DNA from: Paenibacillus ottowii
GTDB lineage: Bacteria; Bacillota; Bacilli; Paenibacillales; Paenibacillaceae
Reading direction: 5' to 3'
DNA: 64,000 nt
Assembly (NCBI RefSeq): GCF_006874425.1
Contig: NZ_VIJZ01000001.1
Span: 372,001-436,000, forward strand
Positions 1 through 64,000 of this stretch are shown piece by piece (positions within the stretch are counted from its first letter, which is position 1; each line of letters begins with the position of its first letter). The notes below the pieces were generated by a model. The model had not been told where the DNA came from. It saw only the letters and a list, made by a program, of their open reading frames with translations, and made no database searches. The translations under genes and the position numbers were made by a program.

Positions 1-1
1 T

Positions 2-1273
2 GCGCAAAAAGGTAATGAGGTGATTTGTGTCGATCTGGAGCAGTACAAAATCGACATGTTGAATCGTGCGGAATCTCCGATTTATGAACCGGGTATTGAA
101 GAATTGATCGCGTTGAATCTGGAAGCTGGTCGTTTGGAGTTTACCTCGGATTTGGCCGATGCGGTACGTCGATCGGATGTTGTCATTTTAGCGGTAGGTA
201 CACCTTCACTGGCTAACGGCGAGGCGAATTTGTCTTACATTGAACAGGCGGCCGCTGATGTCGGGAAAGCCATGAACGGGTACAAGATTATTATGACCAA
301 AAGCACCGTACCTGTCGGAACAAACGAAAAGATTAAGGATGTAGTCGCTCGTCATACGAGCTTGTCATTTGATATTGTATCCGCGCCGGAGTTCCTGAGA
401 GAAGGTTCAGCCATCAATGATACGCTTTATCCAGATCGCATCATTATTGGTTTGGACAATACAGGTTTGCGTGAAACAATGGTCACTCTGCATCAAGTTT
501 TCACAGATAAAATCTATGTGACGGATATCCGCAGTGCTGAAATGATCAAATATGCCTCCAATGCGTTTCTGGCAACTAAAATATCGTTTATTAACGAGAT
601 TGCTAATATTTGCGAAAAGGTTGGCGCAGATGTTACCTGCGTAGCTGAAGGTATGGGTATGGACAAACGGATCGGTTCCTCTTTCCTGCAAGCAGGGATC
701 GGATATGGGGGCTCTTGCTTCCCGAAAGATACGAATGCGCTCATCCAAATTGCGGGTAATGTAGACTATGAGTTCAAGTTGTTAAAATCGGTGGTCGAAG
801 TGAATACCGACCAACGCTTTATGATTGTATCCAAGCTGCGTGAATCGCTGGGTCAGCTAAACGGCGTATCGATTGGCATTTGGGGCCTCGCCTTCAAGCC
901 TAATACAGATGATATCCGCGAAGCTCCAGCACTGGAAATCGTAGAAACGCTCATTCAGGCAGGAGCCATTGTCAAGCTGTATGATCCGATTGCGATGGAT
1001 AAATTCAAGGAGCGCGTGGATCATCCGAATATTGTATGGTGCTCCTCCCCGCAGCAAGCCGCCGAAAAAAGCGATGCTGTGTGCCTGCTAACGGATTGGG
1101 AAGAGTTCAAAAAAGTTGACCTCGTGCAACTGGGCTCCATTCTACACAAGCCAGTTCTGATTGACGGTCGTAACGTATTTACCGAGGAACAGATTCAAGG
1201 CTCTGGGCTGGAATACTATTCCGTAGGTCGTCCGCGGATGAGTGGGTGGAACAGAGATAAGGTGGAAGTTTAA
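2..1273 (+). CDS. ugd: UDP-glucose 6-dehydrogenase, 5' end outside window
   Basis: Oxidises UDP-glucose to UDP-glucuronate with NAD+, supplying the uronic acid for the exopolysaccharide made by this locus. The reading frame is open to the left edge, so the Rossmann GxGxxG start is missing and 423 residues remain. The catalytic cysteine motif GGSCFPKDT is intact (Cys codon 716-718), as are TKSTVPVGTNEKI and the C-terminal UDP-binding domain with GLAFKPNTDD. A paralogue with long identical stretches lies at 19395-20735. The gene is followed by a 754-bp gap rather than directly by manC. Family assignment is secure; why two copies are kept is not visible. Confidence 0.95.
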   Translation, partial: AQKGNEVICVDLEQYKIDMLNRAESPIYEPGIEELIALNLEAGRLEFTSDLADAVRRSDVVILAVGTPSLANGEANLSYIEQAAADVGKAMNGYKIIMTKSTVPVGTNEKIKDVVARHTSLSFDIVSAPEFLREGSAINDTLYPDRIIIGLDNTGLRETMVTLHQVFTDKIYVTDIRSAEMIKYASNAFLATKISFINEIANICEKVGADVTCVAEGMGMDKRIGSSFLQAGIGYGGSCFPKDTNALIQIAGNVDYEFKLLKSVVEVNTDQRFMIVSKLRESLGQLNGVSIGIWGLAFKPNTDDIREAPALEIVETLIQAGAIVKLYDPIAMDKFKERVDHPNIVWCSSPQQAAEKSDAVCLLTDWEEFKKVDLVQLGSILHKPVLIDGRNVFTEEQIQGSGLEYYSVGRPRMSGWNRDKVEV

Positions 1274-1335
1274 AAAGTGACCGAAGTGACCGGTTAAAAA
1301 GTGACAGTGGCTGTGGCGGGGGTGAAGACGCTACG

Positions 1336-1465
1336 CGTTCCATTTGATCTTCCGGTCGCTGTTGCAGTGGGATTCTCTGGATTATATAGAACATTCCAAG
1401 GTAAGAATCCCACTGCAAAGGCGAACGCTAGCGCTTCTCCAGATTCAAATGGACCGCTCCGCTGC
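1336..1465 (+). repeat. Dispersed palindromic repeat, copy A
   Basis: About 130 bp. It begins CATTTGATCTTCCGGTCGCT, has a perfect 15-bp inverted repeat TTGCAGTGGGATTCT (1362-1376) / AGAATCCCACTGCAA (1404-1418) around a 27-nt loop, and ends with GCGCTTCTCCAGATTC, AAATGGACCGCTCC. Copies B, C and D share the outer blocks and the GTGGGATTC hairpin core, while the loop sequence varies. Confidence 0.85.
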
Positions 1466-1526
1466 TTTTCCGCACAGAGTCACGGTTTTTAACCTCCCAT
1501 CTTATGGGATGGGAGTAGGAAGGGTA

Positions 1527-1566
1527 GATCAGAAGGAGCGGCATGATTGAGCCGCTCCTTCTGATC
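1527..1566. repeat. Perfect 16-bp hairpin
   Basis: GATCAGAAGGAGCGGC and its exact reverse complement are separated by ATGATTGA. No U-tract follows on either strand, so it does not look like a simple intrinsic terminator. It lies between repeat copies A and B, downstream of the first UDP-glucose dehydrogenase. Confidence 0.8.
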
Positions 1567-1844
1567 AAGGACGCCATGCGGCAATGCCGCACGCCCCCCT
1601 GTGGAGCAAGCTTACCATGCGGATACGCTATGCTGCTCCTTGTAGAGCAAGACGCCATTGCAGTTGCCGCAGGCAATCTTGGCAAGACGTTACGAAACCT
1701 CGATTACTAAAAAGCTTGCAAGCACAGCGGGCAAGCACCGAAAGCGTGAGACTTTTACAGGCTGACCGGACTTAATAATGTCCGGTCGTGCCTTTTGCAC
1801 CACAAGGTATGATCGATATGATGCATTTTTGAGTAGCGCAGGAA

Positions 1845-1970
1845 TGGATTTGAATCTGGAGAAGCGGAGCGGTCGCCTTTGACTTGGGATTCTTACATAT
1901 AAATGTCTTACACAATCCGAAGAATCCCACGGCAACAGCGATTATAAGATCAAATCCAGACCGTAGCGGG
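1845..1970 (-). repeat. Dispersed palindromic repeat, copy B
   Basis: Reverse orientation relative to copy A: ATTTGAATCTGGAGAAGCG block, then GGGATTCT and AGAATCCCAC arms, then AACAGCGATTATAAGATCAA. It ends about 58 bp before manC, and the upstream extension of the manC reading frame is only this repeat. Confidence 0.8.
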
Positions 1971-2027
1971 TCACTCAACCTAGCCCCATTCGATCACCCA
2001 CACATAATAGAGAGGAAGTGGAGAGAT

Positions 2028-3404
2028 ATGAAGCTCGTACTTTTGTCTGGTGGTTCCGGTAAAAGATTATGGCCGTTATCCAACGATTCCCGTTCCAAAC
2101 AATTTTTGAAGGTCCTGGAGAGCCCGGAAGGGATTTCGGAATCTATGGTGCAGCGGGTATGGAGACAATTGGGAGACAACGGATTATCCGAATCCTCGTT
2201 TATTGCGACAGGAAGAGCGCAGGTCGAAATGATCCAGAGTCAGGTCGGATCGAATACGCGCATTATTGTTGAGCCGGAACGCAGAGATACCTTTCCTGCG
2301 ATTGCACTGACAGCGACTTATCTATATTCCATTGCAGGTGTTTCGCCTGATGAAATTATAGCTATATTGCCTGTCGATCCTTATGTAGAGGATGCTTTCT
2401 TTGCTTCCGTAGCCCAACTGGAACATACACTTCAGGAGAGTGAAGGAAAGCTTGCACTAATCGGGGTTGTCCCTTCCTATCCTTCAGAGAAATACGGTTA
2501 TATTATTCCGAAAAACGATGCCATTCAAGGTAGCACAGGCTACCGCGAAGTGAGCCATTTTCAAGAGAAACCCGACCGGGAGCAGGCGGAACGTCTAATG
2601 GAACGCAATGCTTTATGGAACTGCGGGGTTTTTGCATTCAAATTAAGCTATTTGCTGGATATTCTGGCAGCCAAGGGCTTGCCACTGAATTATGAAGAAA
2701 TGCAAAAGCAATATGCATCTCTGGAAAAAATCAGCTTTGACTACGAGGTAGTCGAGAAGGAAAAAGATATCGTCGTTCTTCCATACAATGGTTTTTGGAA
2801 GGATCTAGGGACCTGGAATACACTCACAGAAGAGATGTCTCATCAGCAAGTGGGTAGAGGGGTAGTAACGGAGGATTGTGTCAATACAAGTCTTATTAAT
2901 GAGTTGGACATTCCGGTGGCGATCATTGGAACAAATGATCTGATTGTAGCTGCTAGCCCAGACGGTATTCTTGTGACCAATAAGGCAGAAAGTCCACGCA
3001 TCAAGGAAGTGCTCAAGGCTCATGATCAGCGTCCAATGTATGAAGAACGTCGTTGGGGGCAGTATCGGGTTGTAGACTATGTAAAGTATGACGAGGGTAA
3101 TGAGGTTCTGACCAAACGAATCCGTGTACACAAAGGTAAAAATATCAGCTACCAGCTTCACTTCAAACGGAGCGAAATCTGGACTATTATTAGCGGCGAA
3201 GCGGAAATTATTTTGAATGAGAAGCTGCACAAGGTGAAGGCTGGTGATGTCGTCCGCATCCCTGAAGGGACGAAGCATAGCATTTTGGCTGTGACCGATG
3301 TAGATTTGATTGAAGTGCAGACTGGCTCTGAGTTGGTTGAAGAGGATATTGTACGCTTTTGTATGGATTGGAATGAAATTTCTCGTCATCAATTTATCTC
3401 ATAA
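2028..3404 (+). CDS. manC: Mannose-1-phosphate guanylyltransferase / mannose-6-phosphate isomerase (bifunctional type)
   Basis: Makes GDP-mannose, the donor for mannosyl units and the precursor of GDP-fucose made by Gmd and Fcl further along the locus. The 458-residue protein has the N-terminal nucleotidyltransferase motif LSGGSGKRLWPL (the usual Thr is Lys here), the FxEKP motif (HFQEKPD) and a C-terminal cupin domain from about residue 350 (RRWGQYRVVD, YQLHFKRSEIW, GDVVRIPEGTKHS) typical of type II PMI. The ATG at 2028 is chosen because GAGAGGAAGTGGAGAG sits just upstream and the family starts with this motif; the open frame upstream is repeat sequence. Confidence 0.95.
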   Translation: MKLVLLSGGSGKRLWPLSNDSRSKQFLKVLESPEGISESMVQRVWRQLGDNGLSESSFIATGRAQVEMIQSQVGSNTRIIVEPERRDTFPAIALTATYLYSIAGVSPDEIIAILPVDPYVEDAFFASVAQLEHTLQESEGKLALIGVVPSYPSEKYGYIIPKNDAIQGSTGYREVSHFQEKPDREQAERLMERNALWNCGVFAFKLSYLLDILAAKGLPLNYEEMQKQYASLEKISFDYEVVEKEKDIVVLPYNGFWKDLGTWNTLTEEMSHQQVGRGVVTEDCVNTSLINELDIPVAIIGTNDLIVAASPDGILVTNKAESPRIKEVLKAHDQRPMYEERRWGQYRVVDYVKYDEGNEVLTKRIRVHKGKNISYQLHFKRSEIWTIISGEAEIILNEKLHKVKAGDVVRIPEGTKHSILAVTDVDLIEVQTGSELVEEDIVRFCMDWNEISRHQFIS

Positions 3405-3504
3405 TTATTTTCGTAAAAACGTAAAAAAAGAAAGTTAGATGAAAATTTATGACCTAAACTGTCGAAATTGGGCGAAAACCTGTAAATTCATGAACATGAC
3501 CTAT

Positions 3505-3531
3505 TAAATTTTGGTAAAAAAAAGTCGATAC
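3505..3531 (+). promoter_or_regulatory. Sigma-D-type promoter for the hydrolase operon
   Basis: TAAA (3505-3508), a 15-nt spacer, then GTCGATAC (3524-3531) matches the motility sigma factor consensus TAAA-N15-GCCGATAT at 10 of 12 positions. Predicted transcription would start near 3538-3541, exactly at the 5' hairpin of the riboswitch leader. I see no competing good sigma-A promoter. Identified by eye, not scored against a genome background. Confidence 0.55.
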
Positions 3532-3540
3532 TTAGGTTAA

Positions 3541-3650
3541 GAAGGAATCCAAACTCCTTCCAACGATAAACGCAGCCCTGTCGAAAGGCAGATACGCAAA
3601 GCTAAAGGGCCTTCCCGTAAGGATGGCAGCCTGGCTACCGAAAGGAAGAG
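3541..3650 (+). promoter_or_regulatory. Cyclic-di-GMP-I (GEMM-I) riboswitch
   Basis: The aptamer core spans about 3562-3642. It shows the family hallmarks: AAACGCAG, a CGAAAG tetraloop hairpin (3581-3586), ACGCAAAGCTAAAGGG (3594-3609), a variable hairpin, and ATGGCAGCCTGGCTACCG (3623-3640). The Shine-Dalgarno GGAAG (3644-3648) directly follows the aptamer and can pair with CTTCC (3557-3561). That arm can alternatively pair with GAAGGA at 3541-3546, since TCCTTC is 3555-3560. Closing the aptamer base would hide the ribosome site, so I infer translational repression at high c-di-GMP. The aptamer family is clear by eye; the switching direction is inference. Confidence 0.85.
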
Positions 3651-3655
3651 CGAAA

Positions 3656-5257
3656 GTGAGATTCAATTTTATTCCTCTGTATCGACTGATACGTCATGTA
3701 CTCCCAGTTGTTATGCTTTTTTCTTTGTTTCCCGTCGGTTTTGGTGGTTTTCTGTCTGTGGTAAATGCCGCTTCATTACAACCTGTTAATTCGGACGCTT
3801 CTACTCAGGCCCGTGAACTATACAATTATTTACTCAGCATCTCTGGAAAAAAAACAGTCACTGGTCAGCACGATTATTTGGAGAGCCCAGATGAACTTAG
3901 CAACAAAGTCCAAAAAATCAGCCAGGCGTATGTGGGTCTGCACGGCTTTGAGATGGGAGCCATCTCTGGTCAATCTGACACTATAGAAGCAGCACAACGT
4001 AAAAATGTCGTCGATAGCGCTATTCATTGGAGCAGATCTGGTGGCATTGTGGCGATGACTTTTCATGAAGCGCTGCCGGGTAGGCCGCTGACTTGGGCCA
4101 ATGTGCAGGCGAAAGTAAGTCAGGCGGAGTTCAATAAATACGTAACGCCAGGCACTGCGCAGTATAACCTCCTTATAGCCGATCTGGATAAGGTCGCTGT
4201 ATCGTTAAAGCAGCTTCGTGATGCAGGGGTTCCGGTATTGTGGAGACCTTACCACGAAATGAATGGCGACTGGTTCTGGTGGGGAAACAAGAACAATTTT
4301 AATCAGCTATGGAACATCATGTACGACCGTTTTGTAAACACGCATCAATTGAACAACCTGCTGTGGGTGTGGAGTCCCAATGCTCCTAATTCCTACACTG
4401 TCCCGTATACTCCGAAATATCCGGGGGATGACAAAGTGGATATTTTGGCAGTAGACATTTACAACAATGATTTTAAGCAAAGTCATTATGAAGGACTGCT
4501 CGGACTGGCACGGAATAAACCGATTGCCATTGGGGAACATGGTGAGATGCCTAGCTCTGAGGTGTTGCAGGCTCAGCCGAAATGGGTATATTCCATGACG
4601 TGGGGCAACATGTTGACCGAGAATAACACAACCAATCAAATACAGGATTATATGAAAGATCCGAGGAGTCTGACACGGGATGATGTGAAAAACGGGCTGG
4701 CAGCAATGCAACTACCTGGGACAGACATACCGACCTTACCGGATGAGGGACAAAGTGAGCCTATTCCGGCTCCCCCAGTAGTGGTCGTACCCCCAGCTCC
4801 GACTCCTCCTTCCGTTCCTGATGTGGTATATGTGAACGGGCTGCGGGGCGAATATTTCAACAATATGAATTTGAGCGGCAGTCCTGTTTTGATCCGTACA
4901 GACAGCAAGCTGGATTACAACTGGCGCGCTGTTGCCGCTGATCCTAAGGTAAATGCCGACCAGTTCTCGGTTCGCTGGACTGGTAAAGTCAAACCACAAT
5001 ACAGTGAAACCTATACGTTTACAACGATATCCGATGATGGTATCCGCGTATGGGTAGACGGCAAATTGGTGATTGACAGTTGGTTCAAACAAAGCTGGAC
5101 AGAGCGTAAAGGCAGCATTGCTTTGGAAGCAGGTAAAATGGTAAATCTAAAAGTGGAATACTATGATGAAAAAGGCGATGCGATGGCTCGTCTGATGTGG
5201 GAAAGTCAGCATGAAGCGAAAGCGGTGGTTCCCGGAAACGCTTTGTTTCTTCCTTGA
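3656..5257 (+). CDS. Secreted GH26 beta-mannanase with C-terminal PA14 domain
   Basis: Endo-acting mannan hydrolase, probably trimming or releasing the mannose-rich exopolysaccharide of this locus. The 533-residue protein has a signal peptide (hydrophobic to about residue 37, cleavage after VNA). The GH26 catalytic domain has acid/base Glu201 in WRPYHEMNGDW and nucleophile Glu294 in IAIGEHGEMPS. A Pro-rich linker follows, then a PA14 carbohydrate-binding domain (about 390-530, with SDDGIRVWVDGKLV). The GTG at 3656 is chosen because AAAGGAAG is 7 nt upstream; the ATG at 3623 lies inside the riboswitch aptamer. Operon with 5306-7600. Exact substrate is inferred from context. Confidence 0.9.
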   Translation: MRFNFIPLYRLIRHVLPVVMLFSLFPVGFGGFLSVVNAASLQPVNSDASTQARELYNYLLSISGKKTVTGQHDYLESPDELSNKVQKISQAYVGLHGFEMGAISGQSDTIEAAQRKNVVDSAIHWSRSGGIVAMTFHEALPGRPLTWANVQAKVSQAEFNKYVTPGTAQYNLLIADLDKVAVSLKQLRDAGVPVLWRPYHEMNGDWFWWGNKNNFNQLWNIMYDRFVNTHQLNNLLWVWSPNAPNSYTVPYTPKYPGDDKVDILAVDIYNNDFKQSHYEGLLGLARNKPIAIGEHGEMPSSEVLQAQPKWVYSMTWGNMLTENNTTNQIQDYMKDPRSLTRDDVKNGLAAMQLPGTDIPTLPDEGQSEPIPAPPVVVVPPAPTPPSVPDVVYVNGLRGEYFNNMNLSGSPVLIRTDSKLDYNWRAVAADPKVNADQFSVRWTGKVKPQYSETYTFTTISDDGIRVWVDGKLVIDSWFKQSWTERKGSIALEAGKMVNLKVEYYDEKGDAMARLMWESQHEAKAVVPGNALFLP

Positions 5258-5305
5258 TAGATACTCTTTCCCGGTCAAAAATTTTGAGGAGAGAGGGTGT
5301 ATCAT

Positions 5306-7600
5306 ATGATGAAAAAATGGATGACCCATAGGTATGCGGTCGTATTATCCGGACTACTGGGTATCGCAGCTCTAGCCATGATCGTTTGGTTTATATATCC
5401 GCCTTCAAAAAGTGCAGAATTGCAGACAGATAAGGTAGCGGCGGCCAGTCCAGTATGGAAGCTGGGTCAGAGGGATGACTCTTCAGCGGAATTTAAAGGA
5501 GTGGTCGGTAGGGATAATATCGATATTTCTGCAGCAGCAGCTTCTACCGAATCATCCGCTAAAGCAACATTTTCGGCGATGTCGGCAGCAGAGAGTACAA
5601 CAGTTCCGGTATTGCTCAGCAGTGGAGATGTTCCTCCCGGATTGAATGCATCCACGAATCCAGAACTGACACTCCAGTATAAGCTGAATCAGATTCCTCC
5701 CAATGGTATGATATTCCGCGTCCGGATTTTGGATGCGGGCAAAGCTGTACCGCAGATGGCTGTTTTTTCAAATCATCAGCTGTCCGGAATTATTCAGATT
5801 GCCGGGGTATCCGGCACCGGAAGTACCTATAATTTCAAAAATAACTACGAGCTGTATATCCCCAAAGAACAATTGCAAAGCGGTGTTAACGTACTCAAGC
5901 TAAAGACAGCGCGCTGCCTATACTGCTCCTCTGCAGAAGATAAAAATGTGTGGTGGACTTGGGATGACTTGAGCTTGGAGACGTTAGCTTCCCCTGCGAC
6001 TGAACCGGTACATGGTAAATATATACTGACCGGTACGAATGTGAACAATAAAGAATTTTATTATGATCAGGGTGCAGTTAAGCATCTGCCATACGTTCTC
6101 AAATGGCTGGGAATTGCCTATAGCGGCAACGTCATGAGGGTCACCTGTGCCAGTAATGTGGGCAAGGCATGCACAGACGTGGATGATTACTATCAAACAT
6201 TAAAGCAGTATAATATGCAGTCGTCTGCTTTGTATCTATACACAGGTGATATTAAGCTGCAAAAAGACGGGACTCTGCCAGAGACGGCTAAGCAAAAGTT
6301 GCGTGATTATGTAAAAAAATACGGCTCATACCTTCAGTATTATGAAGTAGATAACGAACCTGGCTTGTTTAACCGCTCCAAGGCAGTAGATCTGGCTGTG
6401 GCTAAGTGGTTGAATACGGAAGGCAAACAATTGGCACCGCATCTCAAAACCGTAGCGCCGGGTTGGGCCTACTGGCCGACATACTCTACCAAGGCGTGTA
6501 AAAATCAAACCGGAGGGACACAAAAATGTGGTGATCCGGATGGATGGGAACGGGACCCTGCGCAGCGTAAACAGCTGGAAGAAGTCACCGACCTGACCAA
6601 CGGACACGCCTATGGTGAATCGTATAATGAAGAGGGCGGGGGCAGCTTCGTTCAAAATTTGAAAACCTTTGGTGGCTCAAGCGACGGACTAGCGAAAAAA
6701 ATGCTAAATACGGAGTTCGGCACTAACGATACGCATCGAGATAACCCTGATTACGGGGCCAGTCAGCCACAAGCAGCCGCATTCGATCGGATTATGCGCT
6801 CGCAAATCGGGTTTGCTGATATGTTCATCCAGCATGCAGCTTTTTATAAGGATTACACGCTGTTTAAAACAGGCTTTGATCTGCAAAGCCACAATCCGGC
6901 TAACACGGAAATCTATCCGTTTGGGCAAGGGCAGGACACCCGCGTTAAGATCATGAGACGCTTAAGTCTAGCTTATGCCACGCATGGCAAACCGCTGACT
7001 TATACCATACTGAATCCAGAGGAAACCAAGGATAAGATGGTTTATGTTCGCGCGGTCGATACATCCAAGCTTAAACCGCTGGTAGGCAGCGGCGCTACCT
7101 CGAACAAATTGCTGGTGAATCTAGTCAATTTCGAATCCACCACGCAGACCGTTCGTGCACGGGTGACGATGCCAAAAGCCGGCTTGTACACGGGGGAACG
7201 TTTTGGAGCGGGTTCTACCTACAGTCAGGCGCAGCGTTCCATATCAGGGCTCAAGGCATCGCCTGCCCTTGATTTTGAAGAAAAGCTGGGGCCTGGCGAA
7301 TCGGTACAATATATTTTGGAATTAAAAAGCACAGATCAGGCCGCAGCCTCTGCTCCAACAGAGGTCAAAGCCGCCTCTATTCAAGATGGAGCGGTGAAGA
7401 TTAATTGGCTTCAAGCAGAAGGCGTAACTTCCTATGATGTGCTGCGTGCCGACCAGACAGACGGTGCCTACCAGGTAATTGCATCGCAAGTAGCAGGAAG
7501 CACGTATACGGACCGCACAGTAAAAGACGGAAGTCATTACTTCTACAAAGTCCGAGCGACCGGGGGAACTCAGGTTTCCCAGGCAGCCGAGGTTGCTTAA
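5306..7600 (+). CDS. Membrane-anchored clan GH-A-like glycoside hydrolase with FnIII domain
   Basis: Likely second exopolysaccharide-acting enzyme, co-transcribed with the mannanase. It is 764 residues long. An uncleaved N-terminal hydrophobic segment (about residues 12-32) follows MMKKWMTHR. A poorly conserved region to about 230 is followed by a TIM-barrel-like domain with the clan GH-A acid/base motif DNEP (Glu351) and a probable nucleophile NTEFG (Glu470). A fibronectin type III domain fills about 675-764 (APTEVKAASI, YKVRATGG). ATG 5306 fits the GAGGAGAGAGGG site; the GTG at 5297 overlaps that site. The family could be GH39- or GH5-like, which I cannot decide by eye. Confidence 0.75.
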   Translation: MMKKWMTHRYAVVLSGLLGIAALAMIVWFIYPPSKSAELQTDKVAAASPVWKLGQRDDSSAEFKGVVGRDNIDISAAAASTESSAKATFSAMSAAESTTVPVLLSSGDVPPGLNASTNPELTLQYKLNQIPPNGMIFRVRILDAGKAVPQMAVFSNHQLSGIIQIAGVSGTGSTYNFKNNYELYIPKEQLQSGVNVLKLKTARCLYCSSAEDKNVWWTWDDLSLETLASPATEPVHGKYILTGTNVNNKEFYYDQGAVKHLPYVLKWLGIAYSGNVMRVTCASNVGKACTDVDDYYQTLKQYNMQSSALYLYTGDIKLQKDGTLPETAKQKLRDYVKKYGSYLQYYEVDNEPGLFNRSKAVDLAVAKWLNTEGKQLAPHLKTVAPGWAYWPTYSTKACKNQTGGTQKCGDPDGWERDPAQRKQLEEVTDLTNGHAYGESYNEEGGGSFVQNLKTFGGSSDGLAKKMLNTEFGTNDTHRDNPDYGASQPQAAAFDRIMRSQIGFADMFIQHAAFYKDYTLFKTGFDLQSHNPANTEIYPFGQGQDTRVKIMRRLSLAYATHGKPLTYTILNPEETKDKMVYVRAVDTSKLKPLVGSGATSNKLLVNLVNFESTTQTVRARVTMPKAGLYTGERFGAGSTYSQAQRSISGLKASPALDFEEKLGPGESVQYILELKSTDQAAASAPTEVKAASIQDGAVKINWLQAEGVTSYDVLRADQTDGAYQVIASQVAGSTYTDRTVKDGSHYFYKVRATGGTQVSQAAEVA

Positions 7601-7662
7601 TCACACCAGAATGCATATAGGACCTTACCTAATGAATACCTGACATCAATTCAATAGAAAGC

Positions 7663-7712
7663 AAAAAAGAACCTATCAGGAGAAAATAGGACCTGGCAGG
7701 TTCTTTTTTATT
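7663..7712 (+). terminator. Terminator of the hydrolase operon
   Basis: AAAAAAGAACCTATCAGG pairs imperfectly with CCTGGCAGGTTCTTTTTT, followed by TATTT. It ends the two-hydrolase transcript. Confidence 0.8.
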
Positions 7713-7909
7713 TGCAAATCGTTCTGAATTGCCAATACTTTACGTATAATGGAGAAAAAAATAAGAAAATCCTTTTATATTCTCGTCATAAGACGACAAC
7801 ATTGCAGCTATGTATTCATATATAATAGTTTTGTTCATGACTATACATACATGGTTTGTAAGGAATTTCTTTCCGGTGACCAAGAATAATAAAGTGAGGT
7901 TAATGCTGA

Positions 7910-8092
7910 ATGAATAAGGAAACAGAATTAGGGGAGAATAGCCCTCTTATTCGAAACAACGCACGGAAAGCAGGCAAAGCGGCTATCCACTTGGACATCC
8001 GGAACATTTTGCTCCAATGTGGGATCACGACATCGGAATGGCTGAATGACGATGTAGATGACATCAAGTGCCGGAAGGACAAGCGCATGTAA
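7910..8092 (+). CDS. Small hypothetical protein, 60 residues
   Basis: Not recognised. A short charged protein with no membrane segment, starting MNKETELGENS and ending CRKDKRM. AGTGAGGT lies 10 nt upstream, and an isolated TATAAT (7821-7826) in AT-rich DNA could be its -10, but I see no matching -35. It sits in the gap between the hydrolase operon and the XRE gene and runs toward the latter. Could be a real small gene or a chance frame. Confidence 0.35.
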   Translation: MNKETELGENSPLIRNNARKAGKAAIHLDIRNILLQCGITTSEWLNDDVDDIKCRKDKRM

Positions 8093-8140
8093 ATTTCAGT
8101 TGCTGGTCCTACTTGATCCAAACATCGAGCAGCAGCGCTT

Positions 8141-8512
8141 TCATTTTTCCATCATTCGTTCCATTCGAACAAATGCGATAAAGCGCTTGGCTTCTTCCTC
8201 AGTCAAGGTGCGTCCGTCAATCGTCAGGTTAAAACGTTGCAGGATATCCTCGTCGGACAGTTCAAGCTGATCCACAAATTCCCTCACATCTGAATCTAAT
8301 ATGGCTGTCGGCTGGCTCGTACGTCCCACCAAATAATCGATGGTTACCCCGAAAATATCAGCGAGCTTGGTCAGGGTCTCAAAGTCTGGTTTGCGTCTAT
8401 TTTTTTCATAGTGAGAAAGAGCCGCCCGCGTAATTCCGAGGGATTGCGCTAATTCCTCTTGTTTTAATCCCTTATGTTCTCGTAATTCAGCGATGCGGGT
8501 TCCATAATTCAT
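8141..8512 (-). CDS. XRE-family helix-turn-helix transcriptional regulator
   Basis: DNA-binding repressor-type protein of 123 residues. Residues 5-60 form a canonical Cro/C1 helix-turn-helix (RIAELREHKGLKQEELAQSL, then GITRAALSHYEKNRRKP and IFGVTIDYLVG). The acidic C-terminal half (EFVDQLELSDEDIL, LTEEEAKRFIAFVR) is likely a dimerisation region. AGGAGG precedes the ATG. It is divergent from the exopolysaccharide operon and shares its promoter region, which holds a 15-bp palindrome GATACA-N3-TGTATC. The same palindrome sits in the lasso peptide promoter at 30874-30902. I infer it binds both; the binding itself is not shown. Confidence 0.9.
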   Translation of the reverse strand: MNYGTRIAELREHKGLKQEELAQSLGITRAALSHYEKNRRKPDFETLTKLADIFGVTIDYLVGRTSQPTAILDSDVREFVDQLELSDEDILQRFNLTIDGRTLTEEEAKRFIAFVRMERMMEK

Positions 8513-8566
8513 CTGTTTTTCCTCCTGAAGGCAAGGTTAAGAAAGGTAAAAAGGGCAATTTTACGC

Positions 8567-8619
8567 TTGACAAGATACAATTTGTATCATAAATTGATTA
8601 TGTAGTTACATAATGTATC
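8567..8619 (+). promoter_or_regulatory. Promoter and palindromic operator of the exopolysaccharide operon
   Basis: TTGACA (8567-8572), a 17-nt spacer and TAAATT (8590-8595). The spacer contains the palindrome GATACAA-T-TTGTATC (8574-8588). A second palindrome ATTATGTA-GT-TACATAAT lies at 8597-8614, and a further half-site TGTATC at 8614-8619. An operator between -35 and -10 is the classic position for repression. The divergent XRE gene is the obvious candidate regulator. The -35, spacer operator and -10 are almost identical to those at 30874-30902. Confidence 0.75.
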
Positions 8620-8838
8620 TGTATTTCATAGTTTTCACTTGTATCTTCATTTATATACCCTAAGAGGCCACCGATGATTGAGCATTTCGTGCGTATTCGC
8701 TGGCTAGACCTTCTATGCGCTATTATACAACATTTTACTATAGATTAGAGGGTCATGCATCGTTCTTTTCCCGTCATGCAGAGGATCAGTACAAGCGTTA
8801 TTCCATCGAAAACAAGTCAAGCAGGGAGGACTGGTCTT

Positions 8839-9588
8839 GTGCAGTTGAAAGAGTACATCCGTTTGATCCGCAAAAGAATGTGGTTGATTGGCAGTATTGT
8901 ACTGCTGGTGTGTACTGTAGTAGGCATAAAAAATGTATATTTTACCCCGCAGGTTTATGAAGCTACTGCAAAGCTCATTATTAACCAGACGCCACGGCCG
9001 GATCGTGCAGGTGTTGTCGATTACAGTGTAGTGCAAACCAACATAGCCTTAACGAACTCCTATAAGCAAATTATGATCTCCTCGGCGATTATGGATCAGG
9101 TGGTCGCCAGCTTCCCCGATCTTAAGGTTACTCCGTCAGCTTTGGCGCAAAAATTGAGAGTGAACACCGCAGGTGATTCACAGGTCATGGATGTTACAGT
9201 TCGCGACTTGTCGTATACAAAGGCTGTGAAAACCGTCAATGCGGTAGCCAAAGTATTCAAACGGCAAATCCCCTCTATCATGAAAATGGACAATGTCACC
9301 ATCCTAAGCGAAGCCAGTTTGAATGATCCAGCAGTTCCTGTGAACAATAATCCCGCTATACAGATTTTTATTGCTTTTGCCATTTCTTTATTGTTGGGAA
9401 TAGGCTTGGCGTTTTTGCTGGAGGTATTGGATGATACATTTAAGAATGAGGAGGATGTTGAAAAAGAGCTCGGTCTGCCTACCTTATCCCTGATTTCAAA
9501 AATGAAAAAAGAGGATAGACGCTCTGACAGCTCTACTACAACTCCTAAACAGATAGGTGAGGGACAATATGCCGCGATTAATCAATAA
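8839..9588 (+). CDS. Wzz/YveK-like polysaccharide co-polymerase / kinase modulator
   Basis: Membrane protein that partners with a BY-kinase to control chain length and export. It has 249 residues, an N-terminal TM (MWLIGSIVLLVCTVVGI), an extracytoplasmic Wzz-type domain starting YEATAKLII, and a second TM (about residues 173-195, IFIAFAISLLLGIGLAFLLE). A cytoplasmic tail follows (DDTFKNEEDVEKELGLPTL) that normally activates the kinase. GTG 8839 is chosen from the GGGAGG site 10 nt upstream and the family-typical MQLKEYIRLIRKR start; an in-frame ATG at 8755 would add 28 atypical residues. It overlaps the kinase gene by 20 bp. Confidence 0.85.
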   Translation: MQLKEYIRLIRKRMWLIGSIVLLVCTVVGIKNVYFTPQVYEATAKLIINQTPRPDRAGVVDYSVVQTNIALTNSYKQIMISSAIMDQVVASFPDLKVTPSALAQKLRVNTAGDSQVMDVTVRDLSYTKAVKTVNAVAKVFKRQIPSIMKMDNVTILSEASLNDPAVPVNNNPAIQIFIAFAISLLLGIGLAFLLEVLDDTFKNEEDVEKELGLPTLSLISKMKKEDRRSDSSTTTPKQIGEGQYAAINQ

Positions 9589-10246
9589 TCAGCTTGTTAC
9601 ATCCTTACATGCTCAGTCTTCCGTTTCGGAGGAATACCGCATGCTTCGCACTAACATCCAGTTTTCTTCTGTAGACGAGCCAATTGAAGTGATGATGGTG
9701 GCTTCTGCTCAGGCGGGTGAAGGCAGAACAGTCACGATTAGCAATTTGGCTGTAACCTATGCACAAGAGGGGAAAAAAGTGCTGGTTATGGATATGGATC
9801 TGCGTCGATCCTCTTTGCATCATATGTTTGGTTTGCGCAATCATACGGGACTGACACGGGTACTTGCCAATCAACAGCCATGGCAGGAGGTGGTTCAGGA
9901 AACCGAGATTGATCATCTGCATGCAATCACAGCTGGGCCGAATCCACCCAACCCGTCCGAGATGCTTAGTTCCCGTAGAATGAAGGCTCTACTAGTTGAC
10001 CTAAAAGAACATTATGACGTGATTTTGATGGATACGCCCCCACTGCTGTCTTTTCCGGATGGTCTCATTGTAAGCGCCATGTGTGATGGTGTCATTTTGG
10101 TAGTGCAGGCAGGGAAGGTCAAAAAGGATGTTGTTAAGAAAGCGAAGGCAAATTTGGAAAGAGTAAAGGCGCGCATTTTGGGTGTAGTGCTCAATAACGT
10201 GAAGCGCCGCACCGATCGTGGTATGGAGGAACGCAATCTGACATGA
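9569..10246 (+). CDS. CpsD/YwqD-type tyrosine kinase-like ATPase with altered Walker A
   Basis: Member of the BY-kinase family, expected to act with the preceding membrane modulator. It has 225 residues. It shows the N-terminal EEYRMLRTNIQFSS, Walker A' LVMDMDLRRSSLHH, NPSEMLSS, and Walker B VILMDTPPLL. Oddly, the P-loop reads AGEGRT, so Arg53 (AGA, 9725-9727) replaces the lysine that contacts ATP phosphates. The C-terminus (RRTDRGMEERNLT) also lacks the usual tyrosine cluster. It may be catalytically weak, or a scaffold/regulator. ATG 9569 follows GGTGAGGG. Confidence 0.85.
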   Translation: MPRLINNQLVTSLHAQSSVSEEYRMLRTNIQFSSVDEPIEVMMVASAQAGEGRTVTISNLAVTYAQEGKKVLVMDMDLRRSSLHHMFGLRNHTGLTRVLANQQPWQEVVQETEIDHLHAITAGPNPPNPSEMLSSRRMKALLVDLKEHYDVILMDTPPLLSFPDGLIVSAMCDGVILVVQAGKVKKDVVKKAKANLERVKARILGVVLNNVKRRTDRGMEERNLT

Positions 10247-10330
10247 ATAAATCGAAGGAAATAAGAATATATAAAATTCTTTTAACAATGTATAAATAAT
10301 ATTTATCAATGAGGAGCGAGGTGATGAGAC

Positions 10331-11029
10331 GTGTCTTCTTCCCGCTCGAACGAGGCCGAAGCGTTGGGCGCGTCAGTGGATGTATATTCGGTCGCTCATG
10401 GGCTTGAACGACGACAAGGATGGAGCATATATCCGCTCGTAAAGCGAAGTATGGATATTATATTGTCTTTTATTGGAATTATCGTACTGTGCCCGGTATT
10501 TCTACTCGTCATTTTGTTGATTAAGCTGGAGGACCCCAAGGGGAGTGCATTATTTTATCAAATACGTATTGGCAAACATGAGCGGCCGTTTCGTATGATC
10601 AAATTTCGTTCCATGGTGTCTGATGCCGAAGCCAGATTGTCTGCACTGCTGGAGGAAAATGAAATTGAGGGTGCAATGTTCAAAATGCGGGACGATCCCC
10701 GCATTACCCGTGTCGGCCGCTTTCTTCGCAGAACGAGTATCGACGAACTACCGCAACTCTTCAATGTACTGCGTGGACATATGAGCCTTGTAGGACCCAG
10801 ACCCCCTCTGCCAAGAGAAGTCCATGATTACACCATGAGGGATAAGCTACGTCTGACAGTTACACCGGGCTGCACTGGACTATGGCAGATCAGTGGTCGC
10901 AATCATCTAAGCTTTGACCAGATGGTTGAACTGGATTTGGAGTACATATCTAGACGCAGTTTCCGCACGGATATGATCATCATGCTGAAAACATTTCGTG
11001 TGCTGTTGGGCTCCAAAGATGCATATTAA
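10331..11029 (+). CDS. Undecaprenyl-phosphate sugar phosphotransferase (priming enzyme)
   Basis: Starts repeat-unit assembly by moving a sugar-1-phosphate from a nucleotide sugar to undecaprenyl phosphate. It has 232 residues. One hydrophobic hairpin (KRSMDIILSFIGIIVLCPVF, about 38-65) precedes the bacterial sugar transferase domain: FYQIRIGKHERPFRMIKFRS, the DDPRITRVGRFLRRTSIDEL block and the LVGPRPP signature. Short form without extra N-terminal TMs, as in WbaP/EpsL C-terminal-type enzymes. GTG 10331 follows GAGGTGATG. The sugar (glucose or galactose) cannot be read from sequence. Confidence 0.93.
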   Translation: MSSSRSNEAEALGASVDVYSVAHGLERRQGWSIYPLVKRSMDIILSFIGIIVLCPVFLLVILLIKLEDPKGSALFYQIRIGKHERPFRMIKFRSMVSDAEARLSALLEENEIEGAMFKMRDDPRITRVGRFLRRTSIDELPQLFNVLRGHMSLVGPRPPLPREVHDYTMRDKLRLTVTPGCTGLWQISGRNHLSFDQMVELDLEYISRRSFRTDMIIMLKTFRVLLGSKDAY

Positions 11030-11062
11030 AGTCAATTTAACAAAGAGGGGTAGGAGAGAAGG

Positions 11063-13011
<1,949 letters not shown>

Positions 13012-13134
13012 GAGGTGAAAGAGGCCACCCGCTGGCTGGGGGGTCTCTTCGTTGTACACGATTTCAGCTGCATTAACAGATCAACAGGTTATAAAGCTGT
13101 GTTTGAGGTCATTTTTCAAGATGGAGTAGAACCT

Positions 13135-14478
13135 ATGACATTAGTCAAGAAACGTGTCAAACCGCGCAGAAGCTTATTGGTGAATACATCCTGGCTGTTC
13201 GGTGACAAAATGATCCGCATGGTGTTCGGGCTGGCAGTCAGCATTATCATGGCGAGGGTGTTAGGACCAGAGGAACTGGGAAAATGGAATTATGCGGAAT
13301 CCTTTTTCGGAATGTTTCTAATTTTCACGACCCTTGGCTTTGATTCAATATTAGTACGCGATCTTGTCAAAGATCCCAAGGATGAGCACGAGCTATTGGG
13401 GACAGCGGTTCTGCTGAAGTTGTTAGGTACTTTGGTAGCCATTGTACTGTCCTATTCCTTTATTTCACTGCTCAGACCGGAAGACAGTTCAGTACGGTTA
13501 ATCAATCTGATTCTGGCTACAGCCTCGGTATTTCAGTTGTTTGATATTATCGACTACTGGTTCCGTGCGCAGATGTTGTCCAAATATACGGTTGTTGCCA
13601 AGAATACCGCCTTTGTCCTCGGTTCCACCGCAAAAATCGTTTTACTGTTGTCCGGTACTCCAATCTGGACAGTGGCGTTGTGTGCTCATGGAGAGTTTCT
13701 GCTGGGGAGCTTGCTGCTGCTGTATTTCTTCCATAAGGAAGGACGGCGTGTGAACAAGTGGACGTTCCGCTTCACGACTGCTCGGCGAATCATGGATCAC
13801 AGCTGGCCGCTTATTTTGTCCTCCTCCGCTGTGTATGTGCAGGCACGGATCGATCAGGTCATTATCGGTGAAATGTTGGGAAACGAAGCGGTCGGGCAAT
13901 ACTCCGTTGCACTCCGACTCATCGAGGTGCTGGGCTTTATCCCGGTCGTTCTAACAACAGCCTATGCTCCAGTGGTAACGCGTTCCAAGCAAACAGGAAG
14001 CGATGAATACAGACGGACGTTGTCTAACGTGTATCGGCTGATGTTTATATGCTTTCTTGTGACTTCAGTTCCCTTATTTTTTCTATCCCAATGGGTAGTA
14101 GTTGTGCTGTATGGGAGAGAGTTCACTGAAGCAGGCTCGCTGCTGTCACTGTTTGCGATTCGTCTATTTTTCACCAACTTTAGTGTCGCCAAAAGCTTGT
14201 TTATCACCAACGAAAATTTGTTCAAATACACGCTGCTGACCTCGGTAATTGGTGCGGTTACGAATATCGCCTTCAATTACGCGCTGATCCCATGGCTTGG
14301 GGTTCGAGGGTCCTTAGTGGCGACGATTTTGTCCTTTACGATATCTGTATTTCTAATGGATTTGTTGTTTAAGGAAGTCAAAGCCAATTTGGGTTGGATG
14401 ATGAAGTCCATTCTGACCTTCTGGCATGTTCATATTACAGTACCGAAAGTTGGAGAGAACAATCATGATACCGATTAA
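13135..14478 (+). CDS. Wzx-type oligosaccharide flippase (MOP superfamily)
   Basis: Flips lipid-linked repeat units across the membrane. 447 residues with about 12-14 hydrophobic segments, an N-terminal NTSWLFGDKMIRMVFGL typical of RfbX/Wzx, and a conserved ARVLGPEELGKWNYAESF. ATG 13135 follows ATGGAG by 8 nt; the open frame begins at 13015 but those 40 residues do not fit the family. A 123-bp leader with a GC-rich patch separates it from gmd. It overlaps the next gene by 14 bp. Confidence 0.9.
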   Translation: MTLVKKRVKPRRSLLVNTSWLFGDKMIRMVFGLAVSIIMARVLGPEELGKWNYAESFFGMFLIFTTLGFDSILVRDLVKDPKDEHELLGTAVLLKLLGTLVAIVLSYSFISLLRPEDSSVRLINLILATASVFQLFDIIDYWFRAQMLSKYTVVAKNTAFVLGSTAKIVLLLSGTPIWTVALCAHGEFLLGSLLLLYFFHKEGRRVNKWTFRFTTARRIMDHSWPLILSSSAVYVQARIDQVIIGEMLGNEAVGQYSVALRLIEVLGFIPVVLTTAYAPVVTRSKQTGSDEYRRTLSNVYRLMFICFLVTSVPLFFLSQWVVVVLYGREFTEAGSLLSLFAIRLFFTNFSVAKSLFITNENLFKYTLLTSVIGAVTNIAFNYALIPWLGVRGSLVATILSFTISVFLMDLLFKEVKANLGWMMKSILTFWHVHITVPKVGENNHDTD

Positions 14479-15733
14479 ACCGTTTGTTCGGCATGAGGAA
14501 CAGTGCCCGCATTGTGGAGGTACGTTACATGGTGGAGAGGTGCTGTGGCAGGGAATCCACGTATGTGTCAGTACTAAATGTGAGGGTTGCGGACGTGAAT
14601 ACCTTGAGGACATGAGGGTGGGTCATGCGACGTATTCACCTTATCGTGTAGAAATGCCTGACTATACCCTGACCGGTGATGCGAAGTCAAGAAAATGGCT
14701 CGGAGAGCCTTTGCGGCAATCGTTGATGAATCCTTCCTATGATTTAGCAGTCGGTATGACCGTGCATAAAAAGAAAGCTTCTTCGCGTGTAATCATTGTC
14801 AACACTATAGATTATTTGTATGGCCATGCATTGCTCAAGCTGCTGAATGTTCAGCGCGAATATGAGCAATCGCCGGAATTAGGGATCATCGTTATTGTGC
14901 AAAAGTCGCTGGAGTGGATGGTGCCAGCATATGTATCTGAGATTTGGACGGTTGATGTACCGTTCAGCAAGGCACGAAACTTTTATCCTATGCTGCATCA
15001 TCGGATGATTGAGGAATTGATGCGTTTTGATGAGGTGTACATCAGTCCGGCATATTCACATCCCAACCAGTTTGAAATTGAGCAATTTACAGGTGTTGCG
15101 CGTTATGACGAGGAACGTGAACCGAATCCACGTATTACCTTTGTATGGAGAGAAGACCGCTTGTGGAGCGGCAGCCATCATATGGCCAGAGCGGTGCAAA
15201 AGTTTCCACAACTCAAACGTGGACTGAAACCGCTAATTTACCATCAACGGAGCAAAATCATCAGGCTGTTCCGCAGGCTGAGAGAAAGCTTCCCTGATCA
15301 TCGTTTTACTGTTGCGGGACTCGGGCGCACAGGGAGCTTCCCGGCATGGATTTCTGACGAGCGTGTATCACGCTTCGACCGGGAAAGTGAGCTGCGGGTA
15401 TGCGAAATATACGCAGCCAGCCGATTAGTCATCGGCATTCATGGCTCCAATATGCTGCTGCCTTCTGCACATGCAGGTATGACGATCGATCTGATGCCTA
15501 AGGACCGATGGGGCAATTATGCCCAGGACATTTTATTTCACGAAACGGATCATCGGCTTACAGCCTACAAATATCGCTTTGTGCCGATGGAATCAAGCGT
15601 GACCTTGGTAGCGGGTATGGCAGCCGCTCAGCTTAAAGGGGCAGACCATTTTAATATGCAGATGATGGAGGAAAGACAGCGGCAGGGGGACCATTCAAGT
15701 TGGAGGGGGAAGGCCGCTTCGGGCAGGGTTTGA
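14465..15733 (+). CDS. Putative glycosyltransferase-like protein with N-terminal zinc ribbon
   Basis: Not assigned to a family with confidence. 422 residues. Residues about 14-40 hold CPHCGG and CEGCG, a probable Cys4 zinc ribbon. The rest is soluble, with an alpha/beta character and a C-terminal VIGIHGSNMLLPSAHAG block resembling the nucleotide-sugar loop of DUF563/GT61-like or ADP-heptose-type transferases. It is translationally coupled to the flippase (14-bp overlap, GGAGAG before the ATG) and is the last gene before a repeat-bounded gap. A role in repeat-unit assembly or modification is inferred from position. Confidence 0.6.
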   Translation: MIPIKPFVRHEEQCPHCGGTLHGGEVLWQGIHVCVSTKCEGCGREYLEDMRVGHATYSPYRVEMPDYTLTGDAKSRKWLGEPLRQSLMNPSYDLAVGMTVHKKKASSRVIIVNTIDYLYGHALLKLLNVQREYEQSPELGIIVIVQKSLEWMVPAYVSEIWTVDVPFSKARNFYPMLHHRMIEELMRFDEVYISPAYSHPNQFEIEQFTGVARYDEEREPNPRITFVWREDRLWSGSHHMARAVQKFPQLKRGLKPLIYHQRSKIIRLFRRLRESFPDHRFTVAGLGRTGSFPAWISDERVSRFDRESELRVCEIYAASRLVIGIHGSNMLLPSAHAGMTIDLMPKDRWGNYAQDILFHETDHRLTAYKYRFVPMESSVTLVAGMAAAQLKGADHFNMQMMEERQRQGDHSSWRGKAASGRV

Positions 15734-15773
15734 TCTTGGAGCGGTTAATGTGGATGGCAGTCCGCTGCGGGAC

Positions 15774-15850
15774 GGGTTTGATCTTCCGATCGCTGTTGAC
15801 GTGGGATTCTTTGGTTTGAATAAGCCCTATAGAGGGCGGAATCCCACGGC
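15774..15850 (+). repeat. Dispersed palindromic repeat, copy C (truncated)
   Basis: Carries GTTTGATCTTCCGATCGCTG, then GTGGGATTC and GAATCCCAC arms around a different loop. The right outer block found in copy A is missing. Confidence 0.7.
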
Positions 15851-15910
15851 ACTTTATGCCTGCATTCCCTTTTTTAAGATGGGGTGACTTTATGGAAACG
15901 GCGGTCAGTA

Positions 15911-16045
15911 GCGGAGCGGTCCATTTGAATCTGAAGAAGCGCTAGCGTCTGCCTTTGCAGTGGAATTCCTACCTCGTAATGTTTTATATACCCTGGAATC
16001 CCACTGCAACAGCGATCGGAAGATCAAATGGAGTGCGCAGCGGCC
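15911..16045 (-). repeat. Dispersed palindromic repeat, copy D
   Basis: GCGGAGCGGTCCATTTGAAT, GAAGAAGCGCTAGCG, GCAGTGGAATTC and GGAATCCCACTGC arms, then AACAGCGATCGGAAGATCAA. Closest to copy A in inverted orientation; it ends about 55 bp before the next glycosyltransferase. Confidence 0.8.
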
Positions 16046-16101
16046 TCTGAACCCTCCGCCTCCCATAATTCACCCAATATGAAATGGCAGGAGTACTGAT
16101 G

Positions 16102-17316
16102 ATGATTCCAAAAATATTGTATCTTCGCAACTTTGCCAGCAAGGTGAATGGAGCCTCATACAATTTGCAGGAAGTTGGCTTGGGTAAAGCGCTCGTCCGT
16201 AAAGGCTTCGATTGCGATATTGTTTACTACAACGATCGTAAGGAGACCCATCTGGAACAGATTTACCAGCACGAAGGATGCACCTTGCGTATTATCTGGC
16301 TGCACGGGTTCAAGTTTTTAAGCAACAGCATCTACAGAGATGTTCTCAAAGATTCTTTTCTGAAAGCTTATGACCTGGTCATTACTACAGAATACAACCA
16401 GATTATGACCTATCTGCTTTCCCGCAAATGCCCCGACAAGCTGGCGCTATATCACGGACCATACCGGGATAACACGCATGCGCTGATCCGCAAACTGTAC
16501 GATGCTATGCTGCTGCCTAAGGTGACAAAGTCTCTACGCCGAACCTATGTTAAATCCGATCTGGCCAAGCGCTATCTGGAGAATAAAGGCTTTAACAACG
16601 TAATAACGATCGGAGTCGGACTGGATCGCAGCAATGTAGAGAAAGGATTCAACAGTGACGACAACAGTGGAGCGCGCGAGGAAAACCGTGAAGTTGCGAA
16701 TGAGCTGCGTCGGATCGGAGATCGCCCGGTGCTACTGTATGTCGGTGTACTGGAGGAACGAAGAAATATACGTTTTATGCTGAATACGTTCAAAAGAGTA
16801 CTCCAAAGGCATCCTGCCTGCCTTTTGTTAATGGTTGGGAATGGACGGAAAGTAGATACGGATCGCTATTGGGCATATGCCCAGCAACTGGGGTTGACGG
16901 ATAGCATTATACATTTTCCAAGAGTGGAGCAACGTCATCTGTGGCAGATCTACGGAGCGGCAGATGTGATGCTGTTTCCGACGCAATACGATATTTTTGG
17001 TATGGTGCTGCTGGAAAGTATGCTGTTCCGCGTTCCGATTATTTCCTCGGTGAACGGTGGCTCGGTTACCTTGATTGAGGATGGGGTAAGCGGAGTGATG
17101 CTGAGAAGTTTTTCGGAAGAGGAATGGGCAGGTCGCATAGGCACGCTGCTGGAGAATGCTGAGCTTAGACGAAGCTTGGCCGAACAAGCATTCCTTACGA
17201 TCGAGCGGATGTCGTGGGATCGGATTGCGGATGATATCGTAAGCCAGCAACGGGCTCAACCTATGAGTTCCAATCACGTTATGCAATCAACACAGGAAAG
17301 AGGGGCAGCCACGTGA
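16102..17316 (+). CDS. GT4-type glycosyltransferase
   Basis: GT-B retaining transferase that adds a sugar to the lipid-linked repeat unit. 404 residues: N-terminal ILYLRNFASKVNGA with the G-A-S loop, central VLLYVGVLEERRNIRFML, and the C-terminal donor site FPTQYDIFGMVLLESML with the E-x7-E pattern. GGCAGGAG is 8 nt before ATG 16102; ATGs at 16084 and 16099 are alternatives. It overlaps the next gene by 4 bp. Donor and linkage are not readable from sequence. Confidence 0.9.
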   Translation: MIPKILYLRNFASKVNGASYNLQEVGLGKALVRKGFDCDIVYYNDRKETHLEQIYQHEGCTLRIIWLHGFKFLSNSIYRDVLKDSFLKAYDLVITTEYNQIMTYLLSRKCPDKLALYHGPYRDNTHALIRKLYDAMLLPKVTKSLRRTYVKSDLAKRYLENKGFNNVITIGVGLDRSNVEKGFNSDDNSGAREENREVANELRRIGDRPVLLYVGVLEERRNIRFMLNTFKRVLQRHPACLLLMVGNGRKVDTDRYWAYAQQLGLTDSIIHFPRVEQRHLWQIYGAADVMLFPTQYDIFGMVLLESMLFRVPIISSVNGGSVTLIEDGVSGVMLRSFSEEEWAGRIGTLLENAELRRSLAEQAFLTIERMSWDRIADDIVSQQRAQPMSSNHVMQSTQERGAAT

Positions 17317-18554
17317 GTCAACAGGTTAGCAGACGAATGACCCCGCCTGTAAGCAAAGTACTGATCATCCATAACTTTTATCAGCAAAGTGGGGGAGAAG
17401 ACAAGGTTGTCGAGCAGGAATCGGCTATGCTGCGTTCCAGAGGAATAGAGACGGAGCATTATTATGTGCATAACGACAGCATTAAAAGCAAAGGGTTGGC
17501 CAACATGGCCAAGCTGGCGGTGGAGGCGACATGGTCCTTCCCGGAATTCAAAAGGATCAAAGAGCTGCTTTTGCGGGTGAAACCGGATGTGGTACATGTG
17601 CACAATTTTTTCCCAGTTATATCCCCTTCGGTCTATCATGCCTGTGAACGGCTGGGGATTCCGGTGGTCCAGACCCTGCATAATTACAGGCTGATTTGTC
17701 CGGCGGCAACCTTTATGCGAGGGAATGAGGTTTGTGAAAAATGCTTGCACGGCTCGCTGCTGCATTCCATCCGTCATGGATGTTACCGAGGCTCGCAGCT
17801 GCAGACGATTCCGGTGGCGGCGATGATTAAGTTCAACGAGCTGATCGGCACATGGCAGCACAAGGTAAGCCGCTATATTGCGCTGACGCAGTTTGCACGG
17901 GACAAATTTGCCGAAAGCGGCCTTCCGCTGGACCGCATCGCAGTGAAACCGAATTTTATCCATCATCAAACGGTGAAAGCCAAGTATGATCCTAATGATC
18001 GTTATTTGTTGTTCGTGGGGCGGATTTCCGCTGAAAAGGGGGTTCGCAATTTGCTGCAGGCCTGGTCACAGCTGGAAAATCGAGACGGATTGAGGCTACT
18101 CATCATTGGGGATGGTCCGGAAAAGGCTGAACTGGCTGCAGCTTATCCGCAGGAAGATATTCAGTTTCTCGGCAAGCAGGATGGAGACACGGTGTTGAAT
18201 TTTATGAGCCGGGCCATGTATGTCATGGTGCCTTCCATTTGGTATGAAGGTTTTCCGATGACGATTGTAGAGTCCTATTCCGTAGGAACGCCAGTATTGT
18301 GCAGCCGAATCGGCGCACTGGAGGAAGTCGTGAAGGACGGGGTGACGGGTTTCCATTTTCAACATGACGATCTGGAAAATATAAAGACCGTGATTCGCCA
18401 TGCAGTTGCCTATGAGAACTATACAGCTATGCGGCAGAAGGTGGCGGAAAACTATGCCGCACATTACACGGAAGAAGTGAATGTGAAGCAACTGTTGGCG
18501 ATATATAGCGAGGTCATGGAGGAATGTGACAATGAAGCAGCCGCCCCAGTATAG
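17313..18554 (+). CDS. GT4-type glycosyltransferase
   Basis: 413 residues, GT-B fold. N-terminal IIHNFYQQSGGEDKVVEQE, a DVVHVHNFFPVISPSVYHAC motif, FVGRISAEKGVRNLLQAW and the donor-binding VPSIWYEGFPMTIVESYS with the E-x7-E pair. GTG 17313 overlaps the previous stop (GTGA) and follows AAAGAGGGG, so the two transferases are translationally coupled. Probably builds the repeat unit; sugar specificity unknown. Confidence 0.9.
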   Translation: MSQQVSRRMTPPVSKVLIIHNFYQQSGGEDKVVEQESAMLRSRGIETEHYYVHNDSIKSKGLANMAKLAVEATWSFPEFKRIKELLLRVKPDVVHVHNFFPVISPSVYHACERLGIPVVQTLHNYRLICPAATFMRGNEVCEKCLHGSLLHSIRHGCYRGSQLQTIPVAAMIKFNELIGTWQHKVSRYIALTQFARDKFAESGLPLDRIAVKPNFIHHQTVKAKYDPNDRYLLFVGRISAEKGVRNLLQAWSQLENRDGLRLLIIGDGPEKAELAAAYPQEDIQFLGKQDGDTVLNFMSRAMYVMVPSIWYEGFPMTIVESYSVGTPVLCSRIGALEEVVKDGVTGFHFQHDDLENIKTVIRHAVAYENYTAMRQKVAENYAAHYTEEVNVKQLLAIYSEVMEECDNEAAAPV

Positions 18555-19341
18555 AGTCGGAAGGATTGCGAGCACAGATGTTGCAGCACTGACATTTCAG
18601 GAGACGGTACATACGCTGGAACAATGGGCAGTCGGACGAAAGGACAGCTATGTATGTATTTGCAACACCCATTCCATTGTCACGGCCGGGAATCAGCCCG
18701 AGTTCCACGAAGCGCTCACTCAGGCTGATTTGTGTACTCCAGACGGTATGCCACTGGTATGGGCGCTCAAGCTGTACGGGTTTGAGCGTCAGGATCGGGT
18801 GGATGGTCCCAGTTTGATGCTGAAGTTGTGCGAACGTGCGCCACAAATGGGGGTGAGCGTATACTTTTACGGCAGTACGCCAGATACGCTGGATAGCTTA
18901 AAAGACAGGATAGGGCAGGATTATCCTGGAATTCGTATCGCGGGCAGCTTTTCACCGCCATTTCGTGAACTTCAGCCAGCTGAGGAGAAGCGGATCGTTG
19001 AGGAAATCAATGCCTCAGGTGCGCATATCATATTCGTTAGTCTGGGCTGCCCAAAGCAGGAAATCTGGATGCATCGCAACAAAGATCGTATCCGAGGCGT
19101 GATGATCGGAGTAGGGGCAGCCTTTGACTATATTACAGGCAAGGTTCGCAGACCGCCGCTAACGGTACAAAGGCTGGGACTGGAATGGCTTTACCGTCTG
19201 CTCTGTGAGCCAAAACGTTTGTGGAAGAGATATGCGTATAACAATCCAATGTATATCTATCGTTTTCTCAAATCCTATCGGCATAATAAAAGGCTCACGC
19301 TCTATCATAATCGGCATACAGGGAGAGGCATAGAGAAGTAA
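18532..19341 (+). CDS. WecG/TagA/CpsF family glycosyltransferase (GT26)
   Basis: Membrane-associated transferase of the N-acetylmannosaminuronate/TagA family, usually adding the second sugar to a lipid-linked acceptor. 269 residues with VCICNTHSIVTAGNQPEF, the TPDGMPLVWALKLYG active-site block (catalytic Asp), YFYGSTPDTLD, FVSLGCPKQEIWM, GVGAAFDYITGKVRRPP and GLEWLYRLLCEPKRLWKRY. ATG 18532 lies 9 nt after GGAGG; GTG 18526 is too close. It overlaps the previous gene. Confidence 0.92.
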   Translation: MKQPPQYRVGRIASTDVAALTFQETVHTLEQWAVGRKDSYVCICNTHSIVTAGNQPEFHEALTQADLCTPDGMPLVWALKLYGFERQDRVDGPSLMLKLCERAPQMGVSVYFYGSTPDTLDSLKDRIGQDYPGIRIAGSFSPPFRELQPAEEKRIVEEINASGAHIIFVSLGCPKQEIWMHRNKDRIRGVMIGVGAAFDYITGKVRRPPLTVQRLGLEWLYRLLCEPKRLWKRYAYNNPMYIYRFLKSYRHNKRLTLYHNRHTGRGIEK

Positions 19342-19394
19342 AGCGGAGCAAAAGTACGATGCAATGAGACAGCATGTAAAAGGGGGAATTGTTT

Positions 19395-20735
19395 TTGAAG
19401 CTATGTGTGGTAGGTGCCGGATATGTTGGACTGGTGTCAGGGGTCTGTTTTGCCGCGCTTGGAAATACCGTCGTCTGTATCGACCAGAATGAAGATAAAA
19501 TTCGGCAGTTACGTGCAGGCGGGGTACCGATTTATGAACCAGGCTTAAAGGCTCTAATTAAAGATAATGTGGAGCAGGGGCGGCTGAGCTTTACAACAGA
19601 TATCGCGGCCTCGGTGCAAGCAGCTGATATTGTTATTTTGGCGGTAGGCACGCCTTCATTGCCGAGTGGAGAAGCCAACCTGTCCTATATTGAAGAAGCA
19701 GCGTGCGAGGTGGCAGATGCCATGAATGGCTACAAGATCATTGTCACCAAAAGCACGGTGCCTGTCGGAACGAACGAGCGTATTCAAAACTGGATGGCGA
19801 GTCGCACGAACTATCCTTTTGGCATCGCTTCGGTTCCTGAATTTTTACGAGAAGGCTCGGCAGTGATAGACACTCTACAGCCAGATCGGATCGTCATTGG
19901 AGCTTCTGATCCGCATGTGGCGGCGGTGCTAACTACTCTGCATGAGCCGCTGACAACGAATATCTTAACCACGGATATCCGTTCGGCCGAGATGATCAAG
20001 TATGCGTCGAACGCTTTTTTGGCGACCAAAATTTCGTTTATCAATGAGATTGCTAATATTTGTGAAAAGGTAGGGGCAGACGTTACACGCGTGGCCCACG
20101 GTATGGGGCTGGACCAACGGATCGGTTCCTCCTTTTTGTCCGCTGGTATTGGCTATGGGGGTTCGTGTTTTCCCAAGGATACACAGGCTTTAATTCAAAT
20201 TGCAGGCAACGTAGATTATGAATTTAAGCTGCTGAAATCCGTAGTAGAGGTGAATCAGGGACAACGTTTTAACGTGATCCGCAAGCTGAAAGAGGCACTG
20301 GGTGAGCTGGAAGGAGCTACGATTGGCATATGGGGGCTGGCCTTTAAACCGAATACAGATGACGTAAGAGACGCTCCGGCGATGGATATCATGCAGTCGC
20401 TGCTGGAGGCAGGGGCGCACATTCGTGCATATGACCCGATCGCTACCGCTAACTTCCGGCGATTGCTGGACAGCCCGGAAATACAGTGGACCGATAGTGC
20501 GCGAGAAGCAGCGGTAGGGTGCGATGCATTGTGTCTTCTGACAGAATGGGAGGAGTTTGGTGAGGTCGGATTGGGTGAACTGAACGAGCTGATGAAGTAT
20601 CCCATTATGATTGACGGGCGCAATGTGTATAGGGAAGAACAAATCAGACAAACTTCCTTTGCATACTATTCTGTTGGTAGACCACAGATGAACAATCTGG
20701 ATATAGATCGTCATCAGTCTGTAGTGAATCCGTAA
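19395..20735 (+). CDS. ugd: UDP-glucose 6-dehydrogenase, second copy
   Basis: Full-length paralogue of the enzyme at the left edge (446 residues), producing UDP-glucuronate. GAGYVGLVSG dinucleotide motif at the N-terminus, TKSTVPVGTNERI, catalytic Cys in GGSCFPKDTQ (near residue 258) and GLAFKPNTDDVRDAP. TTG 19395 is preferred because AAAAGGGGG ends 8 nt upstream and the family starts MKLCVVGAGYVGL; the TTG at 19389 is only 2 nt from the site. Long stretches such as TKISFINEIANICEKVGADV are identical in both copies. Confidence 0.95.
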   Translation: MKLCVVGAGYVGLVSGVCFAALGNTVVCIDQNEDKIRQLRAGGVPIYEPGLKALIKDNVEQGRLSFTTDIAASVQAADIVILAVGTPSLPSGEANLSYIEEAACEVADAMNGYKIIVTKSTVPVGTNERIQNWMASRTNYPFGIASVPEFLREGSAVIDTLQPDRIVIGASDPHVAAVLTTLHEPLTTNILTTDIRSAEMIKYASNAFLATKISFINEIANICEKVGADVTRVAHGMGLDQRIGSSFLSAGIGYGGSCFPKDTQALIQIAGNVDYEFKLLKSVVEVNQGQRFNVIRKLKEALGELEGATIGIWGLAFKPNTDDVRDAPAMDIMQSLLEAGAHIRAYDPIATANFRRLLDSPEIQWTDSAREAAVGCDALCLLTEWEEFGEVGLGELNELMKYPIMIDGRNVYREEQIRQTSFAYYSVGRPQMNNLDIDRHQSVVNP

Positions 20736-20748
20736 AGGGAGGCTGCGT

Positions 20749-21726
20749 ATGAAACGATGGCTGAAGGTGACGTTGGGCGCCGTGGCGTTATTGGTGGTAG
20801 GAGGGGCCGCCTATACCACCTATGTGTATCATTCCTTTAAAACAGCGGCGAATGCGATGTATCATCCGCGCAGCATCGTGCAGCCCGGAGCCGTCTCTAG
20901 CCTTGCAACGGGCGGAGTGGGGCGCTCCGTGGGTACAGACACTGGAGCGAGTACACCCAATCCGGCAGCCATCTCCCAGTTCAAGCCGTTCACCGTGCTG
21001 GTGCTGGGTGTAGATCGGCGGCCGCACGATCCAGGTCGATCCGATACGATGATCGTTCTATCTGTGAATCCCGCCAAGGGTTCGATGTTGATGTTCAACA
21101 TTCCACGCGATACGCGAACAGAGTTGATGGGTAGAGGGCGTGATGACAAAATCAATCACGCGTTTGCTTTCGGAGGCGTGGATATGTCGATCCGTACGGT
21201 AGAGCATTTTTTGAACCATTCGATAGATTACTATGTACAAATGAATATGGAAGGGTTTGCGAAAATGGTGGACCTTGTGGGGGGAGTCGAGGTTTACAAT
21301 CCGCTTGATTTTCAGTATGAGGGGCATCATTTTGCGCAGGGGAATTTGAACTTGAACGGAACTGAAGCATTGGCCTATGCCCGTATGCGATTTGATGATC
21401 CGCGTGGGGATCTCGGAAGGAACGCCCGCCAGCGAGAGCTGCTCAAGCAAATTCTGGCCCAATCCATCAGCGAAGAAGGGCTGTTGCGAGTAAAACCGAT
21501 CCTGGAGGCAGCAGGGAAACAGATTCGCACAGACATTAGCTTTGACGATATGAAAACCTTTCTGACCCAGATCGGCCCTTCTCTTAAGCAGACGGATACC
21601 GTTGAGATCAAGGGACATGGGAGCAAAATCAACGGCGTGTATTATTACATCGTAGATGAGCCGGAACGCCAACGCATCCATGGAATATTGGAGAAGCACT
21701 TGCTCACAACTGCCCCATCGCCTTAG
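20749..21726 (+). CDS. LytR-CpsA-Psr (LCP) family glycopolymer ligase
   Basis: Transfers polymer from the lipid carrier to the cell wall. 325 residues: N-terminal TM (VTLGAVALLVVGGAAYTTYV), low-complexity linker, then the LCP domain with VLVLGVDRRPHDPGRSDTM, NIPRDTRTEL, GGVDMSIRTVEHFLN, DLVGGVEVYNPLDF and RMRFDDPRGDLGRNARQREL, which carry the conserved Arg and Asp residues. GGGAGG lies 8 nt upstream. Last gene of the exopolysaccharide operon, consistent with anchoring the product to peptidoglycan. Confidence 0.93.
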   Translation: MKRWLKVTLGAVALLVVGGAAYTTYVYHSFKTAANAMYHPRSIVQPGAVSSLATGGVGRSVGTDTGASTPNPAAISQFKPFTVLVLGVDRRPHDPGRSDTMIVLSVNPAKGSMLMFNIPRDTRTELMGRGRDDKINHAFAFGGVDMSIRTVEHFLNHSIDYYVQMNMEGFAKMVDLVGGVEVYNPLDFQYEGHHFAQGNLNLNGTEALAYARMRFDDPRGDLGRNARQRELLKQILAQSISEEGLLRVKPILEAAGKQIRTDISFDDMKTFLTQIGPSLKQTDTVEIKGHGSKINGVYYYIVDEPERQRIHGILEKHLLTTAPSP

Positions 21727-21844
21727 GCAGGATCGTAGCAGGCGGGTGTCCCTCAGGGGAGACCCGTTGTTCTCTTCTAAACTCCTCTTGTCCCACATAC
21801 ATCTGTAGAGTATTCGGTACAGTCCGACAGAGGGAGGGGCATGT

Positions 21845-22342
21845 ATGCTGCTTAGAAGGAGAGCAGCTTCGGCGTTCGTCCGTAAGTTGCTGTATTTTGC
21901 AAGCATATGTGGGTTGCTATGGCTGCTGTGGATGGGTCTGCGTGGGATGATGTCTACGGGGGAAGGGAATCAAGCCGTAAAAGTGCTGAATGAGTTCTAC
22001 ACGATGGAGCAATCGGGGAATTTTGGCGGCTCATGGGAGCTTTTTCATTCACAAATGAAGAAAAAATTCGAGAAGTCCACGTATGTACAACAGCGTGCGC
22101 ACGTTTTTATGCAGGATATGGGGACGGATACGTTTACGTTTGAACTGGGGGAACCGCAGGCTGAGTACGATATTCGTACTGATTCGAATGGAGAAGAGCT
22201 AGGTAAGGTCTACCGTATTACGGTCACTCAACATTACAAGACTCGCTTTGGCACTTTTGATATTGTGCAGCCTTGTTATGTGACGCAGGAAGATGAGGAG
22301 TGGAGGGTGCTTTGGATATACAAGGAAAAGGAACAGCCATAA
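21845..22342 (+). CDS. Membrane-anchored protein of unknown function
   Basis: 165 residues: a basic N-terminus, one TM (LLYFASICGLLWLLWMGL), then an extracytoplasmic alpha+beta domain (AVKVLNEFYTMEQSGNFG, EWRVLWIYKEKEQ) with the look of an NTF2-like/DUF4878-type fold. GAGGGAGGGG precedes the ATG. It is 118 bp after the LCP gene and could still be in that transcript. No function can be assigned. Confidence 0.75.
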   Translation: MLLRRRAASAFVRKLLYFASICGLLWLLWMGLRGMMSTGEGNQAVKVLNEFYTMEQSGNFGGSWELFHSQMKKKFEKSTYVQQRAHVFMQDMGTDTFTFELGEPQAEYDIRTDSNGEELGKVYRITVTQHYKTRFGTFDIVQPCYVTQEDEEWRVLWIYKEKEQP

Positions 22343-22457
22343 TAAGATGCCCCCGAAGGTGTTTCTGATAGGATAAATATGGTACAATACTTCCAAAACC
22401 GGAAATGTACAGTAAAAAGAATAACAGCTTCACTCCGGGTGGAAGGAGTTTCATAGC

Positions 22458-23378
22458 ATGCAGCAAGCGGCAGGACAGGTTCCCGTAATACGTATGGAGG
22501 GTGTGAGTAAAATCATTTCCTCAAAAGCGATCGTGGACAATCTGACACTGGAGGTTCCGGCCGGACAGGTATTTGGTTTCCTCGGACCCAACGGTGCGGG
22601 AAAAACGACCACTATTCGTATGATGGTTGGCCTGATTTCGATCAGCAAGGGTGATATTCATATTTGTGGAGACAGCATCATTACCGATTTTGAAAAGGCT
22701 GTTTCCCATGTTGGTGCGATTGTTGAGAACCCGGAAATGTACAAGTTTCTGACAGGCTATCAAAATTTGCAGCATTTTGCACGTATGTCTCCCGGGGTGA
22801 TCCAAGAGCGTATAGATGAAGCGATTCGTCTGGTAGGACTCGGAAACCGAATTCATGATAAAGTCAAAACCTATTCGCTCGGAATGCGGCAGCGACTCGG
22901 GGTAGCTCAGGCAATTTTGCATCGACCGAAGCTGCTCGTGCTGGATGAGCCGACCAATGGCTTGGACCCGCAGGGTATTCGTGAACTGCGGGATTATTTG
23001 CGTCAATTGACCCGTTCGGAAGGAATTTCCGTATTTGTATCAAGTCATTTGTTGTCCGAAATGGAGCTGATGTGCGACCGTGTGGCTATTATTCAGAGCG
23101 GGCGGTTGGTCGATATCAAGCAGTTGAAGAATTCAGAGGGAGAACTGCAGACGGCAGAAATTGCTTTTGAAGTCAATGATGCCGAGCAAGCTTATACCCT
23201 TGCTGGAGCAGGGCGCATCGAAGGCAATCAACTACTGCTGCACTTGGAGCGGGAGCAGATTGCAGAGATGAACAGTCTGCTGGCTGCAAATGGAGTCAAG
23301 GTGTATGCCATTCACCCGGTTGCCCGTACGTTGGAAGATCAATTTTTGGAAGTGACGGGAGGCGGGTCCATTGGCTGA
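22458..23378 (+). CDS. ABC transporter ATP-binding protein (BcrA-like)
   Basis: 306-residue ATPase of a two-gene ABC-2 exporter. Walker A GPNGAGKTTT, signature YSLGMRQRLGVAQ, Walker B LLVLDEPTNGLDP and the switch His in SSHLLSEME are all present, with a C-terminal extension typical of bacitracin/lantibiotic-type or YxlF-type ATPases. GGAAGGAG precedes the ATG and the permease overlaps by 8 bp. Substrate unknown. Confidence 0.93.
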   Translation: MQQAAGQVPVIRMEGVSKIISSKAIVDNLTLEVPAGQVFGFLGPNGAGKTTTIRMMVGLISISKGDIHICGDSIITDFEKAVSHVGAIVENPEMYKFLTGYQNLQHFARMSPGVIQERIDEAIRLVGLGNRIHDKVKTYSLGMRQRLGVAQAILHRPKLLVLDEPTNGLDPQGIRELRDYLRQLTRSEGISVFVSSHLLSEMELMCDRVAIIQSGRLVDIKQLKNSEGELQTAEIAFEVNDAEQAYTLAGAGRIEGNQLLLHLEREQIAEMNSLLAANGVKVYAIHPVARTLEDQFLEVTGGGSIG

Positions 23379-24153
23379 TTTCTTCAAGCTGGTACATAAC
23401 GAAAATCTTAAAATCTACTTGCGTGTGCGCACGTGGATTATGCTCGGACTGCTAGCGGTCATCACCGCTGTGATTCCAATGCTGATTTCTCTGGTTTCCG
23501 ATCAGGTCAGTGTGTGGGATGGCATCGCATTGACAACGTTGTTTACATTTTTTCTAAATACGACGTTTACGGTTATTGTAGCTGCTGATTCAGTGGCTGG
23601 CGAATTTACATGGGGGACGATTAAGCTGCTGCTCATCCGACCTTGGACTCGCAGCAAAATTTTGTTGTCCAAGTATATATCGGTGATTTTGTTCAGTTTG
23701 CTTGGAACGATCGTTTTGGTTTTGATGGTTACGCTATCCTCCTGGCTGATGTTATCGAAGGACACACCAGCAGGCTCTGTTCCGCTGTTCAGTGATCCAA
23801 TCTCTTACGTAACGCTAAACTTCTTGTATAGCTATATCGCCTTATTCGTAACCATGGCTTTTGCATTTATGTTATCCGCAGTGTTTCGATCCAGCGCCTT
23901 GGCGATTGGTTTGTCCTTGTTTATGATGTTCACCAAAACCATTTATAACTCGATTGGCTTGTTCAGCACAGATCGTTTTGAATGGACCAAATACGTACTC
24001 TTTACGCATATGGATCTGAAAAAATATCTGGATATGCCGCCGGGTACAGTAAGTTCCGATCTAATCTTTTCGCTCGCCGTGCTGGCCGCTTATTATGTGG
24101 TTTTTATCGCAGTTGCCTGGGTGGTATTCGTAAAACGGGATGTTTCAACCTAG
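23371..24153 (+). CDS. ABC-2 type transporter permease
   Basis: 260 residues with six predicted membrane spans (for example IMLGLLAVITAVIPMLISLV and YVVFIAVAWVVFV). It starts with TTG at 23371, preceded by GGAGGCGGG and overlapping the ATPase gene, so the two are coupled. Pairs with the preceding ATPase to form an exporter of unknown substrate. Terminator follows at 24222-24258. Confidence 0.88.
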   Translation: MADFFKLVHNENLKIYLRVRTWIMLGLLAVITAVIPMLISLVSDQVSVWDGIALTTLFTFFLNTTFTVIVAADSVAGEFTWGTIKLLLIRPWTRSKILLSKYISVILFSLLGTIVLVLMVTLSSWLMLSKDTPAGSVPLFSDPISYVTLNFLYSYIALFVTMAFAFMLSAVFRSSALAIGLSLFMMFTKTIYNSIGLFSTDRFEWTKYVLFTHMDLKKYLDMPPGTVSSDLIFSLAVLAAYYVVFIAVAWVVFVKRDVST

Positions 24154-24221
24154 ACATGTTTCTCTTAGAATGAATGATTTAATCATACGAGGATTTTGGC
24201 AAAATGCCGAGATCATAAAAA

Positions 24222-24258
24222 GGAAGTCCAATGCTTAGGCAGTTGGACTTCCTTTTTT
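24222..24258 (+). terminator. Strong intrinsic terminator of the ABC exporter
   Basis: GGAAGTCCAA (24222-24231) and TTGGACTTCC (24243-24252) form a perfect 10-bp stem with an 11-nt loop, followed by TTTTTT. Confidence 0.93.
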
Positions 24259-24411
24259 ATATGTTAACACTGTTCATGCAGTATTTATGTCATTTTTGCT
24301 ACATATTCTGCAAGTGTGGGTATATTGTAATCTATTTTCAGCAAGAATCAATCAATAGGGTCGGTTTGCGTTTAAAGAAGTAGAGAGAAACAGAACAGGG
24401 GGGCGCATGAT

Positions 24412-25497
24412 ATGCTGCAAAATAATCGTTTTTTTCGTCTGACTTCAGGAATCGTCATGCTGTTGCTCATCATTTACTTGGGCACCAAAGTAAGTTTTAT
24501 ATTCAGTCCTCTCGTATCCTTGGTCAGCCTGCTGATTGTACCGCTGATGCTATCTTTTTTCCTCTATTATTTATTGAGACCGATCGTAGATGTTATGGAA
24601 CGGAGAAAAATCAAACGATCGATTTCCATATTGCTGATCTATTTGGTCATTGGCGTGTTGCTATTCCTTTTCTCATGGGGAGTGTGGCCTACGCTCCGTG
24701 ATCAGGTAACCAATTTATTTGAGAATGCGCCGAAGCTCATTAAAAGTCTGGTTGATCAATTGAGCCAGTGGCGGCATAATCAATCCTTGAGACAAGTGCT
24801 GCCTCCAGGTGAAGACCCGCTGTCACAACTGTCAGATACCTTAAATGAAGCCTTTTCTGCGCTGTCAGATTATTCGGTAAAGCTGGTATCGTTCGTATCC
24901 TACTTTTTTATTGTATTGGCTACCTTCCCGATATTGCTCTACTATATGTTGAAGGAAGGGAGCAAGTTTGGCCCCAAAATGCTAAATTTCTTTCCTAGAA
25001 AATATCACAAGGACGCGCTGGAGGTGATGGAGGATATCGATAGTGCGCTTAGCAGCTTTATCGTCAGTCGGGTGCTGATCAATGTCGCACTGGGCTTGAT
25101 GATGTTCCTTGGATTTTTGATTATTGGTTTGCCTTATGCCTTGCTGCTTGCCGTTATTTCGATTTTCCTTAATTTTATTCCCTATGTGGGGGCAGTAGCT
25201 GCTTCTATACCTGTGGTTATCATTGGATTTCTCGAATCGCCTTCGATGGCGCTCTGGTCGCTGGTGGTGGTGATCGTTGCCCAGCAAATTCAGGATAATT
25301 GGTTATCACCGATTGTCTTTGGCAAGCAGTTGGATATTCATCCGTTGACTGTCGTCATTTTATTGCTGGTTGGTGGCGACCTGCTCGGGATCTTGGGGAT
25401 CATTTTGGTGATTCCATTATATATGTGCGGCAAAATCGTCATACGCAAGGTGTATCATTTATTTTTGGAACGCAGAGTGGAAGATATTATGGAGTGA
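24412..25497 (+). CDS. AI-2E family transporter (PerM-like)
   Basis: 361-residue polytopic membrane protein. Hydrophobic N-terminal pair, an amphipathic middle region (LRDQVTNLFENAPKLIKSLV), then the family hallmark GLPYALLLAVISIFLNFIPYVG and a C-terminal block (QQIQDNWLSPIVFGKQLDIH, GGDLLGILGIILVIPLY). Members export diverse small molecules or ions; substrate here unknown. Monocistronic, with GGGGGGCGC before the ATG. Confidence 0.9.
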   Translation: MLQNNRFFRLTSGIVMLLLIIYLGTKVSFIFSPLVSLVSLLIVPLMLSFFLYYLLRPIVDVMERRKIKRSISILLIYLVIGVLLFLFSWGVWPTLRDQVTNLFENAPKLIKSLVDQLSQWRHNQSLRQVLPPGEDPLSQLSDTLNEAFSALSDYSVKLVSFVSYFFIVLATFPILLYYMLKEGSKFGPKMLNFFPRKYHKDALEVMEDIDSALSSFIVSRVLINVALGLMMFLGFLIIGLPYALLLAVISIFLNFIPYVGAVAASIPVVIIGFLESPSMALWSLVVVIVAQQIQDNWLSPIVFGKQLDIHPLTVVILLLVGGDLLGILGIILVIPLYMCGKIVIRKVYHLFLERRVEDIME

Positions 25498-25536
25498 ATG
25501 GAGGTTGTACTGGATATAAAAGGAGTATAAGCCGAT

Positions 25537-26013
25537 CTAGCCTGCTTCAGGTTGTAGGGTGGCTTCGCTGTCCTCTTCGTCTTGGCTGAAACTGGATTGG
25601 TTTTCATCATCCGATTTCTCTGTAGCCGTCAGCGATTCTGCCTCTATGGCTTGGTTCATCGTGGTTTGGTTCATTTGACTGGTGCCGTTCAGGATGCCGC
25701 CTTCAGAGATGACCAGCGTGGGGGTCGTCGTATTTCCATACAGTTCGCCTGTGGGTGTAATGGTCAATCGTTCTTCTGTGGTGATGCTGCCGAACACCTT
25801 GCCGGCCAGAATGACGTCCCGTGCAATGATGTCCGAGCGTACAACCGCAGATTCTCCAATGACGACAGTATGAGTGCTGTAGATATCGCCCTGAAAGTGA
25901 CCGTCGATGCGAATATTGGCCTCTGCCACAATCGTACCTTCAAAGCGGGTGCCATGCGCGAGCAGTGTATCCGTAGCTGGGGTGGGGAGCTTTTTCTTGG
26001 ATTCCTTGAACAT
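25537..26013 (-). CDS. Bactofilin (polymer-forming cytoskeletal protein)
   Basis: Self-assembling beta-helical scaffold protein. 158 residues: short N-terminal tail, a DUF583/bactofilin core (about 20-115) with repeated hydrophobic-turn units such as IRIDGHFQGDIYS, VVIGESAVVRSDIIARDVIL and GKVFGSITTEERLTITPTGE, and an acidic disordered C-terminus. The M23 peptidase gene lies 45 bp upstream on the same strand, so the pair looks like an operon. Confidence 0.93.
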   Translation of the reverse strand: MFKESKKKLPTPATDTLLAHGTRFEGTIVAEANIRIDGHFQGDIYSTHTVVIGESAVVRSDIIARDVILAGKVFGSITTEERLTITPTGELYGNTTTPTLVISEGGILNGTSQMNQTTMNQAIEAESLTATEKSDDENQSSFSQDEEDSEATLQPEAG

Positions 26014-26058
26014 AAGCGTGTGCCTCCAATCCTTTATTGTCAGTATTTTGCAAAATCC

Positions 26059-27090
26059 TCATTGTACATACAGTAATGGATCGACAGGTTGGTTATGCTT
26101 GACAATCTGAAAATGAAGATGAGGTCCTGTACTTCTTCCGGTGCTTCCTAGCAGGCCAATGGTCTGTCCTTTGTGAACACGGTCCCCCGGAGCCACCTGC
26201 ATACCGCTTAGGTGCATATACCAGCTCTGAAGTCCGTCAGGATGCTGGATGATGATACACTTGCCGCGGGCTCCACTGGAAGCGGCCTCCAGCACAGTGC
26301 CTGCTCCTGCCGCATAGACAGGATCGCCGGATTGACCGGCAATGTCCACGCCGGAATGAAAAGCGGACCTACCTGTAAATGGGTCGCTGCGATAGCCGAA
26401 GCTGGAGGTCATGCGCCGCGAACCCGCAGGCCAAATCGAGGGTCTCCCTTGTTCAGTAAGTTCGAGTCTGCGGGTCTGGAGCAGCTGTGCGGCTTGTTTG
26501 CGCTCCAGGTTCTGCTGGACGGCGTTTGCTTGTTGAATCGAGCGCGGAACCGTACGTTCCACGGTGTCCAGCAGAGCCTCGATTTCCTGAAAGTCATCCA
26601 TGGCCTGGCTGGCTAAAAGGGCTGTATTTTCATGCACTGCGATCAATTCGCCTCCGATATGATCGGAAGCATTCCAGGAGAGCGGAGTTATGGTTGATTT
26701 ATGGCTGCTTGTGCTGGAGGAATTTCCGTATTTACGAATGAATTGCTGCATTTGTTGTTCCAGCTCTGTTACGCGCTGGAGACGTTCGCGAATACTGGTG
26801 GCTTGATTCGTCAGCTCCATGACTTCTTGTCGCAGCCGCCCAATAGCTGCGTCTTTGTCTGCTACCGTGACCTCCATCTGCAAACTCTGAACAGCAAGAT
26901 TGGTTTCCATTTGGGAAATAATATGGGAAGAACGGATTTGCAGCCCGATCACGAGCGTAGAGATTGATGCGATCACAAGGGTCGGGACGAGAATGACAGC
27001 GGCTGTGGAGCATTGTAGCTGCTTGGGTGGTTGCTGTGCATCCCGAATGACAAGCAGGGTCATCCGGCGATTTAGGCTTCCTTTTTTCAT
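26059..27090 (-). CDS. Membrane-anchored M23 peptidoglycan endopeptidase
   Basis: 343 residues. N-terminal TM (AAVILVPTLVIASISTLVIG), a coiled coil (about 65-125, with leucine-rich heptads), and a C-terminal LytM/M23 domain with the zinc ligands in FHSGVDIAGQSG and HLHFQIVKHNQP and the conserved GYRSDPFTG. All zinc-binding residues are present, so it should be active. Upstream partner of the bactofilin gene; in other bacteria such pairs link cell-wall cutting to a scaffold that shapes the cell. Confidence 0.92.
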   Translation of the reverse strand: MKKGSLNRRMTLLVIRDAQQPPKQLQCSTAAVILVPTLVIASISTLVIGLQIRSSHIISQMETNLAVQSLQMEVTVADKDAAIGRLRQEVMELTNQATSIRERLQRVTELEQQMQQFIRKYGNSSSTSSHKSTITPLSWNASDHIGGELIAVHENTALLASQAMDDFQEIEALLDTVERTVPRSIQQANAVQQNLERKQAAQLLQTRRLELTEQGRPSIWPAGSRRMTSSFGYRSDPFTGRSAFHSGVDIAGQSGDPVYAAGAGTVLEAASSGARGKCIIIQHPDGLQSWYMHLSGMQVAPGDRVHKGQTIGLLGSTGRSTGPHLHFQIVKHNQPVDPLLYVQ

Positions 27091-27212
27091 AATCGCTCCT
27101 TTCCGGACATCGCTCCTATAGTGCTTGGTTACTATCTATTCAGTTTAAAAGGCAAACATGTCAAAAAAATTGGAGCTTTGTATAAAACGTAGATATATAA
27201 GGAGGCTTAGAC

Positions 27213-28643
27213 ATGCTGTGGTTGCTGTTGGTTTTAATTGTTTTTATTTTTCAGACCGGGACGATTCTGCTATTCGAATTTCGCAAGCCGTCCAAGGCGG
27301 TAGCCTGGCTCTTTATTTTATTTTGTTTCCCGCTCATTGGTTTTGTGGTGTACTATTTTGTCGCACAGGATTACCAGAAGCGTAAAGTGGTTCGTAAAGC
27401 AGGATCACAGCTATTTCGTGAATTCCGTGAACGTCTGTGGGCACAAACCAGGGTGATTGAAAATGTAGAGCAAATGCACAATCCCCATTTCAAGCATCAG
27501 GAGCGTCTGTTTAATCAGTTAATTCGTATGTCGGAAAACCCGTTGACTGGCTGCAACCGCACTCGTGTGCTGACGAATGGAGAAGAGACCTTTGAGGCCA
27601 TGCTGACAGCGATGGAGCATGCGCAACACCATATTCATGTGGAATTTTACATATTTCGAGCAGACGAAATCGGAAAGAAATTTCAGGAGGTCATGATCCG
27701 TAAGGCCCGTGAGGGAGTGAAGGTGCGATTCATTGTGGATGGGGTAGGAAGCTACAATTTGCCCTATTCATTTATTCGCACTTGTAGTGAGGCTGGGGTG
27801 GAATTTCATTATTTTCTACCGCCTTTTTTTGCCACGCTGGATCGCCGGATTAACTATCGTAATCACAGGAAAATTGTGGTGGTGGACGGCACGATCGGAT
27901 TTGTGGGGGGAATCAATGTAGGCGACGATTATCTCGGAAAGTACCCTAAAGTGGGATTTTGGAGGGATACACACTTGCAGATTGAAGGAGATGGCGTTTA
28001 TTTTCTGCAAAATGTGTTTCTTAGCGACTGGAAACTGGCTTCAAAAGAGCGGCTGATGGATGTGAATTTATTTCCCCCACATAACTGCACAGGGATTGAG
28101 GAAGTGCAGATTTTGAGCAGTGGTCCTGATCAGGTGTGGGATACGATTCAGGAATTATGCTTTGGAGCGCTCACGGTTGCCAAACAGCGGATTTGGATAA
28201 CGACGCCGTATTTTATTCCCGATCCGGGGATTTATGAGGCGCTGAAGCTGGCGGCCGTCAGTGGCATCGATGTAAAAATTATTATTCCCTACCAATCAGA
28301 TTCAAAACTGGTTCATCTGGCCTCACTGTCCTATGTACAAGAATTGCTGGAGGCAGGAGTGGAGTTCTACCAATATCGAAAAGGATTTATTCACGCCAAA
28401 GTGGTGATTGTGGATGATTTGCTTGGCTCGGTCGGGACCGCAAATATGGACATGCGCAGCTTTTTCTATAATTTTGAGTTGACTGCTGTACTTTTTGCCA
28501 CTTCGGCGATAGATCGGCTTTCTGCAGATTTTGTAGAGGACATTTCCAACTCTTCAAAAATAGAATTGAATGTGTTTCGCAGACGTCCTCGATCTCAAAA
28601 GTTAGCTGAAATTCTAACTCGCATGCTCTCTCCTCTCCTTTAA
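27213..28643 (+). CDS. cls: Cardiolipin synthase
   Basis: Phospholipase D superfamily enzyme that joins two phosphatidylglycerols into cardiolipin. 476 residues, two N-terminal TMs (MLWLLLVLIVFIF; WLFILFCFPLIGFVVYYFV) and two HKD motifs: HRKIVVVDGTIGFVGG near residue 220 and HAKVVIVDDLLGSVGT near 395. AAGGAGG precedes the ATG. Length is typical for the Bacillus-type enzymes. Confidence 0.95.
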   Translation: MLWLLLVLIVFIFQTGTILLFEFRKPSKAVAWLFILFCFPLIGFVVYYFVAQDYQKRKVVRKAGSQLFREFRERLWAQTRVIENVEQMHNPHFKHQERLFNQLIRMSENPLTGCNRTRVLTNGEETFEAMLTAMEHAQHHIHVEFYIFRADEIGKKFQEVMIRKAREGVKVRFIVDGVGSYNLPYSFIRTCSEAGVEFHYFLPPFFATLDRRINYRNHRKIVVVDGTIGFVGGINVGDDYLGKYPKVGFWRDTHLQIEGDGVYFLQNVFLSDWKLASKERLMDVNLFPPHNCTGIEEVQILSSGPDQVWDTIQELCFGALTVAKQRIWITTPYFIPDPGIYEALKLAAVSGIDVKIIIPYQSDSKLVHLASLSYVQELLEAGVEFYQYRKGFIHAKVVIVDDLLGSVGTANMDMRSFFYNFELTAVLFATSAIDRLSADFVEDISNSSKIELNVFRRRPRSQKLAEILTRMLSPLL

Positions 28644-28644
28644 A

Positions 28645-28664
28645 GGCGATTTTCGCCGTTTTTA
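28645..28664 (+). terminator. Weak terminator after cls
   Basis: GGCG-ATTTT-CGCC followed by GTTTTT, two bases past the cls stop codon. Short stem, so efficiency is uncertain. Confidence 0.5.
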
Positions 28665-28713
28665 TCAATATAATCCCTCTTTATTGTGATTTATGTGCTC
28701 TTTACTAACTTTT

Positions 28714-28799
28714 TTGCGCAAAATCACAGTTTTATGATATACTATTCGTATAACTAAGCGCCGTAAAGGAGAGGGGACTGCGGGGAGCAGCCCCTTTTT
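28714..28799 (+). promoter_or_regulatory. Promoter and possible attenuator ahead of the YitT gene
   Basis: TTGCGC (28714-28719), 18 nt, then extended -10 TGATATACT (28735-28743). A terminator-like hairpin GGGG-A-CTGC/GCAG-CCCC with TTTTT lies at 28773-28799, between this promoter and the gene. Either transcription is attenuated in a short leader, or the hairpin simply ends read-through from cls. I see no antiterminator pairing or aptamer. Confidence 0.45.
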
Positions 28800-28837
28800 C
28801 GGTCTAATATACCATACTGTAACGGGGGGATTTATAT

Positions 28838-29782
28838 ATGAGTGTAGTGAGCAAGGAAGTCCAAAATCTGTCTGAGATCACAGATGTAACCGGAGAGTTG
28901 ACCAAGATCAGCAAAATTCCAGCTAATCCAAAGAACAAAGTAAAACGCTTATTCCAGCGTGCAGCCATGATCGTGGTTGGTGCAGCGCTGATGGCTGTGG
29001 GACTGGAAATATTCCTGGTTCCTAATGGCGTTATTGACGGAGGTGTTACAGGTATTTCCATTATGGCCTCCAAGATTACTGGTTATCCGCTCGGTATTTT
29101 CCTGACCCTGTTGAACCTTCCATTTTTACTTATCGGTTACAAACAAATCGGTAAAACCTTCGCTTTATCCACATTATTCGGCATTGTTGTTATGTCCATC
29201 GGAACTGCGTTACTTCACAATGTAAGTGCATTGACTCCAGGGGAACCGCTGCTCGGCGCGATCTTTGGGGGTGTCATTCTTGGCGTTGGGGTGGGTCTTG
29301 TGATTCGATCCGGCGGCTCGCTGGATGGCACGGAGATTGTGGCTATTCTCGTCAGTGAGAAGACTCCCTTTTCGGTCGGTGAGATCGTACTGTTTGTGAA
29401 TATTTTCATTCTGGGAAGTGCAGGTTTTGTGTTCGGTTGGCCGAATGCCCTGTATTCCATGATTGCTTATTATATTGCTATGAAAATGATTGATATTACG
29501 ATTGAGGGTCTGGATCAGTCCAAATCGGTCTGGATTATTAGTGAGAAATACCGTGATATCGGAGATGCCCTGACGGACCGTCTTGGACGGGGAGTAACTT
29601 ATCTGGAAGGGGAAGGCGGCTTTACAGGCGAGAGCAAGAAAGTGATTTTCGTCGTCATAACCCGACTGGAGGAAGCGAAGCTGAAGAGCATTGTTGAAGA
29701 TTGGGACCCGCACGCCTTCGTTGCGATCGGTAACATTCACGATGTGAAGGGCGGACGCTTTAAGAAAAAAGGAATACACTAG
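28838..29782 (+). CDS. YitT family membrane protein (DUF161-DUF2179)
   Basis: 314 residues. A cytoplasmic N-terminus of about 45 residues is followed by five to six TMs containing the family block VPNGVIDGGVTGISIMASKI and GGSLDGTEIVAILVSEK. A C-terminal cytoplasmic DUF2179 domain (about 225-310; TYLEGEGGFTGESKKVIFVV) resembles ferredoxin-like ligand-binding domains. Transport function is assumed for the family but the substrate is unknown. Terminator at 29786-29833. Confidence 0.9.
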   Translation: MSVVSKEVQNLSEITDVTGELTKISKIPANPKNKVKRLFQRAAMIVVGAALMAVGLEIFLVPNGVIDGGVTGISIMASKITGYPLGIFLTLLNLPFLLIGYKQIGKTFALSTLFGIVVMSIGTALLHNVSALTPGEPLLGAIFGGVILGVGVGLVIRSGGSLDGTEIVAILVSEKTPFSVGEIVLFVNIFILGSAGFVFGWPNALYSMIAYYIAMKMIDITIEGLDQSKSVWIISEKYRDIGDALTDRLGRGVTYLEGEGGFTGESKKVIFVVITRLEEAKLKSIVEDWDPHAFVAIGNIHDVKGGRFKKKGIH

Positions 29783-29785
29783 CGC

Positions 29786-29833
29786 AAGGGGACAATTTCT
29801 CAGCCTATGGCTGCGGGGTTCGTCCCCTTTTTT
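29786..29833 (+). terminator. Terminator after the YitT gene
   Basis: AAGGGGAC and GTCCCCTT arms with an inner AGCC-TAT-GGCT stem, followed by TTTTTT. Confidence 0.88.
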
Positions 29834-29850
29834 ATGCTTCCAAGCATGGA

Positions 29851-30753
29851 TCAGGTGGGGGAAGCCTTGGTGCGCATATGCTGAAGGATATTTTCGATCG
29901 GCTGGGGAGGGACCTTAGCGATCAAGTCGCCTACCTGGTTTAACCGTTCCTCAATATTCAGCAAATGGTAGTCAAGTGGCGACACATCCTGCCGTACCTC
30001 CTCCCAGGTTAGCGGAGTGGAGACCGTAGCGCCGGGACGTGCCCGTGGAGTATATGGAGCAGCTAGGGTTTTTCCCTGATAATGCTGCAGATAATCAAAA
30101 TAGATGGCTGTTCCGCGATCCTTCTTTAATCGTTCCAGAGTGAACAGATGCGGGTGCTTTTCCGTCACAAATTGGCCAACCAACAGGCCAATGCTGCGCA
30201 GCTCGTCAAAGGTTACGCCTGTACGGATTGGAACGATAATTTGTACACCTGTGGCCCCGGAGGTTTTGGGGACCGAGTCCAACCCAAGCGAAGCCAAAAC
30301 TTCGCCTACAATGGAGGCGGCCTCCATAATACGTGGCTCGACCTCTCTGGATGGATCAAGATCAATCATCCATTCACAAGGCAGTTGGCTTCCTGCTAGG
30401 TGCAGAGAGGGGTGAAATTCCAATGCAGCTTGATTACCGAGCCAGAGTAGCTGGGGCAGCTTGCCGAGCACGATATACTCAATGCCGTCATGCAGAGCGG
30501 TTTCAATGTAGTCTGGCCGCGGCTGTGGGGCATTTTTCTGATAAAAAAAATCCCCGTGAATCCCATGTGGCCAACGGATGACAGTCAATAGACGCTGATG
30601 GCAATATTTGAGCAGGAAGGGGGCCAATACCGCAAGCTTGCGAAGATATAGCGCCTTAGTTACACCCGCTTCGGGCCACAGCGGTTTATCCGGGTTTGTG
30701 ATCGCAATTTCATGACCTTCGATCGTAATCGTACCTTTAACAGCTCGTCCCAT
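29851..30753 (-). CDS. ligD: Stand-alone LigD-type DNA repair polymerase (NHEJ)
   Basis: Archaeo-eukaryotic primase-type polymerase that fills ends during non-homologous end joining with Ku. 300 residues, only the polymerase domain: KPLWPEAGVTKALYLRKLA, TVIRWPHGIHGDFFYQKNAP, WLGNQAALEFHP, the catalytic MIDLDPSREV (two Asp) and KTSGATGVQIIVPI. No ligase or nuclease domain. ATG 30753 is preferred because AAAAGGAG lies 10 nt upstream; the frame is open to 30852, but the extra residues overlap promoter-like DNA. ku is on the same strand at 38881-39795, with the lasso cluster lying between. Confidence 0.9.
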   Translation of the reverse strand: MGRAVKGTITIEGHEIAITNPDKPLWPEAGVTKALYLRKLAVLAPFLLKYCHQRLLTVIRWPHGIHGDFFYQKNAPQPRPDYIETALHDGIEYIVLGKLPQLLWLGNQAALEFHPSLHLAGSQLPCEWMIDLDPSREVEPRIMEAASIVGEVLASLGLDSVPKTSGATGVQIIVPIRTGVTFDELRSIGLLVGQFVTEKHPHLFTLERLKKDRGTAIYFDYLQHYQGKTLAAPYTPRARPGATVSTPLTWEEVRQDVSPLDYHLLNIEERLNQVGDLIAKVPPQPIENILQHMRTKASPT

Positions 30754-30873
30754 AGTGCTAAGCTCCTTTTGGCTAACATGCAGCAACATCAATTTACAGA
30801 CAACTGACTGCACTTCTACATCTACATAAGGTTTAACATGAACATGCAGCACAGAAATTATCCATTAAAGGGA

Positions 30874-30925
30874 TTGACAAGATACATTATGTATCATAAA
30901 TTATAATAAAAATACGATGTGTATC
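30874..30925 (+). promoter_or_regulatory. Promoter and palindromic operator of the lasso peptide cluster
   Basis: TTGACA (30874-30879), 17-nt spacer, TAAATT (30897-30902). The spacer holds the palindrome GATACAT-T-ATGTATC (30881-30895), with a further half-site TGTATC at 30920-30925. From TTGACA to TAAATT it matches 8567-8595 at all but two positions, both inside the palindrome centre. I infer regulation by the XRE protein encoded at 8141-8512. Confidence 0.75.
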
Positions 30926-30965
30926 TATTAAAACATCTCTGAGCAGAGGTAGAGGAGGAGTGTGC

Positions 30966-31560
30966 TTGATTGACAAGCAAGGCGGAAAGCTCGTATTTCT
31001 ATTGAGTGTCCCTCGAAGTGGAAGCTCGCTGCTAACCGCTATTTTGCAAAACCATTCTCGCCTGTTTGCCACACCTCTTCCACTTGCATACCCGCTTATG
31101 TATGAACAATTCGTAGCTAATCCAACGTTGGAGATCGAGAAGCTGTGTCATTTTCTGGGGGTCCATTATGAGCCGGGGATGGAAAGGTACGGGAACTTTG
31201 CGGATACGCCTCAATCCAGTCTTTTTTATAGCATGGGAGCGGGTGATCCGTTTGTCATAGAGCATGAACAGGCGCATCAGAATTCAGTACATAGCTGGCA
31301 ACATCTGTTGAGTACAATGGTAATTGAACTGTACACACCAATTCCTCCAACAAAGTGGCTTTGAATGGAAGACAGCTTATCGAATGCTGGAAGAACATGA
31401 TGCGTATAACAAGGACTTAATGACAATTGCAACTCATCATGCTGCACCTCACACCACGGCAGAGATGGACATGGCACAGATGGTGAGTAATAGACGCATT
31501 CAATCGCTGGGCGTCTATAGTGTTATCAAGTATCGGAAAAGAAAAGGGGGGAGAACGTGA
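30966..31560 (+). pseudogene. Decayed sulfotransferase at the head of the lasso cluster
   Basis: The N-terminus keeps the PAPS-binding loop (LVFLLSVPRSGSSLLTAILQ). Without the expected middle region of more than a hundred residues, it runs straight into a C-terminal block (YEQFVANPTLEIEKLCHFLG) characteristic of these enzymes. A frameshift near 31324-31335 then moves the tail (GFEWKTAYRMLEEHDAYN) into another frame, which ends at 31558-31560 overlapping the cyclase GTG. TTG 30966 follows AGAGGAGGAG. I judge it nonfunctional: internal deletion plus frameshift. Its intact ancestor was probably a tailoring enzyme translationally coupled to the cyclase. Confidence 0.75.
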
Positions 31561-33482
31561 GTGCAATTGCCGGAATCTATAGATTTGGGCATGCGGCTGT
31601 ATGTGCTGAAGAAGGCGAGAAAATGATGCAAACCTTGCAAAAATATCCCGCCGACCGCGTGTGCATTTGGCATGAAGGTTCCATTTTTTTGGGATGTCAT
31701 GCCCAGCACGTGACCCCTGAATCTATTCATGAGCATCTTCCCTTTTATGATGAGCTAAGGGATTTGGCCATCACGGCCGATGCGATCATTGACAATCGTG
31801 CTGAGCTGTTTGAACGGCTGGCAGTTGGGCAGGGGCAGCGGCAAGATATCACAGACAGCGAGCTGATTTTGCTGGCATACGACAAATGGGGTGTAGATGC
31901 AGCCGGCTATCTAATAGGTGATTTTGCCTTTGTCATTTGGGATGCTAAAGAACATCGATTATATGGTGCTAGAGATATGACAGGCAATCGTACGCTGTAT
32001 ACCTACCAACATGACGGAGGATTTGCGTTTAGCACGGTAATCGCTCCGCTATGGGTTCTGTCCTCTCTGAGAAAAGAACTGCATGAACCCTGGCTGGCCG
32101 AATTCTTATCGATCCGTGCGATGCAGGAATCGGTCGATATCGGGACGACCGCCTACAAGCATATTAACCAGTTGCCTCCCGCACATTGGTTCACCATGGA
32201 AGAGGGAAAACAAACGCTCCATAAGTATGCATGTCTGGAGGAGGTAGAGCCACTGCGGCTCAAAACAGGGGGCGAATACATAGAAGCTTTCCGCGAGGTA
32301 TTCTCACAGGCGGTGAATGCCCGGTTACGGACGCATCGGGCTGTAGGGGCTGCCCTGAGCGGGGGATTGGATTCCGGAGCGGTTGCCAGCTTTGCCGCGC
32401 CATCGCTGCACTTACAACATAAGCCGCTACATGCTTACAGCTATGTTCCTGTACAAGATTTTACAGATTGGACACCGCCTACATTGCTGGCGAATGAACG
32501 CAGCTACATTCATTCCACGGCTCGTTATGTGGGCAACATTCAAGAAAATTATATGGATTTTGAAGGGAAAAGCCCGTTTTCTGAAATTGATATGTGGCTG
32601 GAGTTGATGGAAGCTCCCTACAAATATTTTGAAAACTCCTTCTGGATCAGGGGTTTTTATGAAAAAGCTCAGGAACACAATGTCGGTGTTCTGTTGACTG
32701 GAGCACGCGGGAATTTTACCGTATCGTGGGGGCCTGCGCTGGACTATTACGCCCGTCAGTTTCGTCGTTTGCACTGGCTGCAATCCTTGCAGGGGGTGTG
32801 GCAATACAGCAAGCTTACAGGCAATCGTATGTCTCATCTACTCCCCGTGGTGTTGAAAAAAGCCACTTCACTTGAAGCCTGTACATGGTTGCGACACAGC
32901 CATCGAAGTCCAATTCCATCACTGATTCACCCGGAGTTTGCCAAAAGGATGAATGTAGAAGATATTCCTGTATTGAGTGGCACCGGTTGGAGAAAAAGTG
33001 CCGATCAGACAAGAAAAGAGAAGTTTTCAAATTTGGCGATTGCCAACAAAAATGGTGTCATGGCGACCAAGCTTTCACTCCGTTATGGCCTGTGGGAACG
33101 TGATCCGACCGGAGATAGCCGTGTCATTCGCTTTTGTTTATCGGTGCCATTTGAACAATATGTACAAAACGGTCGGGACAGGGCCCTCATTCGTAAAGCT
33201 ATGCGTGATCATCTTCCTGATGATGTTCGATTGAATCAGCGAGTACGCGGCGTACAGCCTGCGGATTGGCTACATCGTATGATTCCTTGTTGGGATGAGT
33301 TTATGGGAGAGCTGCAAGTGATGTGTCATGATTTAAGAGCTGCCGAATATCTCAATATGGACTATATTAAGACCGCGATGGCGAACTACCGAAGTCCCCG
33401 TCCGGAACAGGCATCTGATCCGAATATACGACTGTTCATGCATAGCTTGATCGTGTACCGTTTTCTCTGTGGATTGAACTAA
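31557..33482 (+). CDS. Lasso peptide macrolactam synthetase (cyclase, C protein)
   Basis: Asparagine-synthetase-like enzyme that adenylates the Asp9 side chain of the core and closes the ring onto the new N-terminus. 641 residues. The N-terminal Ntn-like domain starts MSAIAGIYRFG without the catalytic Cys of true glutamine amidotransferases, as usual for lasso cyclases. The ATP-pyrophosphatase motif LSGGLDSGAVASF is near residue 265. GTG 31557 overlaps the stop of the decayed sulfotransferase frame and follows AAAAGGGGGGAG. It lies directly upstream of the precursor gene. Confidence 0.92.
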   Translation: MSAIAGIYRFGHAAVCAEEGEKMMQTLQKYPADRVCIWHEGSIFLGCHAQHVTPESIHEHLPFYDELRDLAITADAIIDNRAELFERLAVGQGQRQDITDSELILLAYDKWGVDAAGYLIGDFAFVIWDAKEHRLYGARDMTGNRTLYTYQHDGGFAFSTVIAPLWVLSSLRKELHEPWLAEFLSIRAMQESVDIGTTAYKHINQLPPAHWFTMEEGKQTLHKYACLEEVEPLRLKTGGEYIEAFREVFSQAVNARLRTHRAVGAALSGGLDSGAVASFAAPSLHLQHKPLHAYSYVPVQDFTDWTPPTLLANERSYIHSTARYVGNIQENYMDFEGKSPFSEIDMWLELMEAPYKYFENSFWIRGFYEKAQEHNVGVLLTGARGNFTVSWGPALDYYARQFRRLHWLQSLQGVWQYSKLTGNRMSHLLPVVLKKATSLEACTWLRHSHRSPIPSLIHPEFAKRMNVEDIPVLSGTGWRKSADQTRKEKFSNLAIANKNGVMATKLSLRYGLWERDPTGDSRVIRFCLSVPFEQYVQNGRDRALIRKAMRDHLPDDVRLNQRVRGVQPADWLHRMIPCWDEFMGELQVMCHDLRAAEYLNMDYIKTAMANYRSPRPEQASDPNIRLFMHSLIVYRFLCGLN

Positions 33483-33534
33483 TTCTCATTTATCCGGTCA
33501 GACGGGTGCCATTCGTGAGAGGGGAGGTGATGAG

Positions 33535-33663
33535 ATGAGTAAAAAAGAATGGCAGGAACCCACGATTGAGGTGCTGGATATTAACCAAACTATGGCAGGT
33601 AAAGGCTGGAAGCAGATTGACTGGGTGTCAGACCACGATGCCGATTTGTATAATCCTAGCTAA
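33535..33663 (+). CDS. Lasso peptide precursor (paeninodin-like)
   Basis: 42 residues. Leader of 20 residues with the RRE-recognition pattern W6-x-x-P9-x-I11 (EWQEPTIEVLDINQTM) and the required Thr at position -2 (T19). Predicted 22-residue core begins AGKGWKQID and continues WVSDHDADLYNPS. Ala1 to Asp9 gives the nine-residue macrolactam; a 13-residue tail threads through. The C-terminal Ser is the expected target of the kinase encoded next. GGGGAGGTGAT precedes the ATG. Cleavage and ring size follow from family rules, not from data. Confidence 0.93.
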   Translation: MSKKEWQEPTIEVLDINQTMAGKGWKQIDWVSDHDADLYNPS

Positions 33664-33722
33664 TCGATCATTATACATGGGCCGATGCTGGGCTGAGAGT
33701 CAAATAGCTTAATGATCACGAG

Positions 33723-33770
33723 CCGTCTTTATTTCTTTGGGGTAGGTTGAACCCGAAGAAATAAAGACGG
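33723..33770 (+). promoter_or_regulatory. Strong hairpin between precursor and maturation genes
   Basis: CCGTCTTTATTTCTT (33723-33737) and its exact complement (33756-33770) form a 15-bp stem; the loop contains GGGT/ACCC that can extend it. No U-tract follows. Probably protects the 3' end of the precursor mRNA or partly terminates, so that precursor exceeds enzymes. Confidence 0.7.
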
Positions 33771-33799
33771 GATTTCAAGAATAGGGGAGTGGTCCTAGC

Positions 33800-34846
33800 G
33801 TGCATGACAGGAATACCCATATCCGTCGGGTGAAATATACAGCCTTTGGGCTCAGGATTGCCAGTGAGCTGATCTTACCAGAGCTAATCCCGGCAGAGCC
33901 GGGAGTGGAAGAGGATGTAGTCATTCGACAGGCTGATTTGTCAGCATGGAGGGAGCAACTGGAGCAGACCAATTTTGTAATGCAGGATGAACGCTTTATG
34001 TTCCAGATCCCGGGCACAGCCATTTATGCGATCAGAGAAGGCAAGGAAATCGAGGTAAGTATGCTGCCTGGGGCTGATCCCGACACCGTGCGGCTGTATA
34101 TACTGGGTACATGCATGGGGGTTCTACTGCTGCAAAAACGGACTTTACCTATTCATGGAAGTGCGGTCGTCATCGGGGGGCGGGTCTACGCATTTGTAGG
34201 TGAATCCGGCGCGGGAAAATCGACGCTGGCTGCTGCGTTTAGACATGCAGGCTATCAGATGGTTAGTGATGACGTAATTGCTATAAATGTCACGGCTTCC
34301 GCAGCTATCGTATATCCGGCATATCCGCAGCAAAAGCTGGGGCTGGAAAGCTTGCTTCAATTGGAGGCTCTACAGGAGAAACATGTACTACACAAAGAGC
34401 ACGTTCTTTCCCTAACCGACGGTAATCCTGCAACGCCACAATACCGAGATTTGCGTAAAATTGCAGGTGAGTTCAATAAATATGCGGTGCCTGCTGTGAA
34501 TGAATTCTATAATGATCCGCTTCCTCTAGGCGGCGTATTCGAGCTTGTGAACAATTCATCAAACGGTGAGTTGATGCGTGGAGGGGAGCCAGTGATGGTT
34601 ACGGAACAGCCCTTGAACAAACTGGAGTGCTTGCATACATTGCTCCAGCATACATATCGTAGGGGAATCATTCCGCGTATGAGTTTGGGTGAATGGTATT
34701 TTGATACAGCGGCCCGGATGGCTCGGAAGGTGGAAGGCTGGCGGCTGCTGAGGGACAGCTCCTTCTTCACGGCGTCCGAGGTTGTACAGCGAGTACTTGA
34801 ACTCATTCATAAGGAGGAACATTATGGCAGCCACGAATTCAGCTAA
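33800..34846 (+). CDS. Lasso peptide kinase (HPr kinase-like)
   Basis: Related to the PadeK/ThcoK kinases that phosphorylate the C-terminal Ser of lasso precursors. 348 residues with an N-terminal domain and an HPrK-type core: Walker A FVGESGAGKSTLAAAF near residue 132 and QMVSDDVIAI, where the Asp pair corresponds to the HPrK catalytic region. GTG 33800 follows GGGGAG by 11 nt; no better start is in frame. It overlaps the RRE gene by 23 bp. Target residue is inferred from the precursor ending in Ser. Confidence 0.9.
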   Translation: MHDRNTHIRRVKYTAFGLRIASELILPELIPAEPGVEEDVVIRQADLSAWREQLEQTNFVMQDERFMFQIPGTAIYAIREGKEIEVSMLPGADPDTVRLYILGTCMGVLLLQKRTLPIHGSAVVIGGRVYAFVGESGAGKSTLAAAFRHAGYQMVSDDVIAINVTASAAIVYPAYPQQKLGLESLLQLEALQEKHVLHKEHVLSLTDGNPATPQYRDLRKIAGEFNKYAVPAVNEFYNDPLPLGGVFELVNNSSNGELMRGGEPVMVTEQPLNKLECLHTLLQHTYRRGIIPRMSLGEWYFDTAARMARKVEGWRLLRDSSFFTASEVVQRVLELIHKEEHYGSHEFS

Positions 34847-35126
34847 GGATCATTATCGCGTCACGTACAGTGAAGAGGTCTATGTAAGTGATATGGACGG
34901 GGAAAAAGTAATGATGAGTATTCATACCGGAAAGTATTATAATTTGGGCTTCACGGGAGGACGAATCTGGGAACTGGCAGAATCCAGTCCTTCACTTGGA
35001 GAGATCGTAACTGTCCTGACAAATGAATATGAAGTGGACGAGGAACAGTGCAGGCAGCAGGTACATACTTTTATAGCTGAATTGGAGCGGGAAGGATTGT
35101 TGAGACTCCTACCGGAGTCGGACTGA
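34824..35126 (+). CDS. Lasso peptide RRE protein (B1, PqqD-like)
   Basis: Binds the leader peptide and presents it to the B2 protease and cyclase. 100 residues with the PqqD-like fold pattern VSDMDGEKVMMSIHTGKYYN (GKYYNLG strand motif), GGRIWELAESSPSLGEIV and a C-terminal helix FIAELEREGLLRLLPE. ATG 34824 has a perfect AAGGAGG site 6 nt upstream. It is followed immediately by B2. Confidence 0.92.
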   Translation: MAATNSAKDHYRVTYSEEVYVSDMDGEKVMMSIHTGKYYNLGFTGGRIWELAESSPSLGEIVTVLTNEYEVDEEQCRQQVHTFIAELEREGLLRLLPESD

Positions 35127-35127
35127 C

Positions 35128-35613
35128 ATGCGGATACAACGGCTTTTTCTCTTGCCTCCAAAGGTCAGGAGATTGTTGCCGGAAGCCTGGCTGGAGCTGG
35201 GGTGTGCAAGGTTTCGCCAGCGTCGTTCTTTTGGAGATTACTCAGGGGCTTGGGGGATCTGTGTGGAAGAAACTTCCTGGCAGTGCGAGGATGGGCAGGA
35301 GGAGTCGATCCGTCACATTTCACAAGCTGTGGATGTAGCCAGTCGTTATACTCCTTGGCGCAGTAGCTGTCTTGTACAAGCCGCAGCCGCTATGACGTTG
35401 CTGGGACGCAGAAAACTGGACTGCACATTGTATCTGGGCACAGCCAAAAATGCTGCGGGCCGATTGGCAGCACATGCATGGGTACGCAGCGGACCGATCT
35501 ATGTTACGGGAGAACGGGAGATGGAGGCATTTACCGTGGTGGGGATATTCGGAAGACACGCGGTGACAGCTACAAATACGAAGATAGCGGATAAAGGCAG
35601 TTCTCTGTTTTAG
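35128..35613 (+). CDS. Lasso leader peptidase (B2, transglutaminase-like)
   Basis: Cysteine protease removing the 20-residue leader after Met20. 161 residues of the transglutaminase_3 type: catalytic Cys81 in PWRSSCLVQAAAAMTLLGRR and His117 in AAHAWVRSG. The third triad residue (Asp) is not obvious by eye. It starts one base after the B1 stop codon. Confidence 0.9.
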   Translation: MRIQRLFLLPPKVRRLLPEAWLELGCARFRQRRSFGDYSGAWGICVEETSWQCEDGQEESIRHISQAVDVASRYTPWRSSCLVQAAAAMTLLGRRKLDCTLYLGTAKNAAGRLAAHAWVRSGPIYVTGEREMEAFTVVGIFGRHAVTATNTKIADKGSSLF

Positions 35614-35662
35614 TGCGATACAAAAGAAAAAGAACGTTCAAAGAGTCAAAGGAGAAAAATCC

Positions 35663-36982
35663 ATGGCCACCAAGTCTATTTGGGAACTTGCTAACTGGAA
35701 TGAGGATCAGGAATTAACGTTGTTACTCTCTCTGCTTCGTAAAGACGTCAACCTATGGCAGGATACGGCGACTCTTTCCCAGTTGCAGGAGATGGATTGG
35801 TCCCGCTTGCTGCGTTTGACAGAACATCATCGCGTGGTGCCTACGGTGTATCTCCAGCTAAAAACGTTAGATCATCCGTTCATTCCCGCAGAATTGCTGC
35901 GGTACCTTCAAGGGCAATACCAACGAAACACGCTGCGCATGCTCCAGCTTCAAGCAGAAGCAGAGCGTCTGACCAGGCTGCTCACAGCTCACGGAATCCG
36001 TGTCCTGATGCTAAAGGGGCCTGCTCTGGCGCAGCAATTGTATGGAGATCTTTCCCTGCGTACCTCTAAAGACATCGATTTACTCATCGCCCCGGATGAC
36101 ATGGATGAAGCGGAGCATTGGATGAAGGAAGCCGGGTATGCGTCCAAAAGCGGCGAAGTGCGCGTCCTAGGCAGTTGGAAGTGGAAGGATCATCATGCCT
36201 CCTTTCTACACCTGCAAAAGAGGGTCGAAGTCGAGTTGCACTGGCGGCTTCACCCGGATGGGGGGCGGGAGCCCTCCTTTGACGAGCTTTGGGACTACCG
36301 GCAAATGGGCAAAGCCGAAGGTGCACAAGCCAGTCGGATGGCCCCAGCGACTTCTGTAGAGAGCAGGACGGTGACGACGTCCTGTATGTATACGCTTGGC
36401 AGCCAGCATCAATTTCTGTACTTGAGCGCACACGGAGCGCGTCACGGCTGGTTCAGGCTGCGCTGGTTAGTTGACATCGACAGGCTTGCTGTGCGCACAG
36501 TCGATTGGGCGCTGCTTCCTCTGCTGCGCCGTTACGGAGGCCTGCCTGCGGGCGGGCAGGCTTGGGCGCTGGCCGCTGCGCTGCTGGGTACGCCGATCCC
36601 GGAGCCGATGCGTCCAATATCGGCTACCCGGCAGGCACACAGGCTTGCGCTGAGCGCGCTGGCCTTTATGCAGGCCAGCGTACCCGCCCCGTACCCGGTT
36701 GCCACTAGGACGGGTACAGACAGACTTGCTCGGTCAGAGCTGGTGCCCAGCGTAGCTTTGACCGAGCCGATGAAGACCACCCCTACGGGGGGCGGTACTT
36801 CGGTTAGCCGCACTTACTTGCTTTCCTTAAAGGAGCCGAGACATAGGTTATGGTATTTCATCAGCCGTTTGTTTCCTTCTACGAGGGATTCAGTCGTTTT
36901 TCCACTGCCTCGCCAGCTACATTTTTTGTATATTCCTTTACGTCCATTTCTTTGGCTGAAGCGGCGATTTTCAAAGCACTGA
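35663..36982 (+). CDS. Nucleotidyltransferase family protein of the lasso cluster
   Basis: 439 residues of the NTP_transf_5 type: conserved GIRVLMLKGPALAQQLYGDL, then SKDIDLLIAPDDMDEAE (near residue 137, catalytic Asp pair) and VEVELHWRLHP. Such genes accompany the kinase in several Bacillales lasso clusters; as I recall, the pseudomycoidin homologue adds sugar to the phosphorylated C-terminal Ser. The segment 36280-36830 is unusually GC-rich, with low-complexity stretches (GAQASRMAPATSV; ALTEPMKTTPTGGGTSV) that look like insertions. Function here is inferred. Confidence 0.85.
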   Translation: MATKSIWELANWNEDQELTLLLSLLRKDVNLWQDTATLSQLQEMDWSRLLRLTEHHRVVPTVYLQLKTLDHPFIPAELLRYLQGQYQRNTLRMLQLQAEAERLTRLLTAHGIRVLMLKGPALAQQLYGDLSLRTSKDIDLLIAPDDMDEAEHWMKEAGYASKSGEVRVLGSWKWKDHHASFLHLQKRVEVELHWRLHPDGGREPSFDELWDYRQMGKAEGAQASRMAPATSVESRTVTTSCMYTLGSQHQFLYLSAHGARHGWFRLRWLVDIDRLAVRTVDWALLPLLRRYGGLPAGGQAWALAAALLGTPIPEPMRPISATRQAHRLALSALAFMQASVPAPYPVATRTGTDRLARSELVPSVALTEPMKTTPTGGGTSVSRTYLLSLKEPRHRLWYFISRLFPSTRDSVVFPLPRQLHFLYIPLRPFLWLKRRFSKH

Positions 36983-36999
36983 TCTGATAAGGAGTGTAC

Positions 37000-38862
37000 A
37001 TGATGACTCACCTGCGATTATATATGACCAAGCTGTATGGCGTGAACGGCGGGGCGTTATTTCTCAATATTGGATGTATGATCATCGTCAGCCTACTGGA
37101 GAGTGTCGGCATTTATATGCTTGTTCCGATGCTGGCGGCCATCGGCGTATTCGGCGGTCATTCCGAAATGCCATTTCTGTCGGATGGATTTGATTATTTT
37201 CTACCGCATATTCCTAAAAGCTGGCTGTTGCCAGGGATGTTGCTGCTTTTTGTAGCGCTGCTTACAGGGCAGGCTTTGCTTCAGCGTTACCAGTCCATTC
37301 TCAGCTCGCGGATTCAGCAGCGTTTTATGCGTTCCCTTCGCATAGATGTATACACTTCCTTTATGAAGGCGCAGTGGGCTTTTTATTTGCGTCAGCGCAA
37401 ATCTGATTTTAGCCATGTGATGACGACCGAGCTGGCGCGCGTCAGTCAGGGAACCAATTTGCTCCTTCAACTGGTCACAGCCGTCATGTTTACGCTAATC
37501 CAGATTGCGCTGGCTTTTTGGTTATCCCCTTCTTTAACCGGGCTGGTGTTTGTGAGTGGATTGGTGCTGTTTGTCGTGTTCCGTCGTTCCATCCGAAATG
37601 CCAAACAATTAGGTGATCGTACTACTGAGCTGTCACAGGTTTATTTTGCCGGAATTACGGATCATATGAACGGGATGAAAGATATTAAAAGCAATCTGCT
37701 CGAAGCGGCGAATATCCGCTGGTTTCGTTCCCTGACGCAGCGCATGGAGGACAATACGACTCAGTTTGTTCGGCAAAACGCGACCACACAGTTTTTTCAT
37801 CGCATAGCGGCAGCTATTTTTGTCGTTAGCGTCCTTTTTGTGTCGCTCCAGTGGCTGCATGTTACACCTGAAAAACTGATTGTGCTCATCCTTATATTTT
37901 CCCGCTTATGGCCCAGGTTTGCCCTTATCCAAGCGAGCTTGGAATATATCATGTCTATGGTCTCTGCTTTTGAAAGTGTAACCAAAGTACAACGGGAATG
38001 TGAAGCATTCTCAGATCCCTCGTTGATCGGGCTTACATCCTCTGAGACTCACGTTCCATTCGATTTATCGGAACATCAGCTAGCATCTGTATCTGTACGG
38101 CAACCCTTGTCTCTTCATAATGGAATAGAATGCACACGTCTGGATTATTGCTACGAGGGTGCAGTAGAGCCTGCGCTGCGTCAGATTAATTTGTTTATAC
38201 CCGCCCGGGGAATGACCGCCATTGTTGGGAAATCAGGAGCAGGTAAAAGCACCATGGTCGATGTGCTGATGGGGTTTTTACGTCCAACGAGTGGGCAGAT
38301 TCAGATCGATGGGCATGTTTTGGACGACGAATTGCTGCCACTGTGGCGACAGTCCTTTGGCTATGTATCACAAGATCCATTTCTGTTCCATGCGACCGTC
38401 CGCGAAAATTTAAAGCTGGCCGATAAGGATGCTACTGAACAGCAGCTATGGGAGGCATTACATTTTGCAGCCGCAGACCACTTCGTATCCAGACTGCCAG
38501 AAGGGCTGGACACCGTTATTGGTGATCGCGGGATTCGTCTGTCCGGGGGAGAGCGTCAACGGCTGGTCCTTGCGCGGGCTATCCTGCATCATCCTCCTGT
38601 ACTCATCCTGGATGAAGCGACAAGTGCGCTGGATGGTGAGCATGAAGCTGCAATTCAGGCAGCATTGGAACGGATGAAAGGTCAAATGACGTTGATCGTG
38701 ATCGCTCACCGTCTGTCAACGATCAGACATGCGGATCAAATTGTTGTCCTGGATCAAGGCGAGATCATTCAGCAGGGGAACTACCGCCAACTGGTAGAAG
38801 AGGAGCGGGGGGCGTTCAGTCAGTTGCTTTCGTACCAAAGCACTGTCAGCGCCGCCCCTTAG
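37000..38862 (+). CDS. Lasso peptide ABC exporter (D protein)
   Basis: Full ABC half-transporter, 620 residues: about six N-terminal TMs (first: LNIGCMIIVSLLESVGIYML) and a C-terminal ATPase with Walker A VGKSGAGKST near residue 408, signature LSGGERQRLVLARA, Walker B LILDEATSALD and the switch His in IAHRLSTIRH. It would export the mature lasso peptide and give self-immunity. ATG 37000 is chosen from AAGGAG; GTG 36994 overlaps that site. It converges on ku with 18 bp between. Confidence 0.92.
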   Translation: MMTHLRLYMTKLYGVNGGALFLNIGCMIIVSLLESVGIYMLVPMLAAIGVFGGHSEMPFLSDGFDYFLPHIPKSWLLPGMLLLFVALLTGQALLQRYQSILSSRIQQRFMRSLRIDVYTSFMKAQWAFYLRQRKSDFSHVMTTELARVSQGTNLLLQLVTAVMFTLIQIALAFWLSPSLTGLVFVSGLVLFVVFRRSIRNAKQLGDRTTELSQVYFAGITDHMNGMKDIKSNLLEAANIRWFRSLTQRMEDNTTQFVRQNATTQFFHRIAAAIFVVSVLFVSLQWLHVTPEKLIVLILIFSRLWPRFALIQASLEYIMSMVSAFESVTKVQRECEAFSDPSLIGLTSSETHVPFDLSEHQLASVSVRQPLSLHNGIECTRLDYCYEGAVEPALRQINLFIPARGMTAIVGKSGAGKSTMVDVLMGFLRPTSGQIQIDGHVLDDELLPLWRQSFGYVSQDPFLFHATVRENLKLADKDATEQQLWEALHFAAADHFVSRLPEGLDTVIGDRGIRLSGGERQRLVLARAILHHPPVLILDEATSALDGEHEAAIQAALERMKGQMTLIVIAHRLSTIRHADQIVVLDQGEIIQQGNYRQLVEEERGAFSQLLSYQSTVSAAP

Positions 38863-38880
38863 TCAGATTTTTCTGTAAGC

Positions 38881-39795
38881 TCAAGTTTCTTTACGTTTAG
38901 CAGGGCTTCTTCTCTTTTTAACTGGAGCAGGAGAGATGTCGTCGCCTGCGACAGCCTGCTGTGCTGTCACGGCAGCTGGCTTACGTGCAGCGCGTTTTTT
39001 CGCACCAGGACCGGGGTCGGTAACGACTGGCTTTACTGCCTCAATACTGGCTTGAAGGGCAGCCATCAAATCTACCACATTCGTTTGAGGCTGTGTTGGG
39101 GCAATGCGCACCTCTTCTCCAGCTACTTTATGCTGGATAAGATCAAGCAGACGCTCGCGGTACTGATCCGTATACTTTGCTGCATCAAAAGGGGTAGACA
39201 GTTGCTCAATCAGCATTTTTGCCATGGTCAGCTCCTTTTCTTTAACCTCCTCCTGTCCGGGCAAGTTGGGAACTTGAGCAATTGGACGAATTTCGTCCGG
39301 GTAAAACATGGTTTCCACCGCCAAGCATTCATCCAGTACGCGAATGGCGGCAAGGCTGCTTTTCGAACGAATGGAGATTTGGGCAATCCCGATTTTTCCG
39401 GTATCCTTCATGGCATTCATGAGCAGCTTATACGCATTGGAGCCAGCCTGATCCGGGGACAGATAATACGTTTTCTGAAAGTAAATCGGATCAATTTCCT
39501 GTAAATCCACAAAATCCAAAATCACGATATTTTTATCGGCTTGTCCGCTAACTTGCTCCAGTTCCTCCTTGTCAAACATGACAAATTTTCCTTTTTCATA
39601 TTCGTATCCTTTTCCAATTTCCTCCCATTCAACTTCCTTATCACAAACAGGGCACTTTCGTACATAGCTCAGTGGGCTTCCACATTCCTTGTGAATATAA
39701 CGCATGGAAATGTCCTTATCTTCAGTAGCTGAAAACATTTTAACTGGCACATGAACCAGCCCGAAGCTGATCGCGCCTTTCCAGACCGTATGCAT
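38881..39795 (-). CDS. ku: Ku DNA end-binding protein (NHEJ)
   Basis: Homodimeric ring protein that binds double-strand ends and recruits LigD. 304 residues: starts MHTVWKGAISFGLVHVPVKM, with a CxxC pair in YVRKCPVCDKEVEW, the Ku core to about residue 220 and a basic Lys/Ala/Pro-rich tail (GAKKRAARKPAAV, KKRRSPAKRKET) typical of sporulating Bacillales. AGGAGGACTGG precedes the ATG. In spores it would pair with the LigD-type polymerase at 29851-30753. Confidence 0.95.
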   Translation of the reverse strand: MHTVWKGAISFGLVHVPVKMFSATEDKDISMRYIHKECGSPLSYVRKCPVCDKEVEWEEIGKGYEYEKGKFVMFDKEELEQVSGQADKNIVILDFVDLQEIDPIYFQKTYYLSPDQAGSNAYKLLMNAMKDTGKIGIAQISIRSKSSLAAIRVLDECLAVETMFYPDEIRPIAQVPNLPGQEEVKEKELTMAKMLIEQLSTPFDAAKYTDQYRERLLDLIQHKVAGEEVRIAPTQPQTNVVDLMAALQASIEAVKPVVTDPGPGAKKRAARKPAAVTAQQAVAGDDISPAPVKKRRSPAKRKET

Positions 39796-39967
39796 ACCGC
39801 CAGTCCTCCTTTTTTAATCCGCATTTTTCATTTTTCACTTAGTATGCTTCGTGCAAAAGATTGTATGAGGGGCAAATGAAGGCTGCGAAATTGTTTTGAT
39901 TTGCGCATGTTTTCGGCTTTTTTGGTGAATGTTAAGCCATATCCGATTCAAAGGAGGTACACAATAG

Positions 39968-40207
39968 ATGCCTAGAAAACCCTATCCTCGGCAAATTAGT
40001 CATCGTGTGGGTCAAAGTCACATTGCCTTTCGAGGGCCTGCTGGAGGCGAACAGGATGCATTGCCGCCCGAGTTTGCTCTTTCACATGGAACACAGTCGC
40101 CTTTTCCTGTAGCTGTGGCTCATGTAGACATGGAGGCTGTAGTTTCAACCTCGCCTTCTGATAGCTTTCCTTCATTAGATGTTGAACGGATTATAGATGA
40201 AGACTAG
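39968..40207 (+). CDS. Small hypothetical protein, 79 residues
   Basis: Not recognised. Soluble, Pro- and His-rich, starting MPRKPYPRQISHRVGQSH and ending DVERIIDED. No membrane segment or motif. A perfect AAAGGAGG lies 11 nt before the ATG, which supports translation. It is divergent from ku and just upstream of sspH, so it may belong to the spore regulon. Confidence 0.65.
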   Translation: MPRKPYPRQISHRVGQSHIAFRGPAGGEQDALPPEFALSHGTQSPFPVAVAHVDMEAVVSTSPSDSFPSLDVERIIDED

Positions 40208-40260
40208 GTCACAATATTTCTAAATATGTTGTACAAAAACAAGCAAAAGGAGGAAAACAG

Positions 40261-40440
40261 ATGAACGTGGAACGAGCAAAAGCCATTTATGATTCATCCG
40301 ACACGATTGCCGTCCAATTGGATGGCAAACCGATTTGGATTGAGCATGTAGATGAAGCGAATGGTATGGCAACGGTACAGATCGGCAGCAGACCCGGCGA
40401 TACACAAACTGTTCGTGTAGATCGATTGGAAGAGCAATAG
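40261..40440 (+). CDS. sspH: H-type small acid-soluble spore protein
   Basis: 59 residues, spore core protein of the SspH family. MNVERAKAIYDSSDTIAVQL with KPIWIEHVDEANGMATVQI matches the family pattern closely. AAAAGGAGG is 7 nt upstream. A strong terminator follows at 40461. Confidence 0.9.
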   Translation: MNVERAKAIYDSSDTIAVQLDGKPIWIEHVDEANGMATVQIGSRPGDTQTVRVDRLEEQ

Positions 40441-40460
40441 GAGAGGGATACCAAACTAAA

Positions 40461-40503
40461 AAGGCTCGCAATTGCTCAATGAGCAATTAGCGAACCTTAT
40501 TTA
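40461..40503 (+). terminator. Terminator after sspH
   Basis: AAGG-TCGC-ATTGCTC and GAGCAAT-GCGA-CCTT arms form a long hairpin with small bulges around AAT, followed by ATTTAT. Confidence 0.8.
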
Positions 40504-40593
40504 TATCCTAAATGCGATCTGAAGATGGAAAGACAAGTTAAACGCTAGAGAAGTTAATTGAAAGGTGGAGATGGTGTTTCATGTCTACATCTT

Positions 40594-41259
40594 TTACACT
40601 GCCATGGTCTTCAAATGTGGTGAAACGATCAGTTCAGCCTCTGTTGCCTTTTGGACATCTTCCACCGATAAACCTGGAGCAATTTCCTTGAGCATGAGCC
40701 CTTTACCCGGAATAACATCAATGACTGCCTTTTCGGTTACGATGGTCTTTACAACATTTACGGCGGTGAGGGGCAGCTTGCATTGTTTTAGTATTTTTGG
40801 CGCCCCATTTTTGTTCACATGCTCCATGGCTACAATCACTCTCTTGGCTCCAACCACCAAATCCATTGCTCCGCCCATCCCAGGCACCTTTTTCCCTGGG
40901 ATCATCCAGTTTGCCAGGTTACCTTTTTCATCGACCTCCAGGGCACCCAAAACGGTGACGTCCACATGCCCTCCACGTATGATGGAAAATGAAAGCGCAC
41001 TGTCCAGAAAGCAGGCACCTTTTACGGTTGTAACATAGTTTCCGCCTGAATCGATACAATCGACTCTTTCTTTTCCCGGGGCTGCTTTGGGACCAACGCC
41101 GACGATTCCGTTCTCAGCCTGCAGCATAATATTAACGTTTTCAGGGATATAGTCCACTGCCATTGTAGGCAATCCAATGCCCAGGTTTACCACTTCGCCA
41201 TCTTTGAATTCCTGGGCTATTCTTCTAATAATCAATTCTCTATTATTCATTGTCTCCAC
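40594..41259 (-). CDS. scoB: Acetoacetate/butyrate-type CoA-transferase subunit B
   Basis: Small subunit of the CoA-transferase that moves CoA from acetoacetyl-CoA to a carboxylic acid, freeing acetoacetate. 221 residues with the catalytic Glu49 in LQAENGIVGVGP and GKERVDCIDSGGNYVTTVKG. It overlaps subunit A by 17 bp and is last in the acetone operon. Confidence 0.93.
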   Translation of the reverse strand: METMNNRELIIRRIAQEFKDGEVVNLGIGLPTMAVDYIPENVNIMLQAENGIVGVGPKAAPGKERVDCIDSGGNYVTTVKGACFLDSALSFSIIRGGHVDVTVLGALEVDEKGNLANWMIPGKKVPGMGGAMDLVVGAKRVIVAMEHVNKNGAPKILKQCKLPLTAVNVVKTIVTEKAVIDVIPGKGLMLKEIAPGLSVEDVQKATEAELIVSPHLKTMAV

Positions 41260-41911
41260 CCACCTTTACAATCGCATCGACAAATATTCCAGGAACGTTG
41301 ATATGATTGGGGTCAATTTCCCCGGCCTTTACGTATTCGTCGGTCTGAGCAATTACATACTCGGCTGCGGTAGCCATAACCAAATTGAAGTTGCGTGAAG
41401 AACCGTTGATGACCAGGTTCCCTGCTTCATCAGCTTTATGGGCTCTGATGAGCGCCACATCGGCTTTCAGCGGCAGTTCGAGCAGATATTCTCTTTCGTC
41501 AATTTTGATTTTCTTTTTTCCTTCCTCTACAATGGTGCCTACACCTACAGGGGTTAAAATACCACCCAAACCAGCTCCACCTGCGCGTATTTTTTCAGCA
41601 AGCGTTCCTTGCGGGAAGAGTTGAACGTCCGCTTCTTTCGTCATCAGGAGTCTTCCTGTTTCTGGATTGGAGCCAATATAGGATGCAAAAATCCGCTTGA
41701 CTCTGCCACTTTTCACAAGTCTGTAAATAGATAATTCTGGTGTGCCTGTATCATTGGAAACGATCGTAAGATTGTCAGCGGAATTGGTGTCGACAAGCGC
41801 ACGCACCAGTTCCTCCGGAATGCCTCCTTGCATAAAACCTCCGACCATCACCGTGTCTCCGTCTTTGATTTTCTTAACTGCTTCTTCAGCGGAGTTTACT
41901 TTTTTATTCAT
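41243..41911 (-). CDS. scoA: Acetoacetate/butyrate-type CoA-transferase subunit A
   Basis: 222 residues: CoA-binding DTVMVGGFMQGGIPEELV, TLAEKIRAGGAGLGGILTP and DVALIRAHKADEAGNLVI. Works as a heterodimer or heterotetramer with the overlapping B subunit. Its neighbours (acetoacetate decarboxylase and thiolase) point to acetoacetyl-CoA as the substrate. Confidence 0.93.
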   Translation of the reverse strand: MNKKVNSAEEAVKKIKDGDTVMVGGFMQGGIPEELVRALVDTNSADNLTIVSNDTGTPELSIYRLVKSGRVKRIFASYIGSNPETGRLLMTKEADVQLFPQGTLAEKIRAGGAGLGGILTPVGVGTIVEEGKKKIKIDEREYLLELPLKADVALIRAHKADEAGNLVINGSSRNFNLVMATAAEYVIAQTDEYVKAGEIDPNHINVPGIFVDAIVKVGGDNE

Positions 41912-41948
41912 GGTTCCGTCTCCTTATCTATTTTTTAGGAAGCAAACT

Positions 41949-42689
41949 TTATTGGAGATAATCGTATAGGACTCTTCCATATGGAAGCGTTAAATCGGCA
42001 ATAAAATGTTTTCCGCCAACATAAGCTTTAACCGGCAAATCTGCTACAGGAGCATTAACATGTGGGATCAAGCTTAATCTGGCAGGCCCTGACCAGGCGC
42101 CTTTTACAGTAATATTTTCAAGATTATATGCCACTAGCTGAGCAATTTTAGGGGTGCCGTCTACATCAGGAATTAATTTTAAATTAACTTGCGTTTTTGC
42201 GATGGCTTTAGCCGTTTCCTTTTCATCAAGCACGTTATATTTGAAAGGGGTGGTTCCCATGGCTACCAGGACGTTATTGTAATGCAATGTACCCGTCAGC
42301 GTCTCAGTATCTTCAACGACCAGGCGAGGTTTCGCCCATTTTTTCGGAAATCCCCAAATTTCACGTCCCCCCAGAATAGCAGGTGCATTATCCAAATACA
42401 TTTGGGCGACAAAATTGCACGGTTCTCCCTGATAAGTACACGGAATGACAATACCGCTTTCCTCATAGCTTCCCAAACCGGATGAATCGGGCATTTTGAT
42501 CCATTCATAGGAGACCGTATTACTTCCATCGGGCTGAAGGGGTTCCGGGACCGCCTGTCTAATCGCAGCGGGATCGGATTCATAGGTAATAATAAAGAAT
42601 TCCCGGTTGATGAAGCGGCATGGCGGACGTCCATAACTACCACTGGCCGCAGGCATGGATTGGAGTGAAAGTACATCTTTTTGATTCAT
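41949..42689 (-). CDS. adc: Acetoacetate decarboxylase
   Basis: Converts acetoacetate to acetone and CO2 through a Schiff base. 246 residues with the catalytic Lys pair in GREIWGFPKKWAKP (Lys116/Lys117) and YEESGIVIPCTYQGEP. It sits between thiolase and CoA-transferase subunit A, giving the order thl-adc-ctfA-ctfB. GGGAGATCGCT precedes the ATG. Confidence 0.94.
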   Translation of the reverse strand: MNQKDVLSLQSMPAASGSYGRPPCRFINREFFIITYESDPAAIRQAVPEPLQPDGSNTVSYEWIKMPDSSGLGSYEESGIVIPCTYQGEPCNFVAQMYLDNAPAILGGREIWGFPKKWAKPRLVVEDTETLTGTLHYNNVLVAMGTTPFKYNVLDEKETAKAIAKTQVNLKLIPDVDGTPKIAQLVAYNLENITVKGAWSGPARLSLIPHVNAPVADLPVKAYVGGKHFIADLTLPYGRVLYDYLQ

Positions 42690-42744
42690 AGCGATCTCCC
42701 TTCTTTTTTAAGAGGTATTTCAACAATTATCTTGAACGCGCATT

Positions 42745-43929
42745 TTAAATGCGAGCATTTTCAACCAGCATGGCTATTCCCATTCCTGTTCCAATGCATA
42801 ACGAGACTACGCCGTAACGTGAAGATCTGCGCACCATTTCATGAACTAACGTAACCAATACCCTAGCACCGCTTGCACCAACAGGATGACCGATTGCGAT
42901 CGCGCCGCCATTGACATTGACCTTCTCTGGATTAACTCCCAGCTCTTTTTGCACCGCCAGCGCTTGTGCAGCAAACGCTTCATTGATTTCAAAAAGATCA
43001 ATAGAATCAATCGACATTCCCTGTTTCTGCAGAAGTGACGAAATAGCTTTTACCGGTCCCATTCCCATATATGCAGGGTCAACACCAACAAGCGAGTAAC
43101 CTTTGATATAGGCCAGCGGCTTTAACGCATGTTCCTTACATTTGTCTTCCGACACGACTAACATAGCCGCCGCACCATCATTGATGCCCGAAGCGTTTCC
43201 GGCAGTAACCGTTCCGTTCTCCTTAAACGCGGGCTTTAAGTTTGAAAGTTTTTCTTTCGTCGTATTTCCTCTTATGTGTTCGTCCTCTGTGAAATAAGTA
43301 GTTTCTTTTTTGTTTTTGATCATGACCGGAACAATTTGCTCTTCAAAAAACTTGTTGTTTTTTGCTTTGGAAGCCTTTATCTGGCTTTCATAGGCAAATG
43401 CATCTTGCTCCAGTCTTGAGATTCCATATTTTTCGGCAACATTTTCTGCGGTAATTCCCATATGGTAATGGTTGATTGGGCATGTTAGGCCGTCGGCCAC
43501 CAGGGAGTCTACCAATTCACCGTTGCCAAGCTTATAGCCGTTTCTTGCATTTTTTAGCAGATAAGGGGCGTTCGACATGCTCTCCATGCCTCCAGCCATG
43601 ACGATGTTTCCTTGTTCCGCCAATATTGAATCGTAAGCTAATGCGACGGCATGAAGTCCTGAACCGCAAACTGTGTTTATCGTTGATTCGGGTACACCAA
43701 TGGGGATACCCGCTTTAAGTGCCGCCTGTCTAGCAGGGTTTTGTCCATTGCCTGCTTGAAGAACATTTCCCATAAAAATTTGATCAATCAAAGAAGGCTC
43801 TAATTTACTTTGCTGAAGGCATGCCGTCATCACGGTTGCTCCCAGTTCAGGAGCGCTCAAGGGCGCAAGGGCTTTATTAAACGAACCGACCGCTGTTCTC
43901 AACGGGCTTACTATAGCTACTTTTTTCAT
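42745..43929 (-). CDS. thlA: Acetyl-CoA acetyltransferase (thiolase)
   Basis: Condenses two acetyl-CoA to acetoacetyl-CoA. 394 residues with nucleophile Cys88 in NTVCGSGLHAVAL, NEAFAAQALA, GGAIAIGHPVGASGAR (catalytic His) and the C-terminal Cys in SLCIGTGMG. First gene of the acetone operon. AAAGGAATG lies upstream of the ATG. I did not find a convincing sigma-A or sigma-54 promoter in the 540-bp upstream region. Confidence 0.95.
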   Translation of the reverse strand: MKKVAIVSPLRTAVGSFNKALAPLSAPELGATVMTACLQQSKLEPSLIDQIFMGNVLQAGNGQNPARQAALKAGIPIGVPESTINTVCGSGLHAVALAYDSILAEQGNIVMAGGMESMSNAPYLLKNARNGYKLGNGELVDSLVADGLTCPINHYHMGITAENVAEKYGISRLEQDAFAYESQIKASKAKNNKFFEEQIVPVMIKNKKETTYFTEDEHIRGNTTKEKLSNLKPAFKENGTVTAGNASGINDGAAAMLVVSEDKCKEHALKPLAYIKGYSLVGVDPAYMGMGPVKAISSLLQKQGMSIDSIDLFEINEAFAAQALAVQKELGVNPEKVNVNGGAIAIGHPVGASGARVLVTLVHEMVRRSSRYGVVSLCIGTGMGIAMLVENARI

Positions 43930-44374
43930 AAAAACTCACATTCCTTTCGCTGTGTTCGAGGACACATACATCCATGACTGCACTTCAATTCGTAATTTTC
44001 GGTCCTAACCTACGAAACGCAGAGACTGCAAGATACATTTACATGCGGGCATATCATGGTGCCTAGACAGTGAGTATGATGGTCCGATCGCCTTCTTTCC
44101 CGTCTGGAAATTAAAACCAGAATTATCATAGTTCCAATACAGATTTTGCTCAATGTTCAAATCTTTACATAGATCTAAGTACAGATGTTTATGGAGCCAT
44201 ATCCTCCACAATAATTAGGCCATTCTAACGTTTCCTGTTAATTTCTTTATTTTTCTGAAAGTTGTGATCAAAAATTGAATTTTCTGTTAAATATGAAATT
44301 TCAAATCAAGCTATGAAAAAGTTTTCTTCGAGTCCTTTTTATGTAGACCTTATCTTCGGGCCACTCATTGCATT

Positions 44375-44390
44375 TGACGTTATAACGTCA
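44375..44390. promoter_or_regulatory. Perfect 16-bp palindrome, possible operator
   Basis: TGACGTTATAACGTCA lies in the gap between the hydrolase terminator and the acetone operon. Being loopless, it suits a dimeric regulator rather than an RNA hairpin. Regulator unknown. Confidence 0.4.
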
Positions 44391-44411
44391 GTATTTTTTT
44401 GTTAGCGTGAA

Positions 44412-44449
44412 CAAAAAAATAAGCCGATTGCTTGAAAGCAACCGGCTTG
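44412..44449 (-). terminator. Terminator of the isochorismatase-like gene
   Basis: On the - strand AAGCCGGTTGCT pairs with AGCAATCGGCTT (one mismatch) and is followed by ATTTTTTT. Confidence 0.9.
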
Positions 44450-44469
44450 GAGCATAAACTTCAAAAAAC

Positions 44470-45000
44470 TCAAGAAAAATGTACATCTGCTGTCGCAAGC
44501 AAACGTGCAAAGCGATTCCCTAGCGTTGCATTGTGATGAGCTACAATTTGTTCGCCGCTCAGCACCTTGCTATCAAATGTAGTATGCGCATCAGATACAA
44601 GCACGTTGTTTTGGTATCCCAGACTATAGGCGCTTCGGCAAGTCGTGTCGAGACAAAATTCAGTCTGCATCCCGGCAATAATCAACTGATCTGCCCCCAA
44701 TTCCTGGAGCGCATCACCCAATTCAGTCTGGTAGAAGCTGTCCCAGGATGATTTACGGACAATTCGTTCATGAGGAAGAGGACGCACTACGTCGGCGATA
44801 GCCCAGCCTATACTGTTTTCCCGGAAATCCTCATCTGCTTCATCAGTATGCTGTACAAAAATTACCGGTGTGCCGGCAGCTCTGGCTTGAGTCAAAAGCT
44901 GCTGCAAATGTGCTATAACCTCCTGCTCACGATATAGCTTCTCATCATACATGAACATAGCCTGCTGAACATCAATCAAGAGTAAAACGGTTTGCCCCAT
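44470..45000 (-). CDS. Isochorismatase-like cysteine hydrolase
   Basis: 176 residues of the nicotinamidase/isochorismatase superfamily: catalytic Asp in LLLIDVQQAMF, Lys in RIVRKSSWDSFYQTEL and Cys in LIIAGMQTEFCLDTTCRSAY, with a cis-peptide-type GMQTE loop. Substrate cannot be told from sequence. Monocistronic with its own terminator. Confidence 0.9.
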   Translation of the reverse strand: MGQTVLLLIDVQQAMFMYDEKLYREQEVIAHLQQLLTQARAAGTPVIFVQHTDEADEDFRENSIGWAIADVVRPLPHERIVRKSSWDSFYQTELGDALQELGADQLIIAGMQTEFCLDTTCRSAYSLGYQNNVLVSDAHTTFDSKVLSGEQIVAHHNATLGNRFARLLATADVHFS

Positions 45001-45134
45001 CGGTTCGATTCCCTCCCTGTGTGTATTATCTAACTACAATAGCATGTCTACATGCCTTGCGGCGACATAAGGTGAACTATATAATAAAGAACAAGTTGGA
45101 ACGGTCCGATGCGGACGAAAGGTGATTAAAAGAG

Positions 45135-45614
45135 ATGACAATTTCGCAGGAACAGTGTGTATTCCGTTCTGTCTCAGAGGCACAGACCGGGACATTAGCA
45201 GGCTTTTTGGCAGCCAAAGCGGTTCCCGGAACCGTAATTGTGCTGGATGGAGATCTGGGAGCGGGTAAGACTGCTTTTTCCAAGGCTTTTGCCAGCCATT
45301 TAGGTGTGCCGGGTATCGTAAATAGCCCAACCTTTACCCTCATTAAGGAGTACGAGGGTCGATTGCCTTTGTATCATATGGATGTATACCGGATTTCCCA
45401 GGACGAGGCGGAGGATCTTGGGCTGGACGAATATTTTTACGGGACAGGAGTATGTCTGGTGGAATGGGGTAGTATTATACCGGATATGTTGCCGGATCAG
45501 CGGCTTCACATGTATATAGAAACAACGGATGTAGGGGAGCGCTTGATTCACCTGACCGGGTACGGCGAGCCTTATGAACAATGGTGCCGCAGTTTGCGGG
45601 AGAATGGAGTTTGA
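45135..45614 (+). CDS. tsaE: tRNA t6A37 biosynthesis ATPase TsaE
   Basis: ATPase of the TsaBDE complex that places threonylcarbamoyl on A37 of ANN-decoding tRNAs. 159 residues with Walker A LDGDLGAGKTAFSKAF (about 38-53), SPTFTLIKEYEG and LVEWGSIIPDMLP. First of four tightly packed genes tsaE-tsaB-rimI-tsaD. Confidence 0.95.
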   Translation: MTISQEQCVFRSVSEAQTGTLAGFLAAKAVPGTVIVLDGDLGAGKTAFSKAFASHLGVPGIVNSPTFTLIKEYEGRLPLYHMDVYRISQDEAEDLGLDEYFYGTGVCLVEWGSIIPDMLPDQRLHMYIETTDVGERLIHLTGYGEPYEQWCRSLRENGV

Positions 45615-45617
45615 ACC

Positions 45618-46454
45618 ATGCAAAGAGAGCATACAGATGTAAATGAAAAGCCGCGTGAGCGGTTTTTGGCGTTAGATACAGCGACGACCGTAATGGCGGC
45701 CGCCCTGATGAACGGAAAAGAGCTGCTGGGAGAAAGTAACGTTTTGGGTGAACGCAATCACTCGGTGCATGTCATTACCGAGCTGGAACGGCTCTTGAGC
45801 GAAGCAGGACTGACACGCAACGATGTGGACGGCCTTGCCGTAGGTGTTGGACCGGGATCTTACACCGGTATCCGAATTGCGGTGACAGCAGCCAAAACAT
45901 TAGCTTGGGCCTGGGGGGTTCCGGTGACTTCCATTTCCACTTTGCAGGCTTTGGCATGGGGTGGATGGATCCGTGGTATCGAGCTGAAAGGGCAAGAAGG
46001 TAAACCTGAGTCTGTGCATAACGGCTCGTCTGGGGCGCAGGCAGCAGACTGGATTGTGCCTGTGCTGGATGCGCGCCGTGGTCAGGTGTACACGGGACTG
46101 TTCGCCGCGAATACTGTTAACGATATCGGCAGCCCGCAGCGGTTAGAGCCGGATGCCATCCGGTTGATGACTGCATGGACGGATGACCTGCTGCAACGTT
46201 TGGAGGCATTGCCTGCCGAAGAACGTCCTGCGGTTATTTGGCTCGTAGGTGAAACGGCGATTCACGCCGAAACTGCGGAGCGCTTACGTGCATGGAGCGA
46301 GCTTCGTATTGTACCTTATGAGCTGGAAGGAAAATGGGTTGGCCGCCTTGGGGCGGATAAGCTGCTTCGTCAGGAACATGACGAGCTACATACGCTGGTT
46401 CCGAATTATACCCAGCTGGCGGAGGCGGAAGCCAATCTGCTTCGTCAGCGCTGA
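45618..46454 (+). CDS. tsaB: tRNA t6A37 biosynthesis protein TsaB
   Basis: Scaffold paralogue of TsaD in the t6A complex. 278 residues: FLALDTATTVMAAALMNGK, ERNHSVHVITELERLL, GLAVGVGPGSYTGIRIAVTAAKTLA. It lacks the metal-binding HxxxH of TsaD, as expected. A segment near 120-140 (GQEGKPESVHNGSSGAQ) looks like a lineage insertion. Confidence 0.95.
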   Translation: MQREHTDVNEKPRERFLALDTATTVMAAALMNGKELLGESNVLGERNHSVHVITELERLLSEAGLTRNDVDGLAVGVGPGSYTGIRIAVTAAKTLAWAWGVPVTSISTLQALAWGGWIRGIELKGQEGKPESVHNGSSGAQAADWIVPVLDARRGQVYTGLFAANTVNDIGSPQRLEPDAIRLMTAWTDDLLQRLEALPAEERPAVIWLVGETAIHAETAERLRAWSELRIVPYELEGKWVGRLGADKLLRQEHDELHTLVPNYTQLAEAEANLLRQR

Positions 46455-46470
46455 AGAGGCGGTGAACAAC

Positions 46471-46986
46471 ATGGCAAAGAACATACAGCGGGAAGAGAAG
46501 ATTGAGTTTCGTTTAATGCAACTGGATGACATCCCCGATGTGCTGGAGATTGAGCATGAAGCGTTCACGTTGCCGTGGACGGAGGAAGCCTTCCGCAATG
46601 AGCTGACGATGAATCATTTTGCTAAATATATGATTATGGAACTTAATGGACGAGCCATTGGTTACGCAGGTATGTGGACGATTATGGATGAGGCCCATAT
46701 TACGAATATTGCAGTTCGCGAGGCATATCGCGGACGCAAGTTTGGAGACAAGCTGTTGGATGAGCTGATGCAGACCGCCTCTTATTTAGGGATGGAGCGT
46801 ATGACTCTGGAGGTACGGGTAACGAACCGAATCGCGCAAGGCTTGTATGAGAAAAAGGGCTTTAAGCCCGCAGGTGTGCGCAAAGGCTATTATTCGGATA
46901 ATAACGAGGATGCTGTGATCATGTGGGCGGATCTTCCCGCACACGGGGCATCCGGTGAACAGGAAGGAAGCGTGCAGGAGCAATGA
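46471..46986 (+). CDS. rimI: Ribosomal protein S18-alanine N-acetyltransferase
   Basis: GNAT acetyltransferase, 171 residues. [20 protein letters not shown] start, [20 protein letters not shown] acetyl-CoA loop (Q/RxxGxG/A type) and [23 protein letters not shown] 46471 follows GAGGCGGTG; the longer frame reaches into tsaB. Its stop overlaps the tsaD start (ATGA). In Firmicutes this gene is commonly inside the t6A cluster. Confidence 0.92.
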
Positions 46987-48047
46987 CGCAAGCGGAAAAA
47001 ACAGGTACAGGCTCTGCCAGCGGTGAGCCTTGCTATATACTGGCAGTGGAAACGAGTTGTGATGAAACGGCTGTGTCCGTCGTGAAAAACGGCACAGAGG
47101 TGCTTTCGAATCTGATTTCCAGTCAGATTGAAACACACAAAGCTTTTGGCGGGGTTGTGCCAGAGGTAGCATCACGCAAACATGTGGAAAGTATTACTTA
47201 TATGCTGGACGAGGCTATGCAAACATCGGGAATCAGTCCCCGCGAGATTTCAGCAGTTGCGGTGACACAAGGACCAGGACTGGTTGGCGCATTGCTGGTT
47301 GGAATTGTGGCCGCCAAGAGTGCGGCAATGGCGTTCGGCAAGCCGCTAATCGGAACGCATCATATTGCGGGACATATTTATGCGAATCAGTTGGAGCATG
47401 ATATTGTATATCCGTGCATTGCTCTCGTGGTGTCAGGAGGGCATACTGAGCTGGTACTGATGGAGTCCGAGGGTCATTTTCAGCTTATTGGTCGTACAAG
47501 GGATGATGCGGTTGGAGAAGCCTACGATAAAGTAGCGCGAGCCATCGGATTTCCGTATCCTGGCGGTCCGCATGTGGATCGTGTAGCCCATGAATCGAAG
47601 GAAGTGGTTACCTTGCCGCGTGCATGGCTGGAGCCGGATTCTTATGATTTTAGCTTCAGCGGCTTGAAGTCTGCAGTGCTGAATGTAATTAACCAGACGA
47701 AAATGCGCGGAGAGACCGTTCATGCGGGGGCGATTGCAAGAGGTTTTCAAGAGTCGGTCGTAGAGGTGCTGGTGGAAAAAGCGATTCGCGCTATGCGTGA
47801 ATACGGTGTGAAGCAGCTGCTGCTTTGCGGCGGTGTTGCTGCTAATCGTGGATTGCGTACAGCATTGCGGGAGCGCTGCGAGCGTGAAGGCATCGAACTG
47901 CTTATACCGTCCATGAAATACTGTACAGATAATGCAGCGATGATCGGTGCCGCAGCATACGCCAAGTGGAAGCGTGGAGAATTCACCTCATTGGACATGA
48001 AAGCTGACCCAGGGCTGTCTCTGGAAGAGTGGTCTGTTCAAACTTAA
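46983..48047 (+). CDS. tsaD: tRNA N6-adenosine threonylcarbamoyltransferase TsaD
   Basis: Catalytic subunit of t6A formation. 354 residues: [19 protein letters not shown], metal ligands in [13 protein letters not shown] (HxxxH), [31 protein letters not shown] and [14 protein letters not shown], then the final Asp in [11 protein letters not shown]. Ends the operon with a terminator at 48055. Confidence 0.96.
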
Positions 48048-48054
48048 TAGGAAG

Positions 48055-48087
48055 GACACGACACGTCTTAAGGGTCGTGTCTTTTTT
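48055..48087 (+). terminator. Terminator of the tsa operon
   Basis: GACACGAC (48055-48062) and GTCGTGTC (48074-48081) followed by TTTTTT. Confidence 0.93.
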
Positions 48088-48267
48088 GTTTCGTGCTATA
48101 CATATATAAAAAAAATTTCAAGAGGATAAAATACAGGAGTTTGAGCGCAGGAATGCCAGTATTTTATTTCCTCGCATGATTCGTCACAATTGTTTACGAT
48201 TTTTCATGATCCAGCAAAAAAATATGAAAATTTTATACTGCCCGAATAATGATGTGATTTGTCAAGT

Positions 48268-48515
48268 TGTGAACAAAGTTATCCACATATACCGTACGAA
48301 ATGTGAATAATTAAGCTGAAAGCAAGCAGGCTAAGACTTTTAGGAGATAGCCGAATGGGGGATATATCATAGCTAGAGTGAATGTGAAATCTGTGGATAA
48401 TGTGGATAAGATGGTGGATAAATTTGGTTTTCATTTGAAGTTGGCGTTTTATCAATAAAAAAATGGCCCAAAAGGCCATTTTTCAATATCGTTCATGCAC
48501 AAAAGCTGTGGATAT
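48268..48515. promoter_or_regulatory. DnaA-box cluster between tsaD and the ABC-F gene
   Basis: Exact TTATCCACA at 48279-48287 (+) and at 48392-48400 and 48401-48409 (- strand, back to back). TTATTCACA at 48302-48310 (-). One-mismatch boxes lie at 48413-48421 (GGTGGATAA), 48507-48515 (TGTGGATAT) and a weaker one at 48268-48276. As I recall, B. subtilis has a mapped DnaA-binding region in the same gcp-ydiF (tsaD/ABC-F) gap, which modulates initiation. Confidence 0.7.
48456..48483 (-). terminator. Terminator of the ABC-F gene (bidirectional)
   Basis: AAAAATGGCC-CAAAA-GGCCATTTTT is a perfect 10-bp stem with T-tracts in both directions. It lies about 100 bp past the end of the leftward ABC-F gene. 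The gap 48088-48582 has no gene; besides the DnaA boxes it has an imperfect hairpin at 48122-48173. Confidence 0.85.
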
Positions 48516-48582
48516 TCTTGTGTACAAAAAATAGAAGAGGAAAATGTGAAATTTTTATGGCTAGGATGTTATGCAGCAGCTT

Positions 48583-50547
48583 TTATGCCTCAAGCAGTTC
48601 CTCCCAGGATGCATAGGTTTTGGTCAATTCCTGTTTATGGGTGTCGAGTTCTGCCTGAATACTCTGAAGCGCCGTGTAATCCTGATAAATCTCAGGCAAA
48701 GTCATTTGTTCCTCTAAGCCTGCAATTTGTTCTTCCAGCGTTTTGATCTTGTTTTCCAATGCCTCCAGCTTGCGTTGACGGCTGCGTTCCTCGCTTTTGG
48801 CTTGTTTGTCTGCCGCATAGGTGGCCGCACGTGATTTGGGGGTGATCTCGTCTGTTGCTGATGCAGAGGAAGACGATGTTTTGCCACGACTGCTCTGACT
48901 TGCTTCGAGAGCTTCCTGCGCTATTTCTTCCAGCTCTTGTTTTTTGGCTACATAGTCATCATAATTCCCCAGGAAATGTTCTATTCCTTCAGGATGAAGC
49001 TCGATAACACGCTCAGCCATTTTGTTAAGGAAATAACGGTCATGGGAGATGAACAGCAGTGTACCGTCATAGTCCATCAACGCCGCTTCCAGCACTTCTT
49101 TGCTAAACAGATCGAGATGGTTTGTAGGCTCATCGAGAATTAATACGTTGGCTTCACGCAGCATTAGTTTGGCCAGGGATACGCGGGCTTTTTCTCCTCC
49201 GCTTAATGAAGCTATCTTTTTCAGTACATCGTCACCGCTAAACAGGAAATTACCCAGCACTGTCCGAATCCGTGCTTCTTCCATATGAGGGTACTCACTC
49301 CACAACTCCTCCAGTACGGTATTGGCGGGGTTCAGGTTTGTCTGCTCCTGGTCATATAAGCCGATTTTGATTTTTGTCCCCCAATGGATAGACCCGGCAG
49401 CCGGTTTAAGTGAGCCGGTCAGGCATTTAAGCAGCGTCGATTTACCGATCCCGTTCGGACCAATCAATGCCACCGTATCTCCTCGCTTTAAGTCAAAGGA
49501 GGCATGCTGGAATAAAGGCTTTTTGCCCTCATACGCTACGGAAAGATCGCGCACCTCTAATACTTCTTTACCCGACATATAGGCGGTTTCAAAAGAAAAA
49601 TGGGCTTTTTTCAAATCGCCCATAGGTCGATCCATGCGATCCATTTTATCTAGCTGCTTGCGGCGGCTCTGGGCACGTTTGGTTGTAGAGGCTCGCACGA
49701 TATTGCGCTGTATAAATGCCTCCATACGGGCGATTTCTTCTTGTTGCTTTTCGTAATGCTTGAGATTTGTTTCGTACTCGGCAGCCTTTAGTTCCATATA
49801 GCGGCTGTAGTTGCCTGTATAGCGGGTGGAGCGATGGCGTTCGATTTCAACAATCGTTGTCACCAGTCGATCCAAAAAATATCGGTCATGTGATACGACC
49901 AGCAGTGAGCCGGAGTAGCCGCGCAAATAGTCTTCCAGCCAGGTCAGTGTCTGAATATCCAGATAGTTGGTAGGCTCATCGAGCATAAGCACATCTGGAG
50001 CGAGCAGCAGGATGCGTGCTAGCGCAAGCCTGGTTTTTTGACCTCCGCTCAGGGTGACTACAGGCGTCTCGGGTGCAAATGAACCAAAGCCCATGCCGTG
50101 CAGCACACTGCGAATACGGGTCTCCATTTCGTAACCGCCGTGATCCTTGAACCAGTCTGAGCGTCGTGCATAGCGTTCGAGCAGATCGGCATAACGCTTT
50201 TCGTTCTGCGCATTGGCCGGTTCGGCGATTTCCTGCTCCATTTGCCGAAGCTCTCGTTCTGCATCAATCAGCGGTGCGAACACCAGCATCATTTCATCCC
50301 AGATCGAGCGGTCAGAATCCAAACCGCTGTTTTGCGCCAAATAACCGATGCTGGTTTCCTTTGCCTTAAAGATTTGTCCACTGTCATACGATATTTCACC
50401 AGCAATGATTTTGAGCAGGGTCGATTTGCCTGCACCGTTCACACCTACTAGTCCAATACGTTCACGTTCCAATATTTGAAGGTTAATCCCGTCCAGAACG
50501 GGTTCAATTCCATAGGATTTCGTAATTCCGGTTACTTGCAATAGCAT
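48583..50547 (-). CDS. ABC-F family ATPase (YdiF/Uup-like)
   Basis: Ribosome-associated ABC-F protein with two ABC domains and no membrane segments. 654 residues: Walker A GVNGAGKSTLLKIIAG and GPNGIGKSTLLKCLTG, two signatures (VTLSGGQKTRLALARI; ASLSGGEKARVSLAKL), two Walker B sites, the inter-domain linker rich in Arg/Lys (RASTTKRAQSRRKQLDKMDR) and a C-terminal coiled coil (KLEALENKIKTLEEQIAGLE). ATG 50547 (MLLQVTGITKSYG) is chosen over longer frames because GGAGG sits 12 nt upstream. Probably a translation factor; antibiotic protection not implied. Confidence 0.93.
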   Translation of the reverse strand: MLLQVTGITKSYGIEPVLDGINLQILERERIGLVGVNGAGKSTLLKIIAGEISYDSGQIFKAKETSIGYLAQNSGLDSDRSIWDEMMLVFAPLIDAERELRQMEQEIAEPANAQNEKRYADLLERYARRSDWFKDHGGYEMETRIRSVLHGMGFGSFAPETPVVTLSGGQKTRLALARILLLAPDVLMLDEPTNYLDIQTLTWLEDYLRGYSGSLLVVSHDRYFLDRLVTTIVEIERHRSTRYTGNYSRYMELKAAEYETNLKHYEKQQEEIARMEAFIQRNIVRASTTKRAQSRRKQLDKMDRMDRPMGDLKKAHFSFETAYMSGKEVLEVRDLSVAYEGKKPLFQHASFDLKRGDTVALIGPNGIGKSTLLKCLTGSLKPAAGSIHWGTKIKIGLYDQEQTNLNPANTVLEELWSEYPHMEEARIRTVLGNFLFSGDDVLKKIASLSGGEKARVSLAKLMLREANVLILDEPTNHLDLFSKEVLEAALMDYDGTLLFISHDRYFLNKMAERVIELHPEGIEHFLGNYDDYVAKKQELEEIAQEALEASQSSRGKTSSSSASATDEITPKSRAATYAADKQAKSEERSRQRKLEALENKIKTLEEQIAGLEEQMTLPEIYQDYTALQSIQAELDTHKQELTKTYASWEELLEA

Positions 50548-50815
50548 AGCGTATCGTTCCTCCATTACAATTTGCACAGTTCTGCCTGCCTTTTTCGCAG
50601 GTACCTTCCTTCCAGTTTACATGAAATTACCCACTATTGCACTGCTTTCACTCCCCAAACCCTTGAGCCTCGTGTAGTCAATTTGTATAAACAATGATAA
50701 ACTTAAACGAGAAGTGAAAAAGAATGAAAAAAACTTGCAACGTACAGCACTTACTGACAAATGAACAATTGTAACGTTTGGATGATTATCGACGATTGTG
50801 CGGGAGGGCGGATAT

Positions 50816-51463
50816 GTGGATGTCTGTAATGTGAAGAACGCGCTGCGTGTACAGCAACGGGAAGCGCGTGACTCCATGGACCCGCTGACAAGGCAGAAGG
50901 CATCGGCTGTGGCCTGTCGGCATGCAATCGAGGCATGGGAGCAGCTTAGAATAGACAGAAATGGGGATAAGCTAACCTTATTTAGTTATCTCTCTTTTGG
51001 CAGCGAGATTTCGACGACTCCCCTCATTGAGCATTGCTGGTCACAGGGAGATCGTGTCCTGGCCCCGAGAGTGGATTCGGTAAGCCGAACCATGGAGCTG
51101 AGGGAGATGGATGAGTACGGAAATATGGTGCCCGGCGTATGGAACATCCCTGAGCCTGCATTGACATGCAAGGAATGGTTGCCTGAAATGTGGACGGGAA
51201 TCGACTGGGTGGTTGTCCCCGGCTTGGCCTTTGATCGTCATGGAGGCAGGATCGGCTATGGCGGGGGTTACTATGATCGCTTTACCGCACAGGTAGAGGC
51301 AGAGAAGCGTAATAACGGTTCCGTAGGTCCACTGTATGTCTCGCTGCTGCTACCGGGACAATTGTTAGCACAAGTACCCATGGAGCCAGGAGATTTGCGA
51401 GTGGACGTGCTGTTTACACCGGAAGGACGCTTCGATTGTGATCATGGCAAAATCGACAAATGA
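50816..51463 (+). CDS. 5-formyltetrahydrofolate cyclo-ligase
   Basis: Converts 5-formyl-THF to 5,10-methenyl-THF with ATP. 215 residues: KNALRVQQREARDSMDPLTR at the N-terminus, LFSYLSFGSEISTTPLIEHC, WVVVPGLAFDRHGGRIGYGG (GGRIGYGGGYYDRF, the family signature) and the phosphate-binding loop. GTG 50816 follows GGGAGGG by 7 nt. Divergent from the ABC-F gene. Confidence 0.94.
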   Translation: MDVCNVKNALRVQQREARDSMDPLTRQKASAVACRHAIEAWEQLRIDRNGDKLTLFSYLSFGSEISTTPLIEHCWSQGDRVLAPRVDSVSRTMELREMDEYGNMVPGVWNIPEPALTCKEWLPEMWTGIDWVVVPGLAFDRHGGRIGYGGGYYDRFTAQVEAEKRNNGSVGPLYVSLLLPGQLLAQVPMEPGDLRVDVLFTPEGRFDCDHGKIDK

Positions 51464-51508
51464 TGAATGAAGTAAAGTTGGGTATGTGAAAGGAGCTGTG
51501 AGGGAGTC

Positions 51509-51997
51509 GTGGATTCCTTTACTCATTTTAACGAACAGGGACGAGCTCGTATGGTAGATATTTCGGGCAAAACGTCTACGGTTCGTACGGCAGTCGCCGT
51601 GACTCAGATTACGATGGATCCGGCTACATTGACGGCTGTAAAAGAAGGAAGAATTGGCAAGGGTGATGTTCTTGCCGTAGCCCAGGTCGCAGGGATTCAA
51701 GGTGCGAAAAAAACGTCAGACTGGATACCGATGTGTCATCCGCTGGCGCTGACAGGCGTGAACATTACTTTTTCCGATAATGGACATGATGTGCTTCATA
51801 TTGAAGTTGAAGTGAAGACCGAGGGTAAGACAGGTGTAGAAATGGAAGCTTTGACAGCGGCTTCAGCCGCAGCGTTAACCGTGTATGATATGTGCAAGGC
51901 GCTGCAAAAAGATATGATCATCGGCCCTACCATGCTGCAATCCAAAACGGGTGGCAAGCATGGGGATTTTCAAAGGGAGGACCACCAGAAACCTTGA
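51509..51997 (+). CDS. moaC: Cyclic pyranopterin monophosphate synthase
   Basis: Second step of molybdenum cofactor synthesis. 162 residues: [76 protein letters not shown] and the KxGGKxGDF end, matching the family along its length. GTG start preceded by GAGGGAG. Confidence 0.95.
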
Positions 51998-52110
51998 CAT
52001 AGACAACATTGTCGCCGAGAGGGTACTGTGATGTGATGGAGGATGCAGCGCGGCTGTTTCTGATTTTCAGAAGAGAAAGTATTCTTTCATGATAGGAGAA
52101 GGGTGATCTT

Positions 52111-52593
52111 ATGGTGTGGAAAACGGCGATCCTAACAGCCAGTGATAAAGGGGCAAGGGGAGAGCGTGAGGATACAAGCGCACAGGTCATCCGGGAACTC
52201 GTCGAAGAAGAACTGGGCGGAGAGATTGTGGAATACCGGATCGTTCCCGATGAACCGGATGAGATTATTGCGGCTTTGATCGAAATGACCGATTATTTTC
52301 ATGCAGACTTGGTGCTAACTACGGGCGGAACCGAACTGGCGATTCGTGATGTGACACCTGAGGCGACCAGACGGGTCGTGGAACGGGAAGTGCCAGGTAT
52401 GGCGGAAGCCATGAGAATGATCGTGATGCAGAAAAATCCGGCGGCCATGCTATTTCGTGGAATCGTGGGGATACGCGGACGTACGCTGATTGTCAATTTG
52501 CCAGGAACGCCAAAAGGCGTACATGAAAATTTGGCAGCGATTATGGATCAACTCCCGGAAGCATTGCTTATGGTGACAGGTCAGTTCCGGTAG
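52111..52593 (+). CDS. moaB: MogA/MoaB-type molybdopterin adenylyltransferase family protein
   Basis: 160 residues: AILTASDKGARGEREDTSAQ, VLTTGGTELAIRDVTPEATR (the TTGGTG-like MPT-binding motif, here TTGGTE), NLPGTPKGVHENLAAIMDQL. AGGAGAAGGG precedes the ATG. It follows moaC by 113 bp and precedes the Tat genes, which export cofactor-loaded enzymes. Whether it is adenylyltransferase-active or the MoaB variant is not settled by sequence. Confidence 0.9.
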   Translation: MVWKTAILTASDKGARGEREDTSAQVIRELVEEELGGEIVEYRIVPDEPDEIIAALIEMTDYFHADLVLTTGGTELAIRDVTPEATRRVVEREVPGMAEAMRMIVMQKNPAAMLFRGIVGIRGRTLIVNLPGTPKGVHENLAAIMDQLPEALLMVTGQFR

Positions 52594-52695
52594 AAGGCAG
52601 CCCATGTGTGTGGTATGATACCTGTAAGAATTTTAAGGCCGTATACGGACAGAGGTTTTTCATTTTGTTCGTCAATATAAGGAGGATTACTACAC

Positions 52696-52947
52696 ATGCC
52701 CAATATTGGAGCACCGGGTTATATTTTGTTAATTATTCTGGCGCTGCTGCTCTTTGGTCCGAACAAGCTGCCTGAGCTGGGCCGAGCTGTAGGGCGTACA
52801 TTCCGTGAATTTAAAAACGGGGCACGCGATATTTTATCTGAAGATGAACGGACTGAGCGTAAAGAAAGCAAAGATAGTGTGGTCCAAGCATCACAGACGA
52901 CGTCTTCAGAAGTTCAACCTCAGCCCGAGGATAAACGCTTGTCATAG
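52696..52947 (+). CDS. tatA: Twin-arginine translocase subunit TatA
   Basis: 83 residues: one TM (GYILLIILALLLFGPNKLPE) with the FGPxKLPELG hinge, an amphipathic helix (RAVGRTFREFKNGARDIL) and a charged tail. AAGGAGG precedes the ATG. Paired with tatC downstream as in Bacillus TatAyCy-type systems. Confidence 0.95.
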   Translation: MPNIGAPGYILLIILALLLFGPNKLPELGRAVGRTFREFKNGARDILSEDERTERKESKDSVVQASQTTSSEVQPQPEDKRLS

Positions 52948-53053
52948 ATTTAGTTATTTATTATTGCTGTTTGTATAACGAACATGAGCCTCTTCTTCAG
53001 TGAAGGGCTTTATTTTTTAGGAGGCGCTGCTGCGTCCCGTTCAGAAAGGAGGA

Positions 53054-53824
53054 ATGGACTTGTCCCCACCAGAGCATGAAATGCCGCTAATGGAACATCT
53101 GGGTGAGCTTCGTCGCAGAATAATTTATGTGCTGATTGTATTTGTATTGGCATTGGTTGGTGGCTTGTTCGCGGCGGGTTCTGTCTATGACTGGCTTATT
53201 CGATCCGGTTCGGCGCAAGCTTTTCAGTTAAACGCATTTTCCTTTTGGGACGGGATTGGTATCTACATGAAGATCGCCATGATCATTGGCATTGCAGTGG
53301 CGTTGCCGTTTGCCTGCTACCAATTGTGGAAGTTTGTCAGCCCGGGATTAAGGCCGCAAGAACGGAGTGCAACTTTGCGATATGTGCCTTATGTGCTGCT
53401 TTTGTTTATGATTGGCGCTGCTTTTGCTTATTTCATTATTTTCCCGATGGCGATTCAGTTCACATCGTCCGTCACCAAAAGCATGGGGTTGCAGGAAACG
53501 TACGGTATTGCACAATATTTCACCTTTATGTTTAACATTGTGCTGCCTGTAGCGCTGCTGTTTGAACTCCCCCTGCTGATTATGTTTCTGACAGGGATTC
53601 GTGTACTCACCCCGATGAGGCTTCGCAAGTGGCGGAAGATCTCTTATTTCCTGCTTGTTTTTGTCGCTGTTGTGATCACTCCGCCGGATTTTATATCCGA
53701 TTTTTTGGTGGCGATTCCGTTGTTGGTGCTGTATGAAGCGAGTGTATATCTGTCATCGGTCGTGTACCGTAGACAACTGCGTGCACAGGAAGAACGGGAA
53801 GCCCAATTGCGTAATTTTTCTTAA
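53054..53824 (+). CDS. tatC: Twin-arginine translocase subunit TatC
   Basis: 256 residues, six TMs. PLMEHLGELRRRIIYVLIVF at the N-terminus, PFACYQLWKFVSPGLRPQER, and VAVVITPPDFISDFLVAIPL near the C-terminus are family hallmarks. AAAGGAGG precedes the ATG. Confidence 0.95.
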   Translation: MDLSPPEHEMPLMEHLGELRRRIIYVLIVFVLALVGGLFAAGSVYDWLIRSGSAQAFQLNAFSFWDGIGIYMKIAMIIGIAVALPFACYQLWKFVSPGLRPQERSATLRYVPYVLLLFMIGAAFAYFIIFPMAIQFTSSVTKSMGLQETYGIAQYFTFMFNIVLPVALLFELPLLIMFLTGIRVLTPMRLRKWRKISYFLLVFVAVVITPPDFISDFLVAIPLLVLYEASVYLSSVVYRRQLRAQEEREAQLRNFS

Positions 53825-53845
53825 ATCTATCAGCATAGCTGTCTT

Positions 53846-53884
53846 AAAAAATAACCATTAGCCTTGAGTTAACGGTTATTTTTA
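53846..53884 (+). terminator. Terminator after tatC
   Basis: AAAAATAACC and GGTTATTTTT arms, 22 bp past the tatC stop. Confidence 0.85.
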
Positions 53885-53948
53885 GGATAGGTAGATATAA
53901 TCAAGAATGGCTGTCCATAAAAATTCCCATAAAAAATACATTAGGGAC

Positions 53949-54015
53949 TTGAAATTCAATCTCAAGTTGAGTATCATAAAGTTGGTTGTTAGCACTGACG
54001 ACTGTTGAGTGCTAA
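53949..54015 (+). promoter_or_regulatory. groESL sigma-A promoter with CIRCE operator
   Basis: TTGAAA (53949-53954), 17 nt, TATCAT (53972-53977). The HrcA-binding CIRCE element TTAGCACTG-N9-GAGTGCTAA spans 53989-54015 in the transcribed leader; one arm base differs from the perfect TTAGCACTC. Implies HrcA-controlled heat induction. Confidence 0.95.
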
Positions 54016-54073
54016 TACATACAACATAACAACCAAATTACAGGATAAACACTTAATAAGGAGGCTATTTTTC

Positions 54074-54355
54074 ATGATCAAACCTTTGGGTGAACGCGTA
54101 TTGGTGGAAGCAATTGAGCAAGAAACAACGACTTCCTTCGGAATCGTACTTCCTGACTCTGCCAAGGAAAAGCCGCAAGAAGGCAAAATTATCGCGGTTG
54201 GCGCAGGCGCATTGAAAGACGGTGCCCGTATTCCTCTGGAAGTAAAAGAAGGCGACCGTGTTATTTTCTCCAAATACGCTGGAACGGAAATCAAATATGA
54301 AGGTAAAGAATATTTGATTATGAAAGAAAGCGATATCCACGCGATCATCGGTTAA
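54074..54355 (+). CDS. groES: Co-chaperonin GroES
   Basis: 93 residues forming the heptameric lid on Gro[22 protein letters not shown], the mobile-loop region [17 protein letters not shown] and [26 protein letters not shown] precedes ATG 54074. Followed by groEL. Confidence 0.97.
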
Positions 54356-54413
54356 CCGGAACCCGGACAAGACCTAAATATAGGAATTGAAACAAATCAT
54401 TCATAATCCATAG

Positions 54414-56057
<1,644 letters not shown>

Positions 56058-56066
56058 TAAAACCAA

Positions 56067-56193
56067 AAACCCTTGTTGCACCAAGGGTTTGAGGGGTTGT
56101 TATATTGATTTGTTAACGATTTGTTAACAATCAGTCTGTTTTTTAGAGGCTCTCATTAGTTCTCCGAACTTTTGAGAAGCCTCTTTGCTTTTT
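56067..56193 (+). terminator. Terminators after groEL
   Basis: AAACCCTTG/CAAGGGTTT hairpin at 56067-56090 without a T-tract, then a second stem AGAGGC-TCTCA / TGAGAAGCCTCT at 56145-56184 followed by TTGCTTTTT. Confidence 0.75.
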
Positions 56194-56261
56194 CTGGCTT
56201 AGTGCTGGTAGGGTATTTTATTGTTTTTAGGGATGCTCTTATGACAGTAAGTATATTTGGG

Positions 56262-56290
56262 TTGACAGCACATTTGGACAGCAGTATGCT
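56262..56290 (+). promoter_or_regulatory. Sigma-A promoter of the M-box leader
   Basis: TTGACA (56262-56267), exactly 17 nt, TATGCT (56285-56290). Transcription would start just before the riboswitch. Confidence 0.8.
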
Positions 56291-56306
56291 TTGTTAAGGA
56301 AATATT

Positions 56307-56474
56307 GATGTCCTCGTTAGGTGAGGCTCCTATATGAACATAAGCCACTGCCCGGAAACATCGAAAGATGCCAATGGGTATAACAGGAATTGCCGGATTA
56401 AGGCTCTTCTTAATGTGGCTAAAGAACTTTGGTTCTTTTACGTCGTATAGTGCTAAAGCTCGACTGGGGGGAAT
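56307..56474 (+). promoter_or_regulatory. M-box (ykoK) magnesium riboswitch
   Basis: Strong match to the M-box consensus: CGTTAGGTGAGGCTCCTATA (56315-56334), AAGCCACTGCCCGGAAACAT (56342-56361), GATGCCAATGGGTATAACAG, GGAATTGCCGGATTAAGG and the 3' block AGTGCTAAAGCTCGACTGGG. It is followed by an intrinsic terminator at 56511-56541, the usual expression platform, so high Mg2+ should stop transcription. The controlled gene is the DUF1003 protein at 56790. Confidence 0.93.
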
Positions 56475-56510
56475 CGGATATTTGTATGCTTTATCTTGCA
56501 TGCAGAACTG

Positions 56511-56541
56511 CGCCCTTCAGTTGAGCTGAGGGGCGTTTTTA
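56511..56541 (+). terminator. Riboswitch-controlled terminator
   Basis: CGCCCTTCAG (56511-56520) and CTGAGGGGCG (56526-56535) pair over 10 bp (one G-U) with loop TTGAG, followed by TTTTTA. Expression platform of the M-box. Confidence 0.9.
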
Positions 56542-56789
56542 TTTCAATGTGCAGGTATTGGCAATGATCTGGCTCCAGTGTGATCAGTAAAATATGGAGC
56601 CCACAACATGTTAAGGGAGAGGGGTTGAACCATTCAATGAATAGTCGAAGTTCGTCTGAACCGGATCCAGAACCAGTGAGTCTATTGGTAGTCGGGTTAA
56701 AACTAGATACCATAATTGAGTATGGTTGCTACTCCTTTCCTACGGGTTAGTATTGGACCCGACTGCCTTAAAACAAGGAGGCAGTTGAC

Positions 56790-57344
56790 ATGTCAAAAAT
56801 GAATTTTTTTCAAAAAAAACAGCAAAATAAAAATGCTACTCATATTCAAGGCTTTGATATTGAATTGAATCAGGAAAATACTCGTCGTATTGATCGTCTA
56901 GTCGATAGTTACGAAAATAGCATTCTTTCTCATTTAGATGAAGCGTACCAAAGAACAACAAGCTGGCAAGATCGTCTTGCGGATCGGATTGCATCATTTG
57001 GCGGTAGTTGGAGATTTATTACTTATTTCGCTATCTTTCTGACCCTCTGGATACTCTTGAACAGCTTGCCGTTTACTCGCTTTCATTTCGATGAACCTCC
57101 ATTTATCTTGTTGAACTTGTGTTTGTCCTTTATCGCAGCATTTCAGGCTCCGGTCATTATGATGAGTCAGAACCGCCAAGCTGCAAGGGATAAGCATGAA
57201 TCGATCATTGACTTCGCGATCAACTACAAAGCCGAACAAGAGATTGACGATATGCAGAGCCACCTTCATCGGATCGAAGGCGAACTGATTGAGATTAAAA
57301 AACTCTTACTTGTTCTAAAACAACCGAATGAAGAACACAAATGA
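56790..57344 (+). CDS. DUF1003 membrane protein under Mg2+ riboswitch control
   Basis: 184 residues. Cytoplasmic N-terminus with IDRLVDSYENSILSHLDEAY, then DRLADRIASFGGSWRFITYF. Two TMs follow (FAIFLTLWILLNSL; PPFILLNLCLSFIAAFQAPVIMM) with SQNRQAARDKHESIIDFAIN, the DUF1003 signature. A C-terminal coiled coil is DDMQSHLHRIEGELIEIKKL. AAGGAGG precedes the ATG. No biochemical role is known to me for the family. The M-box leader makes a role in Mg2+ uptake or low-Mg2+ adaptation likely; that is inference. Confidence 0.88.
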   Translation: MSKMNFFQKKQQNKNATHIQGFDIELNQENTRRIDRLVDSYENSILSHLDEAYQRTTSWQDRLADRIASFGGSWRFITYFAIFLTLWILLNSLPFTRFHFDEPPFILLNLCLSFIAAFQAPVIMMSQNRQAARDKHESIIDFAINYKAEQEIDDMQSHLHRIEGELIEIKKLLLVLKQPNEEHK

Positions 57345-57474
57345 CACTTTAGATTATATAGAGGCCCCGTAGAGAAGTTTTTACCTCAATCGATTCAGAT
57401 TAACGAATCTTATTTCTTTCGAATCAGTTTAAATTTAGAGTAGATATATCGGTGATTCTTCAGGATCAAGCCCA
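57345..57474. other. Short AT-rich spacer
   Basis: I see no gene or clear structure between the DUF1003 stop and the Kelch remnant. Confidence 0.5.
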
Positions 57475-57655
57475 TATAAGGATGTACAAATTTATGATTC
57501 GAAAATAATACTGGGCCTCGGGAAGTAGCATGCCTACGGCTCGTGCTGCAGCAACTTCCGTTATTTATGGAAATGATATTTATGTAATTGGTGGCTATAA
57601 TGAGACGGTCACTTTTTCAAAAGTGATTTCCAATTCTCATTGCGCTCATTGTTAA
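57475..57655 (+). pseudogene. Remnant of a Kelch-repeat protein gene
   Basis: One Kelch repeat can be read as VQIYDSK, a frame slip, then SGSSMPTARAAATSVIYGND and IYVIGGYNE, followed by unrelated residues to a stop at 57653-57655. The rest of any propeller is absent. It is followed by a hairpin GTTAATCGT/ACGATTAAC at 57651-57674 and a terminator at 57694, which may have served the lost gene. Confidence 0.65.
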
Positions 57656-57693
57656 TCGTTGACTCACGATTAACACGTCCTTGTAAATAAGCA

Positions 57694-57719
57694 GGGCTCC
57701 CGCGAGGGAGCCCTTTTTT
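57694..57719 (+). terminator. Intrinsic terminator
   Basis: GGGCTCCC-GCGA-GGGAGCCC followed by TTTTTT. It lies just past the Kelch remnant and touches the end of the opposite-strand flippase gene. Confidence 0.92.
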
Positions 57720-59226
57720 ATGCAAGTGCTTTTAATTTTACTTTTAAGAATAGGGTACACCAACAGCAAAAGTGGATAATCTCTACAACCATAATGATGG
57801 ATTCTGACCAGTTAAGTAGGGTTAAAGCTTTGGAACATAGTGTGCACATAATTAGAATGGCTTCGAAAATCAGAACGTCCATTAATAAAAAGATAATTGT
57901 GTGTGATTTAGGCCTCTGTAAGAGCTGTAGAGCGTGGAAATTCCAGAGTGTGGAGACTAATTCCATCATTATGACTCCCACACACATTCCGATATAACCA
58001 AATTTGGGGATAGCCAGTAGGGTGTAGAGGATCATGAAATTGGAAAGGACGCCAATGCAGAGGCCAATAAAAGGAGTTTTCTTTCGATTTTTTGCCCATA
58101 AAATACTTGTAGTCACTTCCCGTAATCCGACAACTAATGGTAACATTGCTAACGACTTAATCGGATTTGCAGCGTTTTGTATTCCAAAAATATATAAGGA
58201 AATTTCCGGAGCGTATTTAAAAATGAAAAAACCTGAGGCTAATCCCCAGACCCATGCTATTTGCATGGCAATATAGCTCTTTTTGTAGAATAAATGATAT
58301 AGCCTATTTTGCCAATCTGCAGTTATTTTCATCGTGAGTGTATGGGTTAGGGAGCCTGTAATCAAAGTAGGCATATAAGCGACAACCAGTGCGATGCCAG
58401 TAACAGTACCGAACATCTCGGCTGATTCTTTGGGCGAAACCCCCGCAACCTGTAATCGCTGAGGGATGATCATGGCATCAATAAAGTCGGAAGCAGGAAT
58501 AAGTAAGCGTGTAAGGGCGATAGCAAGTGAAGCCTGTACTAACAAAGGCAAATCCGTTCGAATAGATGGAAGAGGTGAGGGGGATAACCCGATTACGGGA
58601 CGATTATATATAAAGAAAGCAGAAAGAATAGCAAACGATACGATCGCGCCTGTAAAAGTCCCAAGTACTGCTCCGCCTACAGCAAACTCAATGCCAGATT
58701 GAATAAATAGCGGCACCATACACATTAAGGTACCAATTCTCACGGATTGTTCGATAATTTCCGAAAGGGCAATGGTGGTATATCTTTCAAGCCCTTGCAA
58801 ATAGCCGCGCAGTAAACTTAACAAGGGAACGACCAATATAGCAGGAGAGAGGTAGCGAATCGCAAAGTTGAGCTGCGGATAACCAAGCAAATTAGCAATT
58901 GGCGTTGAAAGGCGAAAGACCAGGACACTACATGCTATTCCCGCGAGAATCATGAAAACTGCAAAAAACTTAAATAGCCGCCAGCCTCTGGCTGTATACT
59001 TAGCTGTAAACATACCCAGAGCTGTCGGCAATCCTCCAGAAATAATCATTAGTATTAAGCTATAGAAGGAGTAGGCCAGCTGATAAAGCCCCATTCCTTC
59101 TGCTCCAACAAACCGTGTCATAAATACTTTTCCGACCAAACCTATGGCTTTCACAACAATCATTGCATTAGCTCTTACCATGGTTTGTTTTAAGATAAGA
59201 GGTAATTTCAAATTTTTTTCCCCCAT
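57718..59226 (-). CDS. SpoVB-like polysaccharide flippase (MOP superfamily)
   Basis: 502 residues with about 14 TMs: IGLVGKVFMTRFVGAEGMGL, GLYQLAYSFYSLILMIISGG, RYLSPAILVVPLLSLLRGYL, LQGLERYTTIALSEIIEQSV. These match the stage V sporulation protein B/YkvU branch, which moves lipid-linked precursors during spore cortex formation. No neighbouring polysaccharide genes, so a sporulation role is more likely than exopolysaccharide export. Confidence 0.85.
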   Translation of the reverse strand: MGEKNLKLPLILKQTMVRANAMIVVKAIGLVGKVFMTRFVGAEGMGLYQLAYSFYSLILMIISGGLPTALGMFTAKYTARGWRLFKFFAVFMILAGIACSVLVFRLSTPIANLLGYPQLNFAIRYLSPAILVVPLLSLLRGYLQGLERYTTIALSEIIEQSVRIGTLMCMVPLFIQSGIEFAVGGAVLGTFTGAIVSFAILSAFFIYNRPVIGLSPSPLPSIRTDLPLLVQASLAIALTRLLIPASDFIDAMIIPQRLQVAGVSPKESAEMFGTVTGIALVVAYMPTLITGSLTHTLTMKITADWQNRLYHLFYKKSYIAMQIAWVWGLASGFFIFKYAPEISLYIFGIQNAANPIKSLAMLPLVVGLREVTTSILWAKNRKKTPFIGLCIGVLSNFMILYTLLAIPKFGYIGMCVGVIMMELVSTLWNFHALQLLQRPKSHTIIFLLMDVLIFEAILIMCTLCSKALTLLNWSESIIMVVEIIHFCCWCTLFLKVKLKALA

Positions 59227-59282
59227 TAGAAGTTGTCCATTATCATTTTATGACAGCAACTGTTGGGGTATGAACATGATAC

Positions 59283-60413
59283 TTAATCTCGTATGTGAAT
59301 CAACAAATACTTGGTGTTTTTGTCCCATCCCAAATCAAAAGGTACTTTAAAACGGTCGGCAGTATGGGAGTTGATTAAAGGATAGCCACTCTGATCAAAT
59401 CCTACTACAACAGAGAAATGATCTACATCTCCTCTTAAAACGTAAGCAATCAAATCACCTGGAAGTAGCTGGGGTTTTTCGGGTTGCTGCTGTAAGTCAT
59501 TGACGGATTGGACGACATTGGAAAAGCTTCCTTGTCCGATAATCCTGCCATACCCAGAGCGTATAAGAAAATTTTTAAATGCATCCGTCTGAACCCATGC
59601 TTGGCTCCCACCGTTACCATAGGAGTAATGCCATCCAGATCTCATAGGAAGTCCTCCGCCTTCCTCCTTGTCTCCGATAACTTGAGAGGAAAAGTTAGTG
59701 CAGTCTCCTCCTTTAGAGTTGTAATCCAGGTATTTTTGGTTGTAGCGCTGACCATTTCCTGCCCCCCATGTTATTCCTGCATACTTGTTGGCATAGTCAA
59801 CGGCTCGTGATCGGTTGTATTTATTAATAATCTTTGTTGGCTCTAATACAGCTTTATTGGCAATGAAATGCAAATCGCTTTTTTCGATTTTTTTGGGGTT
59901 CTCTTCCAAAGGATCTGAATACCATTCCCGTTCCACGTACCAACGATTATCCTTTTTTCTTAGTGTGATGCCATGCCGTGTTCCAATTCCAAAATCATGC
60001 TGACCGGGATAGCTATTTACATACTCATAACTCAATTTCAAGGATTGGACAAGTGACACTTTTGCCATGTCACCCAGTACTTCTATACGAGCTATCCTAA
60101 TGGAGCTTTCCGCATTCACAAATTTTATTTTACGATGCTTGGCCCATTCTTGAATGTATTCGGCTCTATTGATTTCATGAAGATATTCGTAGTTACTTCG
60201 TTTGTCTTTTAACAAGTAATGGTCCTCGATATGCTTTTTATCCTGATCCATTAATAATCTGGTACGGTCTTCAAACAATTCTTGAAGAAAAGGGACCACG
60301 TTATCCTTCTGAACTGGCTCGGCTTGTGCATGAAAATTAATGAAGCTGCAAGCGGGGATCGTTAGCAAGATCATGCACAGTAAGTGTAATTTTTTGATTC
60401 TAAGCACCTGCAT
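59283..60413 (-). CDS. Secreted amidase-domain protein (Amidase_6/DUF-type)
   Basis: 376 residues. Signal peptide (LHLLCMILLTIPACSFINF, cleavage near HAQA), a middle NTF2-like region (about 60-190), then the C-terminal putative amidase domain starting YNRSRAVDYANKYAGITWGA, with the likely nucleophile Cys in SKGGDCTNFSSQVI and the His in GDVDHFSVVVGFD. The same domain occurs in many Bacillales spore or wall proteins. AAGGAG precedes the ATG. Target bond unknown. Confidence 0.85.
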   Translation of the reverse strand: MQVLRIKKLHLLCMILLTIPACSFINFHAQAEPVQKDNVVPFLQELFEDRTRLLMDQDKKHIEDHYLLKDKRSNYEYLHEINRAEYIQEWAKHRKIKFVNAESSIRIARIEVLGDMAKVSLVQSLKLSYEYVNSYPGQHDFGIGTRHGITLRKKDNRWYVEREWYSDPLEENPKKIEKSDLHFIANKAVLEPTKIINKYNRSRAVDYANKYAGITWGAGNGQRYNQKYLDYNSKGGDCTNFSSQVIGDKEEGGGLPMRSGWHYSYGNGGSQAWVQTDAFKNFLIRSGYGRIIGQGSFSNVVQSVNDLQQQPEKPQLLPGDLIAYVLRGDVDHFSVVVGFDQSGYPLINSHTADRFKVPFDLGWDKNTKYLLIHIRD

Positions 60414-60453
60414 TCATTCTCCTTGGAAAGGTAAATTGTTTTTTGAAAATGCC

Positions 60454-61110
60454 CTACTTTTGTATCATAAGTTTCTCACAGGCTGAATTCATGTGTGCTA
60501 ATTTGGTAAAGACGACCAATCGCCCTTCATGTTCCTTCTTGCTTCGACTGTAGCGCCCAGCACAGGTAATCAAGTTTAAACGGTGCTCTTCTGTAGGACC
60601 AAAAATCGTTTGAATCGGTGCTTCGGGGGTGAGGTAAAACTTTACGGACTCCACTACAAATTGAAGCTTGCAACCATTATCGCCAGTTACATACACATAA
60701 TCGCCTTTTTTCAGTTTTTTTAGAGGATAAAAAACTGCTGGACCCGTGTATGTATCGACATGCCCGTCCATAATTGCATTACCTGCTGAACCTGGCAACA
60801 CATGGTTAGATAAATACCCTACTCGGTCTGTTTTATCTGGGACGCCCATCTGGCCATTCTCTAAATAAGTTACCGGTTCTATAATTGAATGAATACGAAC
60901 CGCTGGAATATCGATTTTATGTGGAATGATCCCGGGAAAATAATTTTTTTTAACAGGTAAAGAATTTTTTGTGATTTTATAGGCTTGAGTTTTAACCTTA
61001 ACTGGCTGATTCGTGGGAATTTTTCTTTGGTCTTTAGCTGTGAGCGAACAGCATGTGGTTCCCAATAAAATCAATAGCACCATAAAATAAATGATCCACT
61101 TTTTGTTCAT
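60454..61110 (-). CDS. Sortase (class F-like)
   Basis: 218 residues with an N-terminal membrane anchor (IIYFMVLLILLGTTCC) and a sortase beta-barrel. Catalytic His117 is in IMDGHVDTYTGPAVFY, Cys183 in LNLITCAGRYS and Arg197 in HEGRLVVF. The overall pattern, with PAVRIHSIIEPV and GYLSNHVLPGSAGNAI, suggests class F or a related small class. Its probable substrate is encoded just upstream (61159-61482). No Shine-Dalgarno lies directly before the ATG; see the leader hairpin at 61111-61160. Confidence 0.88.
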   Translation of the reverse strand: MNKKWIIYFMVLLILLGTTCCSLTAKDQRKIPTNQPVKVKTQAYKITKNSLPVKKNYFPGIIPHKIDIPAVRIHSIIEPVTYLENGQMGVPDKTDRVGYLSNHVLPGSAGNAIMDGHVDTYTGPAVFYPLKKLKKGDYVYVTGDNGCKLQFVVESVKFYLTPEAPIQTIFGPTEEHRLNLITCAGRYSRSKKEHEGRLVVFTKLAHMNSACEKLMIQK

Positions 61111-61160
61111 ATGAAGAAAGAGAGAGGGGTTTAGTTGATCCTCTCTCTTTTGTCCCTCCT
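61111..61160 (-). promoter_or_regulatory. Hairpin-split ribosome binding site of the sortase gene
   Basis: On the - strand, AGGAGGG (61154-61160) is separated from the ATG at 61110 by 43 nt. An 11-bp perfect hairpin (AAAGAGAGAGG/CCTCTCTCTTT, 61117-61127 with 61140-61150, 12-nt loop) fills most of that distance. When folded, 3 + 6 = 9 nt remain between site and start, a normal spacing. The stem also ends in T-rich sequence and could act as a weak terminator. Confidence 0.55.
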
Positions 61161-61482
61161 AATTCATTTGCTCGCTTGCGCCACCAAATCCTGTTTTTGG
61201 CAATTTAGTAGCCTTTGCTTTAATGCTTTTAGCTTTAATACTTTTCGTATGCATTGTTTTTCCATCGATCATTTTGGCAGGTGCAGCTTCACGTGCATGC
61301 AGCTTGTGAGCTTTCTCATGCTTGCTCTTAGCATGTATTTTGTGCTCTTTTTTCGTATGGCTCTTAGCCTGTTGTTGGTGCATTTTGTGTTCCTGTTTTT
61401 CTGCGGGCGCAGATGCAGATGCCATCGATCCTACAGACATAAATACTGCCAGAGATGCAACAGCCAATATTGCTTTTTTCAT
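61159..61482 (-). CDS. Secreted His/Lys-rich LPKTG protein lacking a membrane tail
   Basis: 107 residues. Signal peptide (AILAVASLAVFMSVGSMASA), then a His-, Lys- and Met-rich body (QEHKMHQQQAKSHTKKEHKI, HAREAAPAKMIDGKTMHTKS) that may bind metals or be highly cationic. It ends KATKLPKTGFGGASEQMN: a sortase motif followed by only nine residues with no hydrophobic span or basic tail. AAGGAGG precedes the ATG. The neighbouring sortase is the evident partner. Function unknown. Confidence 0.75.
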   Translation of the reverse strand: MKKAILAVASLAVFMSVGSMASASAPAEKQEHKMHQQQAKSHTKKEHKIHAKSKHEKAHKLHAREAAPAKMIDGKTMHTKSIKAKSIKAKATKLPKTGFGGASEQMN

Positions 61483-61604
61483 GATATTTGCCTCCTTGAA
61501 TAGTTGTTAATTGTTAATCCCTAATATAATTTCCGTACCAAGAGCTTTTCATGTAGCCAAGTATTTCCTAGAAGGTAGTTATATTGGACTTTACATAAAT
61601 GAAG

Positions 61605-62396
61605 TCATTTATTCACTTCAATAAATCCTTCGGGAATCTTGTGAGTCGCAAGCAGTTCGGAAACAGTTATAAAGGTAAAGCCTCTTTTTTTCAGCTCAGG
61701 CAAAATGATTTTCAAGGCTTCCATAGTTTGTGTACTTTTATATACATAGTCGTGCATAAGAACAATATCGCCGTTACGAGCATTACGGAGTACTTTGTTG
61801 GCGATGCGTTGCACACCAGGTTTTCGCCAATCCAAGGTATCTTGATGCCAGGACCATAAAATTATTTTTAGCCCTTTTTCTTTAGAAAGTTCGACGAGTG
61901 AATCTGTATAATAACCGCCTGGTGGACGGAAAAAGTGAGTTTCTGTTCCTGTAGCCTTAACAATGCTGGCTTGACCCTGGTCAACCTCAGATAAAGCTTT
62001 ATCACGGGAAATTCGATGGAAGGATGGATGATGAAAAGTGTGGTTGCCGACATCATGCCCTTCTTTAAGCTCTCGTTTTACAATGTCAGGAAATTTTTCT
62101 ACGCGGCTACCAACAACGAAAAAGGTCGCTTTAGCATCATATTTCTTAAGCAAATCCAAAATAGCCGGCGTGTTACTTGTATCCGGTCCGTCATCAAAAG
62201 TCAGAGCAATTACCTTGGGTTGATGAGTAGGAACTTCCCATACAATATCGCCACGTTCTTCATAATAGGATCTTCCCTTTGTATGTGCAGGAGAGACGTT
62301 TGAGGTGTTCTGTGCGATCACATATGGAGTAGGGAAGGAGCTGGAGCACAGCAAAAAAGCAGCGATGGCAGAAGACACCAATCGAATGTTTTTCAT
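61605..62396 (-). CDS. Secreted polysaccharide deacetylase (NodB domain)
   Basis: 263 residues. Signal peptide to about residue 29, then a CE4 fold: TFDDGPDTSNTPAILDLLKK (catalytic and metal Asp), metal His pair in HDVGNHTFHHPSFHRIS, FFRPPGGYYTDSLVEL, LWSWHQDTLDW and IVLMHDYVYKSTQTMEAL. All metal and catalytic residues are present. Probably deacetylates peptidoglycan or another GlcNAc polymer. Confidence 0.93.
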   Translation of the reverse strand: MKNIRLVSSAIAAFLLCSSSFPTPYVIAQNTSNVSPAHTKGRSYYEERGDIVWEVPTHQPKVIALTFDDGPDTSNTPAILDLLKKYDAKATFFVVGSRVEKFPDIVKRELKEGHDVGNHTFHHPSFHRISRDKALSEVDQGQASIVKATGTETHFFRPPGGYYTDSLVELSKEKGLKIILWSWHQDTLDWRKPGVQRIANKVLRNARNGDIVLMHDYVYKSTQTMEALKIILPELKKRGFTFITVSELLATHKIPEGFIEVNK

Positions 62397-62612
62397 CGGG
62401 CCTAATCTCCGTTCTAACGTTTTTAGGTTAGGTTGCCATGAAGAAGTGTGCTTTATTCGACTATCTTAGAGCATCGATAGACTAGGATATGTGCTGTATG
62501 ATCTAATCTTTTAATGGGTTGGCAAAATTATTATCTACTTACCTGAATGCCCTGTCATAGAATGTATTTATGCATATATTGAATTGTACAACGAGTAAAG
62601 GAGGTTAGGGCT

Positions 62613-62726
62613 ATGGGAGCATGTGATAATAACACTCCAGGTGTTGGCGGTATGTGGACTTCTACAGCAGCAATCTTGGTACTTTTTATTCTGTTGGTTA
62701 TAATCACTAAATCATTCTGGGTTTAA
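62613..62726 (+). CDS. YjcZ-type small sporulation membrane peptide
   Basis: 37 residues: MGACDNNTPGVGGMWTST then a single TM AAILVLFILLVIITKSF. Length, Gly-rich N-terminus and ALIVVLFILLVI-like span match the YjcZ/YuzM family of spore proteins. AAAGGAGG precedes the ATG. Confidence 0.75.
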   Translation: MGACDNNTPGVGGMWTSTAAILVLFILLVIITKSFWV

Positions 62727-62782
62727 TTTTGCTAAATAACTTCTATTAAAAATGGTGTAAACACCCTACTGGCTGTTGAAGT

Positions 62783-62844
62783 GTACCCCTTAGAATAGAC
62801 ATTGGAAACCTTCTTGGTTATTCCGATGAATTCTAGGGGGTGTA
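62783..62844. repeat. Long imperfect palindrome, possible IS-end remnant
   Basis: TACCCCTTAGAAT (62784-62796) pairs with ATTCTAGGGGGTGTA (62830-62844) and the inner ATTGGAAACC with GGTTATTCCGAT around TTCTT. TGTACCCCTTAGAATAGACA is reminiscent of IS3-family termini, so this may be two IS ends left by excision. It could equally be a strong terminator for the YjcZ-type gene (GTATTTTT follows). Confidence 0.5.
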
Positions 62845-62872
62845 TTTTTGCAGTTTGCTCTTTTTTTCTTAT

Positions 62873-63952
62873 GACGGATTGTAATATGAAGTGCGACACC
62901 TACGGGAAATAAATAAAAAATGGCCCATGGCCGGATTCGTGTAGAATGAAGGTTCCTACACCACATTCACACAAGGAGAATCCACCATGAGCTACACACA
63001 TCTTAGCATAATCGAGCGCAGCAAGCTAGAAATCCTCCACCAGCAGGGGAAAAGTGCTCGAGCCATTGCCAGTGAATTGGGCAGGCATCATGCCACCATT
63101 TGCCGAGAACTCCGTCGAAATGAAACGCAGAAGCCCTATTGTGCCGAGCGATCTCAGGAGAGCTATGTCCAGCGACGTAAGTCCTCCGTCCCAGCCGGAA
63201 AATGGACACCACAGCAGTCGGTCCTTATTGAAGAAAAGCTTCATGCCACGTGGTCTCCCGAGCAGATCGTAGAACGACTCCGTCAAGAGGGACACCCTGT
63301 GGTCTGCTTTAAAACCATCTATCGCTGGCTATATACAGGCCGTTTGGTGAAAGGAGTGCTTGCCGTCCTACGCCACAAAGGTAAACGGCAGAAGCCTGTA
63401 GAGACACGCGGCAAGTTCGCTGTGGGTAAGACCATCTCTCAGCGTCCGAAAGAGGTTCGTTCCCGTAAAACCTTCGGTCATTGGGAACTCGATACGGTCG
63501 TCTCGGGCCGTGGGAAAAGCAAGGGCTGCGTAGCTACATTCATCGAACGCAAGACCCGACTGTACACCGCCGTTCCCATGCCTGACCGTACAGCTTTGTC
63601 CATGGAAATTGCTTTTGGTGTAGTAGCCTCGCAGTACCCTGACGGTGCATTTCAAACCGCTACTGCAGATCGTGGCAAGGAATTCGCCTGTTACGCCAGC
63701 CTGGAAGAAGCTCATGGCCTACAGGTATATTTCGCAGATCCGTATTCTTCCTGGCAACGCGGCTCGAATGAGAATGCCAATGGCCTCTTGCGAGAGTTTT
63801 TTCCCAAGGGGACAGATTTTGCGCAAATCACGGATGAAGCCTTGGAGACTGCTCTGCGCTTGATCAACCATAGACCACGAAAATGCTTGGGTTGGAGAAC
63901 CGCTCACGAATCCTTTTCAGAGGAACTGTCGCACTTAGCTTGACAATCCGTC
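62873..63952 (+). mobile_element. Complete IS30-family insertion sequence
   Basis: 26-bp imperfect terminal inverted repeats GACGGATTG...AAGTGCGACA at 62873-62898 and 63927-63952. TTAT occurs directly outside both ends (62869-62872 and 63953-63956), a possible 4-bp target duplication. The right repeat overlaps the end of the transposase gene. Intact gene and ends suggest recent arrival. Confidence 0.85.
62987..63943 (+). CDS. IS30-family DDE transposase
   Basis: 318 residues. N-terminal helix-turn-helix (HLSIIERSKLEILHQQGKSA, ELGRHHATICRELRRN) and a DDE domain: Asp in FGHWELDTVVSG, Asp in TATADRGKEFAC and Glu in RGSNENANGLLREFFPKGTD, followed by RPRKCLGWRTAHESF. No frameshift. AAGGAG precedes the ATG. 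Confidence 0.95.
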   Translation: MSYTHLSIIERSKLEILHQQGKSARAIASELGRHHATICRELRRNETQKPYCAERSQESYVQRRKSSVPAGKWTPQQSVLIEEKLHATWSPEQIVERLRQEGHPVVCFKTIYRWLYTGRLVKGVLAVLRHKGKRQKPVETRGKFAVGKTISQRPKEVRSRKTFGHWELDTVVSGRGKSKGCVATFIERKTRLYTAVPMPDRTALSMEIAFGVVASQYPDGAFQTATADRGKEFACYASLEEAHGLQVYFADPYSSWQRGSNENANGLLREFFPKGTDFAQITDEALETALRLINHRPRKCLGWRTAHESFSEELSHLA

Positions 63953-63974
63953 TTATACATAAATCAAATTAAAG

Positions 63975-63996
63975 AGGGACGTGTTAACGTCCCTCC
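63975..63996. terminator. Hairpin at right edge
   Basis: GAGGGACG-TGTTAA-CGTCCCTC, an 8-bp perfect stem. What follows is outside the window. Confidence 0.5.
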
Positions 63997-64000
63997 ATCC

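Follow-up and report, generated by a model that had tools for sequence, protein, structure and literature searches.

A divergent, autoregulated layout is typical of ICEBs1 ImmR and of prophage XRE repressors such as Xre of PBSX. The SinR box has the sequence GTTCTYT. In Bacillus subtilis, SinR negatively controls the exopolysaccharide (EPS) operon epsA-O, according to the part of PMC7911366 considered here. In that same part, deletion of pep-1 in Paenibacillus polymyxa WLY78 gave no EPS or biofilm phenotype under the conditions used, and one reverse-oriented gene is drawn between pep-2 and pep-1 in the cluster of strains WLY78 and DSM 365. No regulator of pep-1 is proposed there except for LytR, listed in Table 1 as a transcriptional regulator, and the main text uses neither the word promoter nor the word repress.

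A link between lasso peptides and surface polysaccharides has been described in P. alginolyticus, where the lasso gene pbaB1 and the EPS-related gene espG rise together in stationary phase, and paeninodin-type lasso/LPP clusters adjoin capsular polysaccharide loci (PMC13381572, in the part considered here). That part calls the roles of paeninodins unknown, treats biofilm formation only as speculation, and names no operator or regulator for the lasso-EPS pair. Neither a regulator common to lasso and EPS genes nor the operator described below was found in the titles and abstract openings listed by searches of the open-access literature. GATAC/GTATC is absent from the main text of PMC12565409, which deals with XRE motifs and whose supplementary table may hold the motif.

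Two promoters with an operator in the spacer

The window analyzed here, a stretch of 64,000 nucleotides of Paenibacillus ottowii, contains two promoters 22 kb apart that are almost identical. The first reads TTGACA-A-GATACA-ATT-TGTATC-A-TAAATT (8567-8595) and the second TTGACA-A-GATACA-TTA-TGTATC-A-TAAATT (30874-30902), so that only the 3-bp centre of the palindrome distinguishes them. In both, the 17-bp spacer holds a 15-bp palindrome, and both score 10/12 in a promoter scan. These observations confirm the earlier note, which had described the near-identical pair and the palindrome between -35 and -10. All elements lie on the plus strand. The promoter of the exopolysaccharide operon (pep-1) is composed of a -35 TTGACA (8567-8572), the operator O1 GATACA-ATT-TGTATC (8574-8588), which was followed through genome, genus and family searches, and a -10 TAAATT (8590-8595). 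The promoter of the lasso operon has its -35 TTGACA at 30874-30879, its O1 GATACA-TTA-TGTATC, followed through genome and genus searches, at 30881-30895, and its -10 TAAATT at 30897-30902. In addition, a palindrome search detected a second operator (O2) at each promoter: GTTACATAATGTATC (8605-8619), with one mismatch, 31 bp downstream of O1 in pep-1, and AATACGATGTGTATC (30911-30925), with two mismatches, 30 bp downstream of O1 in the lasso promoter. The O2 of pep-1 falls inside the range marked previously (8567-8619), in which second operators had not been mentioned as such.

The sites are rare. With up to three mismatches, the 29-bp pattern matches the window twice, both times exactly, and matches none of 100 shuffles. 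A search of the whole genome (5,509,884 bases) with the 22-bp motif TTGACA-N-GATACA-N3-TGTATC returned exactly two exact copies, which are these two promoters alone. The bare palindrome has three exact copies in the genome, compared with two for a reversed control, and 15 copies at one mismatch, compared with six. The 12 inexact copies include the O2 of pep-1 (L176) and a tandem pair before a Wzy gene; of the others, seven fall within open reading frames and two are intergenic (L177, L184). At up to three mismatches, the window has 29 copies of the palindrome alone where 24.1 are expected, which is no enrichment, and the signal therefore consists of the exact sites and their conservation.

Since the core promoters are near-identical over 29 bp, they might owe their likeness to chance or to a recent promoter duplication in this genome, with no regulatory meaning. 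Chance was rejected by the shuffles (0/100), and a reversed control of the motif was absent from both genome sets described below, of 75 and 394 genomes. Recent duplication was rejected as well: the flanks of the two promoters look unrelated by eye, and across the genus each promoter class has flanks of its own while the palindrome is kept as these diverge. An origin of this kind is hardly credible.

The operons downstream

The first promoter precedes an exopolysaccharide operon of 12 genes (8839-21726, plus strand). According to Pfam, it encodes Wzz, a BY-kinase, a sugar transferase, the GDP-fucose enzymes Fcl and Gmd, a flippase, a protein without a Pfam match, two glycosyltransferases, WecG/TagA, the UDP-glucose dehydrogenase Ugd and a LytR-CpsA-Psr protein. 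These genes, pepO to lytR, stand in the same order as in pep-1 of P. polymyxa WLY78 as given in Table 1 and the other parts of PMC7911366 considered here, the comparison being one of function and order rather than of sequence. The start of the first gene was set at a GTG (8839) that follows AGGGAGG, which gives a product of 249 aa, while the longest open reading frame begins at 8755; PepO of WLY78 has 249 aa in the same Table 1. The gap between pepS and pepT (15734-16083) measures 350 bp here and 1.98 kb in WLY78, in that part of the source.

The second promoter precedes a lasso operon on the plus strand. Its first gene is a remnant of a sulfotransferase-like gene (30960-31560), which has about 430 aa in relatives and is broken in this genome, where an internal stretch was lost and the frame changed. 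It is followed by a lasso cyclase, the Asn-synthetase-like protein C (31557-33482; Pfam Asn_synthase and GATase_7), which scores 353 bits with the NCBIfam model lass_lactam_cya, under its cut-off of 525. The precursor peptide (33535-33663) has 42 aa and a WxxP leader motif, and homologues are present in all five related lasso loci examined. From its sequence, the core probably starts at GKGWKQID. Pfam further recognizes, between 33800 and 38862, an HprK-like kinase (Hpr_kinase_C, score 24, under the cut-off of 33.3), a PqqD-like RRE (B1), a transglutaminase-like peptidase (B2), NTP_transf_5 and an ABC exporter. The paeninodin-type set, taken from the feature list in the part of PMC13381572 considered here, is thus complete, with WxxP precursor, cyclase, B1, B2, HprK-like kinase, NTP transferase and ABC exporter.

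Conservation within the genus

The exact 22-bp motif occurs in 67 of the 75 genomes of the genus, in 93 copies (reversed control pattern, 0). By their coordinates, 65 copies have a lasso cyclase at most about 1.5 kb downstream, 27 are next to an XRE orthologue and one lies elsewhere, before another Wzz/BY-kinase operon that adjoins a short XRE paralogue (G071, contig 112). The surrounding genes were read at 62 sites, made up of 60 loci and the two of the window, and comprise 42 lasso operons, 19 polysaccharide-type operons divergent from XRE and the single other Wzz/BY-kinase operon; the remaining 31 copies were assigned by their distance to a cyclase or XRE gene. The downstream operon was thus read at 19 of the 27 XRE-adjacent sites. 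Promoter alignments show the operator columns to be better conserved than the flanks. The operator link between lasso and EPS loci persists where these are hundreds of kb apart, as in G020 (642 kb).

A lasso cyclase was found in 72 of these genomes (E <= 1e-80), and 65 of the 72 have the exact site before it; this is the unbiased figure, as the 42 loci classed as lasso were chosen for the exact motif. Six of the other seven genomes were examined, G011 being left out, and all have near versions of the site in the lasso locus. There is one mismatch in G003, G008 and G010, two in G014 and three in G023, where the site belongs to a promoter directed away from the cyclase, toward the remaining lasso genes. 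The sixth genome, G009 (L297, contig 7), has a palindrome with one mismatch 89 bp before the cyclase and a second one about 340 bp off, at a divergent promoter that faces the other way.

The XRE orthologue is present in all 75 genomes (E <= 1e-30), and the exact motif stands beside it in only 27 of them. A further 15 XRE loci of the genus lacking the exact site were inspected, from 14 genomes plus the second XRE gene of G071. Eleven have a site at one or two mismatches, often with GATACG. The four without any site at up to three mismatches are the second XRE gene of G071 and the loci of G017, G022 and G074, the only three genomes of the genus in which no lasso cyclase match was found.

The second operator is likewise recurrent. 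Among 102 promoters, 65 were retained as distinct (identity below 85% across 110 bp). O2, at up to three mismatches, is found at +30 to +34 in 27 of the 28 distinct promoters of the genus; 19 of the 37 from other genera have it between +31 and +40, with most at +33 to +36. Offsets outside +27 to +34 averaged 0.18 promoters each. None of the seven distinct promoters of XRE-like genes has an O2.

The XRE protein as candidate repressor

Divergent from the first site, as had been pointed out earlier, is a gene for an XRE-family regulator of 123 aa (8141-8512, minus strand). Its HTH_3 domain matches Pfam with an E value of 9.9e-20 and 70.8 bits, against a cut-off of 23. The recognition region R-A-x-L-S-H-Y-E-K is invariant in 24 aligned homologues. 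The C-terminal half is in part well conserved and has AlphaFold helices at 74-83, 87-93 and 105-121, predicted with moderate or low confidence; this half may receive the signal. Judged by its position, the reverse-oriented gene between pep-2 and pep-1 of P. polymyxa should be the xre orthologue. The divergent layout makes autoregulation of xre plausible. The promoter scan found no minus-strand promoter for xre beside the first site. The 40 bp or so before the TTGACA of the EPS promoter are near-identical in several species (catattgtcgtaaatcaaaagaaccatgtccaaatactgc; L064, L067, L070, L073, L076, L088, L102). This stretch is better kept than the leader and might be the promoter of xre or a different binding site. 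A 60-aa open reading frame (7910-8092), convergent with xre and without a Pfam match, is kept in all seven P. polymyxa-group loci examined, at 60-80% identity, and is a candidate partner or antirepressor.

The assignment of the operator to XRE was examined through presence and absence in the family. The motif was found in 167 of 394 genomes (reversed control, 0) and the XRE orthologue (E <= 1e-25) in 250. Motif and XRE occur together in 167 genomes, the motif without XRE in none, XRE without the motif in 83 and neither in 144 (Fisher p 3e-48, a value that ignores common descent). The association is visible inside single genera too: in g8, 31 genomes have both, none has the motif alone, five have XRE alone and 64 have neither (p 6e-21, again ignoring common descent), and in g3 one genome has both and 39 have neither. 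Every genome of g1, g2 and g15 has the XRE gene, so that presence and absence are not informative there. In a sample of the class, none of 381 genomes outside the genus has the motif; 361 of these lie outside the family, and the many unrelated copies that would have spoken against the regulon proposed in the earlier note are therefore not seen. At 80 named XRE loci, the divergent site was found at up to one mismatch in 54, at two or three in 18 and at more in eight, and the opposite strand gave no site better than three mismatches. Conversely, 60 XRE-negative genomes were chosen; a lasso cyclase is present in 36, with 39 matches, and 30 loci were inspected. Within 1.5 kb upstream of the cyclase, 29 of the 30 loci have nothing better than three or four mismatches and one has a site with two; as this stretch contains no sulfotransferase-like gene, a promoter farther upstream could be missed.

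The operator could be real and yet be bound by a different protein, for instance a paralogue of XRE or a dimeric factor unrelated to it, with the orthologue beside pep-1 a bystander. Other genera do encode additional XRE proteins whose recognition region is similar, and the promoters of some of these contain the operator; four XRE loci of the genus have no near site. Against this, the motif follows the orthologue without exception in the 394 genomes. Furthermore, among 14 other XRE relatives examined in the P. ottowii genome (two further matches without a locus were left out), 11 align over the recognition region, none of which reads TRAALSHYEKNR and all of which lack TRxxLSHYExxR. As for the other three, one gave no alignment and two a partial one, one of these agreeing at 7/10 residues. 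A binder other than the orthologue is thus improbable.

Further targets and other genera

The operator is also found in a second layout, in which two palindromes 20 bp apart surround a -10-like TATTAT before genes for a Wzy_C polymerase/ligase or for Acyl_transf_3, a product inferred to modify the polymer. At one mismatch, this tandem layout occurs in 15 of the 75 genomes of the genus, at 28 places (control, 0). All 28 places precede Wzy_C (15) or Acyl_transf_3 (13) genes and belong to the P. polymyxa group, and the 15 genomes are the same 15 whose XRE is at least 93% identical. The regulon leans to surface polysaccharide and lasso peptide. Conservation lends strong support to the proposal of a small regulon that unites a surface polymer with a lasso peptide. 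The regulon is also larger than the two promoters on which the proposal was based. In pep-2 (paenan), the major EPS operon, no site at up to one mismatch was found in the 20 kb examined, and control of paenan is therefore not claimed.

Outside the genus, 40 loci among the matches listed have 17 sites before Wzz/BY-kinase operons, three before sugar transferase genes, 10 before an XRE-like gene, one in an XRE-EPS context and nine in others. Given these varied contexts, the motif outside the genus is not confined to the two kinds of operon. A second XRE gene in g2 (open reading frames of 111-150 aa; L115, L116, L118, L125, L129, L131, L135, L137 and L138) has the operator in its own promoter, without O2 in the distinct ones. 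The sites before XRE-like genes in g2 suggest autoregulation of this second XRE, with its similar recognition region. Short XRE paralogues (66-119 aa) are divergent from operator-bearing polysaccharide operons in L111, L143, L146 and L147; they have a near-identical recognition region and consist of the DNA-binding domain with little C-terminal part. In other genera, where some XRE paralogues resemble the orthologue in the recognition region, its presence is no proof that it is the binder.

Proposed mechanism

A palindrome between the -35 and -10 elements is in the classical position for a steric repressor. We propose, with a probability of roughly 85%, that the conserved XRE is the repressor of the polysaccharide and paeninodin-type lasso promoters. 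Judging from the arrangement of the sites, the 123-aa protein (8141-8512) would act as a dimer, bind the 15-bp palindrome and shut out RNA polymerase. The weaker O2, about three helical turns downstream (30-36 bp), may add cooperative binding or a block to transcription. The predicted targets are the divergent pep-1-type EPS operon and the lasso operon of paeninodin type, joined in the P. polymyxa group by the Wzy_C and Acyl_transf_3 genes. A signal would lift repression, and the polymer, probable polymer-modifying and lasso genes would be switched on together. The absence of a phenotype in the pep-1 deletion would fit a repressed operon, although it proves nothing.

Tandem sites and a variable O2 spacing, mostly 30-36 bp and 20 bp at other targets, allow more than simple blocking. 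The palindrome might therefore be bound by an activator or a dual regulator, with XRE helping transcription at some targets. This is an unlikely alternative in view of the 28 distinct promoters of the genus, where the palindrome lies between TTGACA and a TAAATT, TAGAGT, TAAAGT or TAAGTT 17 bp on, and repression by XRE remains the preferred reading. It would leave a single candidate gene for the control of both operons, and a means of activating polysaccharide and lasso clusters that are silent. For a family of bacteria used in agriculture and EPS production, it would also point to a candidate repressor of polysaccharide genes whose 15-bp operator is defined.

Comparison with known systems

Among solved structures, ICEBs1 ImmR (7t8i) is the best sequence match to the DNA-binding domain of XRE (E 2.9e-15). 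Unlike ImmR and the prophage repressors, the XRE described here is fixed in the genus (75/75), stands beside polysaccharide genes and has lasso genes as a second target. Membership of the RstR phage repressors (NCBIfam NF041951) was rejected, at 64.7 bits against a cut-off of 80. PDB entry 9sf2, named 'Transcriptional regulator', matches nearly the whole protein, its C-terminal part included (profile positions 2-119, E 6.5e-14), and differs from it in the recognition region of the alignment.

The solved proteins related to XRE by sequence also include SinR (1b0n; E 1.1e-6 over profile positions 3-81). The likeness is that of a small XRE (HTH_3) protein acting as negative regulator of an EPS operon, a role which here is predicted from the position of the operator. 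No C-terminal domain of the SinI/SinR type was found in Pfam up to E 10 in three orthologues, a range in which HMMER drops most matches above 0.1, and membership of the SinR family was rejected for lack of this domain. The operator, the 15-bp palindrome GATACA-N3-TGTATC, is unlike the SinR box, and its targets include the lasso operon. More speculatively, XRE may play the part of SinR in the Paenibacillaceae and switch surface polysaccharide throughout the family. The paeninodin-type lasso peptide would then be a working part of the surface programme and not an antibiotic in its own right, and an XRE-polysaccharide circuit that already existed would have captured the lasso operon no later than the root of the genus. 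We regard this wider reading as tentative and, taken as a whole, somewhat more doubtful than probable. If it is true, the lasso peptide would belong to the matrix, modify the polymer or act as a feedback signal to the switch.

Finally, the clusters of P. alginolyticus, in the part of PMC13381572 considered here, have the same enzyme set and are adjacent to their polysaccharide loci, while in the present genus the operator is shared even between distant loci. Such a shared operator, kept across the genus even at distances of hundreds of kb, is evidence of selection for joint expression.
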